A stretch of 64,000 bases of DNA from Bacteroidota bacterium (GTDB lineage Bacteria > Bacteroidota > Rhodothermia > Rhodothermales > UBA10348), in assembly GCA_022567305.1 (NCBI GenBank), contig JADFHF010000007.1, forward strand, positions 1 through 64,000, in the 5' to 3' direction. Below are positions 1 through 64,000 of the stretch, in pieces. Both the position numbers and the translations under genes were made by a program. Positions within the stretch are counted from its first letter, which is position 1. Each line of letters opens with the position of its first letter. Under the pieces are notes generated by a model. The model was given only the letters and a program-made list of their open reading frames with translations. It did no database searches and had not been told where the DNA came from.

Positions 1-245
1 CCGTAAACGAGCACAGCCGGAAACAGGAGAACAGTCAGTTTACGATTCATGGCTGACTCGTCGCCGCTCGATCGTAACACTTTCGCTTGGATACGAAAGA
101 TGCCCACACCCTTGGCAACGGGCAACGCTGTGTTCGTTGTGATCTGCGCGCTTGCTGGCACCGCAGGCACCAGAGCAATTCCTTGAATGAAAACCACCCA
201 TAGTGCCCATCGAACTGGCGTAACGCTTATTGAAGGCAGTTTCAT
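1..245 (-). CDS. Outer-membrane transporter-like protein, C-terminus cut by window edge
   Basis: Reading the minus strand from ATG at 245-243 gives an open frame that runs off the window edge, about 81 codons. Residues 1-33 form a signal peptide (hydrophobic WALWVVFIQGIALVP, then PASA/Q). The mature start TALPVAKGVGIFRIQ resembles the N-terminus of MetA-pathway/'transporter' outer-membrane barrel proteins often found with heavy-metal genes. That family call is an inference from a short stretch. The start overlaps the stop of the upstream HMA gene as ATGA, so the two are probably cotranslated. The rest of the protein is outside the window. Confidence 0.6.
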   Translation of the reverse strand, partial: MKLPSISVTPVRWALWVVFIQGIALVPAVPASAQITTNTALPVAKGVGIFRIQAKVLRSSGDESAMNRKLTVLLFPAVLVY

Positions 246-610
246 CTGCTCCGTCCGGTCGTATCCGTCTCTGTAGCCGCCGTTTTTTTCTTTTCTGGAT
301 ATGTGATTTCAGTCACCGTAAATCCGGCGTCGGTCACCGCCTCGCTGATCTGCTCCTCCGTCACCGTCGCACCTTCTTTGATCTTCATCTGGACCTGTCC
401 CTCTTTCATATCCACGGTGAGCGCTTCGACACCGTCGAGCTTCTTAAGCTTCTTTTCCAGCCCGTAGGCACAGAACGGGCAGGCAAGTCCGTCAACCGCT
501 ATCGTGACGTCCGGATTTTCAATCTTGTTTTGCGCTTGGGCGTGCGGCGCGAGCGCTGCCGTCATCAGCAAGGCTACAAAGAGGGAGGCGATCCGTGTTT
601 TGTATTTCAT
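242..610 (-). CDS. Secreted heavy-metal-associated (HMA, MerP-like) protein
   Basis: 122 aa. Residues 1-26 are a signal peptide ending AQAQ, so the protein is exported. The rest is one HMA fold with the metal-binding motif GLACPFCAYGLEKKL near residues 42-56. The usual family motif is GMxCxxC; here it is LACPFC. The likely role is binding a soft metal (mercury or copper class) in the periplasm and passing it to the neighbouring MerT-like transporter or outer-membrane protein. The C-terminal tail (KKKTAATETDTTGRSR) is a low-complexity extension. It sits in a four-gene minus-strand cassette with the MerT-like gene upstream and an ATGA overlap downstream. The exact metal cannot be read from the sequence. 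Confidence 0.8.
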   Translation of the reverse strand: MKYKTRIASLFVALLMTAALAPHAQAQNKIENPDVTIAVDGLACPFCAYGLEKKLKKLDGVEALTVDMKEGQVQMKIKEGATVTEEQISEAVTDAGFTVTEITYPEKKKTAATETDTTGRSR

Positions 611-660
611 TCGTATTTCCTCGTGTTAGATGTGGAATAAGCTGGAGTGTAGCATGGACA

Positions 661-1080
661 TTAGCCCTCTAGTACGCGCAGGAGGGGTACGATCGCGTAG
701 GCAAAGAATGCTCCGACCGAAAGGATGCCGACAGATATCCAAACTATCGCTTTCGTAAAACGCCCGGCCACCGCGCAGCCTTCGCCGCCGGTGATGCTGC
801 AGGCTACCTTGCCCTTCGGACGGAAGACGAGAATCCCGCTAAACACGATCATCAGGCCGGAGGCTAGGAAGATCCACCCCTTGTTCGCCGAGAGCGGGAT
901 CAGCCAGGGGAACGTGGAGACAAAAGAGGCTACGGCGGTACCGCCCGCTATGGCCGCGATGGCCGACGGGAGGGCACAGCAAAACAACGTGCCGGTCGAT
1001 GTAAAAAGAGCCAGAAAACTGACCGTCTTCTGCTTCATTGTTCGGCCTGTGTTTCTTTTATCCTCAGTCAAGGGTGTCAT
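661..1080 (-). CDS. MerT-like mercuric/heavy-metal transport membrane protein
   Basis: 139 aa, or 125 aa if the start is the internal ATG at 1038 (MKQKTVSFLALF), which suits the family N-terminus better. Three hydrophobic segments are visible: around FLALFTSTGTLFCCALPSA, GWIFLASGLMIVFSGILVF and IVWISVGILSVGAFFAYAI. The paired cysteines FCCALPS in the first segment and the two further cysteines in the loop (VACSITGGEGCAVAG) match the MerT arrangement, in which Cys pairs relay the metal across the inner membrane. It lies between a thioredoxin-like gene and an HMA gene, the usual company of MerT homologues. No merA reductase is visible, so it may serve transport or sensing rather than full mercury reduction. 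Confidence 0.75.
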   Translation of the reverse strand: MTPLTEDKRNTGRTMKQKTVSFLALFTSTGTLFCCALPSAIAAIAGGTAVASFVSTFPWLIPLSANKGWIFLASGLMIVFSGILVFRPKGKVACSITGGEGCAVAGRFTKAIVWISVGILSVGAFFAYAIVPLLRVLEG

Positions 1081-1128
1081 TAACTATTGTTTGCAAATTT
1101 CTGTGGCGACCAAGGTGCGAGAGCATGG

Positions 1129-1395
1129 CTACAAAGGAACACCGACTCCTGCTTCGCGGAGACTAGTGCTCGATACACCTCGCCAGGCACAGCACTCGGC
1201 GAGCTGCGCGTCAATGACGACCGCAGGGATGGATCGAATCGAAAGCGCAGCAGCGCGCTCAGCGACGTCAGGATTGTTGATATCCAAAACCTCCACTTCG
1301 CAGGATGAGCACACCAGTTCATTCACTATCCGGATCGTTTTTTCGCAGACCGGACAGCCAGCCGAGAAAATTTCTATATGTCGTTTTTCCTTCAT
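1129..1395 (-). CDS. Small thioredoxin-like CxxC protein of metal cassette
   Basis: 88 aa. The N-terminus RHIEIFSAGCPVCEKTI is a thioredoxin/glutaredoxin beta-strand followed by an active-site CPVC (Cys15, Cys18). The middle SIRSIPAVVIDAQ carries the cis-proline loop typical of the fold. Extra cysteines (CSSC near residue 30, CC near 67) could bind metal. A ribosome site GAGG lies about seven bases before the ATG. It is the first gene of the minus-strand cassette and directly follows the MerR-type operator. Proteins of this type recur beside MerT homologues and are thought to supply reduced thiols. The precise function is unknown. Confidence 0.7.
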   Translation of the reverse strand: MKEKRHIEIFSAGCPVCEKTIRIVNELVCSSCEVEVLDINNPDVAERAAALSIRSIPAVVIDAQLAECCAWRGVSSTSLREAGVGVPL

Positions 1396-1434
1396 AGTAA
1401 TACCTCAAAGCGTTGAGTAGTCTTCATCCGTGCG

Positions 1435-1466
1435 GTATTACGCCCTGTAGTAACCTACAAGGTTCT
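1435..1466 (-). promoter_or_regulatory. MerR-family operator/promoter for the metal cassette
   Basis: On the minus strand an imperfect dyad ACCTTGTAG-N4-CTACAGGGC (1442-1463) sits between a weak -35-like AGAACC (1466-1461) and a -10-like TAATAC (1440-1435), spaced 20 bases. An overlong spacer filled by a CCxTGTAG/CTACAxGG dyad is the hallmark of MerR-family metal-responsive promoters. The start codon of the thioredoxin-like gene lies about 40 bases downstream. No MerR gene is recognisable next to it in the window. Confidence 0.6.
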
Positions 1467-1916
1467 GACTTCATGATAATTTCAAATATCAATACCCTGA
1501 AGGCTTATCGCTGTTGCCATCCTGTTCAGAATATCAGCCGCTTGGAAGCATATTTTCAGTTTTGCATCATGCGGAGAGAGCGAAACTCAGCGGAGTGGGA
1601 ATTCCAGCTGGACACCGATTAGCTACCGAGACCGAGCAGATGAAAGCTATAGTACGTGTCAACGACTCTGTCGTTGATAACAGTGCGGCGATAAATACTC
1701 TCGGTCTGAGCCATCGAAATCGAGAGGAGCCGATCGGTCAAACGTTCCTTGTATAATTCGGTACGATATTACGGGACGATTCTCGTCTCGGAAAAACGAT
1801 GCCCATCATGGAAGCCATTAGCCCCCACCCCCGGCCACCTATTTATCCCTCCGCTCCCCTCATTTCACTTCCACCCTGAACCCCGTTTTTCGTAGGCGAA
1901 CCCACTCAGAATCGTC
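1467..1916. other. Non-coding stretch, no recognisable gene
   Basis: About 450 bases between the metal cassette promoter and the kinase remnant. Short open frames exist on the plus strand (for example 1475-1622 and 1514-1756), but their translations show no family I recognise and no good ribosome site. The segment around 1820-1880 is unusually C-rich. It may hold decayed sequence, consistent with the pseudogene that follows. Confidence 0.4.
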
Positions 1917-2182
1917 ATGGCCGGCAAGACCTTATCCCACTACAGGATCTTTGAAGAACTGGGCCATGGCGGCATGGGGATCGTTTACCAGGCCGAAGAC
2001 GCAAAGCTTGACAGACGGTAGCAATCAAGGTCCGACCCTCCGCAGCTCCAGCCTCTGACGACGATCGTGCTCGCTTCCACCGCGAAGCAAAGGCCGAAAC
2101 CCAGCTTCACCACCGATGTAAGCAGCATCATCCGGAGGCACATCAACGACTGTTTGACAAATGGTGTCAGACACGTCAATAG
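1917..2182 (+). pseudogene. Decayed Ser/Thr protein kinase N-terminal fragment
   Basis: ATG at 1917 opens a kinase N-terminus: TLSHYRIFEELGHGGMGIVY is the glycine-rich loop, then AEDAKLDR. The frame hits TAG at 2019-2021. Shifting frame at 2018 restores VAIKV (with the ATP-binding lysine) followed by RARFHREAKAETQLHH, the start of helix C, before similarity fades and the frame stops at 2180-2182. A single missing base explains the break. The rest of the kinase domain is absent. The segment aligns well with the intact kinase at 4091 ([24 protein letters not shown]...LDRTVAIK), so it is probably a relic of a paralogue. Confidence 0.8.
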
Positions 2183-2200
2183 CAAACGAGGAGGTAAGTC

Positions 2201-3886
2201 TTGAGACGCAGCTTGAAATCTTTTTTTGTGGTCCTATTTTTTTCCTCCATGATCTCTTCACTGATTTCCTCAGCCGTGGCTCAGGAAAAGGTTCATTGGG
2301 ACGTGGTCGAAGGCGTTCGTTTAGAGAGCTCCGATCGTTCGAAGGCGGCCGGATACGTCTGGACCCTGACTGATCTGTATGGACCGAGTTTTACAACGTT
2401 ACCCAACATGCGCGACGTCGTGTTTCCACCCAAACCTTTCACAAGGTGGAATCCTGAATTCACGCGTCACCAGGCGGAACTCTTTCAAGACGGTGGTGCG
2501 CTGACCAATGCGTTCGCTGACTATGACAATGATGGAGACCTGGATTTATTCGTGGGATTTCGAGACAAACCCAACCGGCTGTATCGAAACGACGACGGAG
2601 TTTTCAAAGACGTGGCGAGTGCGGTCGGTCTGGCCGATGAAGTGGTCACCCGAACCGCTGCCTGGGGGGATTACAACGGCGACGGCCATATGGACCTTTT
2701 CGTAGGATTCGTCTCTGGTGGAGAAAGCGGGAACATGCTCTATCGAAACGATGGTGACGGAAAGCACTTCACCGATGTAGCTACATCCGTTGGAGCAAAT
2801 CTCACCGGCAGTTTCAGGCAGGCCAGTTGGATCGACTACGACAATGATGGAGATCTGGACCTCTTCGTTGGGCTGAGGGACAAACCCAACGTCTTACTAC
2901 AGAACTCGAATGGCGCGTTCAAAGATGTCGCCCATCTGATGGGGATTGACGATCCCCGCCGAACCGTCGGTGCGGTCTGGTTTGATTATGACAAAGACGG
3001 CGACCTCGATTGCTACGTCGCAAACATGGATGGTGACGAAAACGGCCTGTTCCGAAATGATGGGTCACGATTCGTCGATGTTGCGAAAGAAATGGGAGTT
3101 GAGAGCGGAGGAAGGCCTCTCGGATCGACTACCTATGGAAGTGTTCGGCCGACACTCGGCGATTATGATAATGACGGAAATGCGGACATATTTCTCTCCA
3201 ATTATGGTCCGAATGGACTTTATCGAAACCTGGACGGGAAAGGATTTGAAAATGTAGCTCTTGAGCTGGGACTAGCGATTGACAGTCGCTACGACACGGG
3301 TGCATGGGGTGATTATGACAATGACGGTCGGCTCGATCTGTTTGTAAACGGTACGGTAACGGGTGGCAAAAGCTATGAGGATTATTTATTCCACAATGAT
3401 GAAAACGGATTTGTCGATATCACTCCCTCAATCATAAAGAACAGCGACAGTGACCACGGTGCCCACTGGGTTGATTTCGACCGGGACGGCGATCTGGATC
3501 TCGCATTGACCGGCGCTGCTGCAGATGGAATGCACCACCTGCTTCGCAACGAGCTGGCTCCGGAGCGTGCACAGCAGTCGCTCCAAATCATGGTTCTCGA
3601 TGGTGACGGACACTACACCCGAGCTGGCTCTGAGGTGCGACTCTACGATGCAGGATCCAAGGAATTGCTGGGAATGAACATCCTGGATACGGGATCGGGT
3701 TACAATTCCCAGAACGCGATGCCCGTACATTTTGGATTGCGAAATGTGGCCCTGGTCGACGTTGAAATTACCGTGTTCACTCGTGGTGGCAGAAAGAGCA
3801 TCTGGCTGAGGAATGTCGATCCAAAAACGTTTAGGGGACGCCATCTAACCGTGAAGATTAATCGGGTCGGCGAACTCGTAGACTAA
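2201..3886 (+). CDS. Secreted FG-GAP/VCBS repeat protein (CRTAC-like)
   Basis: 561 aa, starting at a TTG with a strong ribosome site GAGGAGGT (2188-2195). Residues 1-27 are a signal peptide (VAQ/E). Seven calcium-loop motifs of the type DYDNDGDLDLFV recur near residues 106, 156, 211, 261, 320, 370 and 424, giving an FG-GAP/VCBS beta-propeller. The last ~100 residues look like the ASPIC/UnbV domain that often follows such propellers. No C-terminal secretion signal of the T9SS type is obvious. Propellers of this kind usually mediate adhesion or extracellular binding; the ligand is unknown. It lies between a kinase relic and an intact kinase. Confidence 0.85.
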   Translation: MRRSLKSFFVVLFFSSMISSLISSAVAQEKVHWDVVEGVRLESSDRSKAAGYVWTLTDLYGPSFTTLPNMRDVVFPPKPFTRWNPEFTRHQAELFQDGGALTNAFADYDNDGDLDLFVGFRDKPNRLYRNDDGVFKDVASAVGLADEVVTRTAAWGDYNGDGHMDLFVGFVSGGESGNMLYRNDGDGKHFTDVATSVGANLTGSFRQASWIDYDNDGDLDLFVGLRDKPNVLLQNSNGAFKDVAHLMGIDDPRRTVGAVWFDYDKDGDLDCYVANMDGDENGLFRNDGSRFVDVAKEMGVESGGRPLGSTTYGSVRPTLGDYDNDGNADIFLSNYGPNGLYRNLDGKGFENVALELGLAIDSRYDTGAWGDYDNDGRLDLFVNGTVTGGKSYEDYLFHNDENGFVDITPSIIKNSDSDHGAHWVDFDRDGDLDLALTGAAADGMHHLLRNELAPERAQQSLQIMVLDGDGHYTRAGSEVRLYDAGSKELLGMNILDTGSGYNSQNAMPVHFGLRNVALVDVEITVFTRGGRKSIWLRNVDPKTFRGRHLTVKINRVGELVD

Positions 3887-4090
3887 GATGTTAGCTCCCA
3901 CCATCGGGCATCTGGATCCATTGTTTCTTGAAATTATGGATGACGGATGATTGAATACTCGCAAGCTGGAGCGGTATTCGGAGAGACCCATTGGGTACGT
4001 ATTTGACAGTTCTGAAGGTCTTTATGACCCAACGTCTTTGCGTTTGTCACTCCTCAAGCGTTTCTTTTAGAGAATCCGGCGCGGAGTGCC

Positions 4091-6643
4091 ATGATCGGTA
4101 ATACTCTATCCCACTATACGCTTGGCTCTGAGCTCGGCCGCGGAGGCATGGGCGTCGTCTATCGAGCCAAAGACTCGACGTTAGATCGAACCGTTGCGAT
4201 CAAATTCCTGGCGTCGGAGCTGACGAGTAATGCCACTGCCCGGGAGCGCTTTATTCGCGAAGCCAAAGCAGCCGCGGCTATCGAACACCCGTCAATTTGT
4301 TCTATCCATGAGATTGCTGAAACCGAAGACGGGGCGACCTACATCGTAATGCCTTATTACGAAGGCCTTACGCTGAAAGAACTCATCGCGACCGGAAAAC
4401 AGGCGCCATCCAAAGCCCTTGATATCGGTAAGCAAGTCGCGAGTGGTTTAGCTGCTGCGCATGATAAAGGCGTGATTCACCGGGATATAAAGCCTGGTAA
4501 TGTCATGCTGACAACGAGGAATCGAGCGATCATTCTCGATTTCGGCCTGGCCAAGCTCGGTGGCGGAAGTGACCTGACACGATCTAGAAGCTCGGTGGGC
4601 ACGCTCCCGTATATGGCTCCCGAACAGCTTCGCGGAGAAAAGGTCGACCAGCGAACGGATATCTGGGGGTTGGGTACGGTGCTTTACGAAATGGTTTCGG
4701 GCCAGCGTCCGTTTCAAGGGGAGTACGACGCCGCTGTCACGTATTCCATTCTGAATGTAGACCCAACCCCACTTGATTCAATATGCGACGATCTTCCGGA
4801 AGGCTTCTGTAACATCATCGAAAGATGTTTGGCGAAGAATCCAGAGGATCGTTATCAGACCGCGGAGGAGTTGCTGGTCGATTTGGAGCGGCCGGATAGT
4901 TCGGTTCCATTTGTTGCTACCGGACCGCCGCGAAAGACCGTACTTCGATTTAATAGACCAACGATCCTGACCATTTTCTCTCTTGTTTTACTGGTCCTTG
5001 TGCTTGTTACCATCTTGCGTCCAAACGACGCAGCAGAAACAGGCACGAAACATCTTGCAATTCTTAAATTTGAGGTCAAGAATCCTGATCGAGATGAAGA
5101 TCTTCAGGCGTTCTCCGACGGTGTCCGCTCGGTAATCATTAGCCATCTTTCAAAACTGCAGTGGCTCGATGAATCTCTGACTATGGTCCCGATGTCACCA
5201 TACGACTCTCCGTCAAGCGTTGCAGATGCACAGGATCGATACGGAGCCAGCCATGTGCTGACGACAGAGGTAGAGGAACAAGAGCTTGGAACGCAGATTA
5301 CGTTCACGCTGATCGATGTACTGGCAGATACGGCATTCACATCTGAATCTCTTACGTACGCGCTGACTACAACCGCATCATTTCCCAGCGATGTGTTTCG
5401 TTCGATTGCTCGTTTGCTTAACACTCGGATCGATGGCTCAGAGGAGATCCTATCGACAGGTAATTCAAGCTCACCAGCTGCAATCAATGCCTACTTGACC
5501 GGACTGGGCTATCTCGTTCGCCAGCCATCAGGCAATACTGATGCTGCGATCGAATTCATGACGGCCGCTGTGGAGTTTGATTCGCTTTTTGCCCGGGCTC
5601 ATGCTGGACTTGGCTCGGCCTCCTTGAAAAAATATGACGACACAAAAGAGCGGCGATGGTTGGATGACGCCATCGCGCACAGCAATAGGGCACTCCGGCT
5701 CGATGATAAAATTCCCCTGGTGCATTTCACATTGGGATCTGTATACCGGAGTCAACGAGCACACCCCGCTGCGCTAAGAGAATTTGATCTTGCTCTGGCT
5801 GCCGATTCTGGCGATGCAGAAACATACCGATTACGTGCACAATCCCTGGCGGCTACTGGTCAAGGAAATGAAGCTGAATTGTCCTTCAAACAGGCAATAA
5901 AGCTAGCGCCCCATGCGTGGCGCTTCTATAGTAGTCTTGGGGTTCATTATATCAACACAGGCCAATTCGAACTAGCTCTCCGTCCTCTTGAGAAGGGTCT
6001 GGTACTGTCCCCCCAGCAAGTCTCCCTATTAAATAACAATGGCATCGCACTCTTTGGTTTGGGCCGAATGGCCGAAGCGATCAGACAGTTCGAACTCATT
6101 CAACGACTTGATCCAGAATACGGAAAAGCAAAAAAAAATCTTGCCACCGCCTACTTTTATACCGCTGAATACGAATTAGCCGCCACCCAATACACGTTGT
6201 ACCTGGAATCAGAGCCTGGGGATTACGAAGTACGTGGATTTTTGGCAGACTCTTATTTCTGGACGGACGGGAAGAAGGAGCAAGCGCTGGAGATATATCG
6301 ATCTGCGTTGGCTGAGGCTCGGAAAGTCTTGCGCATCGATAACCAGAATCCGGCTGTTCTGGGGAGCATGAGTTGGTATTTTGCAAATCTGGGAGTACTG
6401 GATTCGGCAAGGGTTTATGTGGAGCGAACCGAGGATGCCTATTCTACGGCCGGCATCTCGTGGGATGCTGCCATTGGCTTGGGTGAAACCTATGTTGTTC
6501 TGGGTGAGCTGATTCAAGCGAAACGGTGGATCACTCAGGCCCTGGCAAACAATGCCGACTGGAACAGATTGAATTTTTCGCCGTGGTTATCTGAAATACG
6601 GGCAGACCTTGACTTCATGGACCGGATGGACGTATTTAAATAG
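4091..6643 (+). CDS. Membrane Ser/Thr protein kinase with TPR repeats
   Basis: 850 aa. Residues about 8-265 are a Hanks-type kinase: glycine loop [14 protein letters not shown] lysine in VAIKF, catalytic [10 protein letters not shown] near 130, DFGLAKL near 150 and APEQLRG. A single membrane helix ([18 protein letters not shown]) lies near 290-311. After it comes a TolB/FlgO-like segment ([10 protein letters not shown]...[15 protein letters not shown]), then from about residue 475 a run of tetratricopeptide repeats (for example [20 protein letters not shown] and [20 protein letters not shown]). The kinase is cytoplasmic and the TPR part is probably periplasmic, so it could couple an external or envelope signal to phosphorylation. 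Substrates are unknown. All catalytic residues are present. Confidence 0.9.
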
Positions 6644-6693
6644 TCGTACTGGCTTTTCCCGATTCAACCCACCTTTCACTATGGAGGCCAATT

Positions 6694-7359
6694 ATGTCTA
6701 ACGTTTTCGGTTGTAACGGCCGACCCAAATCAAAACTTGCTTCAATTCTTGTTGCAGGTCTAGCACTGATGTTCCTTGCAACGGACGTTTCTGCACGACA
6801 GATAAAGACGTTCGGGCCAGACTCGAGTTATACCATCAAGGTGTATCGGAATAATTCGAATCTGTGCGTCTATGAGATTGTAGGCTATCCGGACGAACAG
6901 GATGATTTTCTGATCAAACCAGGAGGCAGTATTCGCTTCGAGACAGATGATTCGACAGACGTTTTTATTGATATTGGAAGACACCAGAGACCAGGAAAAC
7001 ATTACGGCAAGCCCGGCGTGAGAAAAGGCCAGGCTCCATCGTTTAAAATAGATCGGGGCGATACCTGGACCGTTAATGCTCGGGATCCGATTGGCGGGCA
7101 TGGAAACCGTCACACGCAACACAAAGTGTGGATTTTCTGCCTAGATGAGGCAGGCGTCGAAGAAACGTCGACGGACTATAAGACCGCCTCAGGAACGTCG
7201 TCGTTGGATAAGTACGATCCTGATCAAAACGAATTCGATGATGCCGATCTACGCGGTCCGATGATGCCCGCTGTGCGTCTTCTGGATAAGAAAAATCTCC
7301 CTACTGAAGCCCTTAGGCGAAAACCGGGCGGTCCGACGATGGAAGTTGACGATCCGTAG
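6694..7359 (+). CDS. Secreted protein of unknown function
   Basis: 221 aa with a clear ribosome site (GGAGG about eight bases before ATG). Residues 1-34 form a signal peptide (ILVAGLALMFLATDVSA/R). The mature part holds a beta-rich segment of about 110 residues with two cysteines (LCVYEIVG and WIFCLDE) that could form a disulphide, and a cluster of Gly/His/Lys (RHQRPGKHYGKPG, GGHGNRHTQHK). The last 60 residues are acidic and probably disordered. I do not recognise a family. It starts 50 bases after the kinase-TPR gene on the same strand, so it may be cotranscribed with it. Confidence 0.75.
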   Translation: MSNVFGCNGRPKSKLASILVAGLALMFLATDVSARQIKTFGPDSSYTIKVYRNNSNLCVYEIVGYPDEQDDFLIKPGGSIRFETDDSTDVFIDIGRHQRPGKHYGKPGVRKGQAPSFKIDRGDTWTVNARDPIGGHGNRHTQHKVWIFCLDEAGVEETSTDYKTASGTSSLDKYDPDQNEFDDADLRGPMMPAVRLLDKKNLPTEALRRKPGGPTMEVDDP

Positions 7360-7395
7360 GCGATCTGCGACAAACAATACATAGTACCGAATCGC

Positions 7396-7602
7396 TCGCA
7401 AGTCGGCGCCTTCATAGATGACGCCCTCTTCCTAGTCGATGAAAATGCCCGTGGCACTGCCTTGTCGGCCATGAGCGTAGACACGGTGCCCCATCATCTT
7501 GTAGAGGCGACGTGTTTCGGGGGAGAATCCGAACGACTCCAACGGTGTGCGATCGGGCAACCACTGGAAGTGAATACTCGGCGCTTCAGCTTTGTCTGAC
7601 AT
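7396..7602 (-). pseudogene. C-terminal remnant of gamma-glutamyltransferase
   Basis: Reading the minus strand from 7602, the frame gives APSIHFQWLPDRTPLE, then FGFSPETRRLYKMMGHRV, RQGSATGIFID, a TAG (7434-7432), and in the same frame EEGVIYEGADLR. This order matches the C-terminal end of gamma-glutamyltranspeptidase small subunits (HHQWLPD, then LLEARGH, then GVIYGAADPR). Only about 70 residues are left, there is an in-frame stop, and the catalytic threonine region is absent, so it cannot work. It begins exactly where the tRNA-Leu 3' end stops. The identification rests on motif recall, not a database search. Confidence 0.6.
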
Positions 7603-7689
7603 GGTACCGAGGGCGGGACTCGAACCCGCACGGGCCGTTGGGCCCAACGGATTTTAAGTCCGTTGCGTCTACCATTCCGCCACCCCGGC
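7602..7689 (-). tRNA. tRNA-Leu (UAA)
   Basis: 88 bases including an encoded CCA (7604-7602 read on the minus strand). The acceptor stem pairs GCCGGGG with CCTCGGT. The D-arm holds GGCGGAATGGTAGACGC. The anticodon stem-loop is ACGGA-CTTAAAA-TCCGT with anticodon TAA at 7656-7654. A variable arm with stem (TTGGGCCCAACGGCCC region) marks a class II tRNA, and the T-arm is GCGGGTTCGAGTCCCGC. The G1-U72 wobble pair at the top of the acceptor is slightly unusual. Confidence 0.95.
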
Positions 7690-7819
7690 ATATTACGCTA
7701 AGCTACCATATCCCGTTTTTCTCTGCAAAATGGTTGTGCCCTATGATCCTGGCAGCGCGTTGGACGTTTTCTCTATCTTAGGGTTCTCTTTCGAAAAACG
7801 CTTCTAGCGCGGTCCCCGT

Positions 7820-8623
7820 GTGAACGAATCATCCCCGAATGATATTGAAGTCGCTCTCGGGCAATGTGCCGAGGAGTACGCTGAGCGATCGTATGTCCCG
7901 TATTCATCAAGGCAGAGAGCCTGTGTGCTCCTGCTTGAGGATGGGTCTTTGATCCCTGGTGCGCGTGTAGAAAATGCTTCGTTTTCTCTTACGCTTCCTG
8001 CCATTGCCAATGCGTTCGGTACTGCAGCAACTCTGGGTAAAACGAATATCGTTGCGATCGGCTTCAGCTTTCAACCCTCTAAGGCGGATCTGGCTTTTCT
8101 CCAAGCGCACCCCCTCGGCCCGTTCATAGAGGCTGGAGATCGAAGTTTCAAACGGAATCTTATCACGAACCTTCCCGAACCGAACCAAGTGCTTGATCCA
8201 ACGCAGCTCAAACCGTCCGACTGGTCGACGCGCATGGCTCTAGAGATTGCAGGAACTGTATCCGAACGCGCCGTCATACGGGAATCCAACTTCCCTGTCG
8301 GCGCGCTTCTGGAATTAGCCGATGGCCGCTTGATCCCCGGCGTGAATGTCGAACACCCGGACTGGAAGCAGATCGTATGCGCCGAGACCAATGCGTTTGG
8401 AACAGCCGTCACGTATGGATTGCTGGATATCGTCAATGTATTTCTAAACTGCCCGACCGACGATCAAGCATCCCCGTGTGGGGCATGCCGCCAGGTCATG
8501 GTGGAACTTGCCCCACAGGCGACAGTTTGGATGGACCGCGGAAATCGAGATGCCGAACAAGCCGATGTAGACGAATTACTGCCTGGCTATTTCTCCGGAA
8601 AGGCGCTTCATCGGAACAACTGA
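7820..8623 (+). CDS. cdd: Two-domain cytidine deaminase, N-terminal half inactive
   Basis: 267 aa from GTG. Both halves have the cytidine deaminase fold. The C-terminal half holds the full zinc site: C187-A-E189 (VCAETNAFG), then P-C220-GAC223-RQV, preceded by the substrate loop SNFPVGALLE and NVEH. It should hydrolyse cytidine/deoxycytidine to uridine for pyrimidine salvage. The N-terminal half keeps YVPYSSRQRACVLL and VENAS, but the aligned zinc motif is TLPAIANAFG, so the cysteine and the catalytic glutamate are gone and no PCxxC is present. E. coli Cdd is the reverse (catalytic N-terminal, inert C-terminal half). Three cysteine ligands resemble the small tetrameric enzymes. Confidence 0.85.
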   Translation: MNESSPNDIEVALGQCAEEYAERSYVPYSSRQRACVLLLEDGSLIPGARVENASFSLTLPAIANAFGTAATLGKTNIVAIGFSFQPSKADLAFLQAHPLGPFIEAGDRSFKRNLITNLPEPNQVLDPTQLKPSDWSTRMALEIAGTVSERAVIRESNFPVGALLELADGRLIPGVNVEHPDWKQIVCAETNAFGTAVTYGLLDIVNVFLNCPTDDQASPCGACRQVMVELAPQATVWMDRGNRDAEQADVDELLPGYFSGKALHRNN

Positions 8624-8673
8624 CGATCATCCGCACTCTTGCCATTCTTTAACGACCATTCTGACTGGGCCGC

Positions 8674-9666
8674 ATGGTTCTCCAGTTTATTCTCTTTGCG
8701 ACAGGTCTTGTCATCCTGTATTACGGAGCCCAGTGGCTCGTCAAAGCGGCATCCAGTATCGCCTTTCAATTGGGCATTCGCCCCATGGTCATTGGCCTAA
8801 CGGTAGTCGCGATGGGCACTTCGATGCCCGAATTCGTCCTCAACTTCTCTGCCGTCCTGGTCGGTGAGGACGCCCTCGCCATCGGCAACATTATCGGCTC
8901 CAATATTGCCAACATCGCTCTCATTCTTGGCGTCAGCGCCGTTCTGCTACCCTTCGTCTTAAGCGCCGAGACGCTCCGAAAAGAGTATCCGTTGATGCTG
9001 GCCACCTCCCTCCTCTTCTACGGACTTGCTTCGGATGGCATGATCTCGCGAGTGGACGGCGGAATTCTCGTTTTAGGGCTGATGGCCTTGATGATTTTCC
9101 TGGTGATTGATAGCAGAAATCATATCAGACAAGGCGCAAACGGGAGCGGTCAATTGGTACCGGGTCAATCCGCCGATGCTCTGCAAGATTCTCAGCTCGG
9201 AAACGGTGGCTTGAGCACTAGAAAGAATTTCCTGTACCTCGTAGGCGGTATGATCGGGCTTACACTCGGGGCTCGCCTCATGGTCGGATCAGCTGTTGAA
9301 ATTGCCACCATACTGAGCATTCATCCCGTGGTCGTCGGCCTCACAATCGTTGCTATAGGCACCAGCCTACCGGAACTAGCGGCGTCGGTCGTATGCGCGA
9401 TGAAAGGCGAGACGGACATGTCTGTCGGGAACGTACTTGGAAGCAATATGCTCAATATCCTGTTTGTGGTTGGACTGATTGCCATCATCAGACCCATTGC
9501 CGTGGAACCGGTATCGATTGCACAGCACTTCCCAGTTATGATCGCGTTCGCCCTCGTACTCTACCCTATCGCAAGGTTTCGAAAATCAATTTCAAAAATG
9601 GAGGGAGCGTTTTTGCTATTGGCTTTCGCAGCATACCTGGGTTGGTTGATTTACCCTTACGTTTAG
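8674..9666 (+). CDS. Na+/Ca2+ exchanger-type cation antiporter (CaCA family)
   Basis: 330 aa, about ten hydrophobic helices. It shows the two inverted alpha repeats of the CaCA superfamily: GTSMPEFVLN with GNIIGSNIANIALILG in the first half, and GTSLPELAAS with GNVLGSNMLNILFVVG in the second. The acidic residue in each GTSxPE motif binds the cation. The central loop (about residues 155-185) is hydrophilic, as in YrbG/CaxA homologues. It should exchange Na+ or H+ for Ca2+ across the inner membrane. It starts about 50 bases after the cytidine deaminase gene. Confidence 0.9.
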   Translation: MVLQFILFATGLVILYYGAQWLVKAASSIAFQLGIRPMVIGLTVVAMGTSMPEFVLNFSAVLVGEDALAIGNIIGSNIANIALILGVSAVLLPFVLSAETLRKEYPLMLATSLLFYGLASDGMISRVDGGILVLGLMALMIFLVIDSRNHIRQGANGSGQLVPGQSADALQDSQLGNGGLSTRKNFLYLVGGMIGLTLGARLMVGSAVEIATILSIHPVVVGLTIVAIGTSLPELAASVVCAMKGETDMSVGNVLGSNMLNILFVVGLIAIIRPIAVEPVSIAQHFPVMIAFALVLYPIARFRKSISKMEGAFLLLAFAAYLGWLIYPYV

Positions 9667-9686
9667 AGGTTTCAGCCGCCAGAGCC

Positions 9687-11846
9687 ATGAACCTCACGTT
9701 TACTCATTCCATTGTTCTCCTGGTTATTGCGGCGTTATTTGCCGTCGCAGCCAGCTATTGGGTCTATCGGGAAACTGTGCCAGAACTCAGTACGGGAAGA
9801 CGCATGTTTCTGGGCACTCTTCGTTTCCTGGTTCTGTTCATCATTTTTTTCCTGCTTACTGAACCGCTCATTCGCCGCGTATCTCGCGAAACCGAAAACC
9901 CAATCCTTGCTGTTCTCATCGATGAAAGCCAAAGCATTTCGCTGGCATTTACGGATTCATCTGAAGCCGGATCAATCGGCAGCTTTGACGAACTCTTGTC
10001 ATTAGTTAAATCAGCTTCTGCCGGAGAGCGCGTTCAAATCTTTGGATTCGGTCGAGACGTCCGGGAGTTGAATTCGTTTGATTCCGTTAGATCTAATCTC
10101 TCGCGAACGAATATGTCGAAGGCGCTGGAGCACGTTCGGAGTTCGCTTGAAAACGAAGCCTTGGGGGCGGTCTTATTGATCTCCGACGGACGCCACAACG
10201 GAGGGCGTAATCCGGAACACGTGGCCGATCTCTATCCAGTTCCCATCATTACCATGACCGTAGGGGATTCGACCATTCAGAAGGATATTCGGATCCAACA
10301 AGTCATCACCAATGACTTGTCGTATGTCGGCAGTGAAGTGCCGGTCCGTGTACGCGTGAGAAACGAGGGCTTTGACATTTCACCGATTCAGATTTCGCTC
10401 ACAAGTGGCGGTGTCTCCATCGACTCGGAGAGGAAACGCCTTCCACCGCCTGGCTCAGAGTTGGCAGTCGACCTGACGTTCGTTCCGGATTCAGTAGGTC
10501 TTTTTCAATACCGGGTGGATATTTCTCGGCTGGACGGGGAATTGACGCATCGAAACAATAGTGAATCCTTTTCCCTTCAGGTTCTCGAGCGCAAGAGGAC
10601 AATATTGTTGCTCGCCGGGGCCCCTTCGCCGGATGTCTCGTCAACTCGTCGGTTGCTTCAGGCAGATCGGGACACCGATCTGATCGTGAGAACCCATAAG
10701 AATGATGGAGATGCAGCGTACTACGAAGGAGAATTCCCGCTTGACCTAAACGACATTGATCTAATCGTGCTGATGGGGTATCCGTCATCAACCACTTCTC
10801 AGCGGGATATCGATCGTATTGTGACCAAGGCTCAGGCTGGTGCTCCTCTTCTGTTCATCTCCGGTCGGGCCGCCGATCTCGTCGCAATTCAGCGAAGCCT
10901 TTCCACGGTCTTACCTGTCCGGCCAGCCGTGATCCGTCCAGGTTTTGTTGAGGGAGGCTTTGTACCTACTGAACTCGCCACTCGGCACGCAATTTTCGAG
11001 ATTACGGACCGGCGCAATGTCCAGCGGTGGATCGACTTACCACCGCTTGCGCTTAACCAGACGCGTTGGGAGACGTCGTCCACGGGAAGCATACTGGCCA
11101 CCACGCAAATCCGAGGTATTTCAATCGACGACCCGATTCTGGTGATCGGAAAAATCGGGAACCGTCGGTCTGCCGCCTTACTCGCAACCGGGTTCTGGCG
11201 CTGGAATAATATCCCGGTGGATCTCCAAGAAGATGCAATTCGTTGGAAAGAGTTATTCTCGAATCTCATCCAGTGGCTGGTCACCGTCGAGGATGACCGT
11301 CTTGTTCGGGTTGCTCCGGTTGAAGAACGGTTGGACGAAAGCGATCCCGTCGTCTTCGGAGGACAGGTTTACGATGAAAATCTTCAGCCCATCAGCGACG
11401 TTTCCGTTATGCTGAACGTTCGCTTTCCAAGTGGAGAACTGTTTCCGTACGCGATGCAAAGCCTCGGAAACGGTCAATATAGAGTCGACATCGGATCACT
11501 CCCGGACGGAACCTATTCGTATGAGGCCAAGGCAACTAGAGATGCCGGTGAACTCGGTACGGATGGCGGAAGTTTTTCAGTCGGCGCGTTATCCATTGAA
11601 TTTCGGAATCCATATGCGGACAGGCGCCTCATGCGTCAACTCGCCTCCCGATCGGGCGGATTTACCCTGGATGCAGATCAGATGGATAGCCTACCCGAGC
11701 GCCTCTCTTCGCTCGATTCATATCAACCGGTCACGAACGCTGTCGAAAGCCAGACTCGATTGTGGCGATATCTGCCATTTCTTTTTGCCCTCTTGGTCTT
11801 TATGAGCCTTGAGTGGTTCGTCAGAAAACGGTTAGGTCTGGTATAA
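9687..11846 (+). CDS. Membrane-anchored VWA-domain protein
   Basis: 719 aa from the ATG at 9687, which lies 20 bases after the exchanger gene. An upstream start near 9393 would overlap the exchanger in another frame and is unlikely. Two N-terminal membrane helices (IVLLVIAALFAVAASYWVY; FLGTLRFLVLFIIFFLL) and a C-terminal one (YLPFLFALLVFMSLEWFV) frame a periplasmic part. That part has a VWA-like segment with a MIDAS-type DESQS in LAVLIDESQSIS, then Ig-like regions and a glutamine-amidotransferase-like segment around LLLAGAPSPDVSS and LLFISGRAADL. This layout is common in Bacteroidota BatA-like/aerotolerance proteins. The partner and role are unknown. Confidence 0.8.
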   Translation: MNLTFTHSIVLLVIAALFAVAASYWVYRETVPELSTGRRMFLGTLRFLVLFIIFFLLTEPLIRRVSRETENPILAVLIDESQSISLAFTDSSEAGSIGSFDELLSLVKSASAGERVQIFGFGRDVRELNSFDSVRSNLSRTNMSKALEHVRSSLENEALGAVLLISDGRHNGGRNPEHVADLYPVPIITMTVGDSTIQKDIRIQQVITNDLSYVGSEVPVRVRVRNEGFDISPIQISLTSGGVSIDSERKRLPPPGSELAVDLTFVPDSVGLFQYRVDISRLDGELTHRNNSESFSLQVLERKRTILLLAGAPSPDVSSTRRLLQADRDTDLIVRTHKNDGDAAYYEGEFPLDLNDIDLIVLMGYPSSTTSQRDIDRIVTKAQAGAPLLFISGRAADLVAIQRSLSTVLPVRPAVIRPGFVEGGFVPTELATRHAIFEITDRRNVQRWIDLPPLALNQTRWETSSTGSILATTQIRGISIDDPILVIGKIGNRRSAALLATGFWRWNNIPVDLQEDAIRWKELFSNLIQWLVTVEDDRLVRVAPVEERLDESDPVVFGGQVYDENLQPISDVSVMLNVRFPSGELFPYAMQSLGNGQYRVDIGSLPDGTYSYEAKATRDAGELGTDGGSFSVGALSIEFRNPYADRRLMRQLASRSGGFTLDADQMDSLPERLSSLDSYQPVTNAVESQTRLWRYLPFLFALLVFMSLEWFVRKRLGLV

Positions 11847-11991
11847 TAATTGCGGATTTCTGGTAATTGTGTATCAAAAAAGACAATTTGTGATCGTCGG
11901 TGGCCTGTGAAAACCTATATTGCGCGCTTGAAGAAATTTCTACCTAAAACGAACGTCAGCCGATCCATCCTCGCGTGATCGATTTCTCCTT

Positions 11992-13236
11992 ATGACTGAG
12001 ACCCAGCAACTCATAGGATCTCCCTTGGATGAACTGAATCAGATGTCAGATTTTTCTGCCGTACCGCAGAGTCTGTCACCCCTTCTGACATCGATTCGCA
12101 GACATCTACACAAGAATCCCGAAATTGGCCTGGGAGAGTATGAGACGTCTCGCTTTATACGAGAAGTTCTAGAAATGCACGGTCTCGAAGTGCAAGGCCC
12201 GTTCGCCGAAACAGGGATTTGGGTGGACATCAAAGGTGAACATCCGGGTCCCATGATCGCTTTTCGAGCGGACATGGATGCGCTTCCGATTCAGGACACC
12301 AAGGATGTTCCACATGCCTCGGTCAACGACGGCCTGGCCCACCTGTGTGGCCACGACGTCCATACTTCATTTGCGATCGGGGTTGCGCTCATTCTATCGG
12401 GACTCCGCCACCTGATGCATGGATCAGTTCGCGTATTCTTTCAGCCCAATGAGGAAGGCATTCCGAGCGGAGCCCCTTTAATGATTGATGAAGGAGTTCT
12501 AGACGGTGTGGAGGCAGTATTTGCCTGTCACGTGGACCCAACCCTCCCCGTGGGTCAATATGGACTTACGCCCGGCCCGATCACCGCATCGGCAGATCGG
12601 TTTCGGATCAGAGTACTGGCGCCGACAACCGGTCATTCAGCCAGACCTCATCAGTCCGTGGACACTATTTGGATTGCAACGCAAATAATGTCGAACCTCT
12701 ACCAGCTGATCGGCAGAGTAACGGATTCGAGAAACAGTGCGATCCTCAGCATCTGCAGAATCCATGCGGGGGAGGCCTATAACGTACTTCCGGCCGTTAC
12801 TGAACTCGGAGGCACGTTTCGCTGTACGGAGCACGACGACCGCACTTTTATTCGCGAGCAGATCGTACGCACCGCTACCGAACTCGCGAAGATATACCAT
12901 GCCGAGATTCAGGTCGATTTTGACGACGGCGCCCCGCCAGTCGTCAATGACAAGAATTTCGTAAAGTTGGTTGAAGAGACCATCATTGAAACGCAGGGAC
13001 CCGAAGCCATTTTTGAAATTCCTCGCCCCAGCATGGGCGCTGAAGACTTCGCGTATTACTTGGCCCATGTGCCTGGAATGCTCTTGCGCGTAGGCACTTC
13101 TTCGGGCCCTGAAACTTCGCGCCCACTCCACGACTCCAATTTTGACGTGGACGAATCATCTCTTTCTCCGACGGCACAGTTAATGTCCCGGGTGCTGATC
13201 AAGGTGCTGCAGCGGCCTACAAACGGATCTGTCTGA
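11992..13236 (+). CDS. M20-family metal-dependent amidohydrolase
   Basis: 414 aa. Motifs of the IAA-amino-acid hydrolase/N-acyl-amino-acid amidohydrolase branch are intact: RRHLHKNPEIGLGEYET, RADMDALPIQD, CGHDVHTS (metal cysteine and histidines), QPNEEG (catalytic and metal glutamates), CHVDP and GAEDFAYY near the C-terminus. The dimerisation domain (about residues 185-300) holds TGHSARPH. It should hydrolyse N-acyl or amide-linked amino acids in the cytoplasm; no signal peptide is seen. The first ~25 residues (ETQQLIGSPLDELNQMSDF) are extra compared with the family core, so an alternative start at the internal ATG near residue 18 is possible. Confidence 0.9.
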   Translation: MTETQQLIGSPLDELNQMSDFSAVPQSLSPLLTSIRRHLHKNPEIGLGEYETSRFIREVLEMHGLEVQGPFAETGIWVDIKGEHPGPMIAFRADMDALPIQDTKDVPHASVNDGLAHLCGHDVHTSFAIGVALILSGLRHLMHGSVRVFFQPNEEGIPSGAPLMIDEGVLDGVEAVFACHVDPTLPVGQYGLTPGPITASADRFRIRVLAPTTGHSARPHQSVDTIWIATQIMSNLYQLIGRVTDSRNSAILSICRIHAGEAYNVLPAVTELGGTFRCTEHDDRTFIREQIVRTATELAKIYHAEIQVDFDDGAPPVVNDKNFVKLVEETIIETQGPEAIFEIPRPSMGAEDFAYYLAHVPGMLLRVGTSSGPETSRPLHDSNFDVDESSLSPTAQLMSRVLIKVLQRPTNGSV

Positions 13237-13280
13237 TACGGATTAATGAATCGTCCGTGCAGATCGTATGGAGTCCGTAT

Positions 13281-13425
13281 TAACTCGAGTAAATGGTGCG
13301 AGCCCATACTAACCCGGTTAAATGGTACGAGCCCATACTAACTCGGTTAAATGGTACGAGCCCATACTAACTCGAGTAAATGGTGCGAGCCCGTACTAAC
13401 TCGAGTAAATGGTGCGAGCCCGTTC
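13281..13425. repeat. Five tandem copies of a 29-bp unit
   Basis: Units at 13281-13309, 13310-13338, 13339-13367, 13368-13396 and 13397-13425. Each starts TAA-C-(T/C)-CG and ends GCGAGCCC or ACGAGCCC plus ATAC, GTAC or GTTC, with AAATGGT in the middle. There is no spacer, so it is not a CRISPR. Units 1, 4 and 5 carry ACTCGAGT and GTGCGAG. Units 2 and 3 carry CGGTT and GTACGAG instead. The palindromic character of the first half is kept in both forms (ACTCGAGT, AACCCGGTT, AACTCGGTT). The period of 29 is not a multiple of three and every unit contains stops, so it is not coding. It fills the gap between the amidohydrolase and lamin-tail genes (13237-13550). Confidence 0.95.
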
Positions 13426-13550
13426 CATTTCCCTCTGGCGCCTCTATTTCCAGCCGTTACGATATCACCGTTTGTGTCTCTAAGGATTGAACGGCTTCGA
13501 TAGTCCGGCTATTCAAGACGAACCCTCCGTGCGAATTCTGTCTTCTTTCG

Positions 13551-15902
13551 TTGACTCCATCTTCCGATCATTTTTGGCACCTTACACTCTGGTGCACCGC
13601 CTGCCTCTTAACTTTTCCGGTCATTTCTGGTTCAGATGCTCAGTCAGATGCTCAGGATTATGGCAACGCGATCAAAATTGTCATCAACGAGCTGTTCGTG
13701 GCTCCGAGGTCGGGGATTCCAGAATTCATAGAACTCCTCAACGTGGGTCCGAATACGGTCGACCTGGCAACGCTGTCGGTCGAAGATGCGAGGAGAGCTC
13801 CAGGCACCCTCACGTCGAGCACGGAAGCTTTGCTGAACCCGGGGGAGTTCGTCGTTCTGACGATTGACCTTCAAGCTCTTCGACAAGAGTTTGGCGCGTT
13901 CTCTGGCTGGGAGGTTCGACCCTGGCCGTCCTTGAACAACGCAGGCGACAACATCCTCATTTCGATCGACGGGATGGCGCAAGATTCTGTCTCGTATGAA
14001 TCATCCTGGATCGAGGCCGGCAAATCGATAGAGCGAATTAATCCGTCGGCTCCGGCTTCCTATTCTGGGAACTGGGCTATTTCCTCCTCGAATCTCGGGG
14101 CCACACCCGGGTTGCGAAACTCCCAATATGTCCCGGATACGATTCCTCCTCGTGTACTCAGCGCCGAGTACATCTCACCAACGACGATCGAGATCGCATT
14201 TTCAGAACCGATTTCCAGGGAGAGCATAGCCAGGAATCTGATTCTTTTAGACAATGTGGTGGTTACCGGAATGGACTTCCCGGCACCGTTCATCGATTTA
14301 CGAATTGTGGCTTTGACCCGTCACCGATATCTAACGGTCAGCGGCTTGGTTGATTTCTCCGGAAACGAGGCGCCAACGCAATCCTTAGAAATCGCCCAAC
14401 GCGCCGAACCACATGATCTAGTGATCACGGAAATCATGGCCAATCCTTCTGCTTCGGCAAGCGGTACAGACCTACCTGAATTTGTCGAAGTAAAAAACTG
14501 GGCGAATCACCCCGTTTCACTTACAGGCCTCAAACTCGCCATCGGCCCCGCTGCGGACCCTGATAAAGAGGTTTCGCTGAGAAAAAGAGGCGTGGTCCTC
14601 GGCGTCGGTGAACACGCAGTCGTCTACTCGGAACCGGTACAAGCGTGGATCTCGGATCCCGCAACGATGTCATCGCTAGCGCAATACGACCCTACAGCGT
14701 TCGGACAAAAGTCGTTCTTTAGAATCCCTGTTTCCGGAGGCTCTCTTGGGCTCAATAAGGGCTCGGATGCGCTGAGAATAGAAGATTCCCTCCTTGGAGT
14801 GATCGAAGAAATTGTTTACCTGGATGACTGGCACGACGATCGATTTCTGTCCACCAAGGGTCGTTCTTTGGAACGCATACGGGTTACGGAAAACGATCCC
14901 CTCCACCTTTCCTGGACAACGTCTGCTACCGATTCGGGCGTTTCTCTTGGTTATTCAAATGCGGCCTTGTCGTCTGAGAATGGATTGACAGGAATAGGCG
15001 GGGACCTTCGATTCAACGAAATCATGTACCAACCCGTCGCGAACGATTTCGATGGCAGACCCAATCAGCCCGAATACATTGAGTTCATCAACACCTCTGC
15101 ATCGGCGCTGGACCTGAACGGTCTTTATCTGATCAAAACACAGAACGAACGGATGTCGCAGGACTCACTCAGGCTTGCGTATCGAGAAACTCGCCTTGAG
15201 CCCGGTGGGCTTGTATTGGCCTTCACGGTTCCCCGCTACATCCCGGATGGGGACGAGTTTGCCCTCCAGTTCCTGTCCGATGCGTTTCCACAGATCGATA
15301 TCAGCGCTTCCACGATTCTATTACCCCTTCGCTCTTCCCTATCTCTTTCAAACGCGGGCGCCAGTTTGACTCTGTTCTCGGCCGGAAACGTGCAGCTCGA
15401 TGCCGTAACCTATTCGCCGGAATGGCATCACTTCCTCGTAGCGGATGGGGCTGGTTTATCTTTGGAGCGAGTAGATCCCGATGGCCCTTCGAATTCAGAA
15501 AGCAACTGGTCCACGAGTGTCCGCGCATCCGGGGGCTCGCCGGGAAGTCAGAATTCGGTCACCATCTCAAGATCACTATCCGCCAACACGACACCGGTAT
15601 CTATTGAGCCGAAGACGTTTTCGCCCAACTCGGACGGAGTGCATGACTTGACTCGCATTTCGATTCAGGTCGAACACAGACTGGGAGCTGTTCGGGTACG
15701 CATTTTCGATCTGGACGGTCGAGAAGTCCGACGTCTGATCGACACCGAGTTGTTTGTCGGCGAGGGTCAGTACTATTGGGACGGTAGCAGCGACGATGGA
15801 TTACCCCTCGCGTCGGGAATCTATATTGTCCTCGTAGAAATCGCCGATGCGATGTCTCGGAAGACCAAGTCTTACAAGGCTCCGGTAGCAATTCTTCATT
15901 AG
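13551..15902 (+). CDS. Secreted protein with three lamin-tail domains and FlgD-like C-terminus
   Basis: 783 aa from a TTG; no strong ribosome site, so the start is uncertain. A signal peptide follows (LTLWCTACLLTFPVISGSDAQ). Three LTD modules begin near residues 43 (VINELFVAP...EFIELLNVG), 288 (VITEIMANP...EFVEVKNWA) and 485 (RFNEIMYQP...EYIEFINTS). Between the first two is an SbsA/Big_5-like Ig domain (IPPRVLSAEYISPTTIEIAFSEP). The last ~90 residues (FSPNSDGVHDLTRISIQV...VRIFDLDGREVRRL...YYWDGSSDDG) are a FlgD/gliding-associated Ig-like domain, often a surface sorting or anchoring end in Bacteroidota. It is probably cell-surface or released; its substrate is unknown. The 29-bp repeat array lies just upstream. 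Confidence 0.85.
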   Translation: MTPSSDHFWHLTLWCTACLLTFPVISGSDAQSDAQDYGNAIKIVINELFVAPRSGIPEFIELLNVGPNTVDLATLSVEDARRAPGTLTSSTEALLNPGEFVVLTIDLQALRQEFGAFSGWEVRPWPSLNNAGDNILISIDGMAQDSVSYESSWIEAGKSIERINPSAPASYSGNWAISSSNLGATPGLRNSQYVPDTIPPRVLSAEYISPTTIEIAFSEPISRESIARNLILLDNVVVTGMDFPAPFIDLRIVALTRHRYLTVSGLVDFSGNEAPTQSLEIAQRAEPHDLVITEIMANPSASASGTDLPEFVEVKNWANHPVSLTGLKLAIGPAADPDKEVSLRKRGVVLGVGEHAVVYSEPVQAWISDPATMSSLAQYDPTAFGQKSFFRIPVSGGSLGLNKGSDALRIEDSLLGVIEEIVYLDDWHDDRFLSTKGRSLERIRVTENDPLHLSWTTSATDSGVSLGYSNAALSSENGLTGIGGDLRFNEIMYQPVANDFDGRPNQPEYIEFINTSASALDLNGLYLIKTQNERMSQDSLRLAYRETRLEPGGLVLAFTVPRYIPDGDEFALQFLSDAFPQIDISASTILLPLRSSLSLSNAGASLTLFSAGNVQLDAVTYSPEWHHFLVADGAGLSLERVDPDGPSNSESNWSTSVRASGGSPGSQNSVTISRSLSANTTPVSIEPKTFSPNSDGVHDLTRISIQVEHRLGAVRVRIFDLDGREVRRLIDTELFVGEGQYYWDGSSDDGLPLASGIYIVLVEIADAMSRKTKSYKAPVAILH

Positions 15903-16085
15903 TCCTCTGAATGCATAGTTCAACACCCATTTGAAGAGTCGTCGCACTTCATTTCGTGGAACAGGCGATCATGGATGTCGTTGCACGAGCCATGCAGAAC
16001 TCGAGCTGCAGATTCTGAATGCAATATCTGAGCGTCTTGCGCAGAGAAACGTAACGATTACCTATCACGACCGAGTGATTTCGAG

Positions 16086-16418
16086 ATGCAGAGTCCAATC
16101 TTACTGACGAGTAGAGCCCACTCCGAAATCAGAAGAATTATGGCTGAAAAGGAGATCCCCGATGGTTATTCATTACGCGTCGGTGTTCGCGGAGGAGGCT
16201 GTTCAGGAATGAGCTATATCCTCGGTTTTGACCGACAACGTGAACAGGACCTGGAGTTTGAAGTGGACGGTATTGTCGTGTTCATGGATAAAAGACACGG
16301 TCTTTACCTGATGGGCACGACCTTGGATTACCATGACGGACTAGATGCCCGAGGATTCACGTTCGAAAATCCCAACGCGACAGCGACATGCGGATGTGGA
16401 TCAAGTTTTTCGGCGTGA
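16086..16418 (+). CDS. A-type iron-sulfur carrier protein (HesB/IscA family)
   Basis: 110 aa. The three family cysteines are present: GGGCSGMSY near residue 39 and CGCG near 103-105 in TCGCGSSFSA. FENPNATATC is the typical C-terminal approach. A-type proteins accept [2Fe-2S]/[4Fe-4S] clusters from a scaffold and deliver them to apo-enzymes. It is 7 kb from the suf operon and not part of it; a second A-type gene lies at 23123-23455. Nothing in the sequence tells which acts as SufA and which as ErpA. It stands alone between the lamin-tail gene and clpC. Confidence 0.9.
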   Translation: MQSPILLTSRAHSEIRRIMAEKEIPDGYSLRVGVRGGGCSGMSYILGFDRQREQDLEFEVDGIVVFMDKRHGLYLMGTTLDYHDGLDARGFTFENPNATATCGCGSSFSA

Positions 16419-16560
16419 TTGCTCGAACGGAGACTGGATTTGCGCTTTTAGTCGTAAGCAAACGTCGCGCATCTCCATTAGCGATCTTTCACCGAAACAT
16501 CTTGGCCGGATAATTTCGGTTCTTTTCTTTTCGAATTACGCTTTGAAGGAGTGATCTACT

Positions 16561-16609
16561 GTCGATACTTCTTGTAACTTCGGCATAGTATTTTCGACAA
16601 ACGAAGTAT
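16561..16609 (+). promoter_or_regulatory. clpC leader with two competing hairpins over the start codon
   Basis: The 5' leader holds GTCGA (16561-16565) complementary to TCGAC (16594-16598), and ATACTTC (16565-16571) complementary to GAAGTAT (16603-16609). The second pairing would bury the clpC start codon (ATG at 16608). The two pairings cross and so exclude each other. No Shine-Dalgarno sequence lies just before the ATG; the only GGAG (16548) is about 60 bases upstream. The arms are short, so a regulatory role is a hypothesis. Confidence 0.3.
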
Positions 16610-19265
16610 GGAAGGAAACTTTTCAAATCGTGTTCGTGATGTCATCTCCTATAGCCGGGAAGAAGCGATTCGGCTGGGTCACGATTATATCGGTACCGAG
16701 CACTTGTTGCTCGGGATCATCAGAGAGGGAGAGGGTATCGCCGTCAAAATCTTGAGAAACCTAGGTTGCGACCTGTTTAAGCTCAAGAAGTCCGTCGAGG
16801 AAACCGTTCGTAGTACCGGTGGGACACTGACGGTAGGAAATATTCCACTGACCAAGCAGGCGGAAAAGGTCCTCAAAATCACGTACCTCGAGGCCAAGCT
16901 CTATAAGAGTGATGTAATCGGTACAGAACATCTTCTTCTCAGTCTGCTTCGAGATGACGAGAATCTTGCTGCCCAGATCTTGCAGCAGGGATTTTCGGTG
17001 ACGTATGACGCCGTTCGATCCGAACTCGATACGATTATCTCCGGAAAGGCATCCACCCGATCATCTTCGGGTGGTGGCTCGAGCAAAAGTAGCTCAAGCA
17101 AGTCTTCATCCGGACAAAAGGAGCGGGGCAAAATGGAAAAGAGCAAAACACCCGTACTTGACAATTTTGGCAGGGACTTAACCCAACTCGCCATAGACGA
17201 CAAACTTGATCCGGTCGTTGGACGGGAAAAAGAGATTGAACGTGTCGCGCAGGTCCTGAGCCGTCGCAAAAAAAATAATCCGGTCCTGATCGGCGAACCT
17301 GGTGTCGGAAAAACGGCCATCGCTGAAGGCCTGGCCATGCGCATTGTTCAACGACAAGTCAGCCGTGTGCTTTTCGGTAAACGAATTGTCACTCTGGACC
17401 TTGCTGCCCTGGTAGCCGGCACCAAGTACCGTGGCCAGTTCGAGGAGCGAATGAAGGCCGTCATGAACGAGCTGGAGAAAAGCCGGGATGTGATTCTATT
17501 TATTGACGAGTTACATACGATCGTTGGGGCCGGTGGCGCCTCCGGTAGCCTGGATGCTTCAAATATGTTTAAACCGGCTCTTGCCCGGGGCGAGATTCAG
17601 TGCATTGGTGCGACGACCCTCGATGAGTACCGTCAGTATATCGAAAAAGATGGCGCGCTCGACCGACGCTTTCAGAAAATCCTGGTCGAACCTGCGACAC
17701 CGGAAGAAACGATCGAAATCTTAAAGAACATCAAGGACCGCTACGAAGCCCATCACAATGTTCTCTTCACCGACGATGCAGTACTGCTGACCGTTCGCCT
17801 CTCGGAGCGATACATCAGCGACCGATTCCTGCCCGACAAGGCGATCGACGTGATGGACGAGGCCGGTGCGCGCGTCCATCTGAAGAATATTCGGGTACCT
17901 GAAACGATTCGCAAACTCGAAGACGAAATCGAGGAGATAAGACTGGAGAAAAACCAGGTCGTAAAGAGTCAAAAGTTCGAAGAGGCAGCCCGACTCAGAG
18001 ATAAAGAGAAAAAACTCCATGAGGAACTGGAGCTCGCCAAAACAGAGTGGGAAGCTAAGGCCGAGACAGAAGTCCACTGCGTAACGTCTGAGGATATTGC
18101 GGAAGTAGTAGCCATGATGACGGGGGTTCCGGTCGACCGGATCTCCGAGCCGGAGACGAAAAAACTTCTTCGCATGGAGGAAGAGCTTGCCGACAAGGTC
18201 ATCGGCCAGGAAGACGCCATTCGAAAGCTCTCTCGTTCCATCCGAAGAACCCGAGCAGGACTCAAGGATCCGAAACGGCCGATTGGTTCCTTCATTTTCC
18301 TTGGCCCGACGGGCGTCGGTAAAACTGAGCTGGCGAAGGTGCTTACTGAGTATCTATTTGATTCTCAGGATGCACTGATTCGAATCGATATGAGTGAGTA
18401 CATGGAGAAATTCTCTGTGAGTCGTCTCGTCGGTGCACCTCCGGGATACGTCGGTTATGAAGAGGGCGGTCAACTCACCGAGAAAGTGCGGCGCAAACCG
18501 TATTCGGTTATTCTTCTGGATGAAATTGAGAAAGCGCATCCCGATGTCTTCAATATCCTGCTACAGGTGTTGGACGATGGCATCCTGACCGATGGTCTCG
18601 GTCGGAAGGTTGATTTCCGAAATACGATCATCATCATGACGTCAAATATTGGTGCTCGCGACATCAAGGATCTGGGTAAAGGCATCGGATTCGCTCAGAC
18701 GGACACGCAATTCGATTACCAGACCCTCAAATCTACTGTTGAAGATGCGCTCAAGCGCGTATTCAATCCGGAATTCCTGAATCGTATCGACGATGTGATT
18801 GTCTTTCATGCGCTCGATAAAGAGCACATATTTGACATTATCAGTCTCATGGCGTCAGAACTTTTCGCTCGTGCCGCCGAGATCGGTATTTCGGCGAACC
18901 TGAAGGACTCGGCCAAGAGATTTCTGGTTGGGAAGGGATATGATCCCAAGTTTGGCGCGCGTCCTCTACGTAGGGCCATTCAGAAGTACATTGAAGATCC
19001 GATGGCTGAAGCGATTCTCGGCCATGATCTTGGCGAGAACGATACGCTCGAGATCAGCTATGACACGAAAAACGACAAGGGTGAACTCACGTTCAAGAAG
19101 AAGAGAAAGACCACCCGCAAGCGAAATAAGGCGTCCACCACTTCGACGAAAAAGGTAGAAACCACGAATGGTGACGCTGGCGCTCAGAAAGCTACCCCGG
19201 AGGACCATTCGACTTCTGAGAAGGAGCCCGAGAAAGAAATAAAAGGAGAGAGTGCCGGGGATTAA
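16608..19265 (+). CDS. clpC: ClpC-type AAA+ unfoldase (Hsp100)
   Basis: 885 aa. Two N-terminal Clp repeats occupy about residues 1-145 ([32 protein letters not shown]). AAA1 has Walker [10 protein letters not shown] near 229 and Walker [13 protein letters not shown]/middle segment (about 425-465, [23 protein letters not shown]) marks ClpC rather than ClpB. AAA2 has Walker [10 protein letters not shown] near 567 and [11 protein letters not shown]. It should feed substrates to ClpP. Two oddities: a Ser/Gly/Lys-rich linker at about 150-178 and a charged C-terminal tail of about 55 residues ([11 protein letters not shown] then Glu/Lys-rich) beyond the usual end. No clpP lies next to it. Confidence 0.95.
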
Positions 19266-19295
19266 CGATCTACCGGACTGCCGATTGTGACAGTG

Positions 19296-19328
19296 ACCCC
19301 TGTCCGGAAACGGGCAGGGGTATTTTTT
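19296..19328 (+). terminator. Rho-independent terminator after clpC
   Basis: An 11-bp stem (19296-19306 with 19311-19321, one G-U pair) closed by a GAAA tetraloop is followed by ATTTTTT. It lies 30 bases after the clpC stop. The T-tract is only on the plus strand, so it ends clpC transcription and not the facing rhomboid gene. Confidence 0.9.
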
Positions 19329-19341
19329 CGACGTGGCACCG

Positions 19342-20118
19342 CTACCAGTACCGTCTCGAACCGTCCCGGCTGGAAACGGTTGAATAAAGACTCTGGGGTT
19401 CCTCTTTGATGATATAGCGCAATATCAGGGCCATCACCACTCCCGCAACAAACCCACCCACATGGGCTCCGTACGCAACTCCCCCTCCTACTTCTCCAGC
19501 CGCCGTAAGAGCACCCCATCCGCTGAAAACCTGGAATAGAATCCAGAGCCCAATCGCGACGAGTGCCGGCACGGTGATGACCCGGAAAAAGAACAAGGCG
19601 TACACTTTGTTTCGGGGAAATAGAATCATGTAAGCGCCTAACACGCCGGAGATGGCACCCGATGCACCAAGAGTCGGGATCACACTATCGGGATTGAGCA
19701 TGATTTGAGTGAACGTGGCGGCAAGGCCGCTTACCAGATAAAATCCTAGGAAAACCTTCCATCCGAATCGGTGCTCGACGTTGTCGCCAAATATCCACAG
19801 ATACAGGAGATTGCCGAAGAGATGAGCAAAACCGCCGTGCATAAACATCGCCGTGAGTAGTGTGATATAGATGATCGGGGGCCCCGGAGCCTGCGGTATT
19901 TGGACCGATCGACCGGATATTTGCGTGACGACGGGGCTCTGCAAATCTTCACCCGTCATGATTTCGTACGGCACCGCACTCCAGCCGTACGTAAAACGGG
20001 TGTCGGACCCGGCCCCTTGCAGCAGGAAGAAGAATGCCAGGTTGATCACAATCAGAGCGGTTGTGATGTAGGCCGGTCCCTTCAGGTTTCGATCATCATC
20101 TCCAATAGGAATTAACAT
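19342..20118 (-). CDS. Rhomboid-family intramembrane serine protease
   Basis: 258 aa with about six membrane helices. The catalytic serine is in GASGAISG (Ser153) and the catalytic histidine in AHVGGF (His219). The HGGFAHLFGNLLYLWIFGDNVE stretch (near 94-115) is the oxyanion/gate region. A long loop (about 38-80) follows helix 1. Rhomboids cut membrane-anchored proteins within or next to the bilayer; the substrates here are unknown. It converges on clpC with a terminator between them. Confidence 0.93.
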   Translation of the reverse strand: MLIPIGDDDRNLKGPAYITTALIVINLAFFFLLQGAGSDTRFTYGWSAVPYEIMTGEDLQSPVVTQISGRSVQIPQAPGPPIIYITLLTAMFMHGGFAHLFGNLLYLWIFGDNVEHRFGWKVFLGFYLVSGLAATFTQIMLNPDSVIPTLGASGAISGVLGAYMILFPRNKVYALFFFRVITVPALVAIGLWILFQVFSGWGALTAAGEVGGGVAYGAHVGGFVAGVVMALILRYIIKEEPQSLYSTVSSRDGSRRYW

Positions 20119-20390
20119 GTGTGCGTTTGAAGCGGGTTTGGGCTAACTGGGCGATTCATTAACTCCAGCGCGCGATTGTAGGTCCAGGCGCGCCAATTCG
20201 ATTCAAATGGAAGTTTCATAATACGATCCGGTCGTCCGATGCTTGTTCGTTACAGTCATAAATATTCATCTCGCCGAGACGTGGATTCTTCCTATCTTTG
20301 AGTCGTCAAAACGGCACCCTTGATGCCTATTCGGGCCGCACGGAAGCGCACATCAATCAGATCTGTCATCAGACCGGATACCTGGACACC

Positions 20391-20897
20391 ATGGAGAGCA
20401 CTTCTCGAATCACCTTCTTAATTCTCCTCATGGCACTCGCGTTGCTGGCGGAGGGGGTTCTGGCTCAAACGAATCATCCCAAAATTGGAATCGGCTTTGA
20501 CGCCGTCTTGCAATCCGAAGACGGACTGGGTTTTGGATTCAGGACTCGACTGAGTAAACCGCTGACGTGGGATCTTTCACTGGCGGTTGACCTGGGTATC
20601 GCTGGATTTATCCTGGAAGGCCGCGATGACGCCAGCTACGTGGTTGACCCCCAAATCTCGCTAATCGTTACCTTTCCCGGCCTGGATCGAACTTCGTATC
20701 TCTTGGCTGGGTTTGGGGTGTACGCTCCATTCGGCCCGAGCAAGCATTCAGCGGGTGGCCCGACCATTCACCTGGGCGTCGGACGTGCCACTCCCCTTCG
20801 AGAATCGACACTCTACTATGAAATCGACCCGGCCATCATCATTCAAAAGGAAGAGGTCGCCATCTCGATTCCATTCCGCGTCGGGATCATCCTCTAG
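20391..20897 (+). CDS. Small secreted beta-barrel-like protein, function unknown
   Basis: 168 aa from the ATG at 20391 (an upstream start at 20298 adds a non-signal-like stretch and is less likely). A signal peptide (FLILLMALALLAEGVLAQ) is followed by alternating hydrophobic/polar strands with aromatic belts (GLGFGFRTRLSKPLTWDLSLAVDLGI; YLLAGFGVYAPFG; AISIPFRVGIIL). The C-terminal strand ends in a hydrophobic residue. This pattern suits a small outer-membrane barrel or a lipid-binding beta fold. I recognise no family. It lies 56 bases before hemW on the same strand. Confidence 0.65.
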   Translation: MESTSRITFLILLMALALLAEGVLAQTNHPKIGIGFDAVLQSEDGLGFGFRTRLSKPLTWDLSLAVDLGIAGFILEGRDDASYVVDPQISLIVTFPGLDRTSYLLAGFGVYAPFGPSKHSAGGPTIHLGVGRATPLRESTLYYEIDPAIIIQKEEVAISIPFRVGIIL

Positions 20898-20953
20898 TGT
20901 TTTCGGTGCTCGAATAACAGGAAAACCTGTCATCAACCTCATTTGATTCCACT

Positions 20954-22102
20954 GTGGCAGGTCTCTACTTCCATATTCCCTATTGCACGCAGCGATGTGT
21001 CTACTGCGATTTCTATTTCGTTACCACCCGCAAGGTTCATACGCCTTTTGTTCAAGCGATCCGAAATGAGATTGAGGGATATGCAACGGAATATGCCAAT
21101 TACGAGCCGATAGGTACGCTCTATTTCGGCGGAGGCACGCCATCTCTTCTTCTCCCGGAAGAACTGGAGAGCATTCTGTCGACGGTCCACGAGCACTTTG
21201 ATACGTCTCAGGTGGAAGAGGTCACCTTCGAAGTGAATCCCGAAGATGCTTCACTCGAATATCTACGCGACATAAAGAGTCTTGGCGTGGATCGGTTGAG
21301 TATCGGCATTCAATCGTTCTTCGACGACGACTTGACCTTTCTGGGTCGGTGTCACGATTCGAAATCTGCGCAGAATGCAATCAAGAACTCAGAGAAAGCC
21401 GGTTTCGAGAAACGATCGATCGATCTGATATTCGGCTTGCCCGATCAAACCGAGAACCAGTGGGCGATGAATCTGGAATTGGCGTGCGAAATGGATATCC
21501 CACACATTTCAACGTATGGACTGACCATTGAGGAGAAAACGCCGCTTTGGAAACAGGTTCAACTTGGGAATGTGATTCCAGTTGACGAGGAGACCCATTC
21601 GGAATTATTTCAAATGGCCATGGATACGCTTCAGAAATCCGAATATGAGCACTACGAAATTTCCAGTTTTGCGCGACGCGGGTACCGATCTGTACACAAT
21701 CATCGATACTGGTCGCACGTTAACTATATCGGGTTCGGTCCCTCGGCTCATTCGTTCTGGTGGAGAGGCCTTCCGGCCCGGCGATGGTCAAATGTTCGGA
21801 ACCTGAATCGCTATCAGGCTTTTCTTGGCGACCATGTCCGACCGATTGACGAGCAGGAAAACCTTTCGCTCGATGCGCTCGCACGTGAGTACATCATGCT
21901 GCGCTTGCGCACCTCCGAGGGATTGGATCTTAAAATACTTGAAGAACGATACGGGGTTGATCTGCTCACCTGTAAAATCGATGAACTTGCACTTTTGGAA
22001 TCTTCGGAGTTCATTCTGACCATTCGGAATCAGAAAGTGATTCTATCCGACCTCGGAAAAACGATATGCAATTCGGTAACTCAAAGACTTCTTCCCGACT
22101 AG
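20954..22102 (+). CDS. hemW: HemW, radical-SAM heme chaperone (HemN-like)
   Basis: 382 aa from GTG. The radical-SAM cluster motif is YCTQRCVYCDF (Cys11, Cys15, Cys18), followed by GGGTPS and the SAM-binding region VNPEDAS. RLSIGIQSF and the C-terminal HemN domain (YEISSFARRG...YWSHVNYIGFGPSAHSFW) place it in the HemN/HemW group. The short N-terminus, without the extra residues of true coproporphyrinogen dehydrogenase, and no cysteine just after the CxxxCxxC cluster (CDFYF) favour HemW, which inserts heme into respiratory enzymes. It overlaps the following DUF192 gene by 37 bases. Confidence 0.9.
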   Translation: MAGLYFHIPYCTQRCVYCDFYFVTTRKVHTPFVQAIRNEIEGYATEYANYEPIGTLYFGGGTPSLLLPEELESILSTVHEHFDTSQVEEVTFEVNPEDASLEYLRDIKSLGVDRLSIGIQSFFDDDLTFLGRCHDSKSAQNAIKNSEKAGFEKRSIDLIFGLPDQTENQWAMNLELACEMDIPHISTYGLTIEEKTPLWKQVQLGNVIPVDEETHSELFQMAMDTLQKSEYEHYEISSFARRGYRSVHNHRYWSHVNYIGFGPSAHSFWWRGLPARRWSNVRNLNRYQAFLGDHVRPIDEQENLSLDALAREYIMLRLRTSEGLDLKILEERYGVDLLTCKIDELALLESSEFILTIRNQKVILSDLGKTICNSVTQRLLPD

Positions 22103-22587
22103 AATTTCTGACCGGATTGGTTTTTCTGTTTGGACTTCTTCTTGGAGGCTCTGGCTGTCAGGAAAGTTCGAAGCGACGAGTCATTGCTACGGACATCGAA
22201 TTCCGGCCCGATGGTCTGCTGGACTTCATCGACGAGAGCGGCGAAATCGTAACGCGTATCGTCATCGAGATTGCGGAATCCGACTCGGCTCAAGCGCGAG
22301 GCCTGATGGATCGACGGTCGCTTCCAGCACGCGGAGGCATGTTGTTTCTCGACCAGGAACCAAGAGAACGGAGATTCTGGATGAGAAGCACGCCGTTGCC
22401 CCTGGATATTATTTTCGTACGCGCTGACTCAAGTATTGCCAATATCGTCAGGAGAACAACGCCCTATTCCGACCAGGAGATATTATCCGTAGGACCTGCC
22501 CAGTTCGTCGTCGAGGTCAGAGCCGGGTTCACAGATCAGTTCAGTATCAGCGATTCATTGCGTATCAAATGGAAACGAACCGAATGA
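22066..22587 (+). CDS. DUF192-family lipoprotein, copy 1
   Basis: 173 aa. The N-terminus is a lipoprotein signal (FLFGLLLGGSGC, Cys near 31). The rest is one DUF192 domain: the hallmark ARGLMDRRSLPARGGMLFLD, then RRFWMRSTPLPLDIIFV and VGPAQFVVEV. The biochemical role of DUF192 is not established. It overlaps the end of hemW by 37 bases and is followed at once by a second copy, so the three are cotranscribed. Confidence 0.88.
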   Translation: MQFGNSKTSSRLEFLTGLVFLFGLLLGGSGCQESSKRRVIATDIEFRPDGLLDFIDESGEIVTRIVIEIAESDSAQARGLMDRRSLPARGGMLFLDQEPRERRFWMRSTPLPLDIIFVRADSSIANIVRRTTPYSDQEILSVGPAQFVVEVRAGFTDQFSISDSLRIKWKRTE

Positions 22588-23126
22588 GAGGGGTTTTTAC
22601 GATCATTGCCGATTTAGGATCTCGGGTGTCGGGAGGCTGCTTTGTCGGACTCCTTACGGCAAGCCTATTCTTTAGCGCATGTGGAAGTCCCGAACCGGAC
22701 TCGTCGGAATCGACGGACGTCTCTGACGAAATTCCGTTTCGTGTGGACGGTCACCTTCAATTCATTCGCGAGGGCGAGATACTTGCAGAGCTGGAGATTG
22801 AGATTGCCGAAACGGATTCAGCGCGTACTCGCGGAATGATGCAACGGAACGAGCTCCCCACGTCACGAGGAATGCTCTTCATTTTCGATTCGGAGGAGGA
22901 TCGATTATTCTGGATGGCCAATACACCCCTCTCTCTCGATCTGATTTTCGTCGGCGCCGATTCTACGATCATTCGCACCGCGAAATACATGACGCCGCTT
23001 TCTCCTCAGGATGTCCCATCCATGGGCCCGGCTCAATTCGTCCTCGAACTGATTGCGGGAAGTGTTGATACGCTAGGCTTAATCGAGGGCGATCAACTTG
23101 CCTGGACCCGAGTGTCTGGTGACTAA
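22584..23126 (+). CDS. DUF192-family lipoprotein, copy 2
   Basis: 180 aa from the ATG at 22584, whose ATGA overlaps the stop of copy 1; an in-frame ATG at 22569 is the alternative. The lipobox is LFFSAC. The DUF192 core (TRGMMQRNELPTSRGMLFIFD, then LFWMANTPLSLDLIFV and MGPAQFVLEL) matches copy 1 throughout, so the pair arose by tandem duplication. The extra acidic linker after the cysteine (EPDSSESTDVSDE) differs from copy 1. The stop overlaps the convergent A-type carrier gene by 4 bases. Confidence 0.88.
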   Translation: MRGVFTIIADLGSRVSGGCFVGLLTASLFFSACGSPEPDSSESTDVSDEIPFRVDGHLQFIREGEILAELEIEIAETDSARTRGMMQRNELPTSRGMLFIFDSEEDRLFWMANTPLSLDLIFVGADSTIIRTAKYMTPLSPQDVPSMGPAQFVLELIAGSVDTLGLIEGDQLAWTRVSGD

Positions 23127-23455
23127 AGACCAAACGACTCGCCGCACGCACACGTCCTGACGGCATTTGGGTTGTCGAAATAGAACCCCTTTCCTTCAAG
23201 GCCATCCGTGAAGTCCAACTCAGAGCCCTCCACATAAAGCCGGCTCTTGAGATTCATCACAAATTGAATCCCACCGTGTTCGACCAATTCGTCGTCCTCC
23301 TGGCGGGCCGTGTCCCAGCCCAGGTCATAGGTTAGGCCTGAACAACCCCCGGGAATGACGGCGACACGCAACATAACCTCAGACAGGTCGACGCCTTCCT
23401 CTTCCGCCGTGTTGCGGAGTTTGTTGATAGCACGATCCGTGATATTGAGATTCAT
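23123..23455 (-). CDS. A-type iron-sulfur carrier protein (IscA/ErpA family)
   Basis: 110 aa. Cysteines are in IPGGCSGLTY (near 38) and CACGESF (near 102-104). FYFDNPNAVRTC is the usual family ending. This copy fits the family consensus (GGCSGLTYDLG) more closely than the one at 16086. It is transcribed away from sufB with about 300 bases between them, so the two promoters are divergent and may share a regulator. It probably acts as carrier for SUF-made clusters. Confidence 0.9.
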   Translation of the reverse strand: MNLNITDRAINKLRNTAEEEGVDLSEVMLRVAVIPGGCSGLTYDLGWDTARQEDDELVEHGGIQFVMNLKSRLYVEGSELDFTDGLEGKGFYFDNPNAVRTCACGESFGL

Positions 23456-23628
23456 CTTTGGATTGACTGCAACCCTGTTTCAGATGGACTGCTTTGGCGA
23501 ATTTGAAACTTAGTCGTGTGAACGAAGGGGGTACCCGTCCCGATTCATCTGGTTTCAATAAAAATCGATCGAAATGGTCGGACTCTCTCGCTCCGATTCA
23601 CCCGCGTGCACAGCCCTTTTCCGTCTCA

Positions 23629-23689
23629 AATAAGTATGAAATAGCTTTATAAAGCCACTTATTCTTCGTAATTTAGACTAAATCTAAAT
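23629..23689. promoter_or_regulatory. Inverted repeats in the divergent erpA-like/suf promoter region
   Basis: The 308-base gap between the A-type carrier and sufB is AT-rich near sufB. It holds a perfect dyad ATTTAGA-N5-TCTAAAT (23671-23689). Just upstream is a perfect 12-bp palindrome GCTTTATAAAGC (23644-23655) flanked by AATAAGT (23629-23635) and ACTTATT (23657-23663). The first dyad has the size of a dimeric repressor operator. Iron- or cluster-sensing regulators are known to control suf operons, but which family would bind here is unknown; no regulator gene is adjacent. Confidence 0.5.
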
Positions 23690-23763
23690 AGTAACGGTGC
23701 ACTTTTCGCTGGTACGAACGTAGTATAGCTGGATTTAAATTTTTCAGGACTTTCAAACCGATA

Positions 23764-25224
23764 ATGAGCAATTCCAGTACCAAATATCTTCAGGAAGTCG
23801 CAAATAGCGAATACGAGTATGGTTTCGTGAGCGAAATCGAGTCTGAGCGTGCTCCTGCGGGCATCAACGAAGACATTGTCCGCTTCATCTCGTCTAAAAA
23901 GGACGAGCCGCAGTGGTTACTGGATTGGCGCCTGAAGGCCCTTAAACAGTGGGAATCCCTCAATGAAAAAGAGGCTTATCCTCGCTGGGCTCATCTGAAA
24001 TACCCGAAGATTGATTATCAGTCGATCTGCTACTACGCGGCCCCTAAACAAAGACCCGCGCTCAATAGCCTGGACGAGGTTGATCCCGAGATCATCAACA
24101 CGTTCAATCGTTTGGGTATCCCCATTGAAGAGCAAAAGCGCCTGAGCGGCATCGCGGTTGACGTCGTGATGGACAGTGTGTCGGTCACCACCACCTTTAA
24201 GAAAGAACTGGCTCAACATGGTGTCATCTTCTGCTCATTCAGTGATGCGGTCAAAGAACATCCGGAGCTTGTTCGGAAGTATCTGGGCTCGGTCGTTCCA
24301 TACACCGACAACTTTTTCGCGACGCTGAACTCGGCTGTATTCAGCGACGGATCGTTTTGCTACATCCCCCCCGGAGTCCGGTGTCCCATGGAGCTGTCAA
24401 CCTACTTCCGGATCAACGAAGCCGGCACGGGCCAGTTTGAGAGGACACTGATTATTGCCGATGAAGGCTCACATGTGAGCTATTTGGAGGGCTGCACAGC
24501 GCCGAGTCGTGACGAAAACCAACTTCACGCCGCCGTCGTTGAGATCATTGCCCATAAGAACGCAGAAGTAAAATATTCGACGATCCAGAACTGGTATCCC
24601 GGTAATGCAGAAGGAGTAGGTGGCATTTATAATTTTGTTACGAAGCGCGGAATCTGTTTGGAAGATCACGCGAAGATCAGCTGGACACAGCTTGAAACCG
24701 GAGCTGCAATTACCTGGAAATATCCATCGGTCATCCTGAAAGGAGATTATTCGATCGGTGAGTTTTACTCCGTTGCCTTTACCAAGGGTCATCAGCAGGC
24801 CGATACCGGCACGAAGATGATTCACATGGGAAAGGGTACACGCAGTACCATCATCTCTAAAGGAATTTCCGGCGGCTTTAGTCAAAACTCGTACCGCGGT
24901 CTCGTGAAAATCCAACCCCGGGCCGACAATGCCCGAAACTTCTCGCAATGCGACTCGATGCTGCTAGGGGATAGATGCGGCGCTCACACGTTCCCCTATC
25001 TCGAAATAAATAACTCCAGTGCAAAGGTTGAGCACGAGGCGACGACCTCAAAGGTCGGCGAAGACCAAATATTTTACTGTCAGCAGCGCGGTCTTTCCGA
25101 ACAAGACGCCATCAAACTGATCGTCAATGGGTTTTGCCGGGAAATACTGGCGCAGTTGCCCATGGAGTTTGCTGTGGAAGCCCAAAAATTGCTCGCAATT
25201 GAGCTGGAAAGTAGCGTCGGATAG
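23764..25224 (+). CDS. sufB: SufB, Fe-S scaffold subunit
   Basis: 486 aa, the usual SufB length. Landmarks are [24 protein letters not shown], the right-handed beta-helix core, [10 protein letters not shown], and the C-terminal [22 protein letters not shown] with [13 protein letters not shown]. The histidine in KVEHEAT and the cysteine just before QQRGLS are positions important at the SufB-SufD interface. It is the first gene of sufBCDSE-T, assembling clusters in the cytoplasm with SufC and SufD. The first ~40 residues are charged and poorly conserved. Confidence 0.97.
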
Positions 25225-25271
25225 ATTTCCCGATACAGAATCAGTTCACGAAGAAGAAATAAACCGTTACG

Positions 25272-26039
25272 ATGCTTCGGATAGAAAACCTACACGTATC
25301 CATTGAAGAAGAGGGCACGCGGATACTGCGTGGTGTCAATCTGGAGGTCAATGCCGGTGAAGTCCACGCAATCATGGGTCCGAACGGCTCCGGCAAGAGC
25401 ACTCTGGCCGCGGTCCTGGCCGGCAAAGCTGGCTATGACATTACCGATGGAACCGTCGAATATTTTGGAAAGGATTTGTTGGAAATGAATCCGGATGAAC
25501 GCGCCCGAGATGGACTTTTTCTGGCTTTTCAATACCCGGTTGAATTGCCGGGTGTGAGTATGTCCAATTTTCTTCGTCAAGCGGTCAATCGTGTGCGAGA
25601 GTATCGCGGCCAGGATGAGTTAAGTGCGGTCGATTTTCTGAAGCTCATGAAAGAGCGCGCCGCCCTGATCAATCTGGACCCGAGCCTGATAAAACGATCG
25701 GTAAACGAAGGATTTTCGGGGGGAGAGAAAAAGCGCAATGAAATTTTTCAGTTGGCCATGCTCGAACCCCGGTTGGCGATCCTGGATGAAACCGATTCAG
25801 GGCTGGATATTGACGCGATGCGAACCGTCTCAGACGGAGTCAACAAACTTCGATCTGAAGAGCGGGCATTTATTATCATCACGCACTATCAGAGATTGCT
25901 CGAATACGTCATTCCCGATTTCGTGCATGTCCTGGTCGACGGGGTCATTGTTCGGTCGGGAGACAAGAGCCTGGCTCTCGAACTGGAGGCCCAGGGGTAC
26001 GATTGGCTGAAAAAGGAATTGGCTGAATCCGCTTCTTAG
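25272..26039 (+). CDS. sufC: SufC, Fe-S assembly ATPase
   Basis: 255 aa. ABC ATPase with Walker A GPNGSGKST, signature FSGGEKKRNE and Walker B LAILDETDSGLDIDA, then the switch histidine in IITHYQRLL. The ETDSGLD form of Walker B/D-loop is diagnostic of SufC. It drives conformational change in SufB-SufD. It follows sufB by 47 bases on the same strand. Confidence 0.97.
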   Translation: MLRIENLHVSIEEEGTRILRGVNLEVNAGEVHAIMGPNGSGKSTLAAVLAGKAGYDITDGTVEYFGKDLLEMNPDERARDGLFLAFQYPVELPGVSMSNFLRQAVNRVREYRGQDELSAVDFLKLMKERAALINLDPSLIKRSVNEGFSGGEKKRNEIFQLAMLEPRLAILDETDSGLDIDAMRTVSDGVNKLRSEERAFIIITHYQRLLEYVIPDFVHVLVDGVIVRSGDKSLALELEAQGYDWLKKELAESAS

Positions 26040-26078
26040 TCGAAAGTCCTAGAAATCGACGATTCTACAGTACCGACT

Positions 26079-27422
26079 ATGCCTGAAGGAAATATTTCAA
26101 AAACCACCGTTTCACTTGAAGATCGCATTCTGACCAGACATGCGGCTTTCATGGCGAATCTGAACGGATCTCAGCCGTTTCTGCTCGGTCTTCGGTCGAA
26201 CGCCCTCCAGGCATTCCAGTCATTGGGATTTCCCGGCCGAAAGTCGGAAGACTGGAAATATACTCCTGTGACGAAGTGGCTCGATGCTTCTTTGCAGATG
26301 GCGGAGTCCCATGACGAGCCCGTTCTAGCGGTTCCGCCTGTTCTGAAACAGGACAACCGATATCTGGCAGTGAGTGTGAATGGAATATTTCGAGCCGACC
26401 TGAGTGAGCTGCCGGGCGCTGAGCAGAACGTCGTTGTATGCAGCCTGGCTGACGCGTTCAAGGACCACACGGAACTGGTTCAATCCCATATTGCGAAGCA
26501 AGCCGATTATACGTCTGAAGCATTTACGGCCTTGAACACGGCGTTTCTTGGAAATGGGTTATTCGTGTGGATTCCAGACGGAGCCTCGCTGGATTACCCG
26601 CTGTATGTGACGGATATCTGCACCGATCCCAATCGATCTCTCATTCAGCCTCGAAACTTGTTTGTTGTAGGGGCTAACGCAACAGGTACGATTCTCGAGT
26701 GGTACGACGGTCCCGGCCATCCATCTTGCTTCGAAAATGCGGTCACCGAATTTTACGTCGGGCCCTCCTCTCGGGTCAATCACATTTATGTATTTGATCG
26801 AGGAGAATCGGCAGACCTCATTAACTCTCTGTTCGTATATCAGGAGAAAGACAGTTATTTCGCTACCAATCATCTGACGCTCTCCGGCCGCCTCGTACGA
26901 TACAATCTAAACTTCCTGCCGGACGGCGAGGGATGCGAAACCCATCTTCTGGGACTCGTGCTCGCTCGAAATGAGATGCATGTGGATGTCCATACCTTTG
27001 TGGACCACGCCAAACCCAATTCGATCAGCAATGAGCTGTATAAATGCATCCTCGATGGTAATTCCGTGGGCGTCTTCAACGGAAAAATAATGGTTCGCCA
27101 AGACGCCCAGCTGATCAATGCCTATCAGTCGAATCGATCCGTTCTCCTGAGCGACTCAGCTCACATGTATTCTAAGCCGGAACTGGAGATTTATGCGGAC
27201 GACGTCAAGTGCAGCCATGGTGCGACGACGGGTCAATTGGACGAGGAAGCAATCTTTTACCTTCAAAGCCGCGGACTGCGGCAGGAAGAAGCCCGACTTC
27301 TTCTTCTGGAATCTTTTGCTCGGGAAGTGATTGAGCAGGTCGACGACGAAGCGATACGGGCCTATTTGGGGGTTCGCCTCAGAGAATTACTGGGTGAGCC
27401 CGCAGTCTCCTCCACAACTTGA
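26079..27422 (+). CDS. sufD: SufD, Fe-S scaffold subunit
   Basis: 447 aa. It shares the SufB/D beta-helix: FTALNTAFLGNGLFVWIPDG in the middle, and YSKPELEIYADDVKCSHGATTGQLDEEAIFYL-type ending, with residues KCSHGAT typical of SufD. The N-terminal FPGRKSEDWKYTPV is the family's conserved motif. The protein pairs with SufB to hold the nascent cluster. It starts 39 bases after sufC and ends six bases before the sufS start. Confidence 0.96.
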   Translation: MPEGNISKTTVSLEDRILTRHAAFMANLNGSQPFLLGLRSNALQAFQSLGFPGRKSEDWKYTPVTKWLDASLQMAESHDEPVLAVPPVLKQDNRYLAVSVNGIFRADLSELPGAEQNVVVCSLADAFKDHTELVQSHIAKQADYTSEAFTALNTAFLGNGLFVWIPDGASLDYPLYVTDICTDPNRSLIQPRNLFVVGANATGTILEWYDGPGHPSCFENAVTEFYVGPSSRVNHIYVFDRGESADLINSLFVYQEKDSYFATNHLTLSGRLVRYNLNFLPDGEGCETHLLGLVLARNEMHVDVHTFVDHAKPNSISNELYKCILDGNSVGVFNGKIMVRQDAQLINAYQSNRSVLLSDSAHMYSKPELEIYADDVKCSHGATTGQLDEEAIFYLQSRGLRQEEARLLLLESFAREVIEQVDDEAIRAYLGVRLRELLGEPAVSSTT

Positions 27423-27428
27423 CCAGTC

Positions 27429-28700
27429 ATGATTGCGGAAAGCGTACATATGAGTCAGGAAACGGTTCGCGAAGAAACCCTGGATAACATCGTGGAAGAT
27501 GTCCGCCGGGATTTTCCCATCCTGACACAGACCATAAATGGCGAACCGCTCGTCTACCTGGACAATGCAGCCACGTCTCAGAAACCCCGGTCAGTCATTG
27601 ATCGAGTGTGCTCGTACTACGAAGAACATCACAGCAATGTACATCGCGGTGTCCACTCTCTGAGCCAGAGAGCGACGGAGATGTACGAGGCCGCACGCGA
27701 AACGGTACGGGGTTTTATCGGAGCTGCTAGCACTGCGGAGATCGTCTTTACGCGCGGAACGACCGAAGCGCTCAATCTGGTCGCCCAGTCGTACGCCCGG
27801 CCGCGGCTGGGGAGTGACAGTGAAATCCTGGTCACGATGATGGAGCACCACTCGAACATCGTGCCCTGGCAAATCCTGAGTGGACAGACCGGAGCAAAGG
27901 TAGTTGTGACGCCGATTCACGAAGACGGAACTCTCGATCTCGATGCCTTCGAGCAGTTGTTGGGGGATAAGACGTGTATCGTTGCCGTCGCCTATATTTC
28001 CAATTCCCTCGGTACGATCAATCCTGTTGAGCACATTATTGAGCGGTCGCACGCCAGGGATATACCTGTCGTTATCGACGGCGCACAGGCGGTACCGCAT
28101 ATGCCGGTTCATGTTGGCGAACTGGACTGTGATTTCTTCGCTTTTTCAGGTCATAAAATGTTCGGCCCGACCGGAATTGGCGTTCTTTACGGAAAAGAGA
28201 CACTCCTGGACGCTATGCCACCCTATCAGGGCGGCGGAGACATGATCGAATCTGTCAGTTTCTCGGGCACCACATTCAATAAACTTCCCCACAAGTTTGA
28301 AGCAGGGACGCCCAACATTGCCGGTACGATTGGGCTGGGGGCGGCCGTTGATTACATTCAAAACGTCGGGTACGACTTCATCCAAAAGCACGAAGCACGA
28401 CTCCTTACGACCGCCCTCAGCAAACTCTCGGAACTCGAGTCAATCCGTTTTATTGGTCAGGCCGCAGAGCGTGCCAGCGTCATCTCGTTCCTCCTCGGTG
28501 ACAGCCATCCGTATGACGTGGGGTCGGTCCTGGACAAGATGGGTATTGCCGTAAGAACGGGCCACCACTGCACCCAACCGCTGATGGATCACTATCAAAT
28601 TCCGGGTACGGTCAGAGCGTCCTTCGCATTCTATAACACGATCGAAGAAATCGATCGGTTGTGCTCCGCACTTCGGAAGGCAGCTTCCCTATTACAATAG
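27429..28700 (+). CDS. sufS: SufS, cysteine desulfurase
   Basis: 423 aa, group II desulfurase. PLP contacts are seen at MMEHHSNIVPW, VIDGAQAVPH and the Schiff-base lysine in SGHKMFGPTG (near 243). The catalytic cysteine is in RTGHHCTQP (near 380). It frees sulfur from cysteine as a persulfide and passes it to SufE. An alternative start is the internal ATG at 27450 (MSQETVRE). The next gene begins 2 bases after the stop. Confidence 0.96.
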   Translation: MIAESVHMSQETVREETLDNIVEDVRRDFPILTQTINGEPLVYLDNAATSQKPRSVIDRVCSYYEEHHSNVHRGVHSLSQRATEMYEAARETVRGFIGAASTAEIVFTRGTTEALNLVAQSYARPRLGSDSEILVTMMEHHSNIVPWQILSGQTGAKVVVTPIHEDGTLDLDAFEQLLGDKTCIVAVAYISNSLGTINPVEHIIERSHARDIPVVIDGAQAVPHMPVHVGELDCDFFAFSGHKMFGPTGIGVLYGKETLLDAMPPYQGGGDMIESVSFSGTTFNKLPHKFEAGTPNIAGTIGLGAAVDYIQNVGYDFIQKHEARLLTTALSKLSELESIRFIGQAAERASVISFLLGDSHPYDVGSVLDKMGIAVRTGHHCTQPLMDHYQIPGTVRASFAFYNTIEEIDRLCSALRKAASLLQ

Positions 28701-28701
28701 T

Positions 28702-29142
28702 ATGACGCCGATCGGTACCATAGCAGAACGAGCAGGAACAATCGTCGACGAATTCGCATTATTCGACGACTGGATGGGCAAGTATGAACATCTGATCGAA
28801 ATGGGAAGGTCACTTCCTCTGATAGACGAGGCGTATAAAACGAATGAATACCTTGTTCGAGGGTGTCAGGCACAGGTGTGGCTAAAGGCGGAGGCCGAGG
28901 GTGATCTCATTCGATTAACCGCTGACAGCGATGCGCTCATCACCAAAGGACTCATAGCCATTCTCTTATGCATCCTTGATCGACAACCCGCAGACGCTGT
29001 AGTTGGCGCAGATTTTTCGTTCCTGGACGAGATCGGAATGAAGGAGCACCTGTCTCCTACCCGGAAAAATGGACTCGATTCGATGATCAAACAAATTCGG
29101 TTGTACGCGGCCCTGTTATCACATTCAAAGGAGGTGTCATGA
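28702..29142 (+). CDS. sufE: SufE, sulfur acceptor
   Basis: 146 aa. The persulfide-accepting cysteine is in VRGCQAQVWL (near 55), the family motif. The flanking helices (DDWMGKYEHLIEMGRSLP; DAVVGADFSFLDEIGMKEHLSPTRKNGL) are typical. It enhances SufS and hands sulfur to SufB. It sits tightly after sufS and overlaps the next gene by ATGA. Confidence 0.95.
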   Translation: MTPIGTIAERAGTIVDEFALFDDWMGKYEHLIEMGRSLPLIDEAYKTNEYLVRGCQAQVWLKAEAEGDLIRLTADSDALITKGLIAILLCILDRQPADAVVGADFSFLDEIGMKEHLSPTRKNGLDSMIKQIRLYAALLSHSKEVS

Positions 29143-29474
29143 CTGAAGATGCTTTAAATGAATTGTCGCCCGAATCGGTCGAAAGAAGTGTTATCGAGGC
29201 CATTCAGACGGTATACGACCCCGAGATTCCGGTCAACGTCTTCGATTTGGGGCTGATTTACAATGTACAGGTCAACCCGGATTACACCGTGCTTATCACG
29301 ATGACGCTGACCACACCCAATTGTCCGGCGGCAGGTGTCCTGCCAGGCCAGGTCGAACAGCGAGTTCGCGATATTCCAGAAGTGGTAGAAGCCCGAGTGG
29401 AGCTGACGTTCGACCCGCCATTTCATCCGGATATGATGTCAGAAGCCGCTCGACTTGAGCTGGGTTTCCTTTAG
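29139..29474 (+). CDS. sufT: SufT-like MIP18-family (DUF59) protein
   Basis: 111 aa. Single DUF59 domain: VYDPEIPVNVFDLGLIYNV and TLTTPNCPAAGVLPGQVEQRV. The cysteine in PNCPA is the conserved one. The short form without an Mrp ATPase domain is the SufT/PaaD-type that ends many suf operons and helps cluster maturation. It overlaps sufE by 4 bases (ATGA). The strand after it is convergent with the TPM gene 14 bases away, and no terminator hairpin is visible. Confidence 0.9.
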   Translation: MTEDALNELSPESVERSVIEAIQTVYDPEIPVNVFDLGLIYNVQVNPDYTVLITMTLTTPNCPAAGVLPGQVEQRVRDIPEVVEARVELTFDPPFHPDMMSEAARLELGFL

Positions 29475-29488
29475 AGACGGGCCGCTAC

Positions 29489-30148
29489 TCATTCCGAACC
29501 GAAACGTACGGAGTCCGAGAGTTCATTGGAGTCGTCTTCTCGAATTTCAACGCCTTTCTCCTCGAGCAATACTCCGCATCGATTAATGGCTTTCACAAAG
29601 CCCTCTGCCATTTGTCCCTCGCGGACGCCCATTAGAATATCTTCCACGACGTGCACCCAGTCATCCGGATCGACCCGCGCGTTGATTCCCGAATCACCAA
29701 CCACTTCCACACGGCGCTCAAAAAGAGAAACAAAGATCAAGATTCCCGTTCGTTCCCGCGTGTCGAACACCTCTTCTTCCACAAATGCTCTCATGGATCG
29801 ATCGCGAACAGCCCGTGTCATGGACGCTGCACCTGCGAAGAAGCGCTCGACGGCCGGAATGCTTCGCACCAGCAGAACACCCAGTGCGGCCAAGACGAGG
29901 GCAGCCGAGCCCGTACCGCCGACCGTGAAGAGCCAGCCGAGGCTCCATCCGGCATAAAGCTGTCCCAGGATCAGAACCGCCATGAGTCCACCCAGTCCGA
30001 ATATTGCACCACCCCGCCAGGAGGCAACTGGATACGACGATGACCTCTTCAGGATAAAGGGTACGATTTCACCTGAAGTGAGTTTTTCAGCCTCTTTAAC
30101 GGCGGCCTCAACGGCTACCAACTCTTTTTCAGAAAAGATTTTTGGCAT
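29489..30148 (-). CDS. TPM-domain membrane protein
   Basis: 219 aa. No signal peptide: the N-terminal ~30 residues (EKELVAVEAAVKEAEKLTSGEIV) already belong to a TPM-like fold, followed by two membrane helices (IFGLGGLMAVLILGQLY; GGTGSAALVLAALGVLLV) and then a TPM core (RTGILIFVSLFERRVEVVGDSGIN...WVHVVEDILMGVREGQMAEGFVKAI). TPM domains are found in photosystem repair protein Psb32 and many bacterial membrane proteins; the bacterial role is unclear. It is the last of a minus-strand run (HU, zinc-ribbon/TPR, META, TPM), but gaps of 84 bases or so separate them. Confidence 0.8.
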   Translation of the reverse strand: MPKIFSEKELVAVEAAVKEAEKLTSGEIVPFILKRSSSYPVASWRGGAIFGLGGLMAVLILGQLYAGWSLGWLFTVGGTGSAALVLAALGVLLVRSIPAVERFFAGAASMTRAVRDRSMRAFVEEEVFDTRERTGILIFVSLFERRVEVVGDSGINARVDPDDWVHVVEDILMGVREGQMAEGFVKAINRCGVLLEEKGVEIREDDSNELSDSVRFGSE

Positions 30149-30232
30149 TCGGACGATGGATGCGATTGGGTAGTGTCGTCCGAATATAATTTCCCTATGT
30201 GGAAGTGACCGCTAGTCACGAAGAAAAAAAGA

Positions 30233-30679
30233 CTATTTCTCCAGAAACATCAAATAGTCACTGCGGCCTGTATTAATTCGCAGGGATTCTTTCTCACGAA
30301 TCAGCTGTTTGGCCTGTGGGAGTTGAGTCAGGAAAATAGATGATGCTTCGCCGGAATCACACGTGCCGATGTCAGACGAAAATGATTCGATAGACAGTTC
30401 ATCTAGTTCATTAAGTGAATAATCGCCACTGAATGGACCGCAAAGAGATATACCCTCAAAACGAGTTTCATTTACAAACGAAAGTTGGATACCCTCATCC
30501 CGCGCCGAAATACTTCTAACACCATAAAAAACAATTTCCAGGTACCAGTCTGTTCCGTATAAATGATGATGCCGATCGTGGTCCTCTTCTACGACCAGAA
30601 TACAGCCGCTGATGGCGATCGAAATAAGCAGAAACCATGCGATCAGAAATTGGACCCTGTTGCGATTTGAATACTTCAT
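30233..30679 (-). CDS. META-domain (HslJ-like) lipoprotein
   Basis: 148 aa. Lipobox AISGC (near 26) after a hydrophobic signal. The body resembles the META domain: WYLEIVF, then GISLCGPFSGDYSLNE, LSIESFSSDIGTC and FLTQLPQAKQLIREKESLRI. The two cysteines (SLCGPF and GTCDSG) are the pair often seen in META proteins. HslJ/META proteins sit in the periplasm or outer membrane and are linked to stress or drug tolerance. A His/Asp run (EEDHDRHHHLYG) just after the lipobox could bind metal. Confidence 0.75.
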   Translation of the reverse strand: MKYSNRNRVQFLIAWFLLISIAISGCILVVEEDHDRHHHLYGTDWYLEIVFYGVRSISARDEGIQLSFVNETRFEGISLCGPFSGDYSLNELDELSIESFSSDIGTCDSGEASSIFLTQLPQAKQLIREKESLRINTGRSDYLMFLEK

Positions 30680-30741
30680 CTCCCTCTTTGGTTTGGTTAT
30701 CCTTCAGGAGTAAGGCCGCCGGAGAGAAGAATTAGGTAACG

Positions 30742-31836
30742 CTACGACCCGGAATCGATGACTGCAGACTCTGTGCGAAGGGTCAACAAAGCTTCAGAGG
30801 CGCGCTGAGACACGGCATCATCAGGATCGTCGACGAGTCGAACAACCTTTTCGAATTGATCGGCGGCTTCGTCCAACCGATTGATCTGCCACAACATGAT
30901 CCCCCGGTTGAAGTTAGCCTGAACATGATTTGAATCGGCCTCGAGCACCTTCATGGTTTCCTCAATCGCGAGCATTGAATTTTCAGGATCGTACAGGTAG
31001 GCAACCGCCATATCTGTTCGGATATCGAGGTTGTCCGGATTTAGTTCCAGGGCCTTTCGATACGCTGATGTCGATTTCTGGGAATAATAGGATTTGTTCT
31101 CAGGCTCACTGGTCTCCATCCAATCATAATAAAAGTTACCGGCATCAATCCACGCGGATTCAGCCCCCGTTACTCGAGCAATTTCTTCCGCTTTCGCCCC
31201 GGCAAGATCAAATCTTCGAGCGGTAAAATAGAGAGTCAACAACTCCCGCTCCTTATTGATGCGGTCTTCGCCAGCCAGGTTTTCCAATTCTGCATAAAGA
31301 TCGCGTTCTCGTGAGGCAAGCTCATCGATCAGAGGGGGTTCAGTCGGGGCATTCGAGTCAATTCTTGGGGTAGACAAAGCAGATACACCGCCGTTTTGTT
31401 CGCTGATCGCAAGCAGTAGATATACCACAATGATGAGCAGAACGGCGACGCCAATCACAATCGCCATCCGCTTTCCAGCCCCTGGCTCCACCCCACCTTC
31501 TAGAGCTAGATTTCGATCGGATCGTTTCGGGCCGGGTTCTGCTTCGGGTAGGCGCGCTGAAGCGACCGGTAGCCCTTCCGTCCACTGCTGGAGTCCTGAT
31601 CCGCATTTTGAGCAGAAATTGGAATCGGAAGGATTCCTCCAACCACATGAATTACAGAATATGGGATCCGTTGTGGTGGAGTTGATATGGCCGGGCAGGT
31701 CTGGATTCTCCGCTGCTTCAGATCCAGAAGAGTCAGCCAACACAGCCTCGGGTCCCGATACGGGAGTGCCGCACAAATCACATCGCGTCGCGTCATCTTT
31801 CAGACGCGAGCCGCATCCACCACAGCTCTTACTCAT
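30742..31836 (-). CDS. Double zinc-ribbon membrane protein with TPR repeats
   Basis: 364 aa. Two zinc ribbons at the N-terminus: CGGCGSRLKDDATRCDLCG (residues 5-23) and CNSCGWRNPSDSNFCSKCG (about 60-78). A membrane helix follows (AIVIGVAVLLIIVVYLLLA, near 123-143), then TPR-like helices (DIRTDMAVAYLYDPENSML; HVQANFNRGIMLWQINRLDEAADQFEKVV). The ribbons are cytoplasmic and the TPR part is outside the inner membrane. Such proteins scaffold complexes; the partners are unknown. It begins 42 bases after the HU gene on the same strand. Confidence 0.8.
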   Translation of the reverse strand: MSKSCGGCGSRLKDDATRCDLCGTPVSGPEAVLADSSGSEAAENPDLPGHINSTTTDPIFCNSCGWRNPSDSNFCSKCGSGLQQWTEGLPVASARLPEAEPGPKRSDRNLALEGGVEPGAGKRMAIVIGVAVLLIIVVYLLLAISEQNGGVSALSTPRIDSNAPTEPPLIDELASRERDLYAELENLAGEDRINKERELLTLYFTARRFDLAGAKAEEIARVTGAESAWIDAGNFYYDWMETSEPENKSYYSQKSTSAYRKALELNPDNLDIRTDMAVAYLYDPENSMLAIEETMKVLEADSNHVQANFNRGIMLWQINRLDEAADQFEKVVRLVDDPDDAVSQRASEALLTLRTESAVIDSGS

Positions 31837-31878
31837 ATTTCACGCAATCCAATCGTCAGGAGTACCGACGATCAGAGC

Positions 31879-32181
31879 TCATTCAGCGTCCGTTCGGCCA
31901 GTAATCGACCGGTCTACATTCTTTCTGAACTCTCTCGAGGGTTTAAAGAATGGGACGTATGTAGCGGGTACGTGCACGGGTTGATTCGTCCTGGGATTTC
32001 GGGCTGTGCGTGCCGCACGATGTTGGACTCCGAAAGACCCGAATCCTCTAAGATCTACGCGCTCTCCATCCAGTAGAGAATCTTTTACGATACTTATGAA
32101 TCCGTTGACGACCGCCTCAGTTTCCAATTTCGTCAATCCCGTTCCGCTGGATATGCGCTCTATGATATCTGCCTTCGTCAC
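31879..32181 (-). CDS. HU/IHF-family DNA-binding protein
   Basis: 100 aa. The HU fold is plain: MTKADIIERISSGTGLTK, the VDLRGFGSFGVQHR turn, then the DNA-binding arm RTARNPRTNQPVHVPATYVPFFKPS with the NPRT and proline tip residues. FFKPSREFRKNV is the typical end, with about ten extra residues. It bends DNA as a dimer. Upstream on the minus strand a small dyad TGTTG-N5-CAACA (32209-32223) lies in the likely promoter region. Confidence 0.93.
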   Translation of the reverse strand: MTKADIIERISSGTGLTKLETEAVVNGFISIVKDSLLDGERVDLRGFGSFGVQHRAARTARNPRTNQPVHVPATYVPFFKPSREFRKNVDRSITGRTDAE

Positions 32182-32377
32182 GAGAATATCCGGTATGTGG
32201 ACATATTGTGTTGACTGACAACAGATTACGCTGTTACCATCAGCATGATCCGGCTATCCAAATTCAGCGTGCGCGCTATAGACCCGCTATCTTGTTTCAC
32301 GTCCTCATGGCCCGTGAGAGGCCGCAAATGAATGAATCGGCTCGCAATTCAACCCAGGCCCAATTCCTGACTTTCCC

Positions 32378-33541
32378 TTGAGTCGCAATCGTACTTCCAT
32401 ATTAGGCTTGGCCACTGAGGCCTCGTTTCGAACCACCGTGGTCGCATTTTCTTACCGATTCTGGCATCTCTCCATTCGGAACGCGGAAACTCTACCCCTC
32501 GGCCCCTGCTTCTTCTACGGAAATCACTCAAATAACTACGATCCCTTCATGATCAATGCCTTCACCGGCTGGGGGCGGAGCACGGCAGGTGTGATGACCA
32601 TGGAATACATGAAAGATCATCCTTTATCGCGATTTTTCGCGTCAGTCGGAATTCTCGGCACTCAGAAACACGTTCCCGAGCCACAGCTGATTCGACGAAT
32701 CTATCGGCTGCTCGATCAAGGTCGATCCGTCGTGATCTACCCGGAGGGAGGGCGAAGATGGGACGGTCGGCCTGCCCCATGGATCGAGGCTACGGCAAAA
32801 TTATTTGTGCGTGCAGGGGTTCCTGTCTACCCGATCATTACCCATGGTTCGTACGTTGGATGGCCTCGCTGGGCTCGATATCCCCGCCCGGCCCATATCG
32901 AACTTGAGATATTGCCTGCTCTATCATTCGACAAGAAGACCCCGCTTGAAGAGGCACTGTCTATTCTAAAGGCACCCGTTTCCAGTGATGAGAATCTCGT
33001 AGATGAGGCTATCAGACCAAAAAGTGCGTTTCGACCTGCCGTTGGTCTCGAAAAGCTTTTGTACAGGGACCCCGAGTCAGAATCGTCTGGAGGCATACGT
33101 ACGGTCGGGGGCGATCGAATCGAAAGTGATTCCGGTGCTTTTGATGGCAGAGTGTTACCGGACAGCCGAATTCAGCTTGATTCAACCGGCGATATCGTAC
33201 TCACCGGCGATCTCTATGCACGGATTCGAGCCCTGCCGTATCACGATCGACCTGACCGCCCACGTATTCAGGTGCGTTGTAAGATTAAGGGCGAAATCGA
33301 CGAGCGGCCGGTCTCTGAACGACATGCGCAACTCTCTCTTTACGCGTCCCATCTTTTTATTGACGGTGCCGAAAAGTATCATATCGACCTTGAAAAGATT
33401 CGCTTCGTCAGCACGGAGCGAAATGACAAGCTGACCCTGAGTTTAGCCAACGGATCCTTGTCGTCCCATTTTTCAACGGGCGGTAGTGTCCTTCAGTGGT
33501 TCGATGAAATTCATCGAATCGCCCCCAATATCCGTGGGTGA
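32378..33541 (+). CDS. PlsC-type acyltransferase with extra C-terminal domain
   Basis: 387 aa from TTG; other starts cannot be excluded. Residues 45-210 are an acyltransferase: block I GNHSNNYDPF (H-x4-D), block III YPEGGRRWDGRP, then VPVYPIITHGSYVG. It should move an acyl chain to a lysophospholipid or similar acceptor at the inner membrane. The remaining ~170 residues have no motif I recognise; they look beta-rich (RIQVRCKIKGEIDERP; LSLYASHLFIDGAEKYHIDLEKI), perhaps a binding domain. The stop is nine bases before the GltS-like gene. Confidence 0.8.
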   Translation: MSRNRTSILGLATEASFRTTVVAFSYRFWHLSIRNAETLPLGPCFFYGNHSNNYDPFMINAFTGWGRSTAGVMTMEYMKDHPLSRFFASVGILGTQKHVPEPQLIRRIYRLLDQGRSVVIYPEGGRRWDGRPAPWIEATAKLFVRAGVPVYPIITHGSYVGWPRWARYPRPAHIELEILPALSFDKKTPLEEALSILKAPVSSDENLVDEAIRPKSAFRPAVGLEKLLYRDPESESSGGIRTVGGDRIESDSGAFDGRVLPDSRIQLDSTGDIVLTGDLYARIRALPYHDRPDRPRIQVRCKIKGEIDERPVSERHAQLSLYASHLFIDGAEKYHIDLEKIRFVSTERNDKLTLSLANGSLSSHFSTGGSVLQWFDEIHRIAPNIRG

Positions 33542-33550
33542 AGAGCCTAA

Positions 33551-34948
33551 ATGGAATCCTGGATTATTCCTGCCTCGATCGGCGATATATTTTTAGACTT
33601 CGCTCTCCTGAGTGTTCTGCTCATTGCAGGCTCCATCGCACGCAGGTACGTGCCTCTCTTTCGGAAGTACCTGATCCCAAACAGCCTGCTCGCAGGTTTC
33701 ATCGGACTCCTGATAGGACCGGAGGTGTTTTCGATCGTCACCTTTTCTTTGGAGAGAATGGGCGCGTACGTGTATCATCTCTTGGCTCTGACATTTATAG
33801 GAGTCGGACTGCAGTCCTCTCGTCGGAAGATTCGATATAGCGTGATTAATCTCGGGTTCATGCAGGTGTCGATCATGTTGATCCAGGGTCTCATAGGACT
33901 CAGTATCGCCTTGGGGGCCGCTCTCTTGTTTCTTCCTGATCTGGTTCCCGCGACCGGTCTCCTGCTCCCATTAGGATTTGCGATGGGACCCGGTATTGCG
34001 TTTTCAATTGGCAATTCTTGGAGTGCATTCGGATTCGAAGAAGCGGGGTCAGTAGGCCTGAGTATTTCAGCCATCGGATTCCTTTTTGCTTACGTCACCG
34101 GGGTGATGATTATTAACCGTACACTTAAGAGCGGCGACTCTTCCCGTGCGGCGAGTCGCTCCGAAGGATTTTCCTCTTCCATGAGGACCGGGATTCGAGA
34201 CAGCGAAGATCGACCGATTGGCGCAAGATTAACATTTTTTAGCGGGGCCATAGAACCTCTAACGATCCATTTGGCGCTCATTGGATTGGTCTACGGGCTG
34301 ACCTATGTGTTTGCTGGCGGTGTCGAGCGCATTTTGGTGGCCCAAGGCATGGATCAGGAGGTGCCGATTGTGTGGTCATTTCATTTCATTTTTGCCAATC
34401 TGATTGCCTTGGGCGTAAGACGACTCATCGACGTGGCGGGCGCTGGACACCTCCTCGACGACGGGATGATGCGACGTACGACCGGAACGCTTGCCGACTT
34501 CCTGATCGCTGCCTCAATTACCGCCATCAGTTTGCAGATTGCGTGGACGTACGCCGGGCCAGTACTTGTTATGTGCTTCCTGGGGGCGTTGGGTACGTAT
34601 TGGTTTTTGAAATGGTCAACTCAAAAGGTGTTCACCGAATACCGTTTTGAACGATTTATCGGAATGTATGCCCAAATGACAGGCACGATCAGCTCGGGAT
34701 TGGCACTCATTCGCGTTACGGATCCGGAATACCGATCACCGGTTGCTGAAGACCTGGTTCTGAGCAGCGGCATGGCCTTGGCCTTTGGATTTCCGCTTCT
34801 TATCCTGATAAACATGCCGTTCACCTTGTTCGCCGGGTCGACGAGCGGGTATGTCATCATCATTTCCATCATGGCCGCCTACTTGCTGATCATCGGCTTG
34901 TTATGGTATGAATTTGTAAAGCGCTCGACTCACAAGGAAGTGACGTAA
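33551..34948 (+). CDS. Sodium/glutamate symporter-like transporter (GltS/ESS family)
   Basis: 465 aa, about twelve hydrophobic segments in two inverted halves. Signs of the family are the N-terminal LIAGSIARRYVPLFRKYLIPNSLLAGFIGLLIGP, PLGFAMGPGIAFSIGNSW in half 1 and GMYAQMTGTISSGLALIRVTDPE in half 2 (GMxxQxTGTxxxGxALLRxxDP is typical). A cytoplasmic loop (about 195-225) splits the halves. It would import glutamate or a related anion with Na+. It ends 2 bases before the next gene. Confidence 0.85.
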   Translation: MESWIIPASIGDIFLDFALLSVLLIAGSIARRYVPLFRKYLIPNSLLAGFIGLLIGPEVFSIVTFSLERMGAYVYHLLALTFIGVGLQSSRRKIRYSVINLGFMQVSIMLIQGLIGLSIALGAALLFLPDLVPATGLLLPLGFAMGPGIAFSIGNSWSAFGFEEAGSVGLSISAIGFLFAYVTGVMIINRTLKSGDSSRAASRSEGFSSSMRTGIRDSEDRPIGARLTFFSGAIEPLTIHLALIGLVYGLTYVFAGGVERILVAQGMDQEVPIVWSFHFIFANLIALGVRRLIDVAGAGHLLDDGMMRRTTGTLADFLIAASITAISLQIAWTYAGPVLVMCFLGALGTYWFLKWSTQKVFTEYRFERFIGMYAQMTGTISSGLALIRVTDPEYRSPVAEDLVLSSGMALAFGFPLLILINMPFTLFAGSTSGYVIIISIMAAYLLIIGLLWYEFVKRSTHKEVT

Positions 34949-34950
34949 CA

Positions 34951-35748
34951 ATGAATCTTTCTCCTTCCGTTTCAACATCGATACTGACGCGACTACGAAT
35001 CGCTTGCCTCGTCTCGCTCGTGAGCCTGATTCTCGGTGCATGCGCGGCTCCGGAGGATATGTCGGATCCCCAGACCATCGTTGACAAGGCTCTGGAGGCC
35101 CATGGAAGCTCGATCCTGGAGAACGCCCGCCTGACGTTTGATTTCCGGGGACGCCAATTTTCGATTACGCGTCAAAACGGGATGTTTTCGTATGTCAGAT
35201 CGTACACGGATTCGACCGGCTCTACGATCAAAGAAACGCTCTCGAACGACGGACTCGTAAGGGATGTTGACGGAGTGCGGACCGAGATGGATTCCGAACT
35301 GTATCGAAGAATGGAAACGTCAGTCAACTCCGTCTCTTACTTCGTGCTTCTGCCCCTTCCTCTAAACGATCCCGCGGCCGTTAAGACTTTGCTCGGGGAA
35401 GTCGAGATATTGGGCGAGCCGTACTATAAAATTGACGTCACTTTTCGCCAGGAAGGTGGTGGCCGGGACTATCAGGACCGGTTTCTCTATTGGTTTCATC
35501 GAGATCATTTCACGATGGACTATATGGCGTATTACTATTACACCGATGAGGAAGGCTCGCGCTTCCGTCAAGCCACCAATATTCGTGAAATTGAGGGCGT
35601 CAGAATTCAGGACTACCACAATTTTAAATCCGACAGTTTAACGATCGAGACGATCGATCAATACGATGAGCTGTTCAGTCAGGGAACTCTCGAACTGGTC
35701 AGCGAGGTAAACCTGGACGATCTGATACTGGAAATACTGGACCAATAG
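34951..35748 (+). CDS. Lipoprotein of the DUF6503 type, function unknown
   Basis: 265 aa. Signal with lipobox LILGAC (Cys near 31). The body has the pattern of Bacteroidota outer-membrane lipoproteins that resemble LolA/LolB-like or DUF6503 proteins: VDKALEAHGSSILENARLTFDFRGRQFSI, FDLxGVEVxxLGEP-type LLGEVEILGEPYYKIDVTF, then FLYWFHRDHFTMDYMAYYYY. The family name is recalled, not searched. It probably binds a hydrophobic ligand or lipid. It follows the GltS-like gene by 2 bases. Confidence 0.6.
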   Translation: MNLSPSVSTSILTRLRIACLVSLVSLILGACAAPEDMSDPQTIVDKALEAHGSSILENARLTFDFRGRQFSITRQNGMFSYVRSYTDSTGSTIKETLSNDGLVRDVDGVRTEMDSELYRRMETSVNSVSYFVLLPLPLNDPAAVKTLLGEVEILGEPYYKIDVTFRQEGGGRDYQDRFLYWFHRDHFTMDYMAYYYYTDEEGSRFRQATNIREIEGVRIQDYHNFKSDSLTIETIDQYDELFSQGTLELVSEVNLDDLILEILDQ

Positions 35749-35764
35749 ACCTGGACCCGAGACC

Positions 35765-37720
35765 CTAAATCGCGCTTCCCGTCACACGAAGCATTTCGTC
35801 GATCGAGGTTTCGCCGCCAGCAACAATTCGACGGACGCAGTCACTGAGCGTCAGCATGCCCTCTTCAATCGCCTTTTCCCGCAGTTTACCCTCTTCCACC
35901 ATTTCACTAGACTCCATAATGATACTCCGTATGGCCGGCGTAAAGGTTAGGGTCTCAGCAACGGCTCGCCGCCCCTTGTAACCTGATCCCTTGCACGCGC
36001 TACATCTATCGTCGTCTCCTACCTTATAAATTGTCGTCGATCCAATTTCCGAATCGGTGAACCCGAGATGACGAAGAACTTCATTTTCCACGTCTACGTC
36101 CGCCACCTTGCACGAATCGCATAGCTTTCTGACCAGGCGCTGCGCAACGACAAGGTTGATCGCATACGAAATCAGAAAGGGCTCGACGCCCATCTTGAAG
36201 AGTCTCGACACCGCTGAAGGAGCGTCGTTCGTGTGAAGCGTCGAAAACGTCAAGTGGCCGGTATTTGCCAGCTTGATGGCGAGTTCAGCCGTTTCACGGT
36301 CTCTCATCTCACCGACCATGACGATATCCGGGTCGTGTCTGAGAATGGCTCGAAGAGCGCCCTCGAGACCAAGTCGGGGTCCCAGTTTGATCTGTCGGAC
36401 TCCTTTGATCAGATACTCCACCGGATCCTCGATCGTGAGAACGTTCACCTTCGACGTAACAACCTGGGACAAAGCGGCTACGAGTGTCGTACTCTTACCG
36501 GACCCCGTCGGACCCGTCAAGATGACCATTCCGTGCGGTTGACGAATGGCATGGTCAAATCGCTTCAGGGCGTGTTCAAGAAGACCAATTTTCCCGAGGT
36601 CTGTAATCACCTTTCGATCGTCAAGCACTCTGATGACTACACTTTCGGCGTGTATTTCCTGTCGGGCACTGGCAATCGGTAATACGGAAACGCGGAAACG
36701 GATGAGCACCTCGTCTATCCACCGCTGGATATATCCGTCCTGAGCTGAATCTCGCTCGAATCGATCCACATTCATCGAATTGTCCTTCACAACCGACAGG
36801 AAGGATTCCGGTCGAATTCCATCTTCGATATGCCACGTCTCGAGTTCCCCGTCGATCCTCATATGAAGTTCAATCTCACCCTTATCGTTTGGGAAAATGT
36901 GGATGTCCGATGCACCCCGATTAACCGCCTCGATGAGAGATGCCTCGAATAAATTAATGAGGCGAGAACGATTGATTTCCGCCTCTAACGCATCGTCATC
37001 GACACGGTCCTCATCCTCAACGAAGTCCATACCCATGTCGAAGACTGGAGGTGCTTCCTCTAATTTCTCCAGATAACGATTGACGGTAATGAACGTGTCA
37101 CTGATGATTGAACCCAGCAAATCGAGTGGCGCGTAGCGCAACTCAAATCGCTTCAAGTGCAGAGCTTGTATTAACCCGTGAACTTCCGGGCGAGTTGGAT
37201 CGTGCGTTGCAAAGATCCAGATATTCTCGCCGGACCGTGAATCTATATCGATGCTCACCGGAAGCACATGGGCTTCGACCATCTCCTCCCAAGTATCGTC
37301 GGTGAATTTCTCTCGGTGCTCGTTGATAAAGTCGAGCACATCCATCTTGTCGATGTCAGCTGCCTTAAAGGCATACACGGACGCCGCTACGGAGTAGATT
37401 TCCTGGGCATCCAGCGTTTCGTCAATCGTAAGGAGGCGCCAAAAGGGTACGCGAATGTGTTGTATATGGAGTCGATTCCATTCTTCCCAAGCCGACAAGA
37501 GATGATTTTCGTTGACCGCGCCTCTCTCCAATAGACGAGTAACCACTCGGTCCCGACTGGCAACAGTTTCGAATGCCACTTTTCGTCGGATTGCTTCGAG
37601 CCGGCTTTTTCCTTTATCCTTCGAGACGTCGCGATCCTGTGCCCTCTCCGGAGCACGGTCCTCACCTCGATTCTTAGGTCGATTTTGGAAGTCTTGCGTT
37701 TTGTCTGAAGCTTGCTCCAT
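35765..37720 (-). CDS. GspE/PilB-type secretion or pilus assembly ATPase
   Basis: 651 aa. After a charged N-terminus (first ~45 residues rich in Asp/Arg/Lys) comes a T2SSE_N-like region, then the ATPase core: IHIFPNDKGEIELHMRIDGELE, Walker A GPTGSGKSTT, Asp box VLTIEDPVEY, Walker B DPDIVMVGEMRD and His box FSTLHTNDA. The four-cysteine zinc motif is CDSC...CSACKGSGYKGRR. It powers type II secretion or type IV pilus assembly at the inner membrane. No other pilus or secretion gene is in the window except perhaps the small gene upstream. Confidence 0.9.
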   Translation of the reverse strand: MEQASDKTQDFQNRPKNRGEDRAPERAQDRDVSKDKGKSRLEAIRRKVAFETVASRDRVVTRLLERGAVNENHLLSAWEEWNRLHIQHIRVPFWRLLTIDETLDAQEIYSVAASVYAFKAADIDKMDVLDFINEHREKFTDDTWEEMVEAHVLPVSIDIDSRSGENIWIFATHDPTRPEVHGLIQALHLKRFELRYAPLDLLGSIISDTFITVNRYLEKLEEAPPVFDMGMDFVEDEDRVDDDALEAEINRSRLINLFEASLIEAVNRGASDIHIFPNDKGEIELHMRIDGELETWHIEDGIRPESFLSVVKDNSMNVDRFERDSAQDGYIQRWIDEVLIRFRVSVLPIASARQEIHAESVVIRVLDDRKVITDLGKIGLLEHALKRFDHAIRQPHGMVILTGPTGSGKSTTLVAALSQVVTSKVNVLTIEDPVEYLIKGVRQIKLGPRLGLEGALRAILRHDPDIVMVGEMRDRETAELAIKLANTGHLTFSTLHTNDAPSAVSRLFKMGVEPFLISYAINLVVAQRLVRKLCDSCKVADVDVENEVLRHLGFTDSEIGSTTIYKVGDDDRCSACKGSGYKGRRAVAETLTFTPAIRSIIMESSEMVEEGKLREKAIEEGMLTLSDCVRRIVAGGETSIDEMLRVTGSAI

Positions 37721-37759
37721 TTGCGGGTGTGATGCTCGAGTGGCTCTTGCGTAGCGTCC

Positions 37760-38329
37760 TTATGCCGCGCGCCCTTGCGAGTCATTTCGGGTGGCTGGTT
37801 CTTGCCGCAGAGATCCAGGATCCGAACTCGCGCGCAAATATCTTCTAACCAGGTCACGGTAATGTCCGTACTCCATAACCGGCACAACGCCAGCGGCAAG
37901 TGTTGAGACCCCGTCCTGGCTCGAAAAAATCTCGAGTAGTTTCTGATGGTAGATGAGCGTTCCAATCTGAGAAACCGTGATCCGACGAAAACCATAGATT
38001 TCGGCTACAAGCTCCTGGGGTTGCGCCCTTACTTCTGAAAACGCCAGCGAACATTGCCTCCGCGTAATGACCTTGCTGGTTTGTTCACCTGAACAAGCAA
38101 TCGGGTAAATCCGATCTTCTGTAAGAATCTGCCGTCTTATGGCAGTAGCCATGATCCGGTCATGATTTTCTAGTTGACGTGGGGATGACGGGTCCTGCTT
38201 TTGTTTCGCGAAAGAGACGTCAGTCGTGAACGACGAACCGTCAGACGTCTCCTCTCTTTCAGCTAATTTAGCCTGAGATTTTGCACGGCGACCGCCAAAC
38301 AAAATCGTTTTCGTTAAAGACACACCCAA
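37760..38329 (-). CDS. Hypothetical protein upstream of the GspE-type ATPase
   Basis: 189 aa with no signal peptide or membrane helix. The first ~60 residues are polar and probably disordered (GRRAKSQAKLAEREETSDGSS). The last ~120 have helical pattern (SQIGTLIYHQKLLEIFSSQ; YGHYRDLVRRYLRAS). I recognise no family. It ends 39 bases before the ATPase start on the same strand, so it is probably cotranscribed and could be an accessory or N-terminal-like partner. The start is not certain. Confidence 0.5.
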   Translation of the reverse strand: MGVSLTKTILFGGRRAKSQAKLAEREETSDGSSFTTDVSFAKQKQDPSSPRQLENHDRIMATAIRRQILTEDRIYPIACSGEQTSKVITRRQCSLAFSEVRAQPQELVAEIYGFRRITVSQIGTLIYHQKLLEIFSSQDGVSTLAAGVVPVMEYGHYRDLVRRYLRASSDPGSLRQEPATRNDSQGRAA

Positions 38330-38561
38330 TACCGAGCTTTTTTATTCGAGCCACACCATTCGAATTCTGCTTTGGTATCGGTATTCTGGCCCATTTGTTA
38401 AGAGTATCGGACGGACTTTTCGAAAGGCGAAGACGGATACCTTTGAGTCGTGTCGATGCTCTGAAACTCGATCTTTCTGGACACGTCCCAAGAAGGTAAA
38501 TCCGTACTGAGTCTCCAGCTCAGAGCAACCTTCTCAAGCCTCGAAACAGCGAGCACGCGAA

Positions 38562-38831
38562 ATGCCGTTCCTGATTTTCATTGCAGCCCTATTTATACCG
38601 AGAGGAGCTATCGTTTTCTTATGGCTGTTCTCACATTGGTTCGAAGGTGTATTTGACACCTTTCTCTGGCCAATCCTCGGATTCCTGTTTGCTCCGCTAA
38701 CCCTTCTCTGGTACACGGTCGTTATTCGGGTGTATGGCGGTGTGTGGGATACCCTTCAAATCGTTATTCTTGTCATAACAGCGCTCATCGATTTCTCTCC
38801 TTCAACCCGAAAGCGAAAAAAATCAGGTTGA
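38562..38831 (+). CDS. Small three-helix membrane protein
   Basis: 89 aa. About three hydrophobic helices (PFLIFIAALFIPRGAIVFLWLF; FLWPILGFLFAPLTLLWYTVV; TLQIVILVITALIDF) and a basic tail (RKRKKSG). The composition recalls small uncharacterised membrane proteins of Bacteroidota/Actinobacteria. No enzymatic residues are seen. It is 51 bases before the M16 peptidase gene. Confidence 0.7.
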   Translation: MPFLIFIAALFIPRGAIVFLWLFSHWFEGVFDTFLWPILGFLFAPLTLLWYTVVIRVYGGVWDTLQIVILVITALIDFSPSTRKRKKSG

Positions 38832-38882
38832 TGTTCTAAGGTGTGTAAACGATCACTTCACCCACTCAAACTGTAAACCGTG

Positions 38883-41753
38883 ATGCGATACATTTTTATC
38901 CTACTGATTCTCGGTCTAGTCGGCTGTTCCGGCTCAAACTATCCTACTCCGTCCGAGAGCCGCGCGGTAGAAGTTGACCACGCACCGGACGTTCAGACGA
39001 CTCCGTCTTCGACTACCGCTGAAATACTGCTTCCGATCGATCCACTCGTACACACTGGTTCATTGTCGAATGGATTGAACTATATGATCCGCTCGAACGG
39101 GCGTCCGGAGAATCGAGCTGAACTCAGGCTCGTTGTCAACGTGGGCTCAATTCTAGAAGACGACGACCAGCTGGGTCTCGCTCATTTTGTTGAGCACATG
39201 GCATTTAACGGAACGGAGAATTTCGAGAAGCAGGCGTTGGTCGATTACCTGGAATCAATCGGGATGCGTTTTGGCCCGGACATCAACGCGTACACCAGCT
39301 TTGATGAAACCGTGTACAAGCTGCAGCTTCCCACCGATTCGGTGAGTGTTCTCGAGACCGGATTTCAAATTCTACGTGATTGGGCCGGCCGTCTCGCGTT
39401 TGAACCCGTCGAGATCGAAAAAGAAAGAGGTGTTGTAATCGAAGAATGGCGTCGAAGTCGAGGGGCGGCGGCACGCATCCAGGATCGCCAACTACCCGTC
39501 ATGCTGAAAGATTCTCACTATGCAGATCGGCTCCCCATTGGAAACCCTGATCTTTTGCAAAGCTTTTCTCACGAAGTGCTCGTCAGATACTACAGGGACT
39601 GGTATCGCCCCGAGCTGATGACCATCATTGCGGTTGGTGATTTTGACACGGATCGAATTGAAAATCTGATAAAGAATCTTTTTGGGGATTTGAGTGGATC
39701 AGGTAGCCAGCGGAAACGCGTTTTTTACGACGTGCCATCTCATGACGATGTCCTTTATACGATCGAGTCGGATCCAGAGGCTAGCTCGGCGGTGGTCTCC
39801 GTGATGTACAAGCACAAGCCATTGGCCGAGGGTACGCGCGACTCGTACCGGCAACGTCTTCGAGCTTCACTCTACTCGGCGATGTTTAACCAACGCCTCG
39901 GAGAACTGACGCAATCGGTTGACCCCCCATTTATATTCGCGGGTTCGAATGACGGAGCGCTGGTTAGAACCCGGGCGGCTTACCGTTTGACCGGCTTGGT
40001 AAAAGACGGGGAGTATACTCGAACGCTAAGAACACTTCTGGAAGAGGCAGAGCGGGTCAAGATCCACGGATTCACTGAAACAGAGCTTCAGCGAGCAAAA
40101 ACGGACTTGTTACGCAGTATCGAAACCTCGTTTAATGAACGAGACAAGACCAACTCTTCCGTGTTCGCGGCGGAATACATTCGTCATGTTCTAACATCAG
40201 AGGCTATACCGGGTATCGAGTACGAATATCAACTTACGCGTGAGCTTCTTCCCACTATCCAGCTTGAAGAGGTGAACGACTTGCTCACGTCGTTAATGAC
40301 GGAGACCAATCAAGTCATCTCGATCTCGGGACCGGAAAAGGAATCAGAGCCCCTTCCTACGGTCAATGAAGTACAGGCGGTTTTTTCAAACATCGAAAAC
40401 ACCGAACTAGAGGCGTATGTCGATGTGGTGGATGACCATCCTCTTCTCCCGGACATGCCTACGCCGGGTACGATCACAGAGGAGAGTTCGGACGAAAAGA
40501 TCGGAGTAACATTCATGACACTCTCGAACGGCATCAAGATCGTTCTTCGACCTACCGACTTCAAAAACGACCAGGTATTGATGCGTGCCACGAGTCCCGG
40601 AGGGACCTCCCTGGCCGACGATTCCGAATTCGCATCGGCCACGTTTGCCGCTCAATTGATTGGGAGCGGCGGGGTCGGCACGTTTGGTCCGATACAGCTT
40701 CAGAAAAAGTTGTCTGGTAAAGTCGTACGAGTATCGCCAATACTCAGTTCGCTGTCCGAGGGTTTTTCAGGATCCGCCTCTCTGAAAGATCTGGAAACGC
40801 TCTTTCAACTTACCTACCTGTACGGCACAGCTCCGCGAGCCGACAGCGTAGTTTTTGCCTCGTACATTACACGGATGTCGAGCTTCCTGGCAACTATGAA
40901 AGCAAATCCTCAAATCGCTTTCAGAGATACGCTGTCTACTACAATGGCTCAACATCACTTCCGTGCCAGACCCATGTCGGAAGAAATCATCCAAGAAGTC
41001 TCCCTTTCCGAGAGTTTCGACTTTTTTAACGACCGGTTCGAGGACTTTTCCGATTTCACATTTTACTTCGTCGGCGCCTTCGAGATTGAGGTCATAAAAC
41101 CGTTTCTCACGACCTACCTGGCTAGCCTGCCTTCAACAAACCGAGATGAATCATGGGTTGACACGGGGATTCGGACTCCCTCAGGAGTGATCCACAAAAC
41201 GGTTGTCAAGGGAATAGAACCTAAAAGTCAGGTATCCATCATCTTCTCGGGTCCGACGGATTGGTCCATGGACCAGCGAAGAAAACTCGGGATCCTGAGT
41301 GACGTCCTCAGTACGCGACTACGGGAAATTTTGCGCGAGGACCTGGGAGGTACCTACGGCGTCTCTGTTAGCGGTTCGATGAGTGATCGTCCGTACGAAT
41401 CGTATCGAGTCAGCATCTCGTTCGGATGCTCGCCCGATCGAGTTGACGAGTTAGTTGGCGAGGTATTTCGTGAAATTGAGGCGTTAAAAACTTCTCCACC
41501 TGACGAAGACGACATTCAGAAAGCGCGTGAATCCGCGTTGCGAGATCATGAGGTGGGCCTCAAAGAAAACGGATATTGGATGAGTAGACTTCAGTTCTAC
41601 CTGGAGCGCGGAATGGACGCGTCAGCCATTTTGGAAGGACCAGCAGCCTGGATCAACTCCATTTCCGGAGCAGACTTGCAGGATACCGCCATTAAATATC
41701 TGAACACGGATCGCTACGTCCAGGTAATACTCATCCCGGATCTTGAACAATAG
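38883..41753 (+). CDS. M16-family zinc metallopeptidase lipoprotein
   Basis: 956 aa from the ATG at 38883 (a GTG three bases earlier is possible). Lipobox LGLVGC. The N-terminal M16 domain has the inverted zinc motif HFVEH (near 100) with the distal glutamate in EIEKERGVVIEEW, so it is catalytically competent. The C-terminal half repeats the fold (FVGAFEIEVIKPFL; DLGGTYGVSVSGS). It would degrade short peptides in the periplasm or outer membrane. The two-halves-in-one-chain layout matches the long pitrilysin/PqqL-like forms. Confidence 0.92.
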   Translation: MRYIFILLILGLVGCSGSNYPTPSESRAVEVDHAPDVQTTPSSTTAEILLPIDPLVHTGSLSNGLNYMIRSNGRPENRAELRLVVNVGSILEDDDQLGLAHFVEHMAFNGTENFEKQALVDYLESIGMRFGPDINAYTSFDETVYKLQLPTDSVSVLETGFQILRDWAGRLAFEPVEIEKERGVVIEEWRRSRGAAARIQDRQLPVMLKDSHYADRLPIGNPDLLQSFSHEVLVRYYRDWYRPELMTIIAVGDFDTDRIENLIKNLFGDLSGSGSQRKRVFYDVPSHDDVLYTIESDPEASSAVVSVMYKHKPLAEGTRDSYRQRLRASLYSAMFNQRLGELTQSVDPPFIFAGSNDGALVRTRAAYRLTGLVKDGEYTRTLRTLLEEAERVKIHGFTETELQRAKTDLLRSIETSFNERDKTNSSVFAAEYIRHVLTSEAIPGIEYEYQLTRELLPTIQLEEVNDLLTSLMTETNQVISISGPEKESEPLPTVNEVQAVFSNIENTELEAYVDVVDDHPLLPDMPTPGTITEESSDEKIGVTFMTLSNGIKIVLRPTDFKNDQVLMRATSPGGTSLADDSEFASATFAAQLIGSGGVGTFGPIQLQKKLSGKVVRVSPILSSLSEGFSGSASLKDLETLFQLTYLYGTAPRADSVVFASYITRMSSFLATMKANPQIAFRDTLSTTMAQHHFRARPMSEEIIQEVSLSESFDFFNDRFEDFSDFTFYFVGAFEIEVIKPFLTTYLASLPSTNRDESWVDTGIRTPSGVIHKTVVKGIEPKSQVSIIFSGPTDWSMDQRRKLGILSDVLSTRLREILREDLGGTYGVSVSGSMSDRPYESYRVSISFGCSPDRVDELVGEVFREIEALKTSPPDEDDIQKARESALRDHEVGLKENGYWMSRLQFYLERGMDASAILEGPAAWINSISGADLQDTAIKYLNTDRYVQVILIPDLEQ

Positions 41754-41763
41754 GCCCGAGGAC

Positions 41764-42753
41764 TTATATCTCGACAAGGGTCCGCCCGGTTACTTCTCCA
41801 TCCAGAAGCCGCTTCGATTGTTCTTCGATCTCAGGTAACGTCACCGTTATACTCATCCGCTCGAGTTCAGCGGACGTAACTAAAGACGCGAGCCGTTCCC
41901 AGGCCATCGTCCGAAGAGGCAAGGGACAGGTATTGGAATCAATTCCGCTTAACGTGACGCCTCGAAGAATGAAAGGAAAAACCGACGTGTGCAGCTCTGC
42001 TCCTCCGGCGTTACCACACGCTGCAATACATCCATGCTTGCCGGTTTGACTGATGACGGCTTCCAGCGTTTTTCCGCCCACTGTATCAATGGCTCCTGAC
42101 CATTTTGCTGAATCCAGCGGCCTTGAGGCCCCTCCACTCAAACGGTCCCGATGTAGCACTTCCTTCGCTCCGAGTAATTCGAGATACTCACGAGCGTCAT
42201 TCTTTCCGGTAGACGCCGATACGCGATACCCGGCCTTACTGAGGAGTAACACAGCAAAGCTACCCACCCCTCCTGTTGCCCCCGTAACTACGATGGTGTC
42301 GCCCTCACCACCAACACCCCACTTTTCCAGCGTGATCAATGAAAGGGCAGCCGTAAGGCCCGCCGTTCCAATGATCATGGCCTCGCGGGGCGTGAAGGCG
42401 TCAGGAAGAGGAATAAGCCACTCAGATCGCACGCGTTGAATGCCGGCATATCCGCCCCAGCGGGTCTCACCCAGTCCGCCTCCCGTCCCGATCACCATCT
42501 CGCCCGGGTGGAACTGACCCGAATCTGATTCAATCACGCTTCCTACCAGATCGATTCCCGGCACGAACGGATACGGAGCTCGAATGATTTTTCCCCGGTT
42601 AGTGACGGCCAGTGCATCCTTATAATTGATACTGGAATGCGATACGTCCACCAGCACATCCCCGTCGTCTGGCAGGTCGTCAAGGGTGAGTTGGTCAACC
42701 GAGGCGCTGATACCCGTCTCGTTTTCGTTGAGAATCAGGGCGTTGAACATCAT
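41764..42753 (-). CDS. YhdH/AcuI-type NADPH quinone/acrylyl-CoA reductase
   Basis: About 330 aa from the ATG at 42753 or 42750; an upstream ATG at 42819 adds 22 non-conserved residues. MDR-superfamily landmarks: SSINYKDALAVTNRG, VPGIDLVGSV, Rossmann glycine motif GATGGVGSFAVLLL, and GCIAACGNAGGAEL. GIDSNTCP is typical of the YhdH/YhfP group. It reduces acrylyl-CoA or quinones using NADPH. It is zinc-free (the catalytic-zinc ligands are absent). It converges with the M16 gene 10 bases away. Confidence 0.88.
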   Translation of the reverse strand: MMFNALILNENETGISASVDQLTLDDLPDDGDVLVDVSHSSINYKDALAVTNRGKIIRAPYPFVPGIDLVGSVIESDSGQFHPGEMVIGTGGGLGETRWGGYAGIQRVRSEWLIPLPDAFTPREAMIIGTAGLTAALSLITLEKWGVGGEGDTIVVTGATGGVGSFAVLLLSKAGYRVSASTGKNDAREYLELLGAKEVLHRDRLSGGASRPLDSAKWSGAIDTVGGKTLEAVISQTGKHGCIAACGNAGGAELHTSVFPFILRGVTLSGIDSNTCPLPLRTMAWERLASLVTSAELERMSITVTLPEIEEQSKRLLDGEVTGRTLVEI

Positions 42754-42828
42754 GTTGCGGAATTGACTAGAGTCAAAGTAAGGGACTGGGTACTTGTTCA
42801 TCTCGGCGTCGAAAACCAAGACACCCGA

Positions 42829-43938
42829 TCACCACTTACGATCCTCCAAGGGTGGCCTGAGTTCGGCATTGGGCCGAAGATTCTCTAGAACAACAGTGGT
42901 CGAATCCATGCGAGACACCCACCGTTTAGCCGCCGACGTACTACCCTGAATCCACTCGTACTGAGCAGCCGTACCGTTTGCCCGAACGGTCAGTTGTCCG
43001 ATCATGTCAAACCATTCCCTCAGCAATCCGCCTTGCCAATGCAATTCTATCTCGGCTGTATAGACTTTATCCAACGGCTGATAGGACCATTCATTGACAA
43101 AGACATAAGCACGCCTCAGGCCAAGAAAACCCTTTAATCGATCCAGAATTTGACTGCCCGCCAGTTCAACCAGTTCATGCAGTTCGGCCCGACGTTCTTC
43201 CGGAGATTTCGCCCGAAGGACGACATGGTCGGATGCAATCCACGTCGGTTCGGCGGCGAGGCGTACAAATAGATCGAAAGAAACGGACGCCGAATCAGCA
43301 TCCATCAGCTGCGATTTTATCTGGTACCGAAAATCTCTGTACTTCGCATATCGACTCAGGTTAAATCGATTTCGGGCTCTGCGTACCGGTATTTTGACGG
43401 CATCGCCCGGACTCGCATCTAAATAGGCCAGCAAGAATGTCTCGGGCCTGACCCTTCGGCGTATGGATTCCCACTCTTCACTATCGAAAACCTGGCGGTA
43501 CAGCTCGTAATCAAGCCAAAAAGATCCCCGATCGAAGGCTTCACTTTCGGGGAACTTAAGCTTGGTCGTGGGCTCCATTTTTTTGGGTGACACCGTGACC
43601 GTACGCTGTTCGCACGCATGGCGTGATTCGTAGACGCCGCATACTTCGACAAGAATGGCTTCGCGGTCTCCAAGATCAACGTCGGGGATACTGATCACCT
43701 CTTTCGACCCGTGATACAGCGTGTCGTACGATGCGCTAAAGATCGTTGTTCGCACTTCGTCTGGCACCACCGATTTAGTGGATCCAATCGACGCTCTCTC
43801 CTCGAATGAATAATGCACGGCAAGTGTATCCCAGTTGAGCTGTCGAACGTCGATCCGATTGACCACGAACTCGGGTGAATTCGTACAGGCCAGAAAGAGA
43901 AAAGGCAGAAATGAGATGACCGATAGAACAACTCGCAT
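42829..43938 (-). CDS. Lipoprotein of unknown function
   Basis: 369 aa from the ATG at 43938 (RVVLSVISFLPFLFLAC, lipobox Cys18); the longer frame from 44016 has a poor N-terminus. The mature part shows beta segments (VNRIDVRQLNWDTLAVHYSFEERAS, DREAILVEVCGVYES) and a middle helical region (GSQILDRLKGFLGLRRAY). A disulphide pair (EVCGVYESRHAC) may be present. I do not recognise a family. It is transcribed away from hppD, with about 370 bases between. Confidence 0.65.
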   Translation of the reverse strand: MRVVLSVISFLPFLFLACTNSPEFVVNRIDVRQLNWDTLAVHYSFEERASIGSTKSVVPDEVRTTIFSASYDTLYHGSKEVISIPDVDLGDREAILVEVCGVYESRHACEQRTVTVSPKKMEPTTKLKFPESEAFDRGSFWLDYELYRQVFDSEEWESIRRRVRPETFLLAYLDASPGDAVKIPVRRARNRFNLSRYAKYRDFRYQIKSQLMDADSASVSFDLFVRLAAEPTWIASDHVVLRAKSPEERRAELHELVELAGSQILDRLKGFLGLRRAYVFVNEWSYQPLDKVYTAEIELHWQGGLLREWFDMIGQLTVRANGTAAQYEWIQGSTSAAKRWVSRMDSTTVVLENLRPNAELRPPLEDRKW

Positions 43939-44125
43939 TGAGATGACCGAAATGATCCAATGTGGATGATCTTGAAATTGGAATCGTCGTACGTCGGTCC
44001 ACTCCTCAGGATGCACCCGAAATCTCTTCTATTCGATAGAACCCGTTTGCGGTTCGTCTTGGCATCGTCATCCGTGTTAAGATCGAAACAAGAAGAACGA
44101 TGCAAGTCATACGGGCTGAACGATG

Positions 44126-44195
44126 TTATATTCTGATATTTCGAATATTCATCATATATAAAACGGCGTTAAATGTTAAACACCGTATTATATTC
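44126..44195. promoter_or_regulatory. AT-rich divergent promoter region with short direct repeats
   Basis: Between the lipoprotein and hppD genes, TTATATTC occurs at 44126-44133 and 44188-44195. The segment between holds GTTAAATGTTAAAC and an AT-rich stretch (ATCATATATAAAA). These are plausible operator half-sites for the tyrosine genes, but no family signature is clear. Confidence 0.25.
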
Positions 44196-44307
44196 GTATC
44201 AGGCTCTGGAACGAGGCGTCATTGATCTCGTGTAAACAGAGGCCGTTCGCTACGCCATTCAGACTGCACAAGTTGAGCGGATCGGCTTTCAACAAAATAT
44301 TCAGAGT

Positions 44308-45444
44308 ATGTCGACTTCAACTCTTCCTATATCTCCGTCTGCTGAAACGAAAGAAGATTTTCTTCCGATCAATGGGACGGACTACATTGAATTCTACGTG
44401 GGCAATGCCCATCAAGCTGCACACTACTACCAAAGCGCCTTCGGATTTCAGTTGCGAGCTTTTCAGGGTCTTGAGACGGGCAAGAGAGACCGGTGCAGCT
44501 ATATGGTGCAGCAAGGGAAGGTTCGATTCCTGCTCACCTCTGCCTTTCATCCTGATTCACCCATTGGCGAACATGTTCTCAAACATGGTGACGGAGTCAA
44601 AGACATTGCGCTTTGGGTGGACGATGCGGTCTATTCATTCGAGGAAACCGTCCGTCGAGGAGCCACTTCCATTCAGGAACCCCTCACGGCCGAAGATGAA
44701 AATGGAAAAGTCATTACGGCCACGATTGCTACATACGGTGAGACCGTCCACACATTCGTTCAGAGAGACCAGTATGACGGAATTTTTATGCCCGGATACA
44801 TGGCGCGCTCGAGCGAACTGAGGGAGCCCCCGGACGTAGGTCTTCGCTACATTGATCACACCGTCGGTAATGTCGACCTGGGAGACATGAATCGATACGT
44901 AGATTTCTATGCCGATGTGATGGGCTTTATTAATCTACTCTCGTTCGACGACAAGGATATTTCAACCGAATATTCTGCGCTCATGTCGAAGGTTATGGCG
45001 AACGGAAACGGTCGCATCAAATTTCCCATTAACGAACCGGCTTCTGGCCTCAAGAAGAGCCAGATAGAGGAGTACCTTGAGTTCTATCATGGTCCGGGTG
45101 TCCAGCATATTGCCATGGCGACCAATAACATAATCGAAACGGTCACGGATCTTCAGACGCGAGGCGTCGATTTCCTGATCATCCCATCGGACTACTATGA
45201 GCACCTGACCGAGCGGGTTGGCGAAATTGATGAGGAAATCGATGCATTACAGAAGCTCGGCATTCTGGTGGATCGCGATGACGAAGGGTATCTGTTGCAG
45301 ATTTTTACCAAACCCGTCCAGAACCGACCGACCCTCTTTTACGAGATTATCCAGCGCAAGGGAGCGAAATCGTTTGGAAAAGGAAATTTTAAAGCACTCT
45401 TCGAATCAATCGAGCGTGAGCAGGAGCGAAGAGGCAACTTGTAG
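44308..45444 (+). CDS. hppD: 4-hydroxyphenylpyruvate dioxygenase
   Basis: 378 aa. The extradiol fold keeps all three iron ligands: His184 (YIDHTVGN), His267 (GVQHIAM) and Glu346 (FYEIIQR). PGVQHIAMATNNI, VDRDDEGYLLQIFTKP and FYEIIQRKG are family signatures. It turns 4-hydroxyphenylpyruvate into homogentisate in tyrosine breakdown. It sits about 90 bases before hmgA, so the two steps are probably cotranscribed. Confidence 0.96.
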   Translation: MSTSTLPISPSAETKEDFLPINGTDYIEFYVGNAHQAAHYYQSAFGFQLRAFQGLETGKRDRCSYMVQQGKVRFLLTSAFHPDSPIGEHVLKHGDGVKDIALWVDDAVYSFEETVRRGATSIQEPLTAEDENGKVITATIATYGETVHTFVQRDQYDGIFMPGYMARSSELREPPDVGLRYIDHTVGNVDLGDMNRYVDFYADVMGFINLLSFDDKDISTEYSALMSKVMANGNGRIKFPINEPASGLKKSQIEEYLEFYHGPGVQHIAMATNNIIETVTDLQTRGVDFLIIPSDYYEHLTERVGEIDEEIDALQKLGILVDRDDEGYLLQIFTKPVQNRPTLFYEIIQRKGAKSFGKGNFKALFESIEREQERRGNL

Positions 45445-45536
45445 CACGGAATTTTCAGGTATTGATTCTTTCCGACCATACGAACGGGCACCAGAAGTAA
45501 CTTCCGAGAACAAGCAAACTAAGAGGAAAAAGCGTC

Positions 45537-46730
45537 ATGCCTTTCTACGTCCAAATGGGTAATGTGCCTCACAAGCGTCATACGCAGATGCGCAAACCAG
45601 ACGGTTCACTCTATAGTGAAGAGGTCATCGGCGCTGCTGGATTCAGTGGTATACAATCCATCGCGTATCACCTGCATCCGCCGACCGTAATCGAGCGCCT
45701 GGAAGATCCAATCCCGTATAGCGTTGATTACGTGAAATTGGATTATTTGAGACATCGACACGTGAAAGGCTTTGAGGTCGCACCAGGTGGAGACTGGCTG
45801 ACAGGACGCACCTACATTATGGGTAATGACGATGTTCGGCTGGCGCTATGTGTGCCCACCGATCCGATGTCCTACTTCTTCAGAAATGCCGTAGCCGACG
45901 AAATGGTTTTTGTTCACGAGGGCGAGGGAGTTCTTCAGAGTCCGTTCGGGAACGTTGAATTTTCGGCCGGGGACTACGTGCATGTACCCCGGACAATTAC
46001 ACATCGATGGGAGTTTACTGGCGATCAACAACCGCGACTTCTGATCATTGAGTCGTTCTCCGAAATCCATCCGCCGAAACGATATCGAAACGAATTCGGC
46101 CAGCTTCTTGAAAACAGTCCTTACTGCGAGAGGGACTTTCGTCCACCATCAGAGCTGATTACGCACGACGAGGAAGGTGAATTTGAAGTCAGAATCGCCA
46201 AGCACAATTATCTTCACCGGCTGTTCTTCCGTTATCACCCGTTCGATTTCGTCGGTTGGGATGGGTATATGTATCCATATGCCACATCGATTAACGATTT
46301 CGAACCAATCACCGGTCGGGTACATCTCCCCCCTCCGACTCATCAGCACTTTGAAGGGCGGAATTTCGTGATCTGCTCGTTCGTGCCCCGCCTGTATGAT
46401 TACCACCCGGACGCCATTCCGACTCCATATAACCATTCGAACATCGACTCCGACGAAGTGCTCTATTACGTGAAAGGAGATTTTATGAGTCGAAAAGGGA
46501 TTTCGAGTGGATCTTTTACCTTACATCCAGGAGGAATTGCCCACGGACCCCATCCGGGAATGGTTGAGGCAAGCATCGGAAAAAAGGGAACAGACGAAAT
46601 GGCCGTTATGATTGACACATTCCGTCCACTACGCTTGACCAAAGCGTCACTTGAAATAGAAGACGAAGATTATATGCTCTCCTGGCGCCCAGAGATGCAC
46701 AGCGAAAATCTTCCATCCAACGGCCGGTGA
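45537..46730 (+). CDS. hmgA: Homogentisate 1,2-dioxygenase
   Basis: 397 aa. Cupin-type dioxygenase with HPFDFVGWDGYMYPYA, PPPTHQHFEGRNFVICSFVP and the iron-binding EVLYYVKGDF plus LHPGGIAHGPHPG. It opens the ring of homogentisate to maleylacetoacetate. Homologues in Bacteroidota have this short form (the human enzyme is about 445 aa). Fumarylacetoacetase is not in the window. Confidence 0.95.
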   Translation: MPFYVQMGNVPHKRHTQMRKPDGSLYSEEVIGAAGFSGIQSIAYHLHPPTVIERLEDPIPYSVDYVKLDYLRHRHVKGFEVAPGGDWLTGRTYIMGNDDVRLALCVPTDPMSYFFRNAVADEMVFVHEGEGVLQSPFGNVEFSAGDYVHVPRTITHRWEFTGDQQPRLLIIESFSEIHPPKRYRNEFGQLLENSPYCERDFRPPSELITHDEEGEFEVRIAKHNYLHRLFFRYHPFDFVGWDGYMYPYATSINDFEPITGRVHLPPPTHQHFEGRNFVICSFVPRLYDYHPDAIPTPYNHSNIDSDEVLYYVKGDFMSRKGISSGSFTLHPGGIAHGPHPGMVEASIGKKGTDEMAVMIDTFRPLRLTKASLEIEDEDYMLSWRPEMHSENLPSNGR

Positions 46731-46778
46731 CTTCCTGCCGCCTGTAATGCAGCCCCGTGGCCCGACTGGTAGCAGGAT

Positions 46779-48131
46779 CTAGTCCTCCACCCTACGGATC
46801 GGAATCAGATCGGCTGTTAAGTAACAGTAAAGTTCTCGCCCCAATTCTTGGTTTGTAGCGGCCAAGCAGAGCTGATCCTTGTACGAAATAAGCTCTTGTG
46901 GACGCGAACTGTCTGGGCCTGCCCAGATATCTGTAATCAATTCGGCTACATCGCCGTCGGTCCGCCAGACTTCTGATCCTTCGGCCTCAGTGCGACCGGT
47001 GAAGTACACCCAGCCATCATGTTCGACGAATCCGAAAGGTGAAGATCCAATTGCGCCTTTGTTAATGTCAGCCACTAACTCAGGTTCTACATCAGTAAGA
47101 GTCCACAACTCTTTACCAGTACTGGCATTATTTGCTGAAAAGAAGAGCGCTGTATCGGTCGCGTAGAGAGATTCGGGATGGCTGCCTTCAGGCCCCTCGA
47201 AAATATCACTCACCTGCTCCGCGGTCCCATCCTTGATTGTCCACAACTCTGCTCCATGCTCCAAATCGTTGGCCGCAAAATAAAGAGCGTTTTTATATAC
47301 GGTTAAATACTTTGGGTTTGACGAAGCTGCACCCGGAGCTATATCCCGGATGAGCGATACTTCTCCATTCTCATACTTTCTTAGTTCCGTTCCTTCACTG
47401 TTCGTGAAAGCCGCGAAATAGAGCACGTCTCCGAGAGTAGTAAACTGATCGGGACGTGAGCCGATAGGACCTTCATTGATGTCAGCGACAACATGAATCA
47501 AAGAACCATCGAAGCGGACCAGCTCGGCACCTTGATTATTCACAGTAGCCGAAAACATTAGATTGTTGTCAAAGATGGTTAAGCCAGATGGTGTAGAGCT
47601 CGAGGGACCTTCATTAATATCAGCCACCAAGTCTAGATCTCGTCCGTTCCATCTCCAAAGTTCGACGCCGTAAACTCCGTCATTGGCGCGGAAGTAGAGG
47701 GCCTCCTGAAAAACAATCATTCCGGATGGATGGGAGCTCTCTGGATCACCGCTGAGGTCACGAATGATACGGGCCCGGTTTCCGTCAATGACCCATAACT
47801 CCCGTCCATACTCGTCTTTCAATGCGGAGAAATATAATTTCTCCTTATAGGCGACAAATAGTGCTGGAAGAGAGTCTCCGGATCGAGGAGCGATGTCCGT
47901 CACGGAAATAATGTCGACTCCATCGTACTTGAAAACCTCGGAGCCTAGATCAGCCCCCGTCATCTGCATATAGAGCTCATCTTCAAAAATGTACATCCCG
48001 TTCGGATCGCTTGACTCCGAGCCCTCGTAGAGATCCGTGACAAGACCCAGGCTCGAGTCAGACGGTTGACACCCGACGCCTAAAAGAACGAATACGAGCG
48101 TCCCGACGAAAAAAGAATAATCCTTGCACAT
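46779..48131 (-). CDS. ELWxxDGT-repeat lipoprotein
   Basis: 450 aa. Lipobox LLGVGC near 21. The rest is a run of about nine repeats of roughly 45 residues, each holding YFSAN/LYFAA, a G-x-ELW (GRELWVIDGN, GVELWRWNGR, GAELWTIKDG, GKELWTLTD, GSEVWRTDG) and VADINEGP or IRDIAPGA. This is the ELWxxDGT repeat seen in secreted, probably propeller-like proteins. It is anchored to a membrane and likely faces outward. Function unknown. It converges on hmgA. Confidence 0.85.
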   Translation of the reverse strand: MCKDYSFFVGTLVFVLLGVGCQPSDSSLGLVTDLYEGSESSDPNGMYIFEDELYMQMTGADLGSEVFKYDGVDIISVTDIAPRSGDSLPALFVAYKEKLYFSALKDEYGRELWVIDGNRARIIRDLSGDPESSHPSGMIVFQEALYFRANDGVYGVELWRWNGRDLDLVADINEGPSSSTPSGLTIFDNNLMFSATVNNQGAELVRFDGSLIHVVADINEGPIGSRPDQFTTLGDVLYFAAFTNSEGTELRKYENGEVSLIRDIAPGAASSNPKYLTVYKNALYFAANDLEHGAELWTIKDGTAEQVSDIFEGPEGSHPESLYATDTALFFSANNASTGKELWTLTDVEPELVADINKGAIGSSPFGFVEHDGWVYFTGRTEAEGSEVWRTDGDVAELITDIWAGPDSSRPQELISYKDQLCLAATNQELGRELYCYLTADLIPIRRVED

Positions 48132-48386
48132 ACTCCTTAATTGATTGATTTCCGCTTTCAGCAGTCACATCCAACGTCTCAGATCCAAATGGGTTTTGAT
48201 GATCGAAGAAGCTTAGAATCCAAGCAAATAAATCGTCAAGGATCCCTACTGTGTGATGGTCAGATGGTAGATTGCCCTGACCAGAGAAAAGACATTTCCA
48301 TACCTGAACCCTGAAAATGGGTGATTTTTCTCATCTTTCTTACTATTCCTTTGCGAATGGGTTGAGATACCAGATCAGCGGTCTGA

Positions 48387-50378
48387 ATGAGTGAGTTGAC
48401 AGACAAGGACAAAGCCGGGAAGAAGGACTCCTTCCCCTTCGGCCAAAAAATCGTCTGGACGCCTGATCCTGTTGATTTACAGGAAACGAATCTGATGCGA
48501 TTTATGGTTCGTCATGGATTCGATTCATTGAGTCGCCTCCACGCGAAATCGATCGAGGACCCGGAGTGGTTCTGGGATGCTGTTTTGAAAGACCTGGACA
48601 TTCAATTCTATCGGCCGTACCAGGCAGCACTTGAGCGCACGACCGATCCGGCATTCCCCAAGTGGTGCGTCGGGGGACAGATGAATATCATACACAACTG
48701 CCTCGACAAATGGCTCACCACAAAGACCGCAAACGAAACGGCATTCCGGTGGGAAGGTGAAGACGGTGCCACCGTTGTTCTTTCTTACGCGGAATTGAAC
48801 GACCGCGTCTGCCGCTGCGCCAATGCATTGCTTAGCATCGGAATTCAGAAGGGAGACGTGGTCGGTCTCTTCATGCCCATGACCCCCGAGTTGGCCACCG
48901 CATTTCTTGCCATTTGTAAGATCGGCGGGATTCTTCTACCGCTATTCAGCGGGTATGGCCCGCAAGCGATTTCGAACCGCCTGAATGATGCCGGAGCGGT
49001 CGCTGTCCTGACCGCCGATGGATTCCTGAGACGTGGAAAACCGGTGCCTATGAAAGCCGTACTGAACGCCGCCCTTGAGGACAGTCCTTCAGTCACCAAT
49101 GTGCTTGTCTGTCGCCACCTTGATCTTCCAAACACGCCATGGAAAGAGGACCGCGATGTGTGGTGGGATGAGATTGTACCTGATCAGTCGAGTGTGGCCG
49201 AAACGGCAGAAACATCGGCTGAAGACGTCGTCATGATCATCTATACGTCAGGAACTACCGGACGACCGAAGGGAGCCGTGCATACTCATTGCGGTTTCCC
49301 GGTGAAGGCAGCTCAGGACATGGCGCACGCGATGGACCTTCGGTCGGGTGAAATGATGTATTGGATGAGCGATATGGGATGGATGATGGGTCCCTGGCTC
49401 GTTTTTGGCACCCTTCTTTGCGGTGCAGGCATGCTGTTCTACGACGGAGCGCCGGATTATCCGGATGCAGGGCGCCTTTGGCGCTTGGTCGAGAATCACC
49501 GTGTGACACATCTTGGTATTTCTCCCGCACTGATCAGATCGCTCATGCCGCATGGGTCCGGGCTACTGGACGAATTTACGTTTGACCATCTAAGAGCGGT
49601 CGGAAGCACGGGTAGCCCATGGGATCCGGAATCTTGGAAATGGGTTTTCGAGCATGTTCTCAATAGTGAAAAACCAATTCTGAATTACTCTGGCGGCACT
49701 GAAATCAGCGGAGGAATTTTGAGTGGAAACATGTTCTCTCCGATGAAGCCGTGTGCATTTAGCGGACCCGTCCCAGGCATGGCGGCCGATGTAGTCAATG
49801 AATCAGGACAATCTGTGCGAATGGAGGTCGGCGAGCTAGTCATCAGGGGGCCCTGGATCGGTATGACACGGGGTTTCTGGAACGATTCTGAGAGATATTT
49901 GGATACGTATTGGCGCCGATTCGAAGGGGTATGGGTGCATGGAGATTTTGCAGCAATCGACGATGATGGATTCTGGTACATCCTGGGTCGAAGTGACGAC
50001 ACAATTAAGATTGCTGGCAAGCGACTTGGTCCTGCAGAGGTGGAGTCCATTCTGAACGGCCACCCGGATGTGACCGAGAGCGCGGCGATCGGAATCCCCC
50101 ACGCCATTAAAGGAGAAACGCTGGCTGTTTATTGCGTCGTCAAAGATCCATCGAAGATGACGGACGAATTCCGATCGGAACTCATTCGATTGGTAGTGCA
50201 CGAACTCGGCAAACCGCTGAAACCGGAGTTCTTGGGATTTACCACCGCTCTACCCAAAACTCGCAACGCCAAGGTAATCAGGCGATTAATCAAAGCAGTA
50301 CACCTGAACAAAGATCTGGGGGACGTTTCCAGTTTGGAAAACCCTTCTACCCTTGAGGCTATTCGAAATGCTTCCTAG
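48387..50378 (+). CDS. AMP-forming acyl-CoA synthetase (acetyl-CoA synthetase-like)
   Basis: 663 aa. Adenylate-forming enzyme: P-loop YTSGTTGRPKGAVHTH (near 288), ACS N-terminal region (DPEWFWDAVLKDLDIQFYRPY; VGGQMNIIHNCLDKW), YSGGTEISGG, hinge GRSDDTIKIAGKRLGPAEVE and C-terminal catalytic lysine in PKTRNAKVIRR. The N-terminal cap makes it an acetyl/propionyl-CoA synthetase-type rather than a long-chain ligase. The substrate is not clear. The usual RSGKIMRR end is replaced by TRNAKVIRR. Confidence 0.88.
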   Translation: MSELTDKDKAGKKDSFPFGQKIVWTPDPVDLQETNLMRFMVRHGFDSLSRLHAKSIEDPEWFWDAVLKDLDIQFYRPYQAALERTTDPAFPKWCVGGQMNIIHNCLDKWLTTKTANETAFRWEGEDGATVVLSYAELNDRVCRCANALLSIGIQKGDVVGLFMPMTPELATAFLAICKIGGILLPLFSGYGPQAISNRLNDAGAVAVLTADGFLRRGKPVPMKAVLNAALEDSPSVTNVLVCRHLDLPNTPWKEDRDVWWDEIVPDQSSVAETAETSAEDVVMIIYTSGTTGRPKGAVHTHCGFPVKAAQDMAHAMDLRSGEMMYWMSDMGWMMGPWLVFGTLLCGAGMLFYDGAPDYPDAGRLWRLVENHRVTHLGISPALIRSLMPHGSGLLDEFTFDHLRAVGSTGSPWDPESWKWVFEHVLNSEKPILNYSGGTEISGGILSGNMFSPMKPCAFSGPVPGMAADVVNESGQSVRMEVGELVIRGPWIGMTRGFWNDSERYLDTYWRRFEGVWVHGDFAAIDDDGFWYILGRSDDTIKIAGKRLGPAEVESILNGHPDVTESAAIGIPHAIKGETLAVYCVVKDPSKMTDEFRSELIRLVVHELGKPLKPEFLGFTTALPKTRNAKVIRRLIKAVHLNKDLGDVSSLENPSTLEAIRNAS

Positions 50379-50594
50379 AGAAGGATCTGTCGCTCGTCGA
50401 TCGCCGTTAACGATGCCACGTTTGGACACCAATGAACGAAAATCAGGACGCTGCAGACGACCTATGTCGGGAGTTATCGCTGTTCTGGTGATGAAATCCC
50501 TCAACAGGGCATTTCTGAGTGACGGATTCAGTGACGGTTCAATGTTTGCATCATGAAAGTCAACATGAGTCTTTAATCCAGTCGATCACGATCT

Positions 50595-51728
50595 ATGCGT
50601 CCATACGCCCCTCTATTGCTTGTTCTAACGATGACGCTAGCCGTCCCACGCTGGTCGGTGGCTCAACCAAATAAAGCGGTTGTCCTTACCGGCCAAGTTT
50701 TAGATGGTGAAACCGGTGATCCCCTCATTGGAGCACACGTCTTCATCGCCGCATCACTGATGGGTACAACCACCGATTTTGATGGGCACTATCGACTTAC
50801 ACGCGTGCCTACCGGTGCCCATCGTCTGTACGTTTCGATGCTTGGGTTTGAGCCGTCCTTCAGGGATCTACTTCTTCGCGAATCGAAGACGTATACGTTC
50901 GACTTTACACTAGAACCAGCGATTCTGGAAGTCGGAGAAATCGTGGTAGAGGCGGAAAGGGACGACAAGTGGAAAGACAGACTAGAGCGATTCATCGATC
51001 TATTTATCGGTGAATCTCCAAATGCGCAGATGACGGTTATCACAAATGCTGAGGTACTGGATTTCGAGAGTCGAGGCGGAACGTTGGTCGCCTACGCGGC
51101 TGAGCCACTGATTATCGAAAACCACGCGCTGGGATATCGGATTCAATACTTTCTGAAGGATTTCGAAGCTGAGCCCTTCCGTACGAGATACGACGGCGAA
51201 CCCCTGTTCGAGGAGATGGAACCAGGAAGCCTATCCGAATCAAACACATGGAAGGAAAACCGTCGAAAAGCCTTCCTGGGCTCATTTCGGCATTTTCTTC
51301 TCGCTCTGTTGGCCGAAAGAACCGAAGGCCAGGGATTCAAGACGTACAGCCGACCAGCCATGAATCGATCACTCGCTGGCGACAGTTTCTCGGGCAATGG
51401 ACCCATGTCTCAGCAAAGGTATCCGATCGATCCCCAAACCATGTTGCATCCGGGCGAAACCTCGAACGAGCATATTTTGTCATTTGACGGATACATCGAA
51501 ATCCGGTATATGGGAGAAACGGAAGATCCTTCGTACTACGAATGGCAGCGTCGGAATGGCATTACCAGCAGTGAAAAGTTTCAGACGTCATGGATCACGA
51601 TGGAGCGCGGTCCTACCGTCGTGGACTACAAAGGAGATATACTTGACCCGTACAGCGTAACATTTTCCGGGTATCTGGCATTCGAACGGGTAGCCGACGA
51701 AGTCCCGAAAGAGTTCCGACCGCGTTAG
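50595..51728 (+). CDS. Secreted CarboxypepD_reg-like domain protein
   Basis: 377 aa. Signal peptide (LLLVLTMTLAVPRWSVAQ). Residues 30-115 form a carboxypeptidase-regulatory-like domain (LTGQVLDGETGDPLIGAHVFI, GTTTDFDGHYRLTRVPTG, LYVSMLGFEP), common in Bacteroidota outer-membrane proteins. The remaining ~260 residues (DKWKDRLERFIDLFIGES...YAAEPLIIENHALGYRIQYFLKDFE) match the type of Bacteroidota protein without the TonB barrel. It is probably exported; its role is unknown. Confidence 0.8.
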   Translation: MRPYAPLLLVLTMTLAVPRWSVAQPNKAVVLTGQVLDGETGDPLIGAHVFIAASLMGTTTDFDGHYRLTRVPTGAHRLYVSMLGFEPSFRDLLLRESKTYTFDFTLEPAILEVGEIVVEAERDDKWKDRLERFIDLFIGESPNAQMTVITNAEVLDFESRGGTLVAYAAEPLIIENHALGYRIQYFLKDFEAEPFRTRYDGEPLFEEMEPGSLSESNTWKENRRKAFLGSFRHFLLALLAERTEGQGFKTYSRPAMNRSLAGDSFSGNGPMSQQRYPIDPQTMLHPGETSNEHILSFDGYIEIRYMGETEDPSYYEWQRRNGITSSEKFQTSWITMERGPTVVDYKGDILDPYSVTFSGYLAFERVADEVPKEFRPR

Positions 51729-52126
51729 GCCTGAAATGCTCCCTCAATATGGTGGAAATAGACCTGACTTTCCATCAGTGATATAGCCACCACGTCAAAC
51801 CGGCAAAGCGCTCCTTCCATTCGGTGTTCGTACAGGTACGACCTCGCAGCTCTCTTCAGGTTTTTCTGCTTTGATTGATCAACAGCAGCTTCCGGGGTAC
51901 CAAACGCGTGAGATGACCTTGTTTTGACTTCGACAAATACCAGCTCTCCACCTTCCTGACCGTTCGTAGCGGGCTGAAAGCACACCAGGTCAATTTCGGC
52001 TCGTTGAAATCGATAGTTTCGCTCAAGGATGCGATACCCCTTTTGTTCGAGATACTCTGCGGCCAAGGTCTCTCCTTCTTTACCTATTTTCTTCCGAGCC
52101 TTATCTCGCAATGTGTTCGAAATCAT
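51725..52126 (-). CDS. YraN-family (UPF0102) putative endonuclease
   Basis: 133 aa from the ATG at 52126. The family motif is complete: GKEGETLAAEYLEQKGYRILERN, RAEIDLVC and LVFVEVKTRSS, matching the nuclease-fold E-x(n)-D-x(n)-E-x-K pattern. YraN is linked to Holliday-junction or recombination processing in other bacteria, but the role is not settled. It overlaps the end of the preceding convergent gene by 4 bases. Confidence 0.88.
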   Translation of the reverse strand: MISNTLRDKARKKIGKEGETLAAEYLEQKGYRILERNYRFQRAEIDLVCFQPATNGQEGGELVFVEVKTRSSHAFGTPEAAVDQSKQKNLKRAARSYLYEHRMEGALCRFDVVAISLMESQVYFHHIEGAFQA

Positions 52127-52370
52127 TACAACTGGAGGGTTATAGAGCCATAGAGTCATCTGGATGAATATCCGAACGTCTTCTCTCCGGACCAGGTAAA
52201 TCTCCTCAGAGTCGTCACGGAGGCACGTAGTGGACGAGCTTCTATTTATTAGTAGATTACCTGAACGTCAAAATACTTATCTCTTTTGCGGTACGCTTAC
52301 CTATTGTTTTCGAGCTGTTCCTCGCCGCGATTCAGCTCCGTCCGCAACCCACGACAGGCAATCGATCAGA

Positions 52371-53183
52371 ATGGCGACCGAAACCCGTCGAATTCTAACC
52401 CTCACGTCCGATTTCGGCAATCGGGATGGGTACGTGGCTGCCATGAAGGGAGTCATACTTTCGATCGCTCCGGACGTGATCATCGTAGATATATCGCATC
52501 AAATAACACCTCAGGATGTCATGGAGGCGGCCCACGTTCTTTCCAGTGCGGCCTCGTGCTATCCGGCAGGCACTGTTCATCTCGTGGTGGTCGATCCCGG
52601 GGTTGGCACCGATCGAAGGTGCGTCGCGCTTGAGCAAGGGGGCCATTTTTATGTCGGCCCTGACAACGGGATATTCTCGCTTCTATTGAAGAACTCGGTT
52701 CCGGATCGCATCATCGAACTCGACCGACCCCAGTTCTGGAGAACCCCTGAACCAAGCAAAACCTTTCACGGGAGGGACATTTTTGCCTCCGTAGCTGGGC
52801 ATCTTGTAAGCGGGCGTATACTCGACGAGTTGGGATCAACGATTCTGGATATCCGGACCCTGCACTGGGCCATGCCGATTTCGGACGATCAAGGAATCCA
52901 GGGATGGGTAGTGCACGTAGACGGTTTCGGTAATTGCATCACGAATATTGTGCGTGCCGAATTCGAGGAGCTCCAACACGGTCGGGCGTTCAAGTGTTAC
53001 GTAGGTAACGCGATACTTGACGGGATGCAGATGACATATTCCGATACTTCTCCGGGTGATATTCTGGTGCTCTTCAACAGTGATGATTTTTTAGAAGTCG
53101 CCATCAATCGTGGTAACGCATCTTCAATGATGGACATTAAGAAAGGAACCAGCATCAATGTGATTTTTAGCGGGGATAAGTAA
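52371..53183 (+). CDS. SAM hydroxide adenosyltransferase (DUF62 family)
   Basis: 270 aa from the ATG at 52371; the longer frame from 52230 adds an unrelated N-terminus. Motifs of the duf62/fluorinase-like family are plain: LTLTSDFGNRDGYVAAMKG, VDISHQITPQDV, HLVVVDPGVGTDRR, VGPDNGIFS, TFHGRDIFASVAGHL, then HVDGFGNCITNI. The enzyme hydrolyses SAM to adenosine and methionine. It is followed 25 bases later by the sigma-like fusion gene. Confidence 0.93.
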   Translation: MATETRRILTLTSDFGNRDGYVAAMKGVILSIAPDVIIVDISHQITPQDVMEAAHVLSSAASCYPAGTVHLVVVDPGVGTDRRCVALEQGGHFYVGPDNGIFSLLLKNSVPDRIIELDRPQFWRTPEPSKTFHGRDIFASVAGHLVSGRILDELGSTILDIRTLHWAMPISDDQGIQGWVVHVDGFGNCITNIVRAEFEELQHGRAFKCYVGNAILDGMQMTYSDTSPGDILVLFNSDDFLEVAINRGNASSMMDIKKGTSINVIFSGDK

Positions 53184-53208
53184 GCCATTGGATAACAAGG
53201 AAACACGC

Positions 53209-54372
53209 ATGGGTCCCAACCCGGCTCATTTGGATCAGCTATTTTTAATTGCGCAGTTCATCACCAGGGACGCTGACCACGCGGCTCGTTTGGTCGACAG
53301 CATGTATAAAAGTATCGATGCGGATTCCAGTGCTTCGGAGGTCTCGCTGGAAGGGCTGGTCAACCGATTGCTCGCTATCGCTGACTCACTGGACCGTCGT
53401 TCGGAAGATAACCGGAGTCCGGGCGATCATTCCGAACAAGCCCGGAGGCATGAATCTGAACAATTTCTCGCATCCAGTGTCCGGCTTCAGTTTCTTCTCC
53501 TCACCCCGCGCGACCGACTGGAACTGTGGCGTTGCGTCGAATTCGATATGCCAATCGCCCCTGATCAGAATGCACTTGACGCCTTTAAGGATCAGCTTCT
53601 CTCCAGTCTAGATACGCATCAGGGCTTTGTGTTCGGGAATCTCGTTACGCGCGAAGCCGTTGCGAGTGCTTTAAAAGCATACTGGAACTCAGCCTTCATT
53701 CCGGTTCCTCCTACACTCCGATCCGTAGTCGAATCCGGAGATCGGCTTCGTAAGCCGGAAGCCGCGCGGCGAAATCGCCGCGTTTCAGCTCGCCCGACGC
53801 GTAAAAATCCGACTCGGGAGAGGCCAAATCGAGTTAACCGGGTTATTTTATATACCTGGGTTATTCTGGCGGCAAGCGCGATAGGATATCTTCTTATGCG
53901 TGTTGGTACACCGACACCTCCTTCAAGCGACATCCTAGAGCTTTCTCTGTCGGTGGCAGACGACGTAGATATTACGTTCCATACGGGAAATGCCGAACAA
54001 GCTGAACGATTTATTGCTGATCGCCTGGGTTGGCGCTTATCCACACCGGTAATCACTCAAGCGTCGCTTCTGGGGATCAGCTTTACAGAAATCCTTGACT
54101 CCATCGAATTGCCGGTATTGGTCTTCACCGATAATGAAGACCATTCAGAATTTCCCGTATTCGTATTCTCCTACAAATTTCTTGAAAACCACCGAGATCG
54201 CTTCCGTCTCGCGAGAGGAACTCTCCGACAAATCCAGGAATCAGCCGGATTCGACATCCACGAGTTGGACAGCAGAACGGCGGTCGTTTGGAGAGATAGG
54301 GACGACATTTTTGTCGCATTTGTCGAAGGAAGCGGAACGGATTTTCAAGCCCGAATCATCGTCCGTTCCTGA
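53209..54372 (+). CDS. Membrane protein: ECF-sigma-like N-terminus fused to anti-sigma-like C-terminus
   Basis: 387 aa from the ATG at 53209 (ribosome site AAGGA eight bases before); a TTG at 53188 is the alternative. Residues 8-36 (LDQLFLIAQFITRDADHAARLVDSM, then YKSI) look like sigma-70 region 2, and VRLQFLLLTPRDRLELWRCVEF (near 92-113) like the start of region 4, but the DNA-reading part is not obvious. After a basic linker there is one membrane helix (VILYTWVILAASAIGYLLM). The outer part (DITFHTGNAEQAERFIADRLGW, then LLGISFTEILDSIELPVLVFTD) recalls the sensor domain of Bacteroidota anti-sigma factors. These are motif-level impressions, not search results. Confidence 0.55.
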   Translation: MGPNPAHLDQLFLIAQFITRDADHAARLVDSMYKSIDADSSASEVSLEGLVNRLLAIADSLDRRSEDNRSPGDHSEQARRHESEQFLASSVRLQFLLLTPRDRLELWRCVEFDMPIAPDQNALDAFKDQLLSSLDTHQGFVFGNLVTREAVASALKAYWNSAFIPVPPTLRSVVESGDRLRKPEAARRNRRVSARPTRKNPTRERPNRVNRVILYTWVILAASAIGYLLMRVGTPTPPSSDILELSLSVADDVDITFHTGNAEQAERFIADRLGWRLSTPVITQASLLGISFTEILDSIELPVLVFTDNEDHSEFPVFVFSYKFLENHRDRFRLARGTLRQIQESAGFDIHELDSRTAVVWRDRDDIFVAFVEGSGTDFQARIIVRS

Positions 54373-54405
54373 GTTCGGGAACCATCTCGGCATTCTCCGA
54401 CCCTT

Positions 54406-55800
54406 CTACGAATGGGACTGAGGAAGCGTTATGCGGAACGTCGTTCCTTCATCCGGTCGAGAGTGCAACAGGATCAAGGATCCTCCGTGATAATCCTCTA
54501 CAATTCTGCGGGCCAGACTCAGACCCAGTCCCCATCCGCGTTTCTTGGTACTGTACCCGGGCCTGAATACGTTTTTCCATTGTCTTCGGTCGATTCCCTT
54601 TCCATTGTCGGCGACATCGATGATCACCTTTCCATCCAACTTCTTTGTGGAAATGTTGATGATTCCGTGGTCAGAAGCGATGGCATCCAGCGCGTTTTTC
54701 AACAGGTTTTCGATGACCCACTCGAAGAGTTCTGCGTTGAGTTGCACCTTGATCTCCGCAGGGATATCGATCTGCAACACAACCTGCTTCCCACTCTGAG
54801 GCAATCTCCTCCTCATGTACTCCGAGATATTCTCGATGACGGGTTTGAGGCTCTGCTCGTCTAGTTTCGGTAGAGAACCGATACCTGAAAATCGACTCGT
54901 GATACGGGTCAGCCGCTGTATGTCTTTTTCAATTTCATCGTACGCCTGTTGCTGATCCTGGTCCGTTCCTTCCTTCATTCTCAACATTTCCAGCCATCCC
55001 ATCAGACTGGATATCGGTGTGCCCAGTTGATGGGCCGCTTCCTTGGCCATCCCCACCCATAGACTCTTTTGCTCGCTTGAGCGCACATAGGAAAAGCCAA
55101 CGTATCCGACGAGAACGAATAGTCCGACAAATCCGAGCTGGATATACGGAAACCAGCGAACGGCTGTCACTAATGGTGATTCACCGTAGTGCATTTTCTG
55201 GTTCAGCGTGTCACTTGGAAACGAGACAACGATAGGAATTGGACGGTGAACCGCGTCCATTTCTCGCTGAATACTTACCAGGCTCGCCCGAATTCGTTCG
55301 TACTTGTCTGGATCGACAGCCCGAATAGAATCCAGCTCGGAAAGGGATTCTGGTTCGATCGGCAGATTTCTCCAGATGGTGGCGGTACCGAGTAATGAAT
55401 CCTCTAGAATAGCCGGTATATCAAACGTATTGGGTTCAAGAAACGCACTAAGAATAAAAGTCAGGTCGCTCGCGGGTGGCATGCTCTGCGCCCACACGAC
55501 CGCCTGTCGAAATCGATTGCGTTTCGCCTCGCCAATGGCGCCTGGCAACGCTGACTCGGAAACCTGGGATAGCTGATTCTCTAGTTCCCGGAGTTCACTC
55601 TGGAACGGATTGACGGAACCTGCTTGGGCCACCTTTGGCACCTGTTCCAGAGCACTTGCCCAAAGTTGTATGATAGAAGTTTCCTGGCTCCGAAGACGAT
55701 CGGCCAGGTCTTTGGTGTACCACAGCGACGATACGGCTATCGCAACGGCAAATATAATCAACCCCAGCTTCAGGTTGACAGATACACGGTAGGCTTTCAT
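54406..55800 (-). CDS. Sensor histidine kinase
   Basis: 464 aa from the ATG at 55800. Membrane helices near residues 8-28 and 225-245 frame a periplasmic sensor region of about 190 residues. The cytoplasmic part has the H-box KEAAHQLGTPISSLMGW, N-box NLLKNALDAIA, and G-boxes DNGKGID and GWGLGLSLARRIVEDYHGG. The ATP site is intact. No response regulator lies next to it, so it is an orphan in this window. The Q after the phospho-His (HQLGTP) is the variant seen in many Bacteroidota kinases. Confidence 0.93.
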   Translation of the reverse strand: MKAYRVSVNLKLGLIIFAVAIAVSSLWYTKDLADRLRSQETSIIQLWASALEQVPKVAQAGSVNPFQSELRELENQLSQVSESALPGAIGEAKRNRFRQAVVWAQSMPPASDLTFILSAFLEPNTFDIPAILEDSLLGTATIWRNLPIEPESLSELDSIRAVDPDKYERIRASLVSIQREMDAVHRPIPIVVSFPSDTLNQKMHYGESPLVTAVRWFPYIQLGFVGLFVLVGYVGFSYVRSSEQKSLWVGMAKEAAHQLGTPISSLMGWLEMLRMKEGTDQDQQQAYDEIEKDIQRLTRITSRFSGIGSLPKLDEQSLKPVIENISEYMRRRLPQSGKQVVLQIDIPAEIKVQLNAELFEWVIENLLKNALDAIASDHGIINISTKKLDGKVIIDVADNGKGIDRRQWKNVFRPGYSTKKRGWGLGLSLARRIVEDYHGGSLILLHSRPDEGTTFRITLPQSHS

Positions 55801-55890
55801 AGGTGATCCACAATCGTGTGACGCTAGCATTCCAGAGAGGAAATGTACGTCAACACGAGGAACTGGCTCCTGAACCAGGACTTTCTGTGG

Positions 55891-57183
55891 TCACACGACC
55901 GCGTGTTCGAACCGTTCGATGGTTTGGCTTCTCTTGGGCCCAGTCGAAACGATGATAGCGGGTACTCCTAATATTTCTTCGATAAACTGGATATAATCCC
56001 GAGCTTCCTGGGGTAGTGCATCTATAGAAGTCACGCCTGTAATATCCGATTTCCATCCTGGAAACGTCCTGTATTCAGGTTTCACTTTTTCTAGCGTCTG
56101 AATATCACTGGGGAATCGAATTGATTTTTTGCCGTTGTACTGATACGAAACGCAAACCTTAATCTCATCCAGGTTCGACAGCACGTCAAGTTTCGTAATG
56201 GCAAGCCCGGTGAACCCGTTGATCATAGAAGTATATCGAAGCGCAACCAGATCCAACCAGCCGCACCTTCTTGGACGCCCAGTCGTTGCGCCGAATTCAG
56301 CTCCAACTCGCCTTAGTTCATCCCCGACTTCATCTTCAAGCTCTGTGACGAAGGGTCCATTTCCGACTCTCGTCGAGTACGCCTTTACGATTCCGATGCT
56401 CTCCTGTATAGCAGTCGGGGGAAGGCCAAGACCCGTGCAGCATCCACCCGCAGTCGGATGACTCGATGTCACAAATGGATACGTACCAAAATCGACATCC
56501 AGTAAAGAGCCCTGAGCTCCTTCAGCTAAAATTCGCTTCCCATCCCAGTGAGCCAAATTGAGGTACTCCGCCGTATCCGTGACGAACGGGTCGATTAAGC
56601 GATCGAATTCCACATACTCTTCAATGATCGTTTCTACATCGAGCTTTTCTTCACCGTAGACAGACTCTAAAATGGCATTCTTTTCTTCAATCGAAGCCGT
56701 CAGTTTTTTTCGAAGTACGTCTCGGTCGAGCAAATCGACGACGCGAATGCCGGTTCGGGCGAATTTATCGACGTAGGCGGGGCCTATTCCCCGTCCGGTC
56801 GTACCGATGGCGCCTGCATCTCGTGCTCGTTCTCGTGCGCGCTCAATGCGTTTGTGGTACGGCATGATGAGGTGGGCATTATGCGAGACGAAGAACCGCC
56901 CTTCCACGGAGTAGCCCAGGTCCTTAATCATCTGGATTTCAGCCATCATCGCTACCGGATCAATCACCACACCGTTGCCTATAACACACGTCACGCCATC
57001 GTGAAATATTCCGCTGGGAACCAGGTGCAAAACGAACTCCTCGTCTTCCCAGCAAATCGTATGGCCTGCATTGGCACCGCCCTGATATCGAGCAACGATG
57101 TCGATGTCACGACTGAGCAAGTCGACGATCTTTCCTTTTCCTTCGTCGCCCCACTGGCTTCCGACAACGACCGTAACCGGCAT
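55891..57183 (-). CDS. purA: Adenylosuccinate synthetase
   Basis: 430 aa, the usual length. GTP site GSQWGDEGKGKIVDLLS with the catalytic Asp and His (NAGHTI), GTTGRGIGPAY and GRPRRCGWLDLVALRY. It joins IMP and aspartate using GTP, the first step to AMP. The best Shine-Dalgarno AGGAGG lies about 21 bases upstream of the ATG, farther than normal, and a strong hairpin lies just before it (57245-57280). Confidence 0.97.
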   Translation of the reverse strand: MPVTVVVGSQWGDEGKGKIVDLLSRDIDIVARYQGGANAGHTICWEDEEFVLHLVPSGIFHDGVTCVIGNGVVIDPVAMMAEIQMIKDLGYSVEGRFFVSHNAHLIMPYHKRIERARERARDAGAIGTTGRGIGPAYVDKFARTGIRVVDLLDRDVLRKKLTASIEEKNAILESVYGEEKLDVETIIEEYVEFDRLIDPFVTDTAEYLNLAHWDGKRILAEGAQGSLLDVDFGTYPFVTSSHPTAGGCCTGLGLPPTAIQESIGIVKAYSTRVGNGPFVTELEDEVGDELRRVGAEFGATTGRPRRCGWLDLVALRYTSMINGFTGLAITKLDVLSNLDEIKVCVSYQYNGKKSIRFPSDIQTLEKVKPEYRTFPGWKSDITGVTSIDALPQEARDYIQFIEEILGVPAIIVSTGPKRSQTIERFEHAVV

Positions 57184-57244
57184 ATTTTTACTGTTTTTCG
57201 CTGTCCTCCTTTGGCGTCGGAGGCGGGCAGTCTATCGTTGACAC

Positions 57245-57280
57245 AAGACAGGCGACTAGCCCCTGCTCGCCGCCTGTCTT
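57245..57280 (-). promoter_or_regulatory. Hairpin in the purA leader
   Basis: A perfect 10-bp stem (AAGACAGGCG at 57245-57254 with CGCCTGTCTT at 57271-57280) encloses a 16-base loop that itself can form AGC/GCT. No T-tract follows on either strand, so it is not a clear intrinsic terminator. It sits between the STAS gene and purA, about 60 bases before the purA start. Confidence 0.6.
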
Positions 57281-57355
57281 CGGGTCCAAATTTATCAAAT
57301 GGTCACTCACGAACATTCTCTGTGAACGCACGATCTACCGAATATATTTTCGCGA

Positions 57356-57694
57356 CTACTTGTAACTCTCAACAGCCTCTTTTACGGAATCGAAATGTTT
57401 GAAGACCGTAATCAACTTCGTGATGACCAGCAACGACTGAATCCGATCCGCTACATTGGCCAATCGCAAATCGCCGCCCGCATTACGCATGGTCGTCATT
57501 CCACTGATGAGCATCCCAAGTCCACTTGAGTTCATGAATTTTACTTTCGCGAGATCGACAACCACATTGGCTTTGTTGTTCTCTTTCAACTCATGCAGGG
57601 TGTCATGGAGTTTGGATCCGTCAGGACCGCCCATGATGTTGCCTTTCAATGTGATGACAACCGAATTATAGCGTTCGTCAACGTTGTAGTTCAT
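57356..57694 (-). CDS. STAS-domain anti-sigma factor antagonist
   Basis: 112 aa. The STAS fold is clear: VVITLKGNIMGGPDGSKLHDTLHEL, VVVDLAKVKFMNSSGLGMLISGMTTM (the SS pair holds the phosphorylatable serine) and LRLANVADRIQSLLVITKL. Such proteins relieve an anti-sigma kinase when unphosphorylated. No cognate kinase or sigma gene is next to it. It lies between purA and secF on the minus strand. Confidence 0.92.
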   Translation of the reverse strand: MNYNVDERYNSVVITLKGNIMGGPDGSKLHDTLHELKENNKANVVVDLAKVKFMNSSGLGMLISGMTTMRNAGGDLRLANVADRIQSLLVITKLITVFKHFDSVKEAVESYK

Positions 57695-57758
57695 TAGCTC
57701 TTTATGACTAGTGTACGGGGGGCGAAATACTCCAGCTGGTTTGTCTCATCAAGTCGAA

Positions 57759-58667
57759 TTACCGCCGTTTCACGACCTTTTTCTTCAACTCGATCACGAT
57801 CGGCGATGCCACGAAAATAGACGAATACGTCCCAATTAGAATTCCGATGATTAATGCAAACGCGAAGCCGCGGAGCACTTCACCACCGAATATAAATAGC
57901 ACTCCTACGACGAGCAAGGTTGTCCCGGAAGTGACGATCGTGCGACTCAACGTATTATTTATTGAGCGATTCACCACGTCGTTGTAACTCTCTGCTTTGA
58001 ACAACGCGGTGTACTCTCGAATTCGGTCAAAGACTACTACCGTGTCATTGAGCGAATATCCGACAATGGTTAAGAACGCGGCGATGATCGTCTGGTCGAT
58101 TTGCGTGGAGAACGGAAGAATCCCCTTCAGAATCGAGAAGAAGCCCAGAGTAATAATTACGTCATGAAACAACGCGACAACAGCTCCTACCCCGAATCTC
58201 CATTCAAATCGGATCAGGATGTACACGAAAATGACGAGCAGAGAACCAAAAATCGAAAATATTGCACCCTTTGCCAAGTCTTGAGCAAAACGAGGTCCAA
58301 CATTGTCCGTCTTCTGGACACTCAGCCTCGTATTCGGAAAGGCATCGCTGATCCCCGACAAAATGAGGCTTTGTGTTACATCAACATCATCCATTGGAAG
58401 TGTTCGAATGAGTAGAGCATCTTCGCCGAACGTTTTGACCTCAGGATCGGAAGTCAATACTCCCATTAAGGCAGATCGAACTTGGACGACGTCCAGGGGC
58501 TCACTCGTCTCAATAACAAATTCCATTCCTCCCATAAAGTCGATTCCCAATTCGAGTCCATTGAATACGAAGGAGCCGATACTCGCCAGCACCAGAAGTC
58601 CGGAAAAGATGTACCCTTTCGTCCGGTTCTCGATGAAACTGAAATTCGGATTTTCAAAAATTCGCAT
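57759..58667 (-). CDS. secF: SecF, protein-export membrane subunit
   Basis: 302 aa from the ATG at 58667 (an upstream ATG at 58688 is less likely). Six membrane helices, with the signature GIDFMGGMEFVIE near the N-terminus and the conserved RND core ILPFSTQIDQTIIAAFLTIVGYSLNDTVVVFDRIRE. It works with SecD to pull proteins from SecYEG using the proton gradient. It lies 61 bases after secD. Confidence 0.95.
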   Translation of the reverse strand: MRIFENPNFSFIENRTKGYIFSGLLVLASIGSFVFNGLELGIDFMGGMEFVIETSEPLDVVQVRSALMGVLTSDPEVKTFGEDALLIRTLPMDDVDVTQSLILSGISDAFPNTRLSVQKTDNVGPRFAQDLAKGAIFSIFGSLLVIFVYILIRFEWRFGVGAVVALFHDVIITLGFFSILKGILPFSTQIDQTIIAAFLTIVGYSLNDTVVVFDRIREYTALFKAESYNDVVNRSINNTLSRTIVTSGTTLLVVGVLFIFGGEVLRGFAFALIIGILIGTYSSIFVASPIVIELKKKVVKRR

Positions 58668-58728
58668 CTCACTATCTCTTTTGTGCACCGTTTGGTGCGA
58701 AAATATTTTTCAACTGAGTCTATTTGGT

Positions 58729-60582
58729 TCAGCCGTAGCTCACCGAAAGACGTTTCTCAATCACGACGTAGTCAAATAGAACGCGAGTGAACACGATCGC
58801 AGTAAACAGGGACGACAGAATACCGGCCATCAGCGTGACCGCGAACCCTTGAATGGGTCCAACACCGAAGGAATAAAGGATGACGCCTACGAAAAAAGTC
58901 GTAATGTTTGCATCGAATATGGCGCTAAGGGCCTTTGCATAGCCGCCGTCAATGGCTGCTTTGAGCGTCTTCCCGGTGGCCTGTTCTTCCCGGATTCGCT
59001 CAAAGATCAGCACGTTTGCATCGACGGCCATACCGATCGTCAGCACGATACCGGCGATTCCGGGCAGCGTGAGTGTGGCTTGAAATGCCGATAGAATCCC
59101 GAGTATAAAAATCAAGTTTAATATCAGAGCCAGATTGGCGACCGATCCACCTACGCGGTAGTAGAAAATCATGAACAACGCGACCAGGGCCAGACCAATC
59201 ATAATCGAATTCAATCCGGACTTAATGGACGCAGCACCAAGGCTGGGTCCAACGGTCCGCTCTTCGACAATCTCAACCGGCGCTGGCAGGGCCCCGGATT
59301 TCAGGACCGTGACGATGTCCGAAGCTTCGTCTCTGGATTCAAGACCAGAGATATTGGATCGTCCGCCCGTGATTCTGCCCATAACATTGGGATATGAATA
59401 GACGACTCCGTCAAGAACGATGGCAATATTTTTGCCCACGTTGGCGCCTGTCAGGCGTGCCCATGTGCGTGCGCCTTCTGAGTTCATGACCATGGTTACT
59501 TCGGGCGAATTGGTCAGCTGATCGAAATCGACCCGAGCATCGGTAATCACTTCTCCGCCGAGTTCTACTTCGATACGAACGCCCAGGAGATCATAAACCT
59601 CGATTCCCTCGTCCGTTGTGCCTACCGGAGACGAGGTGTACATAAGGGTCGTGTTGGCCGGCAACAGATCAACGACCCGCGGATCGCTAAGGAGCAGGTT
59701 GACCGCTGCCGTGTCCTGTTCAGTAACGCGGCCGAAGGTGACCGACTGACCGATGGGTTGCATGACGTCAATCAGCGCATTGCCGGATCCTCCGGTTCCC
59801 TGGTCCAACAGATCAGCAATGTCAAACGTCGAATCCGCTCCTGCCAGTGTTTCCGTAGAATCAGGTACCTCTTCGTAATACTCGATCACCCGTTGTAACG
59901 ACCGGGTTAATTCCGCTGGTTCAGCCATCAGTCTAAACTCGAGGTGAGCCGTTCCTTTGAGTAGAGCACGAATTCTTTTCGGATCGTCGATTCCAGGAAG
60001 TTCGACGATGATTCGACGAGTACCCTGTTTCTGAATAGACGGTTCGGTTACTCCGTATCTGTCGACGCGGTCACGGATGATCTCGATTGCACGCGCGACG
60101 GCATCGTCGGCCTGGTCCCTTAAATACCTAGCAATCTCTGAATTTTCTGAGCGACGCGTTATTCCGGCCGTCTCATTTCGAAAATACCTAGAGAGTCGTG
60201 CGTTTGAATCACGTCTCGTGAATTCTCGAACGAAAGAATTAATGATTGAAACGTCTCTCGCGATGGCATCACGACTCGAAACCGCGAGAACATCTTCGAA
60301 AAGTTGATCCACATCATTTGCCAGTTCTCGAATGAGTGCATCAACTCTGACTTCGAGCGTGACGTGCATCCCTCCCTGGAGGTCCAGCCCCAGTTTGAGT
60401 GCTTTCTCTCGAAGAGTCCGGAGCTCGTTGAAATGGTCTCTTTCGTATTGTTCTCGGCCTTCTTCGTCCAGCGCTGCCATTTCGCGATTGGCGAAAAAGT
60501 TCTGAACGGTCGGAAAGAGATAATACCCTGACGCCAACACGAAAAAGGCGATCAGGAAGACCTTCATGCCGTTGCCTTGCAT
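58729..60582 (-). CDS. secD: SecD, protein-export membrane subunit
   Basis: 617 aa. Signature LGLDLQGGMHVTLEV, the P1 periplasmic domain with RVDRYGVTEPSIQKQGTRRIIVELPG, and LGAASIKSGLNSIMIGLALVALFMIFYYRV before GIVLTIGMAVDANVLIFERIREE. It partners with SecF, which follows at once. A start at the internal ATG (residue 6, MKVFLIAFFVL) is possible. Confidence 0.95.
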   Translation of the reverse strand: MQGNGMKVFLIAFFVLASGYYLFPTVQNFFANREMAALDEEGREQYERDHFNELRTLREKALKLGLDLQGGMHVTLEVRVDALIRELANDVDQLFEDVLAVSSRDAIARDVSIINSFVREFTRRDSNARLSRYFRNETAGITRRSENSEIARYLRDQADDAVARAIEIIRDRVDRYGVTEPSIQKQGTRRIIVELPGIDDPKRIRALLKGTAHLEFRLMAEPAELTRSLQRVIEYYEEVPDSTETLAGADSTFDIADLLDQGTGGSGNALIDVMQPIGQSVTFGRVTEQDTAAVNLLLSDPRVVDLLPANTTLMYTSSPVGTTDEGIEVYDLLGVRIEVELGGEVITDARVDFDQLTNSPEVTMVMNSEGARTWARLTGANVGKNIAIVLDGVVYSYPNVMGRITGGRSNISGLESRDEASDIVTVLKSGALPAPVEIVEERTVGPSLGAASIKSGLNSIMIGLALVALFMIFYYRVGGSVANLALILNLIFILGILSAFQATLTLPGIAGIVLTIGMAVDANVLIFERIREEQATGKTLKAAIDGGYAKALSAIFDANITTFFVGVILYSFGVGPIQGFAVTLMAGILSSLFTAIVFTRVLFDYVVIEKRLSVSYG

Positions 60583-60741
60583 AGTCTAAAATAGGATTAA
60601 GGTTTGATCAATGAAGTCTGGAAGCCCTCATTACCCCTGTCTCTGGTATCTCAGTGTATAAATCGATGGAGCCGAGACGAAGGCTGGACCAGAAAGAATT
60701 TCGGCCGGAGCGAAGATGCTCGTGACCGCACTTGCACACGT

Positions 60742-61296
60742 CTATGGGCCAAGCGGTTGGGACGACGACCTGAGAAATCGGAATGCGATGTGGCACGGAG
60801 GAACTTCAATCAGCCGGTCTTTCGCATCTTCACTGAAACCAGCCTGCGCGCTGGATATCTGATACGCCTTTGAGACGCGGGGACTCTGAGCGGTCGCGGT
60901 CTGACTACGTGCCTCTGCTTTAAGGAAGCCTGGAAGAATCGCTTCTCCGACGAATTGAACAAACTGAAAGCGAAGTTCCTGGCTTAGACGATCAGTAGAG
61001 TGCTCAGCACTCTGAATGGTTTCTACAGACCCAGATTCCCTTTTTGCATTCTCCAATTCAGCCAGAAAAGAAGACAGAAACTCGTCGAAGGTGCGAGCTC
61101 CACGTTCCGAGGCAAGATCCAAGGCACGTTCCACATCAGGCTCTGCCGCTTCCGGCAAATGAAGGCGAAGCCAATCCGCATATTGCGTGCCCATGCCGTC
61201 GGCCGTGGCCGCGGGAGACACAAGGACCGCTCCCAGACAAACCGTCAAGAGAGCGGCGAAAAAGCGTACGACAGATGTGTTCCGAAGTGAATCCAT
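60742..61296 (-). CDS. Secreted protein of unknown function upstream of secD
   Basis: 184 aa. Signal peptide (VRFFAALLTVCLGAVLVSPAATA). The middle is helical and polar (LDLASERGARTFDEFLSSFLAELENA). I recognise no family. It lies 159 bases before secD on the same strand. The gap 60583-60741 holds no gene I can support. Confidence 0.6.
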   Translation of the reverse strand: MDSLRNTSVVRFFAALLTVCLGAVLVSPAATADGMGTQYADWLRLHLPEAAEPDVERALDLASERGARTFDEFLSSFLAELENAKRESGSVETIQSAEHSTDRLSQELRFQFVQFVGEAILPGFLKAEARSQTATAQSPRVSKAYQISSAQAGFSEDAKDRLIEVPPCHIAFRFLRSSSQPLGP

Positions 61297-61490
61297 AAAG
61301 AGGGAGCTAACCCGTCTAGACTGAACTTACGAATTTACGCACTGCCAACGCTCGAACCCGTCCGATGTGCCCCCGCGATTGACAGATTCGTCTCACCTTC
61401 AGCGCTTCTTCAACTGGTTTTTGTTGTAAACAGCATCAAAGACCCATCCTGTGGGGTACATTTGGGCTCAATTTTCACAGGCAGCAACTC

Positions 61491-62495
61491 ATGCTGTTGC
61501 ATCTTTCAGCTAAGGTGACCCGGTACATGCGTCGTTCATCTGGAACAGACTGGACCAACCGTCGCAGATTCTCGCTCGTAGCAATTGTCTTTGCGACGGC
61601 GCTCCTTGCTTGGGGGGCTTTCGTTACGAGTATTGACGCCGGATTGGCGGTACCCGATTGGCCCTCCTCATTCGATTCCTACGATCCGTTCAATCCGTGG
61701 CCGAACTGGTGGCAAGCCACGCCGATCCTGGCCGAGCATGGTCACCGACTTCTCGGAGCGCTCGTGGGCCTTCTTATGATGGCCCTGGCTTTTTGGACCT
61801 GGCGTTCCGACAACCGGCCGTGGATGAGGAGACTTGCCGTCGGGGCTCTGCTCCTGGTCGTACTCCAGGGCGTATTGGGAGGGTTGCGGGTCGTGTGGGT
61901 GTCTCTCGACCTGGCCGTCGTACACGCGGCTGTCGCCCAGATTTTTTATTCTCTGTTGGCCACGTTGACGTTATTTATTTCACCTATGTGGCAGAGAGCA
62001 GTAGATCGCGGTCATCAGAGTGAGCTTAGCGGTCTTCGTCCCGTCACGATCCGCGCCGTTCTCGCCGTCTACATTCAGATTCTGTTAGGGGCGCTGCTGC
62101 GTCATCCCGGCGTTGGAATTGATCCATTGCTCGCCGGCCTTCATCTGGGATTTGCGTTCGTTGCTGCTGCAACCATATTTCATATGTGGATCACGATCCG
62201 CACGGAGTTCGAAAATGAAGTTGATCTGAGACGGGTTTCCACGTGGTCGCTTCGAATACTGTTTCTTCAGGTCACGTTGGGGCTGTTTGCCTATTTTATT
62301 CTCTTAGATGAACGAGGCATCGTTCGACCAAGCAACGTACAAGTCGTCGTAAACTCGTCTCACCTTGTCGTGGGTGCCATGCTGTTGGCTTCTGCGGTAC
62401 TCACTTTGGTACTGGTTTTTCGACTAACTTCACGCCGATTATTATCTTCGGAGACTGAAGCCAACACGGAGGCTGATACTCCAGCCATCGACTGA
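61491..62495 (+). CDS. ctaA: Heme A synthase
   Basis: 334 aa; an internal ATG at 61527 is another possible start. Eight membrane helices, with the heme-ligand histidines in EHGHRLLGALVGLL, VVHAAVAQ, LHLGFAF and SSHLVVGA. It oxidises heme O to heme A for a cytochrome oxidase. The conserved AGLAVPDWPSSF near the start is a family mark. It is 12 bases before ctaB. Confidence 0.95.
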   Translation: MLLHLSAKVTRYMRRSSGTDWTNRRRFSLVAIVFATALLAWGAFVTSIDAGLAVPDWPSSFDSYDPFNPWPNWWQATPILAEHGHRLLGALVGLLMMALAFWTWRSDNRPWMRRLAVGALLLVVLQGVLGGLRVVWVSLDLAVVHAAVAQIFYSLLATLTLFISPMWQRAVDRGHQSELSGLRPVTIRAVLAVYIQILLGALLRHPGVGIDPLLAGLHLGFAFVAAATIFHMWITIRTEFENEVDLRRVSTWSLRILFLQVTLGLFAYFILLDERGIVRPSNVQVVVNSSHLVVGAMLLASAVLTLVLVFRLTSRRLLSSETEANTEADTPAID

Positions 62496-62507
62496 GTCTG
62501 ACTAAAC

Positions 62508-63470
62508 ATGCCTGAACCGCGAACAAATTTGTCACTACACCCCACTCGCCCAAAGGAAGCAATAGCCGTTCCGACTGACGCTGTCTCGGTTCGACGATTG
62601 GCTAGGAATCAAAGGCTTCTCGATTATCTCTCCCTTGCAAAGCCTGAAATAACATTTCTGGTGACGATTTCAGCACTTGCCGGATTCGTCCTCGGATCAA
62701 CGACGGGAATGGATGGCTGGACTCTGTGCTGGACTCTTATAGGAATCCCCCTGGTCTCAGCGGGCGGTGGAGCACTAAATCACTATCTGGAAAGGACGCA
62801 CGACGGCGCAATGCGACGCACATCCACCAGACCCCTTCCGGCCGGGCGGATTCGTCCCGAAGAGGCGAGAAACTTTGGATGTGTTTTAATCGGGCTGGGC
62901 CTTGCGGTTCTCTGCCCACTCACCAATCCGCTGACAGGCGTACTGGCGGCTCTGGCTGTCGCCCTCTACCTGTACGTCTATACACCGATGAAACGGCTCA
63001 CGCCCTATAACACGCTTGTCGGAACCATTCCGGGCGCCCTCCCGGCGCTGGGAGGATGGACCGCTGCGACGGGCAACCTCGATATCGGAGGTTGGGCCAT
63101 TTTTATGATTCTTCTGGCATGGCAAATGCCGCATTTTCTGTCACTTGCCTGGATGTACAGGAAAGACTATGAGCGGGCCGGGTTTGCGATGTGGACGGTC
63201 GGAGATGAGTCGGGTGTACGGACAACCCGCCTGACACTGAGTTTTTCTATCCTCATGATCGCAGCGAGTGTTTATCCCTGGTTCTTGAATCTCTCTGGAC
63301 CGATTTATCTGACCGGAGCCCTGTTTCTAGGAGCGTGGTTTATGATTCCTGTTATTAAATTCGTTCGTTCCAAATCAGTCCACGATGCACGGTTGGTTCT
63401 GAAGGCCTCGGTCAAATACATCCCGATTCTTCTCCTCCTCATCGTCGTGGATCGATTGGTAGGCCTGTAG
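62508..63470 (+). CDS. ctaB: Protoheme IX farnesyltransferase
   Basis: 320 aa. UbiA-fold enzyme: LAKPEITFLVTISALAGFVLGS, ALNHYLERTHDGAMRRTSTRPLPAGRI (the prenyl-diphosphate site) and YTPMKRLTPYNTLVGTIPGALPALGGW. It makes heme O from heme B. With ctaA it gives the heme A pathway. It ends 13 bases before rlmN. Confidence 0.96.
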   Translation: MPEPRTNLSLHPTRPKEAIAVPTDAVSVRRLARNQRLLDYLSLAKPEITFLVTISALAGFVLGSTTGMDGWTLCWTLIGIPLVSAGGGALNHYLERTHDGAMRRTSTRPLPAGRIRPEEARNFGCVLIGLGLAVLCPLTNPLTGVLAALAVALYLYVYTPMKRLTPYNTLVGTIPGALPALGGWTAATGNLDIGGWAIFMILLAWQMPHFLSLAWMYRKDYERAGFAMWTVGDESGVRTTRLTLSFSILMIAASVYPWFLNLSGPIYLTGALFLGAWFMIPVIKFVRSKSVHDARLVLKASVKYIPILLLLIVVDRLVGL

Positions 63471-63483
63471 GTTTAAATCAACC

Positions 63484-64000
63484 ATGGTTGATTTAAAGAC
63501 ACTAGCGGCGGCTGAACTCGAGCAGTTTATCGTCGATCTTGGACTTCCAGCTTATCGAGGCCGGCAGATTTATCGCTGGATGTACGCCCTGGGAGTCTCC
63601 GAATTCGAGTCGATGTCTGACTTACCCGCGTCGCTTCGGTCACGTCTGGAGCAAGTCGCGTTCATTTCCTCACTGACGTTCAAAAAAAGTCAGGAGTCTA
63701 GTGACGGTACGATAAAGTCGTTGTATCAGATCAACTCTGGTAAAGCGATTGAGACGGTACTGATCCCCGATTTTGACTCTGATCGTCAGCCGAAACGAAT
63801 GACGGCCTGCGTCTCCAGCCAGGTGGGATGCGCGATGGATTGTTCATTTTGCGCGACCGGCAAAATGGGATTTCATGAGAATCTTTCCTCAGGTGAAATC
63901 TACGATCAGGTCTATGGTATCAATCAGCTTGCCATCGAACGGTATGGGAAATCTCTCACCAATATCGTCTTTATGGGAATGGGCGAACCGCTTCTGAATT
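63484..64000 (+). CDS. rlmN: 23S rRNA (adenine-2503-C2) methyltransferase, N-terminal part
   Basis: The frame from ATG at 63484 is open to the window edge, about 172 residues. RlmN marks are YRGRQIYRWMYALGV, ETVLIPDF, CVSSQVGCAMDCSFCATGKMGFHENLS (radical-SAM cysteines 116, 120, 123) and VFMGMGEPLLN. It methylates A2503 of 23S rRNA and some tRNAs. The rest, with the second catalytic cysteine, is beyond the window. Confidence 0.95.
   Translation, partial: MVDLKTLAAAELEQFIVDLGLPAYRGRQIYRWMYALGVSEFESMSDLPASLRSRLEQVAFISSLTFKKSQESSDGTIKSLYQINSGKAIETVLIPDFDSDRQPKRMTACVSSQVGCAMDCSFCATGKMGFHENLSSGEIYDQVYGINQLAIERYGKSLTNIVFMGMGEPLLN

Follow-up and report, generated by a model that had tools for sequence, protein, structure and literature searches.

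A tandem array of degenerate palindromes before a surface-protein gene as candidate multiplied operators of a MarR-family regulator

A non-coding array of 29-bp units in the window (the whole stretch of DNA that was analysed, 64 kb in length) probably represents doublet operators of a MarR-family regulator encoded on contig 93 of the same genome, which would have been locally multiplied before a surface-protein gene. Judging from comparisons of sequence, we give this reading a probability of about 68%. The array belongs to a genome-wide family of palindromes that stand in pairs at a fixed spacing and that constrain coding DNA at several loci, and the MarR gene co-occurs with, and is linked to, these palindromes in two genera.

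The array and its neighbours

TRF detected a single array in the window, located at 13281-13421 with a period of 29, 4.9 copies and 91% matches. The five exact-length, non-coding 29-bp units without spacers described by the sequence-only reading are real according to TRF, to the list of open reading frames (ORFs) and to a 25-base unit pattern that, allowing up to 3 mismatches, gave 4 matches in the window and 0 in 100 shuffles. Among the listed ORFs of at least 80 aa between 8000 and 22000, only one, of 83 aa on the minus strand and running over the upstream M20 gene, extends into the array, by 27 bp at its tip. Near-identical units in tandem are a feature that the array shares with minisatellites (VNTR). 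A CRISPR would combine repeats with unique spacers, while here each unit follows directly on the one before and the array's linkers are almost the same.

The units follow the order A, B′, B, A′, A′, where A carries GAGT...TGCG, B carries GGTT...TACG and B′ is B with one extra change (T>C). Thus, two unit types with linked differences do exist, but the covariation read into them does not hold: the differences are three positions common to two adjacent units, the linkage is explained by duplication of adjacent units, and five units provide no evidence of covariation. The dyad that had been taken as the selected element is in fact linker. The first 11-bp linker (13283-13293, ACTCGAGTAAA) contains this dyad, ACTCGAGT; linker sequence varies by locus without within-row symmetry beyond chance, and 299 of 5000 column-permuted unit sets showed a dyad at least as good in every unit. 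The conserved element is instead the palindrome TAGTACG-N4/5-CGTACTA, of 18-19 bp with 7-bp arms, which spans the boundary between the units as they had been drawn.

In the register of this palindrome the array, to which no strand is assigned, extends over 13264-13427, so that the extent first given to it was too short, and it comprises TAGTACG-N4/5-CGTACTA six times in degenerate form, with 11 bp of linker between neighbours and with the TRF core inside. Palindrome 1 (13264-13282), which begins outside the units first described, has a centre of 5 and 3 mismatches out of 14. The remaining palindromes have a centre of 4: palindrome 2 (13294-13311) with 3 mismatches, palindrome 3 (13323-13340) with 2 and a B-type arm, TGGTACG, that is closer to the family consensus, palindrome 4 (13352-13369) with 2 and again a B-type arm, palindrome 5 (13381-13398) with 2 and the A-type arm TGGTGCG, and palindrome 6 (13410-13427) with 4. 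Carrying 2-4 mismatches each, the window palindromes rank among the weaker copies of the family, and on this ground the array may be decaying.

Upstream of the array lies a plus-strand gene for an M20 peptidase/amidohydrolase (11992-13236), whose stop is 45 bp before position 13281. Downstream, about 125 bp separate the array end from the TTG start of a plus-strand gene (13551-15902, 783 aa) that encodes a lamin-tail-domain surface protein with FlgD_ig and a CHU_C C-terminus. This gene is a possible regulated target of the array which, as had been proposed, is itself a possible variable-copy promoter element. A T9SS-type domain suggests that the DNA comes from Bacteroidota or a closely related phylum. 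Promoter and terminator prediction returned one minus-strand promoter-like match, a chance-level result, and no terminator. The sole RNA gene found in the window was a tRNA-Leu (anticodon TAA) at 7602-7689 on the minus strand.

A genome-wide family of paired palindromes

Neither BLAST nor patterns with up to 3 mismatches located the unit elsewhere in this genome. BLAST of the array region matched 1 of 60 genomes and the unit pattern 1 of 114 genomes of the order, in both cases this genome, in a set with a single genome for each species and with this genome as the sole member of its genus; unit and doublet patterns had no match in GTDB or IMG/VR contigs, from which records of the same or a very near genome were possibly excluded. 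The sequence-only reading had held that a lack of other copies in the genome would speak against it. By BLAST and unit patterns this lack seemed real, yet divergent copies are plentiful. A TRF scan for other arrays, on a genome sample of 932 kb and later of 1.30 Mb, gave further non-coding arrays, among them six units of 30 bp on contig 74 (L101:15426-15609) that align with the window array (0 of 1000 permuted controls scored as high), and permissive BLAST then raised the number of loci to three with L080 on contig 34. The letters common to the three loci are those of the palindrome TAGTACG-N4-CGTACTA. The contig 74 array is located upstream of an XRE-family gene; all of its units retain the right arm CGTACTA, whereas the left arms are degenerate.

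Two other non-coding arrays were noted. L058:13404-13599 (contig 32, about 77.4 kb) consists of about 24 short units, CCCAGACA/CCTAGACA, unrelated in sequence to the palindrome family and flanked by a glycosyltransferase-like gene and the minus-strand gene that comes next; L043:5346-5472 (contig 2) is an intergenic 23-bp array, CACCTGCCCGGGTACCGTTTGTT, of about 5.6 copies between two convergent genes.

The whole genome contains 5 exact palindromes, compared with about 0.014 expected by our own arithmetic, and 8 with one mismatch, many of them 29 bp apart; further loci, in which the centre has 5 bases and the period is 30 bp, came from a profile search. An earlier profile made from mixed units, poorly aligned and unable to recover the window array, was set aside. 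In an open doublet scan of about 1.4 Mb of the genome, where centres of 3-6 and linkers of 8-14 were allowed, doublets with at most 4 of 28 mismatches numbered 19 against 0 in the reversed control, with a linker of 11 in 19 of 19 pairs, and those with at most 6 mismatches numbered 31 against 1, counts that describe the family rather than an unbiased rate because the sample consisted partly of stretches fetched for known palindromes or pairs. Spacing played no part in the choice of the loci found by single-palindrome search. Altogether, about 18 loci carry at least two palindromes, 17 of these 18 with an 11-bp linker, which makes their period 29 or 30; the sole exception, on contig 7, has a linker of 12. 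The 18 loci are distributed over 17 contigs (7, 8, 19, 21, 31, 32, which is that of the window, 34, 55, 74, 76 with two loci, 93, 94, 96, 102, 106, 107 and 111). This genome-wide family with its fixed spacing supports the suggestion that the array may have been selected as a binding site.

For palindromes with 3 mismatches the reversed control (170) exceeded the real count (82), and hence only low-mismatch matches and paired matches carry weight. With at most 1 mismatch, the count across the family was 18 against 7 in the control for this genome (G000), and in the other 26 genomes it stayed below the control except in four (G007, 8 against 6; G002, 3 against 2; G022, 9 against 8; G004, 8 against 7) and in G024, where both were equal. 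One lone palindrome with 2 mismatches, inside a xanthine dehydrogenase-like gene (L066:8902-8919; contig 8, about 108.9 kb), is possibly due to chance.

The linkers are unlike from locus to locus, which indicates that the doublets were not copied as blocks. Their column consensus looks symmetric (ATTG-NNN-CAAT), but in 17 of the 18 linkers, with the 12-base linker of contig 7 left out, symmetry within rows fell short of that in shuffles (23 of 85 cells, where the shuffles averaged 33.3), and a second hairpin in the linkers was discarded for this reason. On contig 31 (L231:5127-5232), three of four palindromes are identical and so are the two linkers between those three, making this a second recently duplicated array; it is flanked by a sodium/glutamate symporter-like gene and a 2Fe-2S oxidoreductase subunit gene (types judged from sequence), which are transcribed apart. 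The genes near the 18 loci have no common theme, and the sites on contigs 34, 21 and 111 are placed downstream of genes or between gene ends, not upstream.

Several sites are found inside genes. Doublets lie within those for kynureninase (contig 107), DnaX (contig 106), a sortilin/BNR protein (contig 19), a Ser/Thr kinase (contig 96) and a D-Ala-D-Ala carboxypeptidase (contig 76, L244), and another one overlaps the end of a PIN-domain gene (contig 94). All have a centre of 5 and a period of 30, and the five intragenic doublets use the reading frame that avoids stops. Across the residues encoded by the kynureninase doublet, the alignment to two PDB entries that we take to be human kynureninase (7s3v and 3e9k) is gapless, meaning that the site was written over native sequence without insertion. 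When 940 mechanically picked ORFs, one of which runs over the MarR gene start, were compared with 30 synonymous-codon shuffles, coding doublets with at most 5 mismatches numbered 8 in the real ORFs and 0 in the shuffles. Combined with the differing linkers, this result is an argument that a DNA-level site arose repeatedly and independently. Overall, the intragenic doublets and the differing linkers point to convergent selection for a putative DNA-binding site and away from a mobile repeat or an RNA structure.

A MarR-family gene with palindromes at its start

The candidate binder is encoded by a MarR-family gene at 51.9-52.5 kb of contig 93 (L235). The start of this gene, likely the TTG just after the last palindrome, is overlapped or immediately preceded by three palindromes. 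The protein has a MarR winged-helix domain (PF01047, 32.2 bits; PF12802, 33.1 bits; both above the cut-off), and its PDB relatives are transcriptional regulators, many of them named MarR (best E 5e-6). At 18-19 bp, the palindromic site has the length of a MarR operator, about 16-20 bp. Downstream on the same strand (L235:2787-4654) are a LytS-type histidine kinase gene and a LytTR-type response regulator gene, types again judged from sequence. Relatives of the MarR protein on plasmids are distant (91 records, all below 60% identity), as is the single record in phages, and none was found in viral contigs.

Doublet patterns N4 and N5 with up to 3 mismatches matched 6 + 6 times in this genome and not once in the 243 (N4) and 237 (N5) other genomes of the class. 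We also searched with a profile built from 16 doublets of G000, without G005, a genome of another genus of the same family. In G005 the profile matched 35 times when E values up to 10 were accepted, with 4.4e-7 as the best value. These matches are spread over at least 11 contigs, and several follow each other at a distance of two periods, about 57-60 bp. The strong scores in G000 (best E 1.3e-12) are due to construction since the profile was built from this genome. In the remaining 25 family genomes the best E was 0.11, with weak matches in five, and therefore strong site matches occur only in G000 and G005 among the 27 genomes. A homologue of the MarR protein is likewise present in 2 of 27, again G000 and G005 (54% identity). 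The chance of hitting that pair is 1 in 351, a figure that applies to the one candidate tested, which was chosen because a site cluster overlaps its start; any other DNA-binding gene restricted to G000 and G005 would give equal co-occurrence, and the XRE-family gene beside the contig 74 array is a second candidate binder.

Linkage was also seen in G005, where the MarR match is at C167:3803-4213 and the third-best site at C167:3600-3653, about 150 bp upstream of the match. The open frame there has only 172 aa, which places the site upstream of the gene. By our own arithmetic, a distance of 250 bp or less for any of the roughly seven good site places in G005 has a probability of about 0.1%. G012, from the genus of G005 and 74% complete, had neither the sites nor the MarR regulator, and the 8 kb examined on contig 38 of G005, which holds the best relative of the surface-protein gene, contained no doublet.

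Under the proposed mechanism, a MarR dimer would sit on each palindrome, and a doublet would accommodate two dimers side by side with their centres 29-30 bp apart. The three sites at the start of the regulator's own gene would mediate autoregulation. In the window, a doublet would have grown by tandem duplication into six weaker sites, the nearest of which ends about 124 bp before the start of the surface-protein gene. Several regulator dimers would occupy these sites, about 120-290 bp upstream, and change transcription of the gene. As the number of units would set avidity, the array probably tunes the surface-protein gene or the free level of the regulator.

Alternative readings and implications

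The palindromes could be operators of some other DNA-binding protein, or chromosome-organising sites like those of SlmA, Noc or MatP. Their spread over 17 contigs, the lack of a shared gene theme and the intragenic position of some sites would fit this, and yet in both genera a MarR gene has a site cluster at its start and matches the distribution of the sites in 2 of 27 genomes, so that we regard this alternative as unlikely. Rather less credit still can be given to a dispersed mobile palindromic repeat which, once inserted, would multiply in tandem. REP/BIME and Rickettsia palindromic elements are palindromic and dispersed, sometimes in tandem and sometimes within coding sequence, and our sites, which are palindromic, mostly intergenic, in tandem and confined to two genera, look similar. 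They differ in that the linkers are unrelated between loci, the coding doublets occupy native codons, and the kynureninase doublet, the one coding site tested in this way, brings no change of length relative to the human enzyme. A mobile repeat is already disfavoured on these grounds.

A functionless minisatellite produced by replication slippage is equally improbable. Unit duplication is clear in the array (types A, A′ and B, B′) and unrelated non-coding arrays exist in the genome at L058 and L043, but most other members of the genome-wide family to which the units belong did not arise by slippage; slippage may explain the number of copies in the array. We find it hard to credit at all that the array acts as RNA hairpins in a transcript, the other reading offered from the sequence alone. 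Its predicted fold exceeds those of dinucleotide shuffles in stability (z -3.9 and -4.4), but 10-12% of 2000 column-permuted arrays fold as stably, Rfam gave no match at E up to 1 over 13000-13800, and the palindromes also lie inside coding sequence. Moreover, the arms do not covary: only 1 pair had changed on both sides and 369 of 500 shuffles reached the observed value, in a test of limited power as its rows were picked by consensus similarity. Absence of arm covariation is what a DNA site predicts and an RNA stem does not.

The reading as MarR operators has parallels in known systems. The available parts of two reports describe MalR of Corynebacterium glutamicum, a MarR-family protein with 66 peaks (PMC6536590), and PA3458 of Pseudomonas aeruginosa, another one with more than 300 sites (PMC8070244). 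As in the candidate system, these dimeric winged-helix proteins have many sites, palindromic or nearly so, some of them intragenic (PMC6536590, PMC8070244). In contrast to what those parts report, the predicted sites here stand for the most part in doublets with a fixed linker of 11 bp, at some loci multiplied into minisatellites, and TAGTACG-N4/5-CGTACTA differs from the AT-rich motifs given there (PMC6536590, PMC8070244). Titles and abstract openings returned by a literature search held no description of the palindromic site.

The consensus of NrdR boxes is different from TAGTACG-N4/5-CGTACTA. Their arrangement is similar, with two boxes at a nearly fixed spacing serving one repressor; the accessible portion of the source places the boxes upstream of ribonucleotide reductase operons with 15-16 bp between them, or 25-26 bp in Streptococcus pneumoniae, whereas the linker here is 11 bp and the nearby genes are unrelated (PMC12051234). 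In fly regulatory modules, neighbouring binding sites have arisen as duplicates, like those of the window array and of the arrays on contigs 31 and 74; the accessible part of that work sets unicellular organisms apart, and the present array would be a bacterial case (PMC3188502).

We also put forward, tentatively and as possible rather than probable, a broader proposal drawn from these predicted sites: a lineage-restricted MarR regulator with rigid doublet operators, some embedded in codon choice, which would expand into copy-number-variable, dose-setting or titrating minisatellites. Through this analysis, what looked like an isolated repeat becomes a candidate regulator-operator system open to testing, with a named candidate protein, about 18 predicted loci, sites in conserved genes and a site grammar of palindrome, centre of 4 or 5 and linker of 11. 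If true, a bacterial minisatellite would have arisen by multiplication of an operator, a DNA site would be maintained within enzyme-coding sequence such as that of kynureninase, and the minisatellite would be a regulator-titrating or dose-setting element and not junk.

Follow-up and report, generated by a model that had tools for sequence, protein, structure and literature searches.

Among the genes of the window, that is, the whole 64,000-nucleotide stretch of DNA analyzed here, one encodes a protein that very probably arose when a SigR/SigH-type ECF sigma factor and a membrane anti-sigma factor, two partners that normally make up a bacterial stress switch, became joined in one chain. Its three-part anatomy, comprising a sigma-like part, a transmembrane (TM) helix, and a sensor, is practically certain. 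Since the sigma half has been selectively eroded and is gone in at least three families, the fusion protein was concluded not to be an active sigma factor; as far as the sequences indicate, it is probably not a promoter-recognizing sigma, and for the fusions of the window's lineage this appears nearly certain. Taken as a whole, the data seem best explained, and we hold this with modest confidence, by a fused sigma/anti-sigma descendant that no longer selects promoters and now serves as a membrane-tethered sigma mimic. Living intermediates document the path from a transcription switch of two genes to a single membrane protein, which then lost the transcription role and kept the sensor.

The ORF encoding the fusion protein is intact, with an ATG start, an AAGGA motif about 8 nt upstream, and a stop codon; it starts 25 bases past a SAM hydroxide adenosyltransferase (SAM_HAT) gene and is followed by a convergent histidine kinase gene (Table 1). 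In a single-sequence search, 49 of 60 relatives were found to carry homologs as one open frame with no internal stops, and a sensor-domain profile located them in 89 of the 114 genomes that represent the order (Rhodothermales-like), single-contig genomes included; some members seem to belong to cultured species. This conservation of a single open frame, also in single-contig genomes, indicates that the ORF is neither a chance product nor an assembly artefact. An origin by assembly error or frameshift was likewise rejected, as the fusion occurs in complete genomes. At four loci (L011, L028, L029, and L071), the automatic choice picked a wrong ORF or one with an over-long start; these were dropped, or the homolog was found by profile. 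No second copy of the sensor domain was found in the window's own genome. Residues 212-230 form the sole strong hydrophobic segment of the protein (mean hydropathy 2.05), in agreement with the membrane helix proposed in the initial annotation. A strongly basic stretch lies just before this segment in the sequence, and because of this charge bias the protein is predicted to have its N-terminus inside and its C-terminus outside.

Table 1. Coordinates of the fusion gene, its parts, and its direct neighbors in the window
Feature	Position	Strand	Basis or remark
Fusion protein CDS, 387 aa	53209..54372	+	ATG start, stop included; ORF list and conservation
Degenerate sigma2-like part, residues ~6-62 (HLDQLFLIAQFITRDADHAARLV...)	53224..53394	+	Family-level matches and alignment
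Sigma4-like remnant, residues ~85-135	53461..53613	+	Alignment to stand-alone sigma; residue counts
Linker; conserved PVPPTLR motif, basic stretch next to the membrane, anti-sigma domain not detected	53614..53832	+	hhalign
Single transmembrane helix, residues ~209-232	53833..53904	+	Hydropathy
Extracytoplasmic sensor-type domain, residues 239-387 (149 residues)	53923..54369	+	Homologous to anti-sigma C-termini of sister orders
SAM hydroxide adenosyltransferase (Pfam SAM_HAT_N/C)	52230..53183	+	Start near 52371 likelier
Convergent histidine kinase	54406..55830	-	Homolog convergent to stand-alone sigma in sister orders

The sigma ancestry of the N-terminal half was recognized at the family level. 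Alone, the window protein showed no match in Pfam or NCBIfam and nothing significant among PDB sequences; among ten homologs, six matched Sigma70_r4_2 (best 1.3e-6) and three PhyR_sigma2 (1.8e-7), and the homologs also matched many ECF models, with the PhyR model among their best matches (2.4e-13). The family profile matched solved ECF sigma factors at 1.2e-10. When the N-termini of nine fusions were compared with stand-alone sigmas by profile, the probability reached 99.1% (E=1.5e-18, 151 columns), and a sigma-part profile from which the window protein had been left out still recovered the window N-terminus (1.8e-14) in a set of 1344 ORFs. Direct profile comparison of the window lineage (seq­uences of 7 members) with the stand-alone sigma gave an E-value of 1.3e-4; because its probability reached only 54%, the relation of the window protein to sigma is transitive, via its homologs. 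ECF membership, with sigma2 and sigma4 homology, thereby applies to the family, and to the window protein through its homologs only. The degenerate ECF-sigma-like N-terminal part suggested in the initial annotation is borne out at this family level, and the profile searches that it recommended succeeded for both the N- and C-terminal parts of the family, but not for the window N-terminus alone. Structure prediction, also recommended there, was uninformative: low-confidence models from 2-row alignments had mean pLDDT values of 49 and 42, and Foldseek with these models returned nothing below E 0.1. Mycobacterial SigE, ranked fourth by Foldseek for the full-length model (E 0.18), was not counted as evidence.

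Profile scores, phylogeny, and gene order place the origin of this half in a particular sigma factor. The sigma-part profile scored the SigR/SigH-type sigma of sister orders at 64-81 bits, and the other ECFs tested, including 19 from the window's own genome, at ≤34 bits. In the tree, a branch with support of 97/93 parts the fusion and the stand-alone sigma from 32 other ECFs, and the fusion is monophyletic (support 100/100). On these scores and this tree, an origin from another ECF of the same genome was rejected. The best match of the sister-order stand-alone sigmas is the SigR/SigH model (TIGR02947, 2.4e-57, below the equivalog cut-off). At E<1e-35, the stand-alone sigma was found in 123 of 245 genomes of the class and in none within the order; about 131 genomes fall outside the order, and the 123 are among those. 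Thus, a whole order gave up a sigma factor kept by nearly all sister-order genomes, and the fusion stands in its place. In 4/4 sister genomes examined, the stand-alone sigma is convergent to a homolog of the window's histidine kinase (37-39% identity over ~460 residues), from which it follows that the fusion occupies the sigma's own ancestral locus. The kinase lies just downstream of the fusion in 15 of the 20 loci compared. This kinase is a membrane protein; no response regulator adjoins it among the genes examined, and throughout the class it keeps its place next to either the fusion or the stand-alone sigma.

The C-terminal half of the fusion is homologous to anti-sigma factors from sister genomes (E 5.0e-27 and 2.4e-26), which confirms the anti-sigma-type extracytoplasmic sensor postulated earlier, although the domain itself has no match in Pfam or PDB. 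Outside the order, 67 genomes of the class were found to carry it, and its invariant residues are kept throughout the order. Family f16 has it at the C-terminal end of an anti-sigma factor with a zf-HC2 domain (Pfam 2e-12 and 5.9e-9), and the gene for this factor overlaps the stand-alone SigR/SigH-type sigma gene at its end; this anti-sigma matches an anti-sigma model (2.9e-12) and RsrA (2.5e-9). In other sister families the sensor is unlinked to sigma, and in one case its N-terminal part is RseA_N-like (1.3e-4, just under the cut-off). The fusion shares with class I membrane anti-sigma factors the TM segment and a homologous extracytoplasmic domain; a cytoplasmic anti-sigma domain was not found. 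The fusion family gave no Pfam match to an anti-sigma domain of the zf-HC2 or RseA_N type, and a comparison of the linker with anti-sigma domains was not significant (hhalign E 0.086, probability 0.7%). Since the family combines a sigma part, a TM helix, and an anti-sigma C-terminus, we interpret it as a sigma/anti-sigma pair that has fused and in which the anti-sigma domain can no longer be detected. Pairs of the SigR/SigH-RsrA type are the parental kind; however, RsrA is soluble, whereas the sister-order anti-sigma has a TM segment and an extracytoplasmic domain, and in this order both genes are one. The simplest history is a fusion inside an overlapping sigma/anti-sigma operon such as that of f16, with later loss of the anti-sigma domain. 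The profile comparisons, the tree (97/93), the locus, and the overlapping pair in f16 all uphold the derivation from a sigma/anti-sigma gene pair that had been proposed from the DNA alone.

Regions 2.4 and 4.2 of sigma factors read the -10 and -35 elements. We scored erosion on residues invariant in six stand-alone sigmas, across nine fusions. About half of the sigma-invariant residues are retained in the core (53% for regions 2.1-2.2, 51% for 4.1), and far fewer at the DNA contacts (17% for 2.4, 27% for 4.2). The net charge falls from +5 to +8 in the stand-alone sigmas to 0 to +2 in the fusions for region 2.4, and from +2 to +3 to -3 to 0 for region 4.2. None of the nine fusions keeps the invariant RS in the recognition helix of 4.2 or the N, IN, Y, and R of region 2.4, and the promoter-contacting residues conserved in ECF sigma factors are accordingly for the most part lost. 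Five more eroded members, the window protein included, keep on average 7-33% of the sigma-invariant residues by region (7% in 2.4 and 10% in 4.2). In the window protein, the sigma2-like part HLDQLFLIAQFITRDADHAARLV can be aligned to HLDAIYNFALRLTSDPNDAEDLV of the stand-alone sigma, and in the sigma4-like remnant the 4.1 core is still recognizable (RDRLELWRCVEF). The helix-turn-helix that was to be sought in region 4 is mostly gone from 4.2, and a promoter scan of the locus gave no more than chance. The sigma part is constrained in a Rhodothermus-type pair, as shown by dN/dS of 0.13 for sigma2 and 0.09 for sigma4 (sensor 0.04), and the sigma2 part of two window-family genomes gave ~0.10; the small number of pairs, whose dS is close to 1 or higher, limits all such ratios. 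In most pairs compared, the sensor has changed less rapidly than the cytoplasmic part.

Single-chain sigma/TM/anti-sigma proteins have been described before, including Pseudomonas putida IutY (ECF243), ECF48, ECF52, ECF53, and some ECF36 members (PMC8999054), so that the claim of the initial annotation that the configuration is undescribed does not stand. The fusion shares with these hybrids one chain of an ECF sigma domain, a membrane segment, and an anti-sigma-derived extracytoplasmic domain. The IutY-type hybrids are working or presumed working sigmas, kept silent by the anti-sigma part of the same chain until proteolysis releases them (PMC8999054). In contrast, the fusion has eroded DNA-contacting regions and no anti-sigma domain that could be found, and its sigma part has been dropped in several lineages. 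A loss focused on DNA contacts with the core kept resembles the sigma-like domain of PhyR, which combines an ECF sigma fold with degenerate promoter-contacting regions (PMC8103513); for the fusion this likeness is one of sequence. PhyR, a known sigma mimic, is a soluble response regulator that binds NepR in the alphaproteobacterial general stress response (PMC8103513). Unlike PhyR, the fusion is membrane-tethered, derives from a SigR/SigH-type sigma by tree and locus, and lacks a receiver domain, which was found in no family member scanned; any PhyR-like mechanism would be an analogy. A partial literature search found no membrane-tethered sigma derivative without promoter contacts that replaces a conserved sigma across an order, and the combination of a single-chain hybrid with sigma mimicry looks new. 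If the mimic works, sigma mimicry extends beyond soluble response regulators.

As a sigma mimic, the fusion protein might operate as follows: the sensor would respond to an envelope condition, the TM helix would relay its state to the sigma-shaped cytoplasmic part by a conformational change or regulated cleavage, and this part would dock a sigma-binding partner, either an anti-sigma domain or core RNA polymerase, without starting transcription. Because no partner was identified and some lineages are without the sigma part, we regard such docking as possible rather than probable. The four zf-HC2 proteins of the window's own genome adjoin, by coordinate, ECF genes of their own, which counts against the mimic. 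A more specific version, in which the old sensor controls a promoter-blind mimic that titrates another anti-sigma or core RNA polymerase, so that the protein would be a membrane-anchored anti-anti-sigma, is rather unlikely. If true, it would represent a one-component transmembrane counterpart of PhyR, ancestral to the order and lost piecemeal in some families.

The main rival to the sigma mimic treats the sigma-like part as a dispensable or repurposed stalk and places the function in a single-pass TM protein with an envelope sensor or binder, co-produced with SAM_HAT; we consider this conceivable, yet somewhat doubtful. The sigma half was lost, with the TM-sensor kept, in at least three families. 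In f14, f9, and f12 it is missing or replaced by a short or low-complexity Pro/acid-rich tail, while the TM helix, the sensor, and SAM_HAT persist, which means that the conserved function does not need the sigma half in those three families. The slower change of the sensor in most pairs points the same way, as does the position of SAM_HAT directly upstream of the fusion in 20/20 loci compared, commonly with a 4-base overlap. However, SAM_HAT is present in 12/12 class genomes checked and is located elsewhere in sister orders, so the pairing may be merely positional, and the gene also occurs without the fusion: at two f15 loci, L148 (1489-3440) and L149 (2-1956), the fusion gene is missing altogether, with SAM_HAT and the kinase overlapping end to end, and the f14 genome G039 has nearly the same arrangement with a gap of 32 between the two genes. 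Moreover, in members that still have the sigma-like part, its core positions are retained and purifying selection acts on it. That the sigma resemblance of the window lineage is merely historical and the gene is heading for loss as in f15, where it has already gone, would suit the low retention in the five more eroded members; this is improbable, as nearly all other genomes of the order have the gene (89/114), the invariant residues of the sensor are kept order-wide, and the sigma2 part of the two window-family genomes is constrained (dN/dS ~0.10). Still less credible is an active single-chain hybrid of the IutY/ECF52 type, in which a functional sigma would stay membrane-bound until released by proteolysis. 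The order of parts is identical, IutY is activated in this way (PMC8999054), and some fusions keep KAWLF and an RxLLxLCDVE core; nevertheless, the 4.2 and 2.4 contact residues are absent from all nine fusions, the charge of 4.2 is reversed, no anti-sigma domain to silence the sigma was detected, and the window lineage is eroded even further.

Three f4 versions, at L111 (5323-6273), L112 (6087-7037), and L113 (1044-2000), have the same TM-sensor preceded by a different and shorter N-terminal part containing a helix-turn-helix-like stretch (FSTQEMADCLNVKEATILRFLEE); this part is a sigma remnant that has diverged strongly or else a new domain. Elsewhere in the window, two ORFs at 60742-61296 (-) and 46779-48131 (-) gave no Pfam matches at 0.001, and some related loci contain homologs of them. 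Only a few genes separate the fusion from a STAS-domain protein with an anti-sigma-antagonist type fold (57356-57694, -), homologs of which occur in 12 of 20 related loci.
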